Source of the DNA: Clostridia bacterium
Lineage (GTDB): Bacteria > Bacillota > Clostridia > Clostridiales > Clostridiaceae
DNA: 35,276 nucleotides
Assembly (NCBI GenBank): GCA_009930125.1
Contig: RZYZ01000002.1
Location: forward strand, 1-35,276
Reading direction: 5' to 3'
Position 1 is the first letter of the stretch. Every line of letters starts with the position of its first letter. This document shows positions 1 to 35,276 of this stretch, piece by piece. Below the pieces are notes generated by a model. It did no database searches. It saw only the letters and a list, made by a program, of their open reading frames with translations, and was not told the DNA's origin. Position numbers and translations under genes: made by a program.

Positions 1-1
1 G

Positions 2-904
2 ATGATCGTAGCCAGAACTGAAGAAGCCAGAAGAACAGCACTGGAGAAACTTCTTCCAATGCAGAAGAGGGACTTCAAGGGTATCTACAAGGCTATGGAA
101 GGACATCCTGTAACCATCAGATTCCTGGATCCACCACTACATGAATTCCTCCCAACTCAGGCAAAAGAAATCGTAGAACTGGCAGCAGAACTTAAGATTT
201 CCGTAGATGAGTTAAACGGAGTAATCACAGATCTTCATGAATTCAACCCAATGATGGGACATAGAGGTTGCAGACTTGCGATTTCTTACCCAGAAATTGC
301 AGAAATGCAGACAAGAGCAGTAATTGAAGCTGCCATCGAAGTCAATGAAGAAATGGGCTGGAATATTGTTCCAGAAATCATGATTCCACTTGTTGGAGAA
401 GTAAACGAGCTTAAGTTTGTCAAGAGCATCGTGAAAAAGACAGCGGATTCAATCATCGCTGAAAGAGGATCAGACCTTACTTACTTAGTTGGGACAATGA
501 TCGAAATTCCAAGAGCATGTGTAACAGCAGACGAAATCGCTAAGGAAGCAGATTTCTTCTCATTCGGTACAAACGACCTTACACAGATGTCCTTCGGCTT
601 CTCCAGAGATGATGCTGGAACATTCCTGAAGCATTATTACGAGAAGAAGATCTACGACTTTGATCCATTTGCAAAGCTTGACCAGACTGGTGTAGGCGAA
701 TTTGTGAAGATTGCAGTAGAAAAGGGCAGAGGCGTAAAGAACGCACTTAAGCTTGGTGTCTGTGGAGAACATGGTGGAGACCCATCATCCGTAAACTTCT
801 TCCATGACAACGGTCTTGACTATGTTTCCTGCTCCCCATTCAGAGTACCAGTTGCTAGATTAGCGGCTGCTCAGGCTGAAGTAAGAAACCCAAGAAAGAA
901 ATAG
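2..904 (+). CDS. ppdK: pyruvate, phosphate dikinase, C-terminal part (5' truncated by window edge)
   Basis: Open at window start; protein has PPDK/PEP-utilising C-terminal motifs (GHRGCRLAISYPEI, MIPLVGEVNELKFVK, GTMIEIPRACVTADEIA, FFSFGTNDLTQM, GVCGEHGGDP); stop TAG at 902-904. Confidence 0.95.
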   Translation: MIVARTEEARRTALEKLLPMQKRDFKGIYKAMEGHPVTIRFLDPPLHEFLPTQAKEIVELAAELKISVDELNGVITDLHEFNPMMGHRGCRLAISYPEIAEMQTRAVIEAAIEVNEEMGWNIVPEIMIPLVGEVNELKFVKSIVKKTADSIIAERGSDLTYLVGTMIEIPRACVTADEIAKEADFFSFGTNDLTQMSFGFSRDDAGTFLKHYYEKKIYDFDPFAKLDQTGVGEFVKIAVEKGRGVKNALKLGVCGEHGGDPSSVNFFHDNGLDYVSCSPFRVPVARLAAAQAEVRNPRKK

Positions 905-957
905 TAAACCTATTATCGGTTAGCATAGGACGCTATGTGTAACAGATGAAAGAATGA

Positions 958-990
958 GGGCATCATCTTTATGATAAAGATGATGCCCTT
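958..990 (+). terminator. Rho-independent terminator after ppdK
   Basis: Perfect 13-bp stem gggcatcatcttt / aaagatgatgccc, loop atgat. Confidence 0.8.
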
Positions 991-1216
991 ATGTTTGTTA
1001 TAGATTGTTTCTCAATAGATGTATTCCAAGTCTGAATCATTCAGTCATTTGAAAGGCAAATGAATCTATACTGTCTGATTCTCTGCATAGATTCGGCATA
1101 AGTAAACATTTACATTTACCTATTTCATATTATTGATGTAACGATTGCATATATTGAACCAGATCTGATCTTGTTTTTTCGTTAACAGGAAACTTCAGGC
1201 AGAGTTACCTTCCATA

Positions 1217-1483
1217 TTATAATAAGTCATTAAACAGAACATAAAGAAGAAGATTGAGTAGAAGGATCATAGGTACGCCCAGAGTAAATTTAGAATGCTT
1301 CGTCTTATGCCTCAATACGTACATTCCAGTAAGTAAACCAATAGAGCCTCCGAGAAAACCTAGACTTAATAAAGAGGATTCGGATATTCTCCATCTGTGC
1401 TTCCTTGCGTTATTCTTATCAATATACATGATGATTAGAGAAAATAAATTGATGAATAGCATATATCCCAACAGGAAATTCAT
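1217..1483 (-). CDS. small DUF1294-family membrane protein
   Basis: 88 aa, hydrophobic; pattern YxDKxxAxxxxWRIxExxLLxLxFLGGSxGxLxGMxxxRHKTxHxxFxxGxP typical of DUF1294. Confidence 0.85.
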   Translation of the reverse strand: MNFLLGYMLFINLFSLIIMYIDKNNARKHRWRISESSLLSLGFLGGSIGLLTGMYVLRHKTKHSKFTLGVPMILLLNLLLYVLFNDLL

Positions 1484-2059
1484 TTTTTACAGCCTCCCGA
1501 AAACATTTCAGAAAAATTGTTTTTGCATATTTATATCAGTTTAGTGAATAATAGTAGATTTTTCAAGTACAGGCAGCAAATTTTGGTGAAGATATTCATC
1601 CAAAAAAAGTATTTTATTGAAATCATCAGAAAAATATACTGTAATTTATCAATTGATACTGTATTGGTTCCGAATAATCAATAGAATTGTAATTAAGCAA
1701 GGGTGGAATAAAGTTAAAAATACCACATTTGTGAATATAGTATAAACAAAAAGTTTCTGTTTTTCATATGTTGTGGTAAAATAAGTGTAACCTTAATTGT
1801 TTAATTAAATTGAGCCTGATATATTACATTATTGAAAATGACAACTTTCGATAAGAGTGGTGGTAGGGGCTGATCGTTATTTGAAAAGTTAATATTTATG
1901 CCTGCATTATCGAATTCGAATTTGCTAAAATTGAGCACAAGATATTTCCTCATCTTTATCTGATTGAGTGAAATGGGCGTGCTGATTATGAATTCAATTA
2001 TGAAAACGATATTATTTTAGTGCAAAATAAGGACATTATGAACTAAATTTAAAAATTAG

Positions 2060-2088
2060 TTGATAAATATGTCTATTTATAATAAAAT
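2060..2088 (+). promoter_or_regulatory. candidate sigma-A promoter for the opp operon
   Basis: TTGATA (2060-2065), 17-nt spacer, TAAAAT (2083-2088), about 100 nt upstream of the start codon. Confidence 0.45.
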
Positions 2089-2187
2089 GAATAATATCTT
2101 CAACAACTATTAACAAATCACACATTTGGTTTTCAGTCGCTGGCAACAACGACTTAAAATAAAAGATTATTCAAGGAGGAAGAAAGA

Positions 2188-3948
2188 ATGACAAAAAAGA
2201 GAATAGGCTTAATGCTTGCACTTACACTGGCAATGTCCGTTGTATTTACAGCATGTAGTCCTAAAGCAGAGGATCCTGCAGAGACACCTGCAGAAACTCC
2301 AGGACAAGAAGAACCTGCTGAAGGCGAAGAACCAGAAGAAGAACCTGCTGCTGAACCATCAGGTACACTGAAAGTTGGTATCACTGAAGCATCAGGTAAC
2401 TTCAACCCATTATACTATTCATCATCTTATGATGGATATGTAGTAGACCTTGTTTTTGAAGGACTAGCTACACTGAACTTTGAAGGTGACGAATACGAGC
2501 CAGTAGTGGCTAAGGATTGGACTGTCTCCGAAGATGGTAAGACAATCACATTCAACCTTAGAGAAGACGTAGTATTCTCAGACGGTACACCACTTACTGC
2601 TAACGACGTAGTATTCACATATAAGGTTTTAGCTGACCCATCCTACTCAGGTAGATACGGTTCAGTAGTAAAGGACCTTGAAGGTTACGAAGCATATTCA
2701 GCTGGTGAAACAGAAGAATTTGTTGGTGTTGTTGCGGAAGACGACTATACAGTAACATTCAACTTTGCTGATGGTAAGAGAACAAACTTCGCAAACACAA
2801 CAATGGCTATCATGCCTGAAGCTTACTATGGCGCTGGATTCACAGTTGGTGACACATCCGGAGTTGAAGCTTTATCAGCAGAACCTGTTGGATCAGGTCC
2901 ATACAAGCTTGATACATATTCAGAAGCACAGTTCATTTTCTTGACAAGAAATGAAAATTACAAGGGCGAAGGCTACATGATCAAGGAAATCCTTCTTCAG
3001 TTCGTAGACCAGTCCACAGATATCGTTCAGTTAATGAACGGTGAAGTAGATCTACTTGCTGGTGTTATCGAACCTGCTAAGATCAAGGAAGCTAGAGACG
3101 GTGGATACTCCATCAACGAATATCCAAGATCAGGTTACGGATACATCAACTTCAATACAGAAGCAGGACCTACTGCTGAAGTTCCAGTTAGACAGGCTCT
3201 TACATATGCATTCGACACAGAAGCATTTGTAAACAGCTACTACAAAGATCCTGATACAGGATTAGTTCTTGCATCAACACAGAACCACCCATTCTCACAG
3301 GTATCATGGGTAATGAGTGATGCACTGGTTGACTCACTGATCGACTACTCCTATGACATCGAAAAGGCTAAGTCAATTCTTGACGAAGCTGGCTGGGTTG
3401 TAAATGGCGATTTCAGAGAAAAAGATGGACAGGTTCTTGAACTTAACATCGCTGCAATGCCAGAACATGACATTCTTGCAACTCTTATCCCAATGTGGGA
3501 AAAATCATGGGGCGAAGAACTTAACATTAAGCTTAACGTTTCATACCTAGAGTTCAACACAATTCTTGACTATGTAATCTACGATTCAGATGCTAATGTT
3601 GACAAGTGGAGCTTGTTCTTCCTGGCAACATCCATCACATCTGCTGACCCAGACTCCATCTACACTCAGTTCCACTCAAATGATGTAGGTGCTGGTAAGG
3701 ACAACACATCAAGATACAGCAATCCTGAAGTTGACAGACTTCTTGATGAAGCTAGAGCTATAATGGATCCAGAAGAAGCTAAGCCACTATACGCTGAAGT
3801 TGTTAAGATTCTGAACGAAGAAATGCCTAAGGTTGTTGTTTATGCTAACACATACTTCGATCTTTACAATTCAAAGGTTAAGGATTTCAAAACAAGCTCA
3901 CTATATGGTTGGGTAAAAGCTGTTAAGGATGCTTATATCGAAGAATAA
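2188..3948 (+). CDS. oligopeptide/peptide ABC transporter substrate-binding lipoprotein (SBP family 5)
   Basis: Lipobox (VVFTACS), acidic Pro/Glu linker, SBP_bac_5 features (FNPLYYSSSYDGYVVDLVFEGLATL, VVAKDWTVSEDGKTITFNLREDVVFSDGTPLTANDVVFTYK, PVGSGPYKL); SD aaggagga. Confidence 0.93.
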   Translation: MTKKRIGLMLALTLAMSVVFTACSPKAEDPAETPAETPGQEEPAEGEEPEEEPAAEPSGTLKVGITEASGNFNPLYYSSSYDGYVVDLVFEGLATLNFEGDEYEPVVAKDWTVSEDGKTITFNLREDVVFSDGTPLTANDVVFTYKVLADPSYSGRYGSVVKDLEGYEAYSAGETEEFVGVVAEDDYTVTFNFADGKRTNFANTTMAIMPEAYYGAGFTVGDTSGVEALSAEPVGSGPYKLDTYSEAQFIFLTRNENYKGEGYMIKEILLQFVDQSTDIVQLMNGEVDLLAGVIEPAKIKEARDGGYSINEYPRSGYGYINFNTEAGPTAEVPVRQALTYAFDTEAFVNSYYKDPDTGLVLASTQNHPFSQVSWVMSDALVDSLIDYSYDIEKAKSILDEAGWVVNGDFREKDGQVLELNIAAMPEHDILATLIPMWEKSWGEELNIKLNVSYLEFNTILDYVIYDSDANVDKWSLFFLATSITSADPDSIYTQFHSNDVGAGKDNTSRYSNPEVDRLLDEARAIMDPEEAKPLYAEVVKILNEEMPKVVVYANTYFDLYNSKVKDFKTSSLYGWVKAVKDAYIEE

Positions 3949-3974
3949 CAAGTGAATTCAATTTCATAAAAATT

Positions 3975-3999
3975 AAGGCAGTCTGTTGAGGACTGCCTT
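3975..3999 (+). terminator. intercistronic hairpin (partial terminator/attenuator) between SBP and permease
   Basis: Perfect 9-bp stem aaggcagtc / gactgcctt followed by a short T-rich run. Confidence 0.6.
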
Positions 4000-4038
4000 T
4001 CTACTACTAAATATATAGGAGCTATGGGGAGTGAAATA

Positions 4039-5016
4039 ATGTTAAAATATATAGCAAGGAGACTGCTGCATTTGATTCCTGTAATGATCGTTATATCCAT
4101 AGCGATATACGGTATTATGGAACTCATGCCAGGGGACGCAGTCCAGGCCTATTTGGGTGTTGGATCAGGTGTTTCCGTTGAGCAGCAACAACAGATAAAA
4201 GAACAGCTTGGATTAGATGGTAATATTGTTGAAAGATATTTCAATTGGTTAGGTAGAACACTTCAGGGAGACTTTGGTAGATCCATACTGAAGAGAGCAC
4301 CAGTATCAGAAATCATTGGTGAGAGTGTCTGGAATACGTTCCTGATCAATTTCTTCGGAATGATCTTCGGGTTTGGAATCTCTATACCAGTTGGCATTAA
4401 GTCAGCAGTAAATAAATACAGCAAATTCGATAATTTCTGGACGGTATTTTCACTACTTGGTGTTTCCATGCCTTCCTTCTTCTTTGCGATGATTCTTATA
4501 TTCTTTGTAGGTATACCTCTGGGACTACCACTGACGCTGATGCGTGATCCAATGAGTGTAGTAAGAGGATATCCAAGCCTATGGGCCGAAATTGTGGATG
4601 TGGGCAGACATATGATCATGCCGCTTATCGTTCTTACAATCTCATCTCTTGCAAGCTTAACAAGATATGTAAGAAATGCAACGCTGGAAGTAATCAATCA
4701 GGATTATATCCGAACTGCAAGATCAAAGGGTCTTTCAGAGAAGGTTGTAATTTACAAGCATGCATTCAGAAATGCTCTTTTACCTATTGTTACATTACTC
4801 GGCAGCTGGATTCCTTCATTATTTGGTGGTTCACTGATTCTCGAAACTATTTTCAAATGGCCAGGAATCGGTAATACACTTCATGAAGCTATTTTCAAGC
4901 AGGATACTTCACTGGTTATGGCGATCAATATATTCTACGCAATGCTCATGCTTGCTGGTAACTTACTGGCAGACATCAGTTACGCGCTTGTTGACCCTAG
5001 AGTCAAGGTTAGTTAG
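4039..5016 (+). CDS. oppB: oligopeptide ABC transporter permease (OppB/DppB type)
   Basis: MLKYIARRLLHLIPVMIVISIAIYGIMELMPGDA; C-terminal EAA-like loop DYIRTARSKGLSEKVVIYKHAFRNALLPIVTLLG. ATG at 4039 preferred (ggggag SD) over 4024. Confidence 0.92.
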   Translation: MLKYIARRLLHLIPVMIVISIAIYGIMELMPGDAVQAYLGVGSGVSVEQQQQIKEQLGLDGNIVERYFNWLGRTLQGDFGRSILKRAPVSEIIGESVWNTFLINFFGMIFGFGISIPVGIKSAVNKYSKFDNFWTVFSLLGVSMPSFFFAMILIFFVGIPLGLPLTLMRDPMSVVRGYPSLWAEIVDVGRHMIMPLIVLTISSLASLTRYVRNATLEVINQDYIRTARSKGLSEKVVIYKHAFRNALLPIVTLLGSWIPSLFGGSLILETIFKWPGIGNTLHEAIFKQDTSLVMAINIFYAMLMLAGNLLADISYALVDPRVKVS

Positions 5017-5027
5017 GAGGTTTTAAT

Positions 5028-5936
5028 ATGGAAGATAAGAAAAAGGCCTATGAAAAAACCCAAGCTACCAATATTGTAGGGCCATGGAGAATAGCTTGGG
5101 ACCGATTCAGAAGAAATAAGACTGCCATGTTTGGTGCAATCTTATTCATCATAATTGTACTGATGTGCATCTTTGTTCCGATTTTTTCTAGATTCAGTAT
5201 AAATGACTTTATTCTGGATCAGAAGAAACTCCCGCCTTCATCAGAATACTGGCTGGGAACAGATGAACAGGGTAGAGACGTATTCTTGAGACTCTTCCTG
5301 GGAGGAAGAACATCACTTATGGTTGGAGCCATTGCTGCAGGGTTTACTGTGGTTATAGGTGCTACCGTTGGTGGCATAGCTGGTTACTATGGTGGCTGGG
5401 TAGACAATCTGCTGATGAGATTTGCGGAAATCGTCTATTCCATTCCATTTACACCTACAGTTATTACAATTTCAGGTGCACTGATGTGGGTAGATTCAAA
5501 ATACAAGATGTATCTTGTTATGTTCCTTATCGGTATTCTGAGCTGGCCAGGTCTAGCTAGAATGGTTAGAGGACAGATCCTATCATTGAGAGAACAGGAA
5601 TTCATGCAAGCTGCGGAGATTCTAGGTCTTTCTACCAGATCAAGAATCGCAAGACATCTGCTGCCAAACACATTTGCTTACATCATTGTAAGTGCAACAC
5701 TGGGTATGGCTGGCGCAATTCTTACTGAAGCGAGCTTATCCTACCTGGGGCTTGGTGTAACACCACCAACACCTACTTGGGGTAACATGATTGAAAGAGC
5801 CAGAAATTCTGATGTATTCAGAAATATGCAGTGGCTTTGGGTACCGCCCGGTATCATGATCATGCTGACAGTTTTAAGTATAAATCTGCTTGGAGAAGGG
5901 CTGAGAGATGCCGTTGATCCAAAGGAAATTAGGTAG
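5028..5936 (+). CDS. oppC: oligopeptide ABC transporter permease (OppC/DppC type)
   Basis: N-terminal OppC_N region, HWLGTDEQGRD-like motif (YWLGTDEQGRDVFLRLFLGGRTSL), EFMQAAEILGLSTRSRIARHLLPN; SD aggaggtttt. Confidence 0.92.
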   Translation: MEDKKKAYEKTQATNIVGPWRIAWDRFRRNKTAMFGAILFIIIVLMCIFVPIFSRFSINDFILDQKKLPPSSEYWLGTDEQGRDVFLRLFLGGRTSLMVGAIAAGFTVVIGATVGGIAGYYGGWVDNLLMRFAEIVYSIPFTPTVITISGALMWVDSKYKMYLVMFLIGILSWPGLARMVRGQILSLREQEFMQAAEILGLSTRSRIARHLLPNTFAYIIVSATLGMAGAILTEASLSYLGLGVTPPTPTWGNMIERARNSDVFRNMQWLWVPPGIMIMLTVLSINLLGEGLRDAVDPKEIR

Positions 5937-5944
5937 GGTTGATT

Positions 5945-6928
5945 ATGAAAAAAGTATTAGAAGTAAAGAACCTTAAAACACACTTCAACACAGATAAAGG
6001 TGTGGTTAAGGCTGTAGATGGTGTAACCTTCGACCTTACAGAAGGAAAGACACTTGGCGTTGTTGGTGAGTCAGGCTGTGGTAAGAGCATCACTGCGATG
6101 AGTGTAATGAGACTAATAGACAGAAACGGTAGTATTGTTGATGGTTCCATCATGTACGATGGACGAGATCTGGCTAAGATAAAAATGGACGAGATGAGAA
6201 AAATCAGGGGAAATGACATATCCATCATTTTCCAGGAACCTATGACCTCATTGAACCCCGTATTCAGAATCGGTGATCAGATCGTGGAAGCCATTAAGCT
6301 TCACCAGGATTTATCAAAGGAAGAAGCCCATGACAAAGCCGTTAACATGCTGAAACTCGTAGGAATTCCTCGTGCGGAAAGAGTGGTTTACGACTATCCT
6401 CATCAGCTTTCCGGTGGTATGAGACAGAGAGCCATGATTGCTATGGCCCTTGCCTGCGATCCTAAGATTCTAATCGCAGATGAACCTACAACTGCTCTGG
6501 ATGTAACCATTCAGGCGCAGATTCTGGCGCTGATGAACGATCTAAAGGAAAAGATGAATACAGCAATCATGCTGATCACTCATGACCTTGGAGTAGTAGC
6601 TCAGATGGCAGACGATGTCATCGTCATGTATTCTGGAAAAGTTGTGGAATCAGCTGAAGTCAAGGAACTGTATGCCAATCCTAAGCATCCGTACACACAG
6701 GGTCTTCTGGACTCCATTCCTGATGTCAAATCTGAAAAGAAGAGACTGAACAGTATTGAAGGTGTTGTACCTAATCCAATGGAACTTCCTAAGGGCTGCT
6801 ATTTTGCACCAAGATGTAAGTTTGCCATGGACAAGTGCTGGGAACAGGAACCTGGTGTATATTTCATAGATAAAGAAAGAAATGGCGAGAACCATAAGGT
6901 GAAGTGTTTCTTGTATGAAGGAAATTAG
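5945..6928 (+). CDS. oppD: oligopeptide ABC transporter ATP-binding protein (OppD/DppD type)
   Basis: Walker A GESGCGKS, signature LSGGMRQR, Walker B ILIADEPT, C-terminal oligo_HPY Cys motif (CYFAPRCKFAMDKC). Confidence 0.93.
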   Translation: MKKVLEVKNLKTHFNTDKGVVKAVDGVTFDLTEGKTLGVVGESGCGKSITAMSVMRLIDRNGSIVDGSIMYDGRDLAKIKMDEMRKIRGNDISIIFQEPMTSLNPVFRIGDQIVEAIKLHQDLSKEEAHDKAVNMLKLVGIPRAERVVYDYPHQLSGGMRQRAMIAMALACDPKILIADEPTTALDVTIQAQILALMNDLKEKMNTAIMLITHDLGVVAQMADDVIVMYSGKVVESAEVKELYANPKHPYTQGLLDSIPDVKSEKKRLNSIEGVVPNPMELPKGCYFAPRCKFAMDKCWEQEPGVYFIDKERNGENHKVKCFLYEGN

Positions 6929-6937
6929 GAGGGAAGT

Positions 6938-7945
6938 ATGAACGAGAATAATAGAATTTTACTTGAAGTCAATGATGTAAAGAAATATTTCCCTGTTAAA
7001 GGTGGTCTCTTCACAAAGAAAACATATGTCAAAGCGGTTGATGGAGTCTCCTTTAAACTGAAAGAAGGGGAGACCATCGGACTGGTTGGTGAATCAGGAT
7101 GTGGTAAATCCACACTGGGAAGAACCATCGTGAGACTATATGAGCCAACAGCTGGAGATATCATATATCACGGCAAGGAGATCGATGGGGACATATCCAC
7201 TTTAAAGGGTGATAAGCTGAAAGCACTGAGACGTGAAATGCAGCTGATTTTCCAGGATCCATACAGCTCACTGAACCCAAGAATGAACGTAAGTAATATT
7301 GTTGGTGAGTCACTGCTTTCACATAATCTTGTGAAACCAGGGGCAGAATACAAAGACAGAGTAATGGAAATCATAGAAATGTGTGGTCTTTCTCCATACC
7401 ATATCTACAGATATCCGCATCAGTTCTCTGGTGGACAGAGACAGAGAATCGGTATTGCCAGAGCACTTGCGCTGAATCCTGATTTTGTTGTGGCAGATGA
7501 ACCTGTATCCGCACTGGATGTATCCATTCAGTCACAGATTCTGAACCTCATGATGGATCTGCAGGAAAAGATGGGTCTATCCTATCTCTTCATTTCGCAT
7601 GACTTAAGCGTTGTTAAACACATCAGTAACAGAATCGGTGTTATGTATCTTGGCTCACTGGTTGAACTGGCTGGTAAACATGAACTCTATGATACACCAG
7701 CTCACCCATATACAAGAGCCTTGCTGGCTGCTATACCTGTTCCAGATCCTACTCACTTAAGAAAAATGGAGCCAATCATAGGAGAATTGCCAAGTAATAT
7801 CAATACTCCACCAGGATGTAAGTTCCATACAAGATGTCCTTATGCCAAGGATATCTGTAAAGAGGAAATTCCTATACTTAGAGAGTATGATCCAGCTGGA
7901 CATCCAGAGCACTTTGTAGCATGTCATTTTGCTGGAGAAATATAA
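6938..7945 (+). CDS. oppF: oligopeptide ABC transporter ATP-binding protein (OppF/DppF type)
   Basis: Walker A GESGCGKS, FSGGQRQRIGIARAL, FVVADEPVSALDVSIQ, CKFHTRCPYAKDIC; SD ggaggg. Confidence 0.93.
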   Translation: MNENNRILLEVNDVKKYFPVKGGLFTKKTYVKAVDGVSFKLKEGETIGLVGESGCGKSTLGRTIVRLYEPTAGDIIYHGKEIDGDISTLKGDKLKALRREMQLIFQDPYSSLNPRMNVSNIVGESLLSHNLVKPGAEYKDRVMEIIEMCGLSPYHIYRYPHQFSGGQRQRIGIARALALNPDFVVADEPVSALDVSIQSQILNLMMDLQEKMGLSYLFISHDLSVVKHISNRIGVMYLGSLVELAGKHELYDTPAHPYTRALLAAIPVPDPTHLRKMEPIIGELPSNINTPPGCKFHTRCPYAKDICKEEIPILREYDPAGHPEHFVACHFAGEI

Positions 7946-7988
7946 CTAAAGAATTAATATGATCATATTCAAAGAAGGAGGGATAATA

Positions 7989-8168
7989 ATGAATATTTTT
8001 GGAAGCAAACATCGTTACGACGATGTGAAACCAGATATGGATGCTGATGTTGAACTGGAAAAGTTTGATGCCATGGCTCTTGCGATGGCAATGGCTTCCT
8101 ATGTATTTCCAGTCATACTTGGAATCTTTGGATTCTTTGCCCTTCTGACTTGGATAGTATTCCGTTAA
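7989..8168 (+). CDS. uncharacterised small single-TM protein (59 aa), last gene of the opp operon
   Basis: ATG at 7989 preceded by aaggaggg SD; MNIFGSKHRYDDVKPDMDADVELEKFDAMALAMAMASYVFPVILGIFGFFALLTWIVFR; 43 nt after oppF and followed by a terminator. Confidence 0.75.
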   Translation: MNIFGSKHRYDDVKPDMDADVELEKFDAMALAMAMASYVFPVILGIFGFFALLTWIVFR

Positions 8169-8176
8169 TTATTGAG

Positions 8177-8217
8177 AAAGCACTTGTTGTAGCTTACTAT
8201 GACAGGTGCTTTTTTTG
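8177..8217 (+). terminator. Rho-independent terminator of the opp operon
   Basis: Stem aaagcacttgt / acaggtgcttt (two G-T pairs) followed by a T run. Confidence 0.85.
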
Positions 8218-8353
8218 TGTTGTAAATCATTCTGAAGAGAACTGGAATAATAAAACAAATCAATAATATAATATAATTATGATATATATAAGAAAACTGT
8301 AATTAAAGGATTCGAGAAAGATTTGTAGAATAATATAATTAGGAGGTGGAACT

Positions 8354-9379
8354 TTGACGATAAGAGAACGAATTGAAAGAAATGAAGAACTTACCTTAAT
8401 TCGGGAAGCATGTTTTTCCAGAAATTCCAGAGGAAGAGAGAGGTTTGAAGAACTGGATTCTTACAGGACATGTTTCATGCATGACCGTGACAGAATCATA
8501 CATTCCAAATCATTCAGGAGACTGAAGCATAAAACGCAGGTTTATATCAAAACAACAGGAGATCATTATCGGACAAGGCTTACCCATACCCTCGAAGTTT
8601 CACAGATTGCACGAACCATAGCCAGAGGAATTGCTGTCAACGAAGACCTGGTGGAAGCCATCACCTTAGGACACGATATCGGCCATGTCGCATTTGCTCA
8701 TAATGGGGAAGAAGTGCTGAATGAAAGATTACCAGGCGGATTCAGGCATAATGAACAGTCTATTCGCGTGCTGAAGAAACTGGAAAAAGAAGGGAAGGGC
8801 TTAAACATAACCTATGAGGTACTGGATGGCATACTGCATCATAGTGGCCTTAAGAGTGGTGAGACTTCCAGCACACTGGAAGGACAGATTGCCCGATTCG
8901 CTGATAAAATCGCCTATGTCAATCATGATATTGACGATTCCATACGAGCTGGGCTGCTGAGGACAGAAGATCTGCCATCAGAATTTGTGGAAGTGCTGGG
9001 CAGAACCCATAGCAAAAGAATTGATACACTGGTTAGAAATCTGGTGGATAGAACAAATAGCAACATCCTTTCGGGACAACTGGTAGTTGCGCTTCCTGAA
9101 GATATTTTTGAAGCACTCTATGGGTTAAGAGCTTTTCTGTTCAAAAATATCTATAACGGAGAACATCTCCGTGAAGAAAGAAATAAGGCGAAATTTGTTC
9201 TTGGAAAATTATTTGACTATTATCTGGAGCATATTTCTGAGATGCCGGAACTATTCAAAAAAATCGCTGATGATGAAGGTACAGAAAGAGCAGTTGCTGA
9301 TTACATCGCTGGGATGACTGATGATTATGCAATCATTCTATTCAATCAGATTTATGTGCCAAAAATTGTTATCTACTGA
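8354..9379 (+). CDS. dgt: deoxyguanosinetriphosphate triphosphohydrolase-like HD-domain protein (dGTPase)
   Basis: TTG start with aggaggtgg [57 protein letters not shown] motifs of dGTPase HD family. Confidence 0.93.
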
Positions 9380-9394
9380 TCTTAATGGTATAAT
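9366..9394 (+). promoter_or_regulatory. sigma-A promoter for dnaG-rpoD overlapping the 3' end of dgt
   Basis: TTGTTA (9366-9371), 17-nt spacer, TATAAT (9389-9394). Confidence 0.6.
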
Positions 9395-9430
9395 TAATGT
9401 TTGTACAATGGAAAAAAGGTGTGAAATAAT

Positions 9431-11167
9431 TTGTATGTTGCAGAAGAGATAATTGAGAAAATCAAAGAAAGTAATGACATTGTTGATATTATCTCTGAGA
9501 GCGTTCCGCTGAAAAGAGTTGGGCGAAACTATTGGGGACTGTGTCCATTTCATAATGAAAAGACACCTTCCTTCAGTGTAACCCGAGAGAAACAGCTTTT
9601 TAAATGTTTCGGTTGCGGAGAAGGTGGAAATGTCATAACGTTTGTAATGAAAAGCAAAAATCTCGAATTCAATGAGGCATTAAGGTTTTTAGCGGATCGA
9701 GCTAACATAACGCTGGAGGAAAGCGCAGAGAATAGAAAAAAGAATGAGAAGCTTGAAATGTATTTCAAGATGCATGTGGATGCTGCAAGATTTTTCTTCA
9801 GGAACCTTAAGGATCACAAGGAAATCAGAGATTACTTTTATAAAAGAGGGATTACGGATCAGACCATAAGATCATTCGGTCTTGGATTTGCGTTGAACTC
9901 ATGGGATAGTCTGCTGAAGTATCTAAAATCCATGAATTACAAAGAAGAGGACATCGTAAGATGTGGCTTAGCGACAAAAAACGAGAAAGGAAAAGTATAT
10001 GACCGGTTTCGTAACAGGATCATTTTTCCGGTCTTTGATGTCAGAGGACGTGTGATTGCCTTTGGGGCCCGAGTCATGGATGATTCGAAGCCTAAATATC
10101 TAAACTCTCCAGAAACACCGATCTACAATAAGGGAACCCATCTTTATGGATTGAACTTTGCGAGAAAAAACAGCAAAGAAAAAAGCCTCATCATTGTAGA
10201 AGGCTATATGGATTGTATCAGCTTGAGTCAGGCTGGAGTCAAAAATGTGGTGGCGTCTTTGGGGACAGCATTAACCAAAATGCAGGCACGGCTTCTTAAA
10301 AGAAATTCAGAAGAAGTTTATATTTCCTATGACGCGGATAATGCAGGACAGGCGGCTACAGTCAGAGGATTGGATATTCTCAGTGCAGAAGGTATAGACG
10401 TGAAAGTCGTACAGATTCCAAGAGGAAAAGATCCGGATGATTACATACGTGCTGAAGGAGTGGAAAAATTCCATGAACTGCTAAGTCATGCACTACCTTT
10501 AATTGATTATAAGATCCTGAAAGCCAAAGATGGACTGAACATAGCGGAGGATCAGGGTAGAATCCAGTATGCAAAACGGGTCGTATCAATTCTGAACAAT
10601 CTGGATCCCATCGAGAAAGATGTGTATGTACAGAAAGTCAGTGAAGACACCGGGATTTCAGAGAGTGCGCTGATGAGTCTTATGAAGGGTGACGAGGAAG
10701 CTGTTCGGATTATGGATATGTCTTCCATCGGGAAAGCTGTTCATATCGAATCTGCTCACGTCAAAGCGGAAAGAGCACTACTGAAGCTCCTGAGCGAGGG
10801 ACCATATCTGGTTGAAAGAATTCATCTTGATGATTTTGTTCTTCCAAGTCATAGAAAGATTTATGGAATCATCACAAAGTATGATGGGCCGAAAGACAAC
10901 ATCAGATCTTTCGTGGAAAGTCACTGCAATGACATTGAAACCTCGAAAGAGTGGACAATCATCACGGAACTTGTGGAGATACCAGATATTGATGTGGATA
11001 TTCTGATTGATGATTTCATGAAGACCATCAAACATTATAAAGGGATATTAACGCAGAAGAAGCTTATGCTAGAAATCAGATCATTGGAGAAACAAGGGAG
11101 AACAGAAGAATCTCTTGAAATCGCAAAAAAACTGATTGAGCTTCAAAAGACTTTAGGGAGGTATTGA
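9431..11167 (+). CDS. dnaG: DNA primase
   Basis: Zinc-finger [42 protein letters not shown] ([42 protein letters not shown]); TTG start. Confidence 0.97.
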
Positions 11168-11168
11168 G

Positions 11169-12524
11169 ATGGCAGCTAAAAAGAAAACAGTAAATGAAGA
11201 TCTTACTGTAACAGAAGATATATTAGAAGAGGAGCATAAACCAGAAGTGAAAGAAAAAGAAGTCAAGGCAACCAAAACAAGAAAAAAACCCAAAGCGGAT
11301 AAGGAAATCGTTGAAAGTGCTGAAGTGCTGGAAGAAACAGCGAAGGAAATCAAGGCACCGAAGACTAGAAAGAAGAAGAGTGTGGTTTCGAAGGAATCCA
11401 TCAAAGACGAAGAAAACATGGACAATGAAGAAATCCTGGACGATGAGGATGGCGACATCAAAAAGGTCCATGACAAGGATTTCCAGATGTCTGTTGTCAA
11501 GAAATTAATCGAAAAGGGAAAGAAGACCGGAAGCATCGCTGAGAAAGAAATCCTAGATGAGCTTCAGGAGATTGATCTTTCTCCAGAGCAGATTGATAAA
11601 ATTTATGAGACCCTGGAAGCATTGAATATTGAAATCATCGGGGACGTTGAAGAAGAAGAGGAAGAGGAAGTGGATCTTTCTGTTCCAGAAGGTGTAGCCA
11701 TTGACGATCCTGTAAGAATGTATTTAAAGGAAATCGGTAAAGTACCGCTGCTTACCTCAGAACAGGAAGTAGCCCTTGCTAAGAGAATCGAAGCAGGAGA
11801 TGAGCATGCAGCGAAAGAGCTTGCAGAAGCGAATCTCAGACTGGTTGTATCTATAGCCAAGAGATATGTGGGCAGAGGAATGCTTTTCCTGGATCTGATT
11901 CAGGAAGGTAACCTTGGACTGATCAAAGCGGTGGAAAAATTTGATTTCACCAAGGGATTCAAGTTTTCAACCTATGCCACCTGGTGGATCAGGCAGGCGA
12001 TTACAAGAGCCATTGCGGATCAGGCACGAACCATAAGAATTCCAGTGCACATGGTTGAGACCATCAACAAACTGATCAGAATCGAAAGACAGCTGCTTCA
12101 GGAACTGGGACGTGCACCTCAGGCTGAAGAAATCGCGGAAATCATGGAAATGCCACCTGAAAAGGTAAGAGAGATTATGAAGATTGCGCAGGAACCTGTT
12201 TCTCTTGAAACACCAATCGGTGAGGAAGAAGACAGCCATCTCGGTGACTTCATTCCAGATGATGATGCATTGGCACCGGCGGAAGCTGCAGCATTCACCA
12301 TGCTGAAGGAGCAGCTCATAAGCGTCCTGGATACGCTGACACCAAGAGAAGAAAAAGTGCTGAGACTGAGATTCGGGTTAGATGACGGACGTTCCAGGAC
12401 CCTTGAGGAAGTGGGAAAAGAATTCAATGTGACAAGAGAAAGAATCAGACAGATTGAAGCTAAGGCTTTAAGAAAACTGAGACATCCTTCTAGAAGCAAG
12501 AAACTGAAAGATTATCTGGACTAA
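11169..12524 (+). CDS. rpoD: RNA polymerase primary sigma factor (RpoD/SigA) with long charged N-terminal extension
   Basis: Regions 1.2-4.2: [135 protein letters not shown]. Confidence 0.98.
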
Positions 12525-12541
12525 AATAGCAGCTCGCAATA

Positions 12542-12582
12542 AAGAAGGCGGAAGCATAACAAGATGCATCTGCCTTCTTTTT
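12542..12582 (+). terminator. Rho-independent terminator after rpoD
   Basis: aagaaggc ... gccttctt stem followed by T run. Confidence 0.75.
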
Positions 12583-12645
12583 GCAGTATAGAGCAGGTTC
12601 AGAAAATGGACAAAGTAAATTTAAGAACTATGCATAGTAGTATGA

Positions 12646-12651
12646 TATAAT
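12646..12651 (+). promoter_or_regulatory. extended -10 promoter element of the PH-domain-like gene
   Basis: TGaTATAAT (TGN-TATAAT) about 10-20 nt upstream of the start codon region. Confidence 0.4.
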
Positions 12652-12659
12652 TAGTTTGG

Positions 12660-13553
12660 GTGATGATCATGAAATTTATTCCGGAAAAAGCACAGTTCAT
12701 TAATAAGCTGATTACCATAATGGTAGCAGTGATTATTGTCATGTCTCTTATTCTGGGATTGAGTGAGAATATCCTGACCAAGAGCCTGATGATGCTCCTC
12801 CTCATACTATTTCTGATCTACAGCACCTATTCCCTGGTTTTTCTGAAAACCTTTTATTACAAAGTTGAAGACGGAATTCTTTCTATCGAGAGTCTGTTCA
12901 GATTCACCAATAAATATATCAGACTGCAGAATATCGAATTCTTCACGGAACGGATTACGCTGCTAAACCATAGTGGTATTGCAGGCATGCTGAGCAAGAG
13001 ATTTTCCATCGGGAAAGGGTATATTAAAGGACTCGGAAAGGTGGATATGTACATCACCAGTTCAAAGAAAACAATATTCTTCGGCACAAAAACAGGAAAC
13101 TATGCCATTTCTCCTGCAGATATGGCAGGATTTTCAGCGCTTCTGAAGAAAAACGGCGTCAAAGAGGAATTTGTCGTGCGAGATGTGCTGGAAAAGGATC
13201 TTCAGGAAAGTGAAGACAGACTGAAGCACTTTTTTCTGCTTAATGCAGTGATTGTGCTCATTCTCATCGAAGTGCCCATCGCACTTCTTTACCTTGATCA
13301 GCTGCCTGAGTATGTGTCCATCAGTCAACTTGATACATCGATGCTCTCATATGTTCCTGCGAAAGTCTATGTGGATAGTACGATATCCTATGGGATCATG
13401 GCTTTCCTGCTCTCAGTTGTTGCATATATCCTATCCAGGGTCTATTCGAAAATCGACAAGATTTATTACTATAGGGTCATGCTGATTCCACTGGTCATCA
13501 CATTTCTCATGTTGTTGAATCTCGCAAATACCCTCATACCAATTTTCCTGTAA
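12660..13553 (+). CDS. membrane protein with bacterial PH-like domain (N-terminal and C-terminal TM pairs)
   Basis: TM segments at N terminus, then FYYKVEDGILSIESLFRFTNKYIRLQNIEFFTERITLLNHS...DMYITSSKKTIFFGTKTGNYAISPADMAGFSALLKK resembling bPH domains, then two TM segments. Start may be the ATG at 12669. Confidence 0.65.
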   Translation: MMIMKFIPEKAQFINKLITIMVAVIIVMSLILGLSENILTKSLMMLLLILFLIYSTYSLVFLKTFYYKVEDGILSIESLFRFTNKYIRLQNIEFFTERITLLNHSGIAGMLSKRFSIGKGYIKGLGKVDMYITSSKKTIFFGTKTGNYAISPADMAGFSALLKKNGVKEEFVVRDVLEKDLQESEDRLKHFFLLNAVIVLILIEVPIALLYLDQLPEYVSISQLDTSMLSYVPAKVYVDSTISYGIMAFLLSVVAYILSRVYSKIDKIYYYRVMLIPLVITFLMLLNLANTLIPIFL

Positions 13554-13596
13554 AATCAGTGTTATAATAAATGTGAGAGAAAGAAAAGGAGTTGTC

Positions 13597-14298
13597 ATGG
13601 ATATCAGTTCAAGATTGATGAAGATCGTAGAGATGGTTCCAGTCTGCGACACAGTGGCAGACATTGGAACAGACCATGGATACGTGCTCATTGAGCTTTT
13701 AAAGCGAAAGAAGATAAGGAAGGGCATAGCATCGGATAATAAGGAGATGCCTCTGGAGAAGGCCAGGAGGAATGCTGAAGCAGAGAATGTTATGCATCTG
13801 ATGGATTTTCGATTAGGAAGCGGATTTGAGACGATGAAAACAGGTGAAGCAAACGGTGCGGTTATTGCGGGTATGGGTGGAATCCTCATAAGCGAACTTC
13901 TGGAGAGTGCCGCAGAGGTTATAAGAGAGCTGGATTTTATTTTACTTCAGCCGGCACAGAATCCTGAAATACTCAGAAAGTACCTCTATGAACATCACTA
14001 TGAAGTCATTGAGGAGGAGCTGGTGCGGGAAGACCGAAGGTATTATGAATATCTGATGGTGAAATATGATCCAGTCCAATCGCAACTTCTTAGCAATCAT
14101 CTGGATTATGTGGTAGGAGATCTGCTTCTCAGGAAGAAGCATCCATTGCTGAAAGAATATCTTACCAGTAAGATCACCGAACTGGAAGAGATAAAAGATA
14201 AGATTCAGTTGAATTCTGAAAATGCTAGACGAAAAAATGAAGAGATTTTTCAAAAAATCAATGAGTTAAGGGGTGTACGAGATGACAGTGCTGGTTAA
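13597..14298 (+). CDS. trmK: tRNA (adenine(22)-N1)-methyltransferase, TrmK family
   Basis: SAM motif VADIGTDHGYVLIELLK, AVIAGMGGILISELLE, LLQPAQNPEILRKYL; aaaggag SD upstream of ATG 13597; position between rpoD and Nif3-family gene matches the known neighbourhood. Confidence 0.93.
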   Translation: MDISSRLMKIVEMVPVCDTVADIGTDHGYVLIELLKRKKIRKGIASDNKEMPLEKARRNAEAENVMHLMDFRLGSGFETMKTGEANGAVIAGMGGILISELLESAAEVIRELDFILLQPAQNPEILRKYLYEHHYEVIEEELVREDRRYYEYLMVKYDPVQSQLLSNHLDYVVGDLLLRKKHPLLKEYLTSKITELEEIKDKIQLNSENARRKNEEIFQKINELRGVRDDSAG

Positions 14299-15082
14299 AG
14301 ATTTTATGAAGCTGATTGAGTCCCATGCTCCGGTTTCATATAAGGAAGAGTATGACAATGTTGGACTTATGGTTGGGGACAGCAGAGCAGAGATCAGAGG
14401 AATTCTTTTTTCCATGGATACAACGCTTGAAGTGATACAGGAAGCGAAGGAGAACGATGTGAATCTCATCGTATCCCATCATCCGCTCCTGTTCATGAAG
14501 CCTAAATCCATAACAACGAAGACCCTTCAGGGAAGAAAGATCATTGAACTTATAAAAAATGATATCAATGTCTATGCAGCTCATACAAATCTGGATTCGG
14601 TGAAAGATGGAATGAATGATACCATTGTGAGAATGTTTGATTACCTGGATTTTGATATCATCGAGCAGTGTCCTTTTGACTTCGACTCCGGTATAGGACG
14701 CATTGTCTACCTGAGAAGATCCGTCAAGCTGTCGGATTTCATCAGTAAAACAAAGAGAGTGCTGGGTGTGGAAACCATACGATATACAGGAAATCTTGAT
14801 CAGCAGATCAGACGTGTGGCCATCATCAATGGAAGTGGTCAAAGCTATTTCAAAAAGGCCATTTCTGAGGGGGCTGATTGCATCCTGACAGGCGATACCA
14901 CTTATCACAATGTTCAGGAACTGGAAGAAATGGGGATTGCGGTTGTGGATCCTGGGCACTACCATTCTGAGAAACTGGTCTACTATACGATCATGGAACG
15001 TATGGCCAAGGAATTCAAGGCTAATTGTGATGTTCCAGTATATTTCAGCAAGAAAGAAAAGGATCCCTATAATTTCATCTGA
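14282..15082 (+). CDS. Nif3-like dinuclear metal center protein
   Basis: YDNVGLMVGD, VSHHPLLFMKPKSI, NVYAAHTNLDSVKDGMND, GSGQSYFKKAISEGADCILTGDTTYHNVQELEEMGIAVVDPGHYHSE; overlaps trmK end. Confidence 0.94.
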   Translation: MTVLVKDFMKLIESHAPVSYKEEYDNVGLMVGDSRAEIRGILFSMDTTLEVIQEAKENDVNLIVSHHPLLFMKPKSITTKTLQGRKIIELIKNDINVYAAHTNLDSVKDGMNDTIVRMFDYLDFDIIEQCPFDFDSGIGRIVYLRRSVKLSDFISKTKRVLGVETIRYTGNLDQQIRRVAIINGSGQSYFKKAISEGADCILTGDTTYHNVQELEEMGIAVVDPGHYHSEKLVYYTIMERMAKEFKANCDVPVYFSKKEKDPYNFI

Positions 15083-15099
15083 TTGATCTGAAAGAAGGA

Positions 15100-15128
15100 A
15101 AAGGGGAAGTCAGCCTCTTCTCCTTTGG
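15100..15128 (+). terminator. terminator after Nif3-family gene
   Basis: Stem aaaggggaag / cttctccttt (one G-T pair), loop tcagcct. Confidence 0.55.
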
Positions 15129-15157
15129 TTTACAAAAATCATTTATTCTGCTATTAT
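15129..15157 (+). promoter_or_regulatory. sigma-A promoter of rnpB
   Basis: TTTACA (15129-15134), 17-nt spacer, TATTAT (15152-15157), immediately before the RNA 5' end. Confidence 0.65.
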
Positions 15158-15160
15158 AAG

Positions 15161-15504
15161 GAAGCAAGTAAGTCAGATAATCGCTGCTGACAGCTGTCAG
15201 GAGAGGAAAGTCCGAGCTTCGCAGAGCAGGGTGCTGGGTAACTCCCAGTGAGGGTGACCTTAAGGAAAGTGCAACAGAGAGATACCGCCTCATTTATGAG
15301 GTAAGGGTGGAAAGGTGAGGTAAGAGCTCACCAGCGCATTGGTGACTTTGCGGCTATGTAAACCCCACTTGATGCAAGGCCGAATAGAGGGACATATAGG
15401 GGCTGCTCGTCCCGTCCCCGGGTGCGCCGCTTGAGCCATGTAGAAATACATGGCCTAGACAGATGATTATCTAATACAGAACTCGGCTTATAGATTTGCT
15501 TGCC
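15161..15504 (+). ncRNA. rnpB: RNase P RNA (bacterial class A-like)
   Basis: Conserved segments gaggaaagtccgagct, gcagggtgctgggtaactcccagt, gagggtgacc...aaggaaagtgcaacagagagataccgcc, ggtaagagctcaccagcgcattggtgactttgcggctatgtaaacccc, gcaaggccgaatagag, tagacagatgattatc, aactcggcttatag; terminal pairing gcaag / cttgc. Confidence 0.96.
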
Positions 15505-15514
15505 CATTGAAAAC

Positions 15515-15536
15515 AGCTCTTTAGGGGGCTTTTTCT
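15515..15536 (+). terminator. terminator of rnpB
   Basis: agctct-tta-gggggct hairpin followed by ttttt. Confidence 0.55.
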
Positions 15537-15658
15537 TTTGCTTTAAAATGGGTGTGAATAAATGTTGTTTTGTTTTTAGTAACTCCTTTGTCATTCACGA
15601 ATCTGACCCGAATAGTATAATGATTTTATACAACCAGTAGATGAGGGGAGAGAGGAAA

Positions 15659-16144
15659 ATGAGGAAAGGTTTATATCTGATACTTGTGATTATACTGATT
15701 GCCGTTGGATATCTCATCTGGAATGGCAATGGAGCGTCACAGGATGAACCGGAAAATGAGAAACCCATAACAAATGTGGAGTTCAGCGAGGACCTTATTG
15801 TGGAAGAAATCACTTTTGATGCAGAGAAGCAGAGTCTGAGATATGTGGTGAAGAACAATACCGGGGAGTCTCTGGAATACGGTGCCATGTTCACCATCAT
15901 GAAGAGAAGTGGTGATACCCTGATCGAAACGGATCTGACAGACGATCTGGCTTTTGATATGGCGCTTCGAACAGTTGGTGCAGGGGATACGTTCAGCGAT
16001 GAGGTTCTTTTCACCCTGCTAGAAAAACCGATGGATTCGGGAACATACTATATCATCAGAGAATATATGGATTCCAGCGGGAATGAATATATACCGGAGA
16101 TCTATTTCACGAAGACCGGAGAAGAGATTCAGCCAGGCAGGTAG
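15659..16144 (+). CDS. membrane-anchored/secreted immunoglobulin-like domain protein
   Basis: N-terminal TM/signal (MRKGLYLILVIILIAVGYLIW), then one Ig-like beta domain (LRYVVKNNTGESLEYGAMFTIMKRSGDTLIE...GTYYIIREY); agagagga SD. Confidence 0.6.
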   Translation: MRKGLYLILVIILIAVGYLIWNGNGASQDEPENEKPITNVEFSEDLIVEEITFDAEKQSLRYVVKNNTGESLEYGAMFTIMKRSGDTLIETDLTDDLAFDMALRTVGAGDTFSDEVLFTLLEKPMDSGTYYIIREYMDSSGNEYIPEIYFTKTGEEIQPGR

Positions 16145-16170
16145 AAACAGAATTTTTCATGTAAAAACAG

Positions 16171-16213
16171 AAAGCACTATACTCAGATCTAGCGAACTGA
16201 AGTATAGTGCTTT
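16171..16213. terminator. bidirectional terminator between convergent genes
   Basis: Perfect 13-bp stem aaagcactatact / agtatagtgcttt. Confidence 0.8.
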
Positions 16214-16225
16214 ATTATGTCTGAT

Positions 16226-17173
16226 TTATCTTCGGCTGGATCTGGCCATCCTTCTGTAGGTATGTCTTCTACCACGCATGGTTATGGAGAGTCTCAGGAT
16301 GTTTTCAGGTGGCGTCATACCAGAGCTCCCGGCATCTCCTGTGTGCTGGATATCCGCTCCTGCCATCTTGGACATCTGTGCCACGCTCTCCATGTAGGAC
16401 TCTGTGGAGCCCTCCTGACTTGTTCCGATGGTGGTCATGGCCAGAGCTCCCTCATCATGAATCGCATCGATGAATCCTTTCACAAGCTCCACGGTGAATC
16501 CTGGAACCGTTCCAGGTGCTGGGATAAGAATCACATCCGCACCAGCTGATACAAAGCCTTTTATGGTTTCGAGATCATAGATGTTTCCTGCACCGGCTCC
16601 ATGCATTTTGCCGGCAACAATGAGCGTTTCCTCGCCAAGAATGCTTCGGGCCCGTCTGATTCCTTCCAGAATACCTTCACTGGTGACACCTGTGCTGGGA
16701 TTTGCTGTGATCACGATATAGTCAAATCCGAGTTCTTTCACCTTCTTGAGATTTTTCTCGCTGCAACGCAGTCCTTCAGGATAAGTGCTTCCATCAGGAA
16801 CAGGTTCCAGATTCACACCGAGAAATCGTCCGATGATCTTCTTGAAATTCTGAATATACAGAGGGTTTTCTCTGTTCCTCTCTACGATTTCACTAAGCGC
16901 TTTCGCATAGGCGGGGATTCCGTGGTAAGGACTCACTTTTTCATCATCATATCCGAAGATGAACGGTGCATCAAAGTTGAATGTATTCAGGGTTATCATG
17001 TCTGCGCTGAAGGCTGCGGCGGCTTCAGGGTTGGAGATGCCATCCAGCAGGGGGAAGGTGCTGATGATGGTTTCACACATCAGGGTACGGCCTTCACTGT
17101 CACGGATCGCATCGATCAGATCGCTTCTTTTTATTCTGAAATAATCTTCATAGAACAGATCAAACATTCTCAT
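16226..17173 (-). CDS. DUF7916-like TIM-barrel-type protein (often annotated as 'haloacid dehalogenase-like hydrolase')
   Basis: 315 aa; GRTLMCETIISTFPLLDGISNPEAAAAFSADMITLNTFN, VNLEPVPDGSTYPEGLRCS, LIVAGKMHGAGAGN, ADVILIPAPGTVPGFTVE, MTTIGTSQEGSTES, MSKMAGADIQHTGDAG, RGRRHTYRRMARSSRR; SD gaggagg. Family assignment from memory of the conserved motifs. Confidence 0.75.
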   Translation of the reverse strand: MRMFDLFYEDYFRIKRSDLIDAIRDSEGRTLMCETIISTFPLLDGISNPEAAAAFSADMITLNTFNFDAPFIFGYDDEKVSPYHGIPAYAKALSEIVERNRENPLYIQNFKKIIGRFLGVNLEPVPDGSTYPEGLRCSEKNLKKVKELGFDYIVITANPSTGVTSEGILEGIRRARSILGEETLIVAGKMHGAGAGNIYDLETIKGFVSAGADVILIPAPGTVPGFTVELVKGFIDAIHDEGALAMTTIGTSQEGSTESYMESVAQMSKMAGADIQHTGDAGSSGMTPPENILRLSITMRGRRHTYRRMARSSRR

Positions 17174-17233
17174 GGTTTATCCTCCTCAATCCTCTTTTCT
17201 TCATTCTATCATGAAGAAAAGATATGGACCAAC

Positions 17234-17271
17234 AGAAAAAGCCGCTGTCTTATACGCAGATAAAACAGCGA
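17234..17271 (-). terminator. terminator downstream of the AraC-family gene (minus strand)
   Basis: Minus strand gctgttttat / ataagacagc stem then ggctttttctg. Confidence 0.65.
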
Positions 17272-17360
17272 CCTGAAAATCGTTATAAACCTGTAAATTA
17301 TAACTGAATTTAAGTTATAATGATTACAAAATAGAACGAATACTGTATAATAGAAGAAAA

Positions 17361-18086
17361 TTAGACGTATGCTTTCTTTCTGAATTCCATAGGCGTCATA
17401 TTTGTGAGCCTTTTAAATGTGATGGTGTAGTAATTCTGGTTGGTGAAACCTACAGACAACGCAATGTCCAGAACGGATTTGTTATCTTTGAGCAGCTGAC
17501 GCTTGCTTTTCTCAATACGGATCAGGTTGACATATTGTGTGAAGGTGACACCGGTCTCTCTTTTGAAGAGGGTGCAGAAATAGCTTTTGTTCAAGTTCAG
17601 GTGACTGATCACTTTGTCTAAAGTGATGTCTTCCTTGTAGTGAGCCTGGATATAATTCATGGCACGTTTCACATTCAGACTGTAGCATCCGGCACATCCT
17701 TTTCTTGGACAAAGATCCAGCGTCTGATTCAGCGGTGCCATGTAGAGGTTGTTTGAGTAACAGATATCCAGACTATTGAGCCGTTCCAGATCCTCCTGAT
17801 TGTAGGGTCCCATAATAACGAATCCATCTTTCAGACGGGTTTTGTTGATGAAATAGGCAGTATAATTATATTCTTTCTGATTGGTTAAAGTAAGAGATGT
17901 GTAACTCGTATCAGATGGGTTACTCATTTTCTCCAATAATTTATTTATAATATCGTAATCTCCAAATCTATAGTGGTCTCCACCACTGTACTGGATCTTA
18001 CCATCATGGCTATAGGCGCTTACAGCGATAAATGTGCTGGCATAGAAGTCCTCGGCCACTTCTCTGGGGTTTCTTTCAATGAACAA
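17361..18086 (-). CDS. AraC-family transcriptional regulator, likely of the adjacent siderophore uptake operon
   Basis: Two C-terminal HTH motifs (DITLDKVISHLNLNKSYFCTLFKRETGVTFTQYVNLIRIEKSKRQL, SVLDIALSVGFTNQNYYTITFKRLTNMTPMEFRKK). TTG start at 18086 with aaaggagaggtcc SD preferred over the track's 18200 start. Confidence 0.88.
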   Translation of the reverse strand: MFIERNPREVAEDFYASTFIAVSAYSHDGKIQYSGGDHYRFGDYDIINKLLEKMSNPSDTSYTSLTLTNQKEYNYTAYFINKTRLKDGFVIMGPYNQEDLERLNSLDICYSNNLYMAPLNQTLDLCPRKGCAGCYSLNVKRAMNYIQAHYKEDITLDKVISHLNLNKSYFCTLFKRETGVTFTQYVNLIRIEKSKRQLLKDNKSVLDIALSVGFTNQNYYTITFKRLTNMTPMEFRKKAYV

Positions 18087-18175
18087 TATTGGACCTCTCC
18101 TTTCATTTGCCCAAATATAGTTATAAAAAAACAAATACTGAGTTAGATAACTGTTCTTATTTTTGCTACTATAAA

Positions 18176-18190
18176 TGAGAATGATTATCA
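18176..18190. promoter_or_regulatory. Fur box in divergent araC / fecCD intergenic region
   Basis: TGAGAATgATTATCA versus 7-1-7 consensus TGATAATnATTATCA: one mismatch at the 14 defined positions. Confidence 0.7.
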
Positions 18191-18240
18191 ATTTTGTCAT
18201 GTTAAATTATAGCAATTAATGAAGAGAGGTGTCAAACATA

Positions 18241-18276
18241 ATGGGAAACATTTCCGTTATAAGATATGAAGAATAA
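18241..18276 (+). CDS. short leader ORF (MGNISVIRYEE), overlapping the permease start
   Basis: gagaggtg SD 9 nt before ATG 18241; stop TAA 18274-18276 overlaps the permease ATG region (18266) in another frame. Confidence 0.45.
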   Translation: MGNISVIRYEE

Positions 18277-19213
18277 ACACTTAATCATCACGGCAATTAT
18301 CTTATCCATTGTTTCCTTATTTATTGGTGCCAAGAATATTTCTTTCGAACAGCTGATTCAAGGTGGCGAAATGGAGATGCTGGTTCTTCTGCTCAGCAGA
18401 GTACCCAGACTGATCAGCATACTTGTGACTGGGATGGCTTTAAGTATTTCAGGCCTCATCATGCAGCAGATCACAAGGAACAAGTTTGTGTCGCCCAGCA
18501 CTGCAGCGACTATGGATTCGGCAAGATTCGGGATCATGTTTTCCATGATTCTGCTGCCAGGGCTTCATGTGATGGGCAAAATGGCCATCGCGTTCATCTT
18601 TGCGCTGCTTGGGACGTTTCTCTTCATGTTCATCTTACGAAAGATTAAAGTGAAGAACGTGGTGATCATTCCGCTGGTGGGAATCATGCTTGGGAATCTC
18701 ATCGATTCCGTAACGACATTCGTTGCCTATCGGTTCGATCTCATCCAGAATATCAATTCATGGCTTCAGGGAAGTTTTTCCATGGTCACCAAGGGCAGAT
18801 ATGAGATCATCTATATCACCATCCCTTTGGGGCTGCTTGCCTATTTCTTTGCCAACAAGTTCACCATAGCAGGAATGGGGGAGGACTTCTCAAAGAATCT
18901 TGGACTGAATTATAATCTGGTGGTGAATATCGGACTGACCATTGTATCCCTGATATCCAGCGCGGTTCTGGTCACCATAGGAAGCATTCCTTTCATAGGG
19001 CTTATTGTACCCAACATCGTTTCCATGATCCGTGGCGACAACCTGAAGAACAGTCTGGGAACTACAGCGCTGCTTGGTGCAGTGTTTCTGCTGTTCAGTG
19101 ACATCCTGGGAAGAATCATCATCTATCCCTACGAAATATCCATATCCCTGACAGTGGGTGTATTGGGAAGCATCATATTCATCTATCTGATATTCAAGGG
19201 GGTAAGGAAATAG
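18266..19213 (+). CDS. ferric siderophore ABC transporter permease, FecCD family (YclN/FatD type)
   Basis: LLLSRVPRLISILVTGMALSISGLIMQQITRNKFVSPSTAATMDSARFGIM; GFxGLIVPNIVSMIRGDN-like (GSIPFIGLIVPNIVSMIRGDNLK); in-frame TAA immediately upstream fixes the 5' limit. Confidence 0.92.
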   Translation: MKNKHLIITAIILSIVSLFIGAKNISFEQLIQGGEMEMLVLLLSRVPRLISILVTGMALSISGLIMQQITRNKFVSPSTAATMDSARFGIMFSMILLPGLHVMGKMAIAFIFALLGTFLFMFILRKIKVKNVVIIPLVGIMLGNLIDSVTTFVAYRFDLIQNINSWLQGSFSMVTKGRYEIIYITIPLGLLAYFFANKFTIAGMGEDFSKNLGLNYNLVVNIGLTIVSLISSAVLVTIGSIPFIGLIVPNIVSMIRGDNLKNSLGTTALLGAVFLLFSDILGRIIIYPYEISISLTVGVLGSIIFIYLIFKGVRK

Positions 19214-19214
19214 C

Positions 19215-20159
19215 ATGAAAAAGAAAATACTTCTTCTTGGCGTTTTTCTGATCATCGGGATTCTGCTGTTTCTTTTTCTGGGCTTGAATCCGAAAAGCGC
19301 CAGCTATGCGCTCTCCAGAAGGATTCCTAAGATCATCGCCATTGTGCTTACGGGTAGTGCCATAGCCTATGCTTCACTGGTCTTTCAGACTGTGACGGAA
19401 AATCGCATCCTTACACCGAGTGTGCTTGGACTGGATGCATTATATGTCTTCATACAGACGGTCATTATCTTTCTCGTGGGATCGGAATCGCTGGCAAAGG
19501 CGGACAGTAGAGTCAGCTTCATTTTTTCCGTAGTGCTCATGGTCGGATTCAGTGTGGGGATTCTCGGATTCATATTAAAAAAAGTGAAAGGGAATATCTA
19601 TCTACTTCTTCTGGTGGGAATCATAACAGGAACGCTGTTCAGAAGCGGGTCTTCCTTCCTGCAGGTCATCATAGATCCGAATGAGTTTCTCATCCTTCAG
19701 GGAAGTCTCTTCGCCAGTTTCAACAACATCAACACTGAGGTTCTATTCCTCTCATCCCTATTACTGGCTGGGGCTATGATATTTGGCATGACAAAATCCA
19801 AGGAGCTGGATGTACTGTCGCTGGGTAGAGACAATGCCATCAATCTGGGTATCCATCATAAGAACCTGGTCAATATGATCCTCGTGATTGTGGCCATCCT
19901 GATTTCAGTTTCCACTGCATTGGTAGGACCCATCACATTTCTTGGGATTCTGGTGACAAATCTTTCCCGGGAGCTGATGAAGACCTATAAACACAAGTAT
20001 CTTCTTGCAGGGGCAATGCTCATCAGTTCCACTGCACTGGTCTATGGTCAGCTGCTGGTGGAAAGGGTGTTTGTATTTAGCACCCCAATCAGCGTAATCA
20101 TCAACTTCATCGGTGGATTGTATTTCATTTATCTGTTATTAAGGGAGAATCAGTTATGA
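19215..20159 (+). CDS. ferric siderophore ABC transporter permease, FecCD family (YclO/FatC type)
   Basis: RRIPKIIAIVLTGSAIAYASLVFQTVTENRILTPSVLGLDALYVFIQT; LVGPITFLGILVTNLSRELM. Confidence 0.92.
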   Translation: MKKKILLLGVFLIIGILLFLFLGLNPKSASYALSRRIPKIIAIVLTGSAIAYASLVFQTVTENRILTPSVLGLDALYVFIQTVIIFLVGSESLAKADSRVSFIFSVVLMVGFSVGILGFILKKVKGNIYLLLLVGIITGTLFRSGSSFLQVIIDPNEFLILQGSLFASFNNINTEVLFLSSLLLAGAMIFGMTKSKELDVLSLGRDNAINLGIHHKNLVNMILVIVAILISVSTALVGPITFLGILVTNLSRELMKTYKHKYLLAGAMLISSTALVYGQLLVERVFVFSTPISVIINFIGGLYFIYLLLRENQL

Positions 20160-20980
20160 TCAGCGTAAGAAATCTAACAAAACGATATGAGTCAAAAGAA
20201 GTGGTTAAGGACGTCACACTGAATATCGAAAAAGGCGTGATTACTTCGTTCATAGGGCCAAACGGAGCGGGTAAAAGCACCCTGTTGTCCATGATCTCCA
20301 GACTGATGGAATCCAGCGGAGGAGATGTCCAGATTGACGGGATATCTCTTGAAAGATGGAAATCAAAGGATCTTGCGAAGAAGGTTTCGATATTAAGGCA
20401 GAGCAACAGTCTCAATGTGAAACTCACAGTGAGAGAGCTCATCGCCTTTGGGAGATTTCCCTATTCCAAAGGGAATCTCACAGAAGAAGACAACAGGCAC
20501 ATCGATCAGGCCATTGACTATCTGAAACTGGGAGATATTGAAGACCGATACATCAACGAGCTGTCCGGTGGTCAGAAACAAAGAGCCTACATTGCCATGG
20601 TCATCGCCCAGGATACAGAATATATTCTGCTGGATGAACCGCTAAATAATCTCGACATGAAGCATGCTGTGGAAATCATGAAGATTCTCAGAAACATCGT
20701 GGATGAACTGGGAAAGACCGTTGTCATCGTCATTCACGACATCAATTTCGCATCCGTATATTCGGATCGGATTGTAGCGCTTCAGGATGGAAAGATCAGA
20801 TATCATGATGATACAGATAAAATCATCAATGCCAAGGTGCTGAGCGAAGTGTTTGACATGGAGTTCAATGTGCATCATCTTGGCGGCAAAAAAATCTGTA
20901 CCTACTATCAGGAAGGTCTCTGTGATTGTGAAGACAAGAGCTGCATACATAAAGGGAGTCACCTGACCATCGTTCAGTGA
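20156..20980 (+). CDS. ferric siderophore ABC transporter ATP-binding protein (YclP/FepC type) with Cys-rich C-terminal tail
   Basis: Walker A GPNGAGKST, LSGGQKQRAYIAMVIAQ, YILLDEPLNNLDM; overlaps upstream permease by 4 nt. Confidence 0.94.
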   Translation: MISVRNLTKRYESKEVVKDVTLNIEKGVITSFIGPNGAGKSTLLSMISRLMESSGGDVQIDGISLERWKSKDLAKKVSILRQSNSLNVKLTVRELIAFGRFPYSKGNLTEEDNRHIDQAIDYLKLGDIEDRYINELSGGQKQRAYIAMVIAQDTEYILLDEPLNNLDMKHAVEIMKILRNIVDELGKTVVIVIHDINFASVYSDRIVALQDGKIRYHDDTDKIINAKVLSEVFDMEFNVHHLGGKKICTYYQEGLCDCEDKSCIHKGSHLTIVQ

Positions 20981-21001
20981 TGACGATCGAAAAGAAATCA
21001 A

Positions 21002-21030
21002 TTGTAAATGATAATAATTAACAACATAAA
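21002..21030 (+). promoter_or_regulatory. Fur-regulated promoter of the siderophore-binding protein gene
   Basis: TTGTAA, 17-nt spacer, CATAAA; spacer contains TGATAATaATTAACA (21009-21023), one mismatch from the 14 defined positions of the 7-1-7 Fur consensus. Confidence 0.65.
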
Positions 21031-21051
21031 ATAACAACAAGAGGTGTAATA

Positions 21052-22023
21052 ATGACAAAGAGAAAGAATATCGTTTTATCCAGTATCATAGTAACAGCGG
21101 CCATGGTTCTATCCGCCTGTGGAAGCACTGCGAAGGCAGATGCACCAGAAACAGAACCATCTGAGACACCGGCAGCAGTGGAAGAGATGACCATAAGCCA
21201 TGAGCTGGGAGAAGTGACTCTTCCGAAGAATCCAGAGAATGTCGTTGTTTTTGACTACGGTCTGCTGGATCTGATGGATAATTTGGACATTCAGGTGACA
21301 GGACTGCCCATGGGCAACATTCCTTCTTTCCTGGAGAAATATAACGACGAGGACATCTATACCAATACTGGCACATTGAAAGAGCCGGATTTTGAGAAGA
21401 TCTATGAGATAGAACCGGATGTGATTTTCATTTCAGGAAGAACTGCAGCAGCCTATGAAGAACTATCAAAGATTGCTCCAACAGTTTACCTGACGGTCAG
21501 CAATGAAGATTACATGAGTTCTGTAGAAGCCAATGCAAAGCTTATTGGAGAACTGTTCGGAAAAGAGCAGGCTGTGGAAGAGAAGCTGGCTGGTCTGAGT
21601 GAAAAAGTGGATCTGCTCAAGTCCAAGGTGGAAGAGCTAGATGAAAATGCACTGATCATACTTGCAAATGATGGGGCATTAAGTTCCTACGGAGCTGTTT
21701 CCAGGTTTGGCATTCTACATAATACCCTTGGATTCAAGGAGGCGGACACGAATATAGAAGGTTCCACTCACGGTCAGAGCGTGACCTATGAGTACATTCT
21801 AGAAAAGAACCCGGATCATCTTTTTGTAGTTGACAGAGCGTCCGTAGTCGGTGGAGAGACCGATGCATCAACCGCCATGGAAAATGACATCGTAAAGGAG
21901 ACTGAAGCCTACAAGGAAGGCAGAATTCACTATCTCAATGCAGAAGTATGGTACATCACTTCCGGTGGATTCACAGGAACAGAAATGATGCTTGATGAAA
22001 TTGAAGCGCTTCTGAATCAGTAG
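21052..22023 (+). CDS. ferric siderophore ABC transporter substrate-binding lipoprotein (YclQ/FatB/CeuE type)
   Basis: Lipobox MVLSACGS; ELGEVTLPKNPENVVVFDYGLLDLMDNL, EPDVIFISGRTAAAYEELSKIAPTVYL, GQSVTYEYILEKNPDHLFVVDR. Confidence 0.93.
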   Translation: MTKRKNIVLSSIIVTAAMVLSACGSTAKADAPETEPSETPAAVEEMTISHELGEVTLPKNPENVVVFDYGLLDLMDNLDIQVTGLPMGNIPSFLEKYNDEDIYTNTGTLKEPDFEKIYEIEPDVIFISGRTAAAYEELSKIAPTVYLTVSNEDYMSSVEANAKLIGELFGKEQAVEEKLAGLSEKVDLLKSKVEELDENALIILANDGALSSYGAVSRFGILHNTLGFKEADTNIEGSTHGQSVTYEYILEKNPDHLFVVDRASVVGGETDASTAMENDIVKETEAYKEGRIHYLNAEVWYITSGGFTGTEMMLDEIEALLNQ

Positions 22024-22077
22024 GAGCAAACATAGAGATTGAATTGGAAAATAGATAGACTCCTTAATAATGGCCTG

Positions 22078-22106
22078 AAAAAAGATCAGAATTTCTGATC
22101 TTTTTT
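22078..22106 (+). terminator. terminator of siderophore uptake operon
   Basis: aaaaaagatcaga / tctgatctttttt perfect 13-bp stem. Confidence 0.85.
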
Positions 22107-22162
22107 CTCTATCTGGTAGAGGATACTCATTTACAGCATCGCAACGGAAGGTTCACACATAG

Positions 22163-22197
22163 AAAACCCCCTCAGTGGAATCACTGAAGGGGTTTCT
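22163..22197 (-). terminator. terminator of korAB operon (convergent)
   Basis: aaacccc-c-tcagtg / cactga-a-ggggttt stem with one internal mismatch. Confidence 0.75.
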
Positions 22198-22203
22198 TTT
22201 CTG

Positions 22204-23061
22204 TTACATGAATTCCTGAAGGAAGCCTTTAATGACTTCTGTCTCGACAGGAAGATCCACCAGAGTGGATTCTTTCAGGAAGGAAACTTTGTCGGTGTAG
22301 CTTTGTCTGTCTTCTCTGAAGATAACACCAGTGGGGATCTTATCTCCCCATTCCATGGCCTTGGTAAAGGCTGCGATCTTATCGGTTGGATTATAGCCTG
22401 CATCCTCATCAAGATTATAGACTCTCTTCTTATACCATGCGAAGGTGTTCACTTTATTGAAGCTGACGCAAGGCTGAAGAATATCCACAAGGGCATAGCC
22501 GTCATAATTAATGGCTTCCTTCATGATGCTCTTCAGATGCTCCTTGTCACCACTGAATGCTCTGGCAACAAATCCGCATCCCAGACCGATGGCTGCCACC
22601 ATGGGGTTGATGGGAATTGTGTTTACGCCTTCTGGAGTGAAGTCCGTGACATGGCCCAGATCCGAAGTAGGGGAGGACTGACCTTTTGTAAGTCCGTAGA
22701 TCTGATTGTCATGGACAAAATGCGTCATATTGACATTTCTTTTGATGTTGTGGATGAAGTGGTTTCCGCCTTCTCCATAGGAGTCTCCATCACCGGTGTC
22801 GATGATCACTGTCATTTCATGGTTTGCGATTTTTGCAGCAGCTGCTGGTGGGAGAGCACGGCCATGCAGACCCTCAAATCCGTTTGCGTTGATGTACTGC
22901 GGCGTCTTGGCAGCCTGGCCGATTCCACCGACCACCAGTACCTTGTGGGGCTCTTTGCCCAGTTCCTCCATGGTTTCCTTCAAGGCTTCAAGGATTGCGA
23001 AGTCACCACATCCTGGACACCAGGCGGTCTCGAATGTTACAAATTCTTTCTTTTTCATCAT
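22204..23061 (-). CDS. korB: 2-oxoacid:ferredoxin oxidoreductase, beta subunit (TPP-binding)
   Basis: WCPGCGDFAILEAL, GGIGQAAKTPQYINANGFEGLHGRALPPAAAAKIAN, IDTGDGDSYGEGGNHFIHNIKRNVNMTHFVHDNQIYGLTKGQSSPTSD. Confidence 0.92.
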   Translation of the reverse strand: MMKKKEFVTFETAWCPGCGDFAILEALKETMEELGKEPHKVLVVGGIGQAAKTPQYINANGFEGLHGRALPPAAAAKIANHEMTVIIDTGDGDSYGEGGNHFIHNIKRNVNMTHFVHDNQIYGLTKGQSSPTSDLGHVTDFTPEGVNTIPINPMVAAIGLGCGFVARAFSGDKEHLKSIMKEAINYDGYALVDILQPCVSFNKVNTFAWYKKRVYNLDEDAGYNPTDKIAAFTKAMEWGDKIPTGVIFREDRQSYTDKVSFLKESTLVDLPVETEVIKGFLQEFM

Positions 23062-24740
23062 GATAATACCTCCAAAACCTTGCTCTTGATTTCTGTTGCT
23101 GATAGTGGACGACCATCATATTTGAGGACAGAATGGTCTACTCTTATTCCGGTCACTTCACTGATGAGGTCCGCAAGCTGTCCGGTATAATTCTGTTCCA
23201 CATTGACCAGCACTTTGGCTTTCGCCTGATAGGCTCTGAGCAGCTTCTCTGGCAGTGGCCAGATGTCACCAAATACCAGTGCACCGAATTTCTTTTCGCC
23301 GGCGGCATTTAGCAGATCAATGGCTTCTGAAAGCTGACTGTGAAGGCTTCCCCATCCGAGCAGAAGTACTTCGGCATCTTCCTCACCCATGAAGTCTGGT
23401 TCGAGGAGCTCTTCCTTGAGAAGTTCGAATTTCTTTGCTCTTTTTTCCACCATGTTGATTCGGACGTCACTGGCTTCTGTAATGTTACCTGTCTCATCAT
23501 GTTCATCACTATCCGAATTCACCATGGTTCCTTCCACTTTACCGGGAACCAGTCTTGGAGAAATTCCGTTTTCGGTCAGTTCATAACGTTTGTATTCTTT
23601 TCCGTTTCGATAGATCTCTTCATCTGCCAGATGTCTCTCGATGGTGACTTTATCTAGATCAAATGGAGTAACAGTCCTAACGGCATCCGCCATATACTGG
23701 TCTCCGAGTAGTATGATTGGAATCTGATACTTATCTGCAAGGTTGAATGCTCTGGCTGTCTGGTAGAAAGCATCTTCCGGATGCCTCAGAGCAATGACCA
23801 TCTTGGGGAATTCTCCGTGAGAAGAATTGATGACGAATTTCAGGTCACTCTGTTCTGTTCTGGTAGGCAGACCTGTCGCTGGTCCGGGTCTCTGTATTTC
23901 AGCAATGACCAGCGGTGTTTCCGTGATTCCGGCCATACCGACAGCCTCCACCATCAGGGAGTATCCACCACCGGATGTTCCAGTCATGGCTCTTACGCCG
24001 GCATAGGAAGCGCCTATAGCCATATTGATCGCAGCAATCTCATCTTCAGCCTGCTCCACAACAACTTTTGCTGGGATCGACTTCTTCACAAGATAACTCA
24101 TGATGGAAGTGGCTGGCGTCATGGGATAGGCACTGTAGAATTTCATTCCGGCTGCAAGTGCCCCTAGTGCGATGCTTTCATTGGCCTGGACAAGCATAGT
24201 AGGTTCCTTACTGGTTTCTGGTTCCTCAAAGCGGGCAGTTTCCAGATCGTGGCCTTTTTCAAAAGCCTCGATGTTCTGATTTACGACCTTTTCGTTGAAC
24301 TTCTTGGATAGAATATCCTCCAGATGCAGCACATCCATGCCGTAGATTTTCAGCAGAGCTCCCAGTATGACACTGGACTGCACCTTGGGATTTCCCAGTT
24401 CTTTTGCGATTTTCTTCGCAGGAATGGTGATGAGTCTTTTGTCATCGGATCTGACATCCTCATCAGCGATGATGAATCCGTCCGGATTCAGTCTACCAAT
24501 ATGAAGATCCACAGTTTCCTGATTCAGTGCGATAATCCCATCCAGATCATCACGATGTGTTTTGACTTCATTTTCCGAGAAACGAATCTGGAAGAAGTTG
24601 TGTCCTCCACGCACACGAGACATGTAGTCCTGCAGCGTGAAAAGATGATAACCTCTTCTCTGAAGTATTTTCGATAAGTTTGAACTTAAGGTTTCCATGC
24701 CTTGACCGGCAGCTCCACCTATTAACAGGTTAAAATTCAT
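23058..24740 (-). CDS. korA: 2-oxoacid:ferredoxin oxidoreductase, fused gamma-alpha subunit
   Basis: N-terminal gamma domain (GGAAGQGMETLSSNLSKILQRRGYHLFTLQDYMSRVRGGHNFFQIR), alpha (AAGMKFYSAYPMTPATSIMSYL, AEDEIAAINMAIGASYAGVRAMTGTSGGGYSLMVEAVGMAGITETPLVI); agaggtg SD. Confidence 0.92.
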   Translation of the reverse strand: MNFNLLIGGAAGQGMETLSSNLSKILQRRGYHLFTLQDYMSRVRGGHNFFQIRFSENEVKTHRDDLDGIIALNQETVDLHIGRLNPDGFIIADEDVRSDDKRLITIPAKKIAKELGNPKVQSSVILGALLKIYGMDVLHLEDILSKKFNEKVVNQNIEAFEKGHDLETARFEEPETSKEPTMLVQANESIALGALAAGMKFYSAYPMTPATSIMSYLVKKSIPAKVVVEQAEDEIAAINMAIGASYAGVRAMTGTSGGGYSLMVEAVGMAGITETPLVIAEIQRPGPATGLPTRTEQSDLKFVINSSHGEFPKMVIALRHPEDAFYQTARAFNLADKYQIPIILLGDQYMADAVRTVTPFDLDKVTIERHLADEEIYRNGKEYKRYELTENGISPRLVPGKVEGTMVNSDSDEHDETGNITEASDVRINMVEKRAKKFELLKEELLEPDFMGEEDAEVLLLGWGSLHSQLSEAIDLLNAAGEKKFGALVFGDIWPLPEKLLRAYQAKAKVLVNVEQNYTGQLADLISEVTGIRVDHSVLKYDGRPLSATEIKSKVLEVLS

Positions 24741-25322
24741 ATACTATTCACCTCTTATAATTATTATGCCTCAATTATAACAAAGCATTTGGCAATATCT
24801 GAGTAGACATGGAAGTTTCAATCTTTATACATGATTTGGAAACATGGTTCATTTTGTGTTAAAAGAAAACCTTTAGATTCAGGCAAAACAGACCCGAAGA
24901 GTGATATATCATTGATAAATCCTGTCAAAAAATCCCAAGTTTGATTAATCTATCAGAATAATTTATCAGATTGTGAAACTAGTCTTATTCATGATGATTT
25001 TCAGGCTGTGTGATTTCATCAAGGAAATGAATCTGTACTAAAAAAGAATAATAAGATTTAAACAAGTATCTAGCTGAAATTCAGTGTGTAACAATCTGTT
25101 TTCAGCTGTTTGAGGAAAAGAAAAAACAAAGGCGGAGATTTGTAGCAATGAAAATAATTCTAACAGTTCAGATGAAAAATGGATACCTGTTATTAAATAC
25201 CGAATATTCGTTAATAAAACTACTTGCTTGTGTTGTAAACTATTACAGTGCCCTTATTGAATAACTTCAGAAAAATGCTTATTATAGTAGTGTAGATTAA
25301 AATGTGGTTAGGAGGTTCGGAA

Positions 25323-26405
25323 TTGGATAATTTAAAAAGAACAGCGTTGGCAGACGAATACCAGAAATATGATGGAAAAACTGTTGATTTTGCTGGATGG
25401 TTTATGCCAGTTGAATTCGAAGGGATTCTTAAAGAACATGAGGCTGTTAGAAATAATGTTGGATTATTTGATGTCTCCCATATGGGTGAAATCACAGTCA
25501 AAGGAAAGGATGCCCTTGCATTTGTCAATTATCTCATTACTAATGATCTTGAGAAGATTGTAGACAATCAGGTGCTTTATACGTATTTATGCAGAGAAGA
25601 TGGTGGAGTGGTTGATGATATCCTTGTCTACCGCTTCGGAAAAGAAGACATTCTGCTCGTAGTCAATGCATCCAATACAGAGAAGGACTTTGAATGGGTG
25701 AAAAGCAACAAAGGTGATTTCGATGTCGAAATTGAGAATGTTTCAGATGAAACCGCTCAGCTTGCGATTCAGGGACCCAATGCGGAAGCGCTCTTACAGG
25801 TGCATACAGAAACAGATCTTTCTGAGATCAAGTTCTTCTTTGCGAAGAGAGATGTCATGATTGACGGGAAAAGGTGCATGGTCTCGAGAACCGGATATAC
25901 CGGAGAAGATGGTTTTGAGATTTATCTCTCCAATGATGATGTAGTAGAGCTCTACACGAACCTGATCGAAGATGGAGCGCTTCCAATCGGTCTAGGTGCA
26001 AGAGATACGCTGAGATTTGAAGCCAATCTTCCTCTATATGGAAATGAGCTGAGTGATGACTGGACACCTGTAGAAGCTGGATACGGTTTCTTTGTGAAGG
26101 TGGACAAGGAGAACTTCATAGGAAAGGAAGTTCTGGCAAAGCAGAAAGCAGAAGGCGTTTCCAGAAAGATCGTCGGGTTTACCATGTCAGATAAGAAAAT
26201 TCCAAGACATGGCTACAAAGTGTTCAAAGACGAAAAGGAAATCGGTTTTGTCACAACAGGATACAAATCTCCTACCCTGGGAGAAATTATCGGACTTGCC
26301 ATGGTGGATGCTGCGTATGCGAAAACAGGCACGGAACTGGATATCCAGATCAGAAACAAAATGTCCAAAGCGACTGTGAGAAACAGAAAGTTTCTAGTAA
26401 AATAG
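25323..26405 (+). CDS. gcvT: glycine cleavage system T protein (aminomethyltransferase)
   Basis: TTG start with aggaggttcgga SD; GLFDVSHMGEI, YTYLCREDGGVVDDILVYR, GYTGEDGFEIY, LGARDTLRFEANLPLYGNEL. Confidence 0.96.
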   Translation: MDNLKRTALADEYQKYDGKTVDFAGWFMPVEFEGILKEHEAVRNNVGLFDVSHMGEITVKGKDALAFVNYLITNDLEKIVDNQVLYTYLCREDGGVVDDILVYRFGKEDILLVVNASNTEKDFEWVKSNKGDFDVEIENVSDETAQLAIQGPNAEALLQVHTETDLSEIKFFFAKRDVMIDGKRCMVSRTGYTGEDGFEIYLSNDDVVELYTNLIEDGALPIGLGARDTLRFEANLPLYGNELSDDWTPVEAGYGFFVKVDKENFIGKEVLAKQKAEGVSRKIVGFTMSDKKIPRHGYKVFKDEKEIGFVTTGYKSPTLGEIIGLAMVDAAYAKTGTELDIQIRNKMSKATVRNRKFLVK

Positions 26406-26441
26406 TAGAAGAAAGAATTTAAATATAAAGGAGATAGAATT

Positions 26442-26828
26442 ATGTCAACAGTATTAGAAGGATTATATTACACAAAGGATCATGAGTGGGTAAGAGTTGA
26501 GGGAGAAAAGGCTTATATCGGAATCACAGATCATGCACAGCATGCATTAGGTTCCATAGTATATGTGGAGCTTCCTGAAGTAGGAGACGAAATCGAAATG
26601 GACGATAATCTTGGTGTTGTGGAATCTGTAAAAGCAGCATCTGATATCATCATGCCGGTATCTGGAGAAGTGGTTGAAATCAACGAGGATCTGGAAGACA
26701 ATCCTGAGCTGATCAACGAAGCGCCATACGACAATCATCTGGTCATTGTCACCTTAAAGGATGACAGCGAACTGGAAGGTCTATTAGGAAAAGAGGATTA
26801 CGAAGCATTCATTTCTGAGGAGGAGTAA
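26442..26828 (+). CDS. gcvH: glycine cleavage system H protein
   Basis: [36 protein letters not shown], lipoyl site [10 protein letters not shown]. Confidence 0.97.
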
Positions 26829-26830
26829 AC

Positions 26831-28171
26831 ATGCATCCATACCTGCCAAATACGGATGAAGATGTCAAGAAAATGCTTGATGTCATCGGACTGGAATCAA
26901 CAGAGGAACTCTTCAAGAGTATACCTGAGAACCTTAAACTGAAAAAAGGTCTGGATCTTCCGAAGTCAAAATCGGAGATCGAGGTCAGAGGAATCATGAA
27001 TGGAATCGCTGCCAAGAATCAGAGCATAGATGAACTTGTATGCTTTTTAGGAGCAGGTTCTTATGATCACTATATTCCTTCTGTCATCAGACACATCGTA
27101 TCACGTTCGGAATTCTATACCGCATACACACCTTACCAGCCTGAAATCAGTCAGGGCACATTGCAGAGTGTGTTTGAATATCAGAGCATGATGTGCTCGC
27201 TTACTGGCATGGATGTATCAAATGTTTCCATGTATGATGGCGCGACTTCAGCATCTGAAGCAGCAATTCTGGCATCTGTCCAGACAAAGAGAAGTAAGGT
27301 TCTGGTTTCAGAAACCCTTAATCCTGAATATAAGGAAGTGCTGAAATCTTACATGCAGTTCAGATCTGTAGATGTGGAATTCATCGCAGAAAAAGATGGT
27401 GTGACAGATTATGAGGAACTGAAATCGAAACTGGATAAGGATACAGCGGGAGTGATTCTCCAATATCCGAATTTCTATGGTGTCGTGGAGAATATCCGCG
27501 AGATGGAAGAAGCGATTCATGAGAACAAATCTTTGCTTATCATGAGTGCAGACCCCATAGCCCTTGGCATGCTGAAGAGTCCAGGTGAACTGAAGGCGGA
27601 TATCGTCGTGGGAGAAGGGCAAGCCCTTGGACAGAACCTTAATTTTGGTGGCCCAGTACTGGGCTTCATGGCAGCAACCAAGAAGCTCATGAGAAAAATG
27701 CCGGGAAGAATCGTCGGAGAAACTGTAGACAGAGACGGAAAAAGAGCTTATGTGCTTACACTTCAGGCGAGAGAGCAGCATATCAGAAGATACAAGGCGA
27801 CATCAAATATCTGCTCAGACCAGACACTGAACTCCATAGCTGCAGCTGTATACATGGCTACATTAGGAAAGCAGGGTATGAAGGAAGTTGCTGTGCAGTC
27901 TTTCAAGAAAGCGCATTACACCTATGATAAGCTCATGGAAACCGGGAAGTATAAGCCTGTATTTGATAAACCGTTTTTCAAAGAGTTTGCAATCCTTTGC
28001 CCGAAGAGTGTGGATGAAATCAATACCGCACTAAGAAAAGAAGGAATACTGGGTGGGTTCGATCTAAGTAGAGTGAACGACAAATTAGAGAATACAATGC
28101 TTGTGGCGGTTACGGAAAACAGAACCATGGAAGACATAGAAAAGTTTGTTAGAATCATGGAGGAGATATGA
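26831..28171 (+). CDS. gcvPA: glycine dehydrogenase (aminomethyl-transferring) subunit 1
   Basis: [58 protein letters not shown], GLGxxLNFGGPxLGFMA-like ([19 protein letters not shown]). Confidence 0.96.
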
Positions 28172-29625
28172 TGACTTACAATAAATTAATATTTGAATTG
28201 TCAAAGCCAGGAAGAAAGTCTTATGCTCTCCCAGAAGATACACTTAAAGATATGAAGATCACGGATTATATCGGTGAAGAATATCTGAGAGAGGATGAGC
28301 TTGATTTTCCAGAAGTCAGTGAGTTGGAGATCATCAGACACTATACGTTATTATCCAAGAAGAATTACTCCATTGATTCAGGGTTCTATCCATTAGGTTC
28401 CTGTACCATGAAGTACAGCCCTAAAATCAATGAGGATGTGGCGGCAAATCCTAATTTTGCAAGGCTTCATCCATTCCAGCCGGAGGACACCGTTCAGGGT
28501 GCGCTGGAAGTGATGTATTCGGTTCAGGAGACCATCAAAGAAATCTCCGGCATGGATGCGGTGACACTGCAGCCTGCAGCTGGAGCGCACGGTGAACTCG
28601 TGGGGCTGATGCTCCTGAAGAAATACCATCAGATGAGAAACGATACAAAGAGAACAAAGATCATAGTGCCGGATTCCGCCCATGGAACCAATCCTGCTTC
28701 AGTAGCGGTTGCGGGGTTTGATGTAGTGGAAGTGGCTTCTCATAAAGACGGATCAGTGGATATCGATTCTCTTAAGTCCGTGCTGAGTGATGAAATTGCC
28801 GGTCTTATGCTGACCAATCCATCCACACTGGGGCTGTTCGAGAAGCACATCAAGGAAATTGCCGACCTTGTTCATGAAGCAGGTGGGCTACTGTATTATG
28901 ATGGAGCAAACATGAATGCCATTATGGGTATTGTAAGACCTGGAGATATGGGTTTCGACGTTCTTCATTACAATCTGCATAAGACCTTCTCCACACCACA
29001 TGGTGGTGGAGGGCCGGGTTCAGGGCCAGTGGCCTGTAAAGCGAACCTGATGGAATACCTGCCGGTTCCGATTGTGAATATGGAAAATGGAAGATACTAT
29101 CTGGATTACAGCCTGAAAGATTCCATCGGAAAGGTGAAGAACTATTTCGGAAACTTCGGGGTGATTCTGAGAGCGTATGTATATATGCTGACCATGGGTT
29201 CAGACGGACTGAAGGCAGCATCCACCAATGCGGTGCTTAATGCCAATTATATGAAAGCAAGCCTGAAAGATCATTATAAAGTTGCAGTGGATGAGACATG
29301 CATGCATGAAGTTGTATTCGCGGGGCTCAAGAAAAAGTCTGAGACAGTTTCCACACTGGATGTGGCAAAGCGAATCATCGACTATGGCTATCATCCGCCA
29401 ACCATGTATTTCCCGCTGATTGTAGAGGGAGCTCTTATGGTTGAACCGACGGAAACAGAAAGCAAGGAAACGCTGGATGCTTACATTGAGGTTATGAAGC
29501 AGATTGCAAAAGAAGCGGAGGAATCACCGGAGCTTCTGAAAGATGCGCCACATGACACGCCTGTCAGAAGACTGGACGAAGCGCTTGCGGCAAGACAGCT
29601 GGTTCTGCATTGGACAAAGGAGTAG
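28168..29625 (+). CDS. gcvPB: glycine dehydrogenase (aminomethyl-transferring) subunit 2
   Basis: [71 protein letters not shown] (PLP lysine). Confidence 0.97.
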
Positions 29626-29627
29626 AT

Positions 29628-31013
29628 ATGGCTGAAAAAGTGATTATTATGGGTGGAGGACCTGGCGGCTATGTGGCCGCCATCCGTCTTAATAACATGG
29701 GTTTTGAGACCACACTCATTGAAAAGAACCGTATCGGAGGAGTCTGTCTGAATATTGGATGCATTCCCACGAAAGCTCTATATAAGAGTGCTGAAGTATA
29801 TAATCAGTTCAGCAAACTGGAAAGCTATGGGCTGGATTTGGAAGGTACAGTAAAACCGAATGCATCTAAAATCAGAGAACGAAAGAATGACATTGTGGAT
29901 ACCTTAGTCACAGGAATTGAAAAGCTGCTTAGTTCAGCAGGGGTGGAAGTGATTCATGGTGAAGCGAAGATTACCGGAAAAAATTCACTGGAAGTCAACG
30001 GTGAAACGCTGGAATTTGATCGCCTGATCATTGCAACAGGTTCATCCTCCTTCATCCCTCCCATTAAAGGCGTGGATCAGGAAGGCGTGATCACCAGCAC
30101 CGAACTGCTGGATTTCACGGAAATTCCAGAGGAACTTGTAATCGTTGGAGGCGGTGTCATTGGCATGGAGTTTGCAGGAATATTTGCAAGCTTTGGTACA
30201 AAGGTCACCGTGCTGGAAGCTTTACCTGGGATTCTCCCTGGCATTGACGGCGAAATCGTCAAAAGACTGAAGCCTCTTCTGAAGAAGAAGTCCATAGATG
30301 TGAAGACATCCATGATGGTGAAGGAAATAATCCGGGAAAACGGAAAGCTGAAAGTGATTTCAGAAGGAGCGAAAGGACCTGTAGAGGTTTATGGAGACCA
30401 GGTGCTTATCGCAACAGGCAGAAAAGCGAATGTGAAAGGAATCGGACTGGAAGAAGCTGGAATTACCGTAGGCAGAAAAGGGATTGAAGTGGATGAAAAC
30501 TTTGAGACCAACATCAAAGGAATCTACGCCATTGGGGATGTCAATGGGAAATGGCTTCTGGCCCACGCGGCTTCAGCACAGGGGGAGTTCGTGGCGGAGA
30601 AGATTGCAGGAGAACATCCTGTCATAGGCAAGTTTGTTCCCGGATGCGTATTCCTGTTTCCTGAAATCGCCAGTGTCGGTTATACGGAAGAGCAGCTGAA
30701 AGAAGAGAACATCGAGTACCTGACCAGTAAATTCATGTTTGGAGCAAATGGAAAAGCGCTGACCATGGGTGAAGGAGAAGGTCTGATCAAAGTTATTTCA
30801 GATCTCGATTACAAAATCATCGGTGTTCATATCATGGGACCACATGCATCAGATCTTATTCATGAAGGGCTCATCGCCTGTGAAAAAGGTCTTGTCGCAG
30901 ATGATTTCAAAGATCTCATCCATGCGCATCCTACATTACCTGAGGCGTTTTTTGAAAGTGTCATGGGGCTGAAGGGTGAAGCAGTACATATGGTTAAACC
31001 AAGGAGAAAGTAA
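29628..31013 (+). CDS. lpdA: dihydrolipoyl dehydrogenase
   Basis: GGGPGGYVAAIRLNNMG, GGVCLNIGCIPTKAL redox motif, HAHPTLPEAFFESVMGLKGEAVH; SD aaaggag, ATG 29628. Confidence 0.96.
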   Translation: MAEKVIIMGGGPGGYVAAIRLNNMGFETTLIEKNRIGGVCLNIGCIPTKALYKSAEVYNQFSKLESYGLDLEGTVKPNASKIRERKNDIVDTLVTGIEKLLSSAGVEVIHGEAKITGKNSLEVNGETLEFDRLIIATGSSSFIPPIKGVDQEGVITSTELLDFTEIPEELVIVGGGVIGMEFAGIFASFGTKVTVLEALPGILPGIDGEIVKRLKPLLKKKSIDVKTSMMVKEIIRENGKLKVISEGAKGPVEVYGDQVLIATGRKANVKGIGLEEAGITVGRKGIEVDENFETNIKGIYAIGDVNGKWLLAHAASAQGEFVAEKIAGEHPVIGKFVPGCVFLFPEIASVGYTEEQLKEENIEYLTSKFMFGANGKALTMGEGEGLIKVISDLDYKIIGVHIMGPHASDLIHEGLIACEKGLVADDFKDLIHAHPTLPEAFFESVMGLKGEAVHMVKPRRK

Positions 31014-31984
31014 TGAGATATATTATCAGCGAAAATACAGATGCATACTTCAATCTGGCATCAGAAGAATATTTACTGAAGCATACAGATGAGGAGATAT
31101 TTTATCTGTGGAGAAACGACAATGCGATTATTGTAGGCAAGAATCAGAACACCTTGTCTGAAATCAATGTGGATTATGTCAAAGAAAAGAATATTAAAGT
31201 GGTCAGAAGACTCACAGGTGGCGGTGCTGTGTACCACGACCTGGGAAATCTGAATTATACTTTCATTGAAAACAAAAAGAAAAATTTCAATGATTTCAGA
31301 GGGTTCTGCGAACCTATAACAACAGCGTTGAATGAAATGGGTGTAGAAGCGGAGTTTTCCGGTAGAAATGATATGACCATCGAAGGAAAGAAGTTTTCCG
31401 GTACTGCACAGTGCAAGTACAAAGACAGAGTGATGCACCATGGTACACTGCTTTTTTCCTCAGTGAAGGCTGATATTTCTGGAGCGCTGAAACCGAGAGA
31501 AATCAAGTTCAGTGGAAAGAGCGTCAAATCTGTTTCCTCAAGAATCACGAACATCAGTGATCATCTGGAAGGGGATATGGATGTCATTGAATTCAGAAAT
31601 CGGGTCATGAAATCTGTAGCTGGCGGAATGGATCAGGTGACTACGTTTTCTGATCAAGAGGTTTCGGAAATCATCAGGCTCCGAGATGAGAAATATGCCA
31701 AATGGGAATGGAATTACGGGCATAGTCCGAAATTTGAAATGACCAGAGAAGGAAGATTTCCAGGAGGAACCCTTGAAGTGACTCTTGAAGTCAAAAAAGG
31801 CGTGATAGAGAAAATCAGAATCTATGGCGACTTTTTCGGGACAAGGGATGTCTCAACACTGGAAAGTGCACTGACAGGAGTAGCCCACAATGAAGAGGCG
31901 ATAAGCAAAGTGCTTCAAAACCTTGATATCCATGATTACATGGTAAATATCACGAAGGAAGATCTTCTGGGGCTTCTTATCTAA
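31013..31984 (+). CDS. lplA: lipoate--protein ligase
   Basis: NLASEEYLLKH, YLWRNDNAIIVGKNQNTLSEIN, VVRRLTGGGAVYHDLGNLNYTF, FSGTAQCKYKDRVMHHGTLLFSS; overlaps lpdA stop. Confidence 0.95.
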   Translation: MRYIISENTDAYFNLASEEYLLKHTDEEIFYLWRNDNAIIVGKNQNTLSEINVDYVKEKNIKVVRRLTGGGAVYHDLGNLNYTFIENKKKNFNDFRGFCEPITTALNEMGVEAEFSGRNDMTIEGKKFSGTAQCKYKDRVMHHGTLLFSSVKADISGALKPREIKFSGKSVKSVSSRITNISDHLEGDMDVIEFRNRVMKSVAGGMDQVTTFSDQEVSEIIRLRDEKYAKWEWNYGHSPKFEMTREGRFPGGTLEVTLEVKKGVIEKIRIYGDFFGTRDVSTLESALTGVAHNEEAISKVLQNLDIHDYMVNITKEDLLGLLI

Positions 31985-31990
31985 CAGAAT

Positions 31991-32033
31991 AAAGACAAAA
32001 GGATTTAAGCTTTGCTTAAATCCTTTTGTCTTT
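31991..32033. terminator. bidirectional terminator between lplA and CAP gene
   Basis: Perfect 20-bp stem aaagacaaaaggatttaagc / gcttaaatccttttgtcttt with loop ttt. Confidence 0.85.
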
Positions 32034-32048
32034 ATATAAATATGATTG

Positions 32049-32924
32049 CTATTTAAAATGCTGTGTAGCGTATAATGTGGGGAGTTTTCTGTCATACTTC
32101 GCGAAGTACTGGTCTCCTTTTAGTACGCCTGCACCCATTCTGGTCACCCTGGAATCCAGTATGTTGGCTCTGTGACCTGGCGAATTCATCCATTTTGCAA
32201 CGATGAACTCGGCAGAATATTTACTGGAGTCGCTAGAGGCGAGCATATAAATGTTTTCTGCCACTGCGTATTTCGTTGTATGTGCGAAGTTGTTCGTCTC
32301 AAACATGAGTCTTGTGTGACTTCTGGATGACTGATAAAGCGAATCATCCCAGACCAGATTGCTCAGCCCGTTTTCTCTTCTGTACCTGTTTGTAACCGCA
32401 AGAATCTCTTTTTCCACCTGACTTAAATAGGAGAATGTCTTTGTCTCCTCAACAGGAGGGGCTACTGGAGCAGGAGATTCCTTAGGGGGTTCAGGTTCTT
32501 TTAAGGGTTCTGGTACTGGAGACTCTTTGGGTGGGGCAGGGGCAGGTTCTTTCACGGGTTCTGGAGCAGGTTTGGAAGCTACGGTTTCAGCTGGTGCGGC
32601 AGCAGGCTGCTTTGCTGGAGCTGATGGTTTTGGTGTAGCGGGTTTTACTGGAACTGTGGATGCCTGTACAGCTGATTTTGTGTCTGATGCATTTTCGTTT
32701 TTTGCAACAGATTCCTGTTCTTTTTGAGCGGCAGCTTCGGCTGCTAATCTCTTTCTGTTTTCGGCAATCGCTTTTCTTTCTTCAAGATGGAATTCACCAT
32801 GAATGATTTTCATTTTATCTGCAAGATCGAATGAGAAACCATCCTCGTATCTGGTCAGAACCCTTGGTGCTGGGGTATAAGTGATGATGGATTTCTCTTC
32901 TAAAAGCTGCTCAGCATTGGTCAT
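32049..32924 (-). CDS. CAP/SCP-domain protein with Pro/Glu-rich linker; this ORF is the part downstream of an in-frame amber codon
   Basis: C-terminal CAP domain (EKEILAVTNRYRRENGLSNLVWDDSLYQSSRSHTRLMFETNNFAHTTKYAVAENIYM...IVAKWMNSPGHRANILDSRVTRMGAGV); ATG 32924 has an agaggtt SD-like sequence. Confidence 0.85.
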   Translation of the reverse strand: MTNAEQLLEEKSIITYTPAPRVLTRYEDGFSFDLADKMKIIHGEFHLEERKAIAENRKRLAAEAAAQKEQESVAKNENASDTKSAVQASTVPVKPATPKPSAPAKQPAAAPAETVASKPAPEPVKEPAPAPPKESPVPEPLKEPEPPKESPAPVAPPVEETKTFSYLSQVEKEILAVTNRYRRENGLSNLVWDDSLYQSSRSHTRLMFETNNFAHTTKYAVAENIYMLASSDSSKYSAEFIVAKWMNSPGHRANILDSRVTRMGAGVLKGDQYFAKYDRKLPTLYATQHFK

Positions 32925-33035
32925 TACAACCTCTGGCTGCTACTTCGGAAAGCTGTTCATTTCGTTCTGTCTGAACAGAAATGAGGTTGAAAACAGTGTT
33001 GATGTGGCTAGGAATAGTAGGATCAGTTTCTTCAT
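32049..33035 (-). pseudogene. full-length CAP protein reading frame interrupted by TAG at 32940-32942 (nonsense mutation or readthrough candidate)
   Basis: From ATG 33035 (SD gaggtg): MKKLILLFLATSTLFSTSFLFRQNEMNSFPK-TAG-QPEVV-MTNAEQLLEEKS..., same frame throughout; signal peptide upstream of the stop. Confidence 0.6.
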
Positions 33036-33395
33036 TACTCACCTCATACTTTCATGATATTTTTAATATAGTAATTCTAATACGTGTGAATAATATCATA
33101 ACTTTTCTTACTCTACAATTGTTTGAGAAAACTGAACTTTATTATGGGTATTAACATAATTTCACCTCAAAAAATAGTACAGCGGATAATATTCGCGTGT
33201 TTATTGAAGTGAAGTGAGTTAAAGTAGAATGTATAGAATAAAAATATGTGCAGTTTAAAATTTCGCCAAAAATACATTGAGATCCACCACTGATTTAAAT
33301 GAAAATTGTAGAAAAATAAATTTAAATATGTAATAGAATGTTAACAAAGAACCAAATGCAGGTGATAGTTATTCGCTAAATTGAATGAAGATAAT

Positions 33396-33427
33396 ATAAA
33401 ACCGCCGGAGACACCCGGCGGTTTTAT
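33396..33427. terminator. strong GC-rich terminator, likely of the 37-aa minus-strand gene
   Basis: ataaaaccgccgg / ccggcggttttat stem with short loop, T run on both strands. Confidence 0.75.
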
Positions 33428-33508
33428 ATTTCAAGGAATATTTGTTTCATTGAACTTAACCAATAGAATGACAAACATGGTCAAGTGCGATCTATTGTGA
33501 ATGAGTTA

Positions 33509-33622
33509 TTATAGAAATTTTTTCTGGATGTCCATTTCTCTCTGTACTAGCCATGGATTAAAGTCATGAGCAATGGAATCTTCAGTAATGAATCTGACGA
33601 CTGCTTTGAATACTTTTTTCAT
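33509..33622 (-). CDS. candidate microprotein, 37 aa (MKKVFKAVVRFITEDSIAHDFNPWLVQREMDIQKKFL)
   Basis: ggaggttccaatATG Shine-Dalgarno context; upstream TTGACT-N17-AATAAT promoter; downstream terminator at 33396-33427; not in the ORF track because it is below the length cutoff. Confidence 0.6.
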   Translation of the reverse strand: MKKVFKAVVRFITEDSIAHDFNPWLVQREMDIQKKFL

Positions 33623-33659
33623 ATTGGAACCTCCATGTTTTTTCTTTTTATTTTTCTCT

Positions 33660-33695
33660 CATGTACATTATTGCAAATCTGTACATGCAAGTCAA
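33660..33695 (-). promoter_or_regulatory. promoter of the 37-aa gene with overlapping operator-like palindrome
   Basis: Minus strand TTGACT (33695-33690), 17-nt spacer, AATAAT (33672-33667); inverted repeat CATGTACA-N12-TGTACATG (33660-33667 / 33680-33687). Confidence 0.6.
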
Positions 33696-33970
33696 GAACT
33701 AATTGTTAAATAATAATGCAGGATTTCCTGCAAATATCAAAAATGTAAAGGAATCTGATGACATCTGAACAAAATAATATAGTTTTCTCTTATATTAAAG
33801 AAAAATAGATTATTGAGTGGAATTATTATGAGAATGAAACATGAAGGTCTATTTCAATCGTTTACAAATACAAGTTTCAGAAAGTAATAATGCGTTTTCT
33901 GCAAGTTGGTTGATGAAACCGTCCTGTTTTCTGATACAATATTTACATCAGAGTGAGGAGGTTATTCAAA

Positions 33971-34450
33971 ATGAAAAAAATCGCATTGGCAGGTGGCTGT
34001 TTCTGGGGTGTAGATGAGTTTTTCTCCAGAAAAGAAGGAGTCTTATATACCAAATCAGGATACTCGAATGGTCAGGTGGAAAATCCTACGTACGAACAGG
34101 TGTGTTCCGGAACTACCGGGCATGCGGAGACAGTTTATATTGAATATGATGAAAATCAGATTACTTTAAAAGAGGTTCTTGAGAAGTTTTTCAAGGTTAT
34201 TGACCCTACATCCCTTAACAGACAAGGAAATGATAAAGGAACCCAATACAGAACAGGGATTTATTACATTGAAGAAGGGGACAAGGAGATTTCAGAAGAA
34301 TTCATCAGAATGAAAGCACCGAAATATGATAAGCCCATCGTTGTTGAAGTGGAACCGCTGAGGAACTTTTTTGACGCAGAGGAGTATCATCAGGATTATC
34401 TGAAGAAAAATCCGAGGGGTTATTGTCATATAGACTTAAGCATAGATTAA
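33971..34450 (+). CDS. msrA: peptide-methionine (S)-S-oxide reductase
   Basis: [66 protein letters not shown]; gaggagg SD before ATG 33971. Confidence 0.96.
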
Positions 34451-34451
34451 T

Positions 34452-34489
34452 AAGAAAGCCATGAAACAATGCAGTTTCATGGCTTTCTT
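34452..34489. terminator. bidirectional terminator between msrA and azlD
   Basis: Perfect 16-bp stem aagaaagccatgaaac / gtttcatggctttctt, loop aatgca. Confidence 0.85.
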
Positions 34490-34497
34490 AAATGAGG

Positions 34498-34800
34498 TTA
34501 CTGAAAATAGATGAGTGCTGAAACAAATAATGAGGACAAAATGATATTGTACATGACACTGATGCCTTTATAGGCAAGAACCAGTGAAAGTAGACCGCCC
34601 GATAAGCCGATATAAAAGGATCCGCCTACACTGAAAACACCGGGAACAACAAGTGTTCCTAATGCTGCCAGTGGGATACTTGCCAGAAACCTGGAAACAT
34701 ACTTGTTGCTGATCGCTTTTCTACTTAGAAATGCCGGTAGGATTCTTGGAATCTGAGTAGCCAGAGACATGCCAAGAATCGCAAGCATATAATCATTCAT
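34498..34800 (-). CDS. azlD: AzlD-family branched-chain amino acid exporter subunit
   Basis: MNDYMLAILGMSLATQIPRILPAFLSRKAISNKYVSRFLASIPLAALGTLVVPGVF...; SD ggaggtgatgatc before ATG 34800; overlaps azlC end. Confidence 0.88.
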   Translation of the reverse strand: MNDYMLAILGMSLATQIPRILPAFLSRKAISNKYVSRFLASIPLAALGTLVVPGVFSVGGSFYIGLSGGLLSLVLAYKGISVMYNIILSSLFVSALIYFQ

Positions 34801-35276
34801 GATCATCACCTCCCAATAATGTTCCAGCTGCTGCTCCGACAAGAATGGATACGAGAATAGCCAGTCCACTGCTCAGATATGATGTAATGATTGTGTTTGC
34901 AGCCATGCTTACTACAGGTACATAAAGCAGCTTTGGATTCACTTTCAGAGATGAAACAAGTAGTGTGATGAACAGTGTATAAATGGCTATTTCAAGTCCT
35001 TGTGAAAGAATTCCGGGAAGGATATTTCCGAATAGAATGCCAGCTACTGCTCCCAAAACCCAGGACAGATAGGAACCGAGCATAACACCTTTTGCATATG
35101 GACCATTCAGGTTCTTGTCCAGCGACAGAAAGGCGAAGGTTTCATCTGTGAGACCTAAACTGGTTAAGATTCGATCTGACTGGGGAAGCGTGATTCTATT
35201 CTGAAAGGAGAGTCCCATCACGACATGTCTGAAATTCAGCACGCCGATTGCCATGGCCATTTCCCAGGGAGATGTG
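34793..35276 (-). CDS. azlC: AzlC-family branched-chain amino acid exporter (5' end beyond window)
   Basis: FRHVVMGLSFQNRI, LTDETFAFLSLDKN, GSYLSWVLGAVAGILFG; paired with azlD; start lies outside the window. Confidence 0.88.
   Translation of the reverse strand, partial: TSPWEMAMAIGVLNFRHVVMGLSFQNRITLPQSDRILTSLGLTDETFAFLSLDKNLNGPYAKGVMLGSYLSWVLGAVAGILFGNILPGILSQGLEIAIYTLFITLLVSSLKVNPKLLYVPVVSMAANTIITSYLSSGLAILVSILVGAAAGTLLGGDDHE

Follow-up and report, generated by a model that had tools for sequence, protein, structure and literature searches.

A conserved 37-residue microprotein and its probably regulated promoter in Proteiniclasticum and a related Clostridiaceae genome

Automatic annotation tends to overlook microprotein genes. 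The window (the whole 35,276-nucleotide stretch of DNA that was analysed) raises the question of whether such a gene lies in a 930-base gap, between msrA on the plus strand and a CAP-domain gene on the minus strand, and what its product might do. The original prediction described a minus-strand ORF of 37 amino acids with its own ribosome-binding site, TTGACT-N17-AATAAT promoter and GC-rich terminator, and took the whole transcription unit to be dedicated to this small protein. All of these signals are present (Table 1); the terminator, first given as 33427-33396, is slightly longer. As predicted, the signals are not used by any longer ORF on the minus strand, and the overlapping ORFs of 46-47 aa lie on the plus strand, which is the wrong strand for the promoter and terminator.

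Table 1. Window coordinates of the microprotein ORF and its associated signals.
Feature	Position	Strand	Description
Microprotein ORF, 37 aa	33509..33622	-	Product MKKVFKAVVRFITEDSIAHDFNPWLVQREMDIQKKFL
Ribosome-binding site GGAGG	33630..33634	-	7 bases 5' of the ATG; genus-wide; GGGGG in G008
-35 hexamer TTGACT	33690..33695	-	Identical at 5/5 orthologous loci
-10 hexamer AATAAT	33667..33672	-	GATAAT in the MAG relative G008
Perfect inverted repeat CATGTACA-N12-TGTACATG	33660..33687	-	Putative operator; overlaps promoter spacer, -10 and inferred start
Palindrome TGCAGGAAATCCTGCA	33717..33732	-	Centre ~64 bp upstream of the inferred transcription start
GTCATTCT	33465..33472	-	Identical 8-base run in all five 3' untranslated regions
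Intrinsic terminator	33393..33430	-	17-pair stem, 4-base loop

A scan of 1.6 kb turned up 12 promoter-like sites, of which the promoter of the unit (33695-33667, minus strand; TG before the -10 hexamer) scores best, with 10 of 12 matches. Since chance would be expected to yield 7.1, the promoter match by itself would be weak evidence. Three terminator-like sites were found against 0.7 expected by chance, and that of the unit has the sole long stem; in P. ruminis one C-G pair of this stem has become T-A, which keeps the pairing. Signals alone are no proof of a gene, and in our reading of the sequences it is conservation that supplies the proof.

A whole-genome search identified orthologues in 5 of 208 Clostridiaceae genomes, including all four of the Proteiniclasticum genomes among them. 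Identity to the window copy is 100% in Proteiniclasticum aestuarii SCR006 (G001), 65% in two P. ruminis genomes (G002 and G003), and 40-41% in a Clostridium sp. MAG from another Clostridiaceae genus (G008). Loss of the frame in relatives had been named beforehand as the sign of a spurious gene; the frame is intact in all five orthologues, across two genera, with no stops and no frameshifts, so the original prediction stands. The window and P. aestuarii copies differ by six synonymous and no nonsynonymous changes (chance without selection ~4e-5), and the two P. ruminis copies by four synonymous and no nonsynonymous changes (~2e-3). Between the window and P. ruminis coding sequences, dN is 0.20 and dS ~2.2, with 71% of the synonymous sites different. 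Because the frame is conserved in five of five orthologues and the changes within close pairs are all synonymous, the gene is almost certainly genuine, and the substitution pattern argues strongly for purifying selection on the protein. The family contains only three clearly different sequences, across which 11 residues are invariant (K2, D15, I17, D20, F21, N22, P23, W24, L25, E29 and D31), eight of them in the region comprising D20-W24, L25, E29 and D31.

Conservation is confined to the unit. Over the whole msrA-CAP intergenic region the window and P. ruminis share 49% identity, but a conserved island at 33732-33393 stands out, which runs from the upstream palindrome through the promoter, ORF and terminator; the flanking spacer outside the island is unalignable between the species. 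Together with the orthologues and the absence of nonsynonymous changes in the close pairs, this strongly supports the claim of a transcription unit dedicated to the 37-aa protein. In all Proteiniclasticum the unit is flanked by azlCD-msrA and the CAP gene, and in G008 by a lacI-type regulator gene and a 2-oxoacid oxidoreductase gene. Since the neighbours differ in G008, the gene travels without them, as a stand-alone unit, and comparison with the G008 locus revealed no operon partner or conserved neighbour outside the genus. The same comparison bears on the possibility that the ORF is a leader peptide governing the CAP-domain gene through attenuation. In the genus that gene does follow the ORF, on the same strand; however, a 358-base gap and a full terminator separate the two, the gap beyond the terminator shows no conservation between species, and the downstream gene in G008 is a different one. 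Leader-peptide control is thus as unsupported as an operon partner, and we consider it extremely unlikely.

Three other features of the window were noted. The CAP-domain protein (32049-32924, minus strand) contains a long proline-alanine-rich linker, which in P. ruminis consists purely of PA repeats and varies in length. A 40-base AT-rich block at 33772-33811 is 100% identical to P. aestuarii and unalignable with P. ruminis. The RNase P RNA, of bacterial class A, lies at 15165-15506 on the plus strand.

The promoter is preserved more closely than the coding sequence: the window and P. ruminis agree at 39 of its 40 positions, spacer included. The spacer between the -35 and -10 hexamers is ordinarily free to vary, and its conservation here suggests a bound regulator. 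The promoter is probably regulated, with the inverted repeat as its operator, judging from the position and distribution of the repeat. The exact CATGTACA-N12-TGTACATG occurs once per Proteiniclasticum genome, only at the microprotein promoter, and is lost in G008, where the promoter retains TTGACTTGCAT, ATTTG and ATAATGTA. A wider regulon for the dyad was considered and rejected, given this single exact copy and two-mismatch sites that were overall no commoner than those of a control pattern. A promoter pattern derived from the five loci matched the same five only among the 208 Clostridiaceae genomes. The upstream palindrome (consensus TGCARG-N4-CYTGCA) is present in all four Proteiniclasticum genomes, with half retained in G008, and its arms vary in parallel within the genus (GG/CC, AG/CC and AG/CT); it is a possible activator site. 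Elsewhere the palindrome falls within coding frames, among them a long conserved one shared by four genomes; one case (L068) is ambiguous, and the palindrome was rejected as a recurring element outside this locus.

A strong promoter and terminator flanking the unit, and the 8 bases of GTCATTCT, the only identical run of that length across five 3' untranslated regions that have otherwise diverged, would also suit a gene whose functional product is RNA, whether a ~270-nt small regulatory RNA or a dual-function RNA in which the ORF is secondary. However, the substitutions follow a coding pattern, the rest of the 3' region diverges, and the only fold common to the transcripts is the terminator. 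No Rfam family reached its cut-off at this locus; the best, BSnc120, scored 30.6 bits against the 114 required and fell on the terminator hairpin. The consensus fold had pointed to sequestration of the SD by the N-P-W codons, through a CATGGA/TCCATG pairing compensated in G008 as CAGGGG/CCCTTG, but single transcripts lack a common stem. At four of the five loci the SD is paired no more strongly than in redraws with synonymous codons: accessibility is as low in 14-82% of redraws for the window, P. aestuarii and both P. ruminis copies, and in 10.7% for G008. As the accessibility is not below that of the redraws and the stem is not shared, translational control by the RNA was rejected. An RNA product is in our view unlikely to be the function of the unit; a small RNA as an additional role is conceivable, given that GTCATTCT is kept in the five 3' regions.

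The distribution of the family was analysed by profile search in overlapping samples of 208 family, 227 order, 391 class and 399 phylum genomes. No convincing relative beyond the five genomes was found in the order sample or in the class and phylum samples. The best match outside (G024, E 3.4e-4) proved to be an off-frame match, arising by chance, within a SpoVT/AbrB-like gene, and other weak matches were rejected as they contain stops or sit in large frames. No relative was found in the viral contigs, phages and plasmids searched, two PHROG matches (E 0.016 and 0.28) were taken as chance, and no paralogues of the gene were found. Pfam, NCBIfam and PADLOC gave no match, and neither did the PDB, by sequence or by Foldseek with the predicted structure. 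In the literature collection searched, no paper connects Proteiniclasticum with small proteins. Across the genomes sampled, the gene is lineage-restricted, to Proteiniclasticum and one related Clostridiaceae genome, and the family was previously unclassified: it is new as a family and ordinary in kind.

The original prediction proposed an amphipathic helix, and the N-terminal part of every orthologue is amphipathic, with a best 12-residue hydrophobic moment of 0.76-0.85; shuffled sequences reach that moment in 0.9-8.7% of cases, the test being weak for P. ruminis. AlphaFold predicts a two-helix hairpin with helices at 2-20 and 23-36 (mean pLDDT 68, pTM 0.27), a model of low-to-moderate confidence, in which the C-terminal helix that had been foreseen is the second one and would be capped by N22-P23. 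The basic amphipathic N-terminal helix and the net charge of +2 to +3 might indicate a small membrane-active peptide akin to type I toxins or amphipathic cytolysins. Such a role is distinctly unlikely, as the protein has no transmembrane stretch, paralogue or toxin-family match and is not accompanied by an antisense antitoxin gene, and the strongest conservation is in the second half of the protein, not in the amphipathic helix.

The best explanation, which we put forward tentatively and by analogy with other regulatory microproteins, is a microprotein under regulation that acts by binding another protein, perhaps at the membrane. The clustered invariant residues are as expected for a binding surface. 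The gene would be transcribed alone from a regulated sigma-A-type promoter, with regulation acting through the promoter dyad. The product of 37-40 residues would fold as two helices, the first basic and amphipathic and the second N-capped at its start by the invariant D-F-N-P-W-L motif. It would stay cytoplasmic, possibly on the inner membrane face, and could bind one protein partner through the D-F-N-P-W-L surface, altering the activity or place of that partner.

The length of the microprotein, and its amphipathic N-terminus followed by a charged tail, are shared with AgrD, which is laid out as an amphipathic helix, a core and a charged tail. This three-part layout, and the presence of agrB in three of the four Proteiniclasticum genomes, could point to an AgrD-like precursor of a secreted peptide signal. 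Those agrB genes, however, adjoin their own standard AgrD with an S-A-C core, so that the genus has a separate AgrD. No orthologue of the microprotein contains a cysteine, and the sole near-core serine (S16 of the window copy) is not conserved. In no genome does agrB adjoin the microprotein gene; it lies elsewhere in three, with no match in G000 and G008, and G008 has the microprotein nevertheless. The window's own genome, in which an AgrB match is absent, is incomplete. The AgrD-like signal was rejected on the missing core cysteine and the agrB-agrD pair elsewhere in the genus, and we regard it as very unlikely. At the Proteiniclasticum agr locus (L059, L060 and L061), agrB and the AgrD-like peptide are directly followed by a GGDEF-motif membrane protein, which in the stretch seen takes the place of the usual AgrC/AgrA order.

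The microprotein also bears a resemblance to Sda of Bacillus (PF08970), which is said to block phosphotransfer from KinA (PMC11925247). An Sda-like histidine kinase inhibitor would be a helical-hairpin microprotein that docks on a sensor kinase and blocks phosphotransfer, and the size (37 vs 46 aa), the predicted hairpin and the stand-alone gene with a putatively regulated promoter are all as this would lead one to expect. There is also a faint local likeness at the turn ([IL]-x-P-D-F) and at the C-terminus (DIKHRSL in G008 vs EIKRRSL in Sda), and a profile score against Sda of 8.9, which is matched by 1% of column-shuffled profiles. However, Sda was picked for comparison after the likeness had been seen, and hhalign gave a probability of 0.4% (E 0.08). 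PF08970 misses the locus in all five genomes, with the B. subtilis positive control recovered, its profile gave no match at E up to 10, and neither the window protein nor its relatives have any Pfam match. Nothing in the PDB resembles the predicted hairpin by Foldseek, and Sda lacks the invariant N-P-W-L motif of the microprotein. Membership of Sda is unsupported, and we judge an Sda-like inhibitor to be quite unlikely. Equally improbable to us is the founder of a new family that inhibits a signalling enzyme, such as a sensor kinase, via D-x-I-x-P-D-F-N-P-W-L; it would act like Sda but be of independent origin, and would have a dedicated regulator with a single operator in the genome.

The preferred reading, of a regulated microprotein that may bind a protein partner, adds a well-supported new family to a commonly overlooked class of genes. 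Its most interesting part is the promoter, conserved base for base with its spacer, which offers a handle on the regulator and on the condition of expression. Lineage-restricted microproteins are common as a kind, because in the GMSC catalogue more than half of the small protein families are genus-specific and 6.1% have a known domain (PMC11364881); a set of intergenic smORF families from Enterobacteriaceae likewise consists of lineage-restricted microproteins (PMC11188072). The present family shares with these (PMC11364881, PMC11188072) a short intergenic ORF, purifying selection, the lack of a known domain and a narrow distribution. It differs from them in the unusually good preservation of its probably regulated promoter, and in that the gene is kept in a second genus, in another genomic context.
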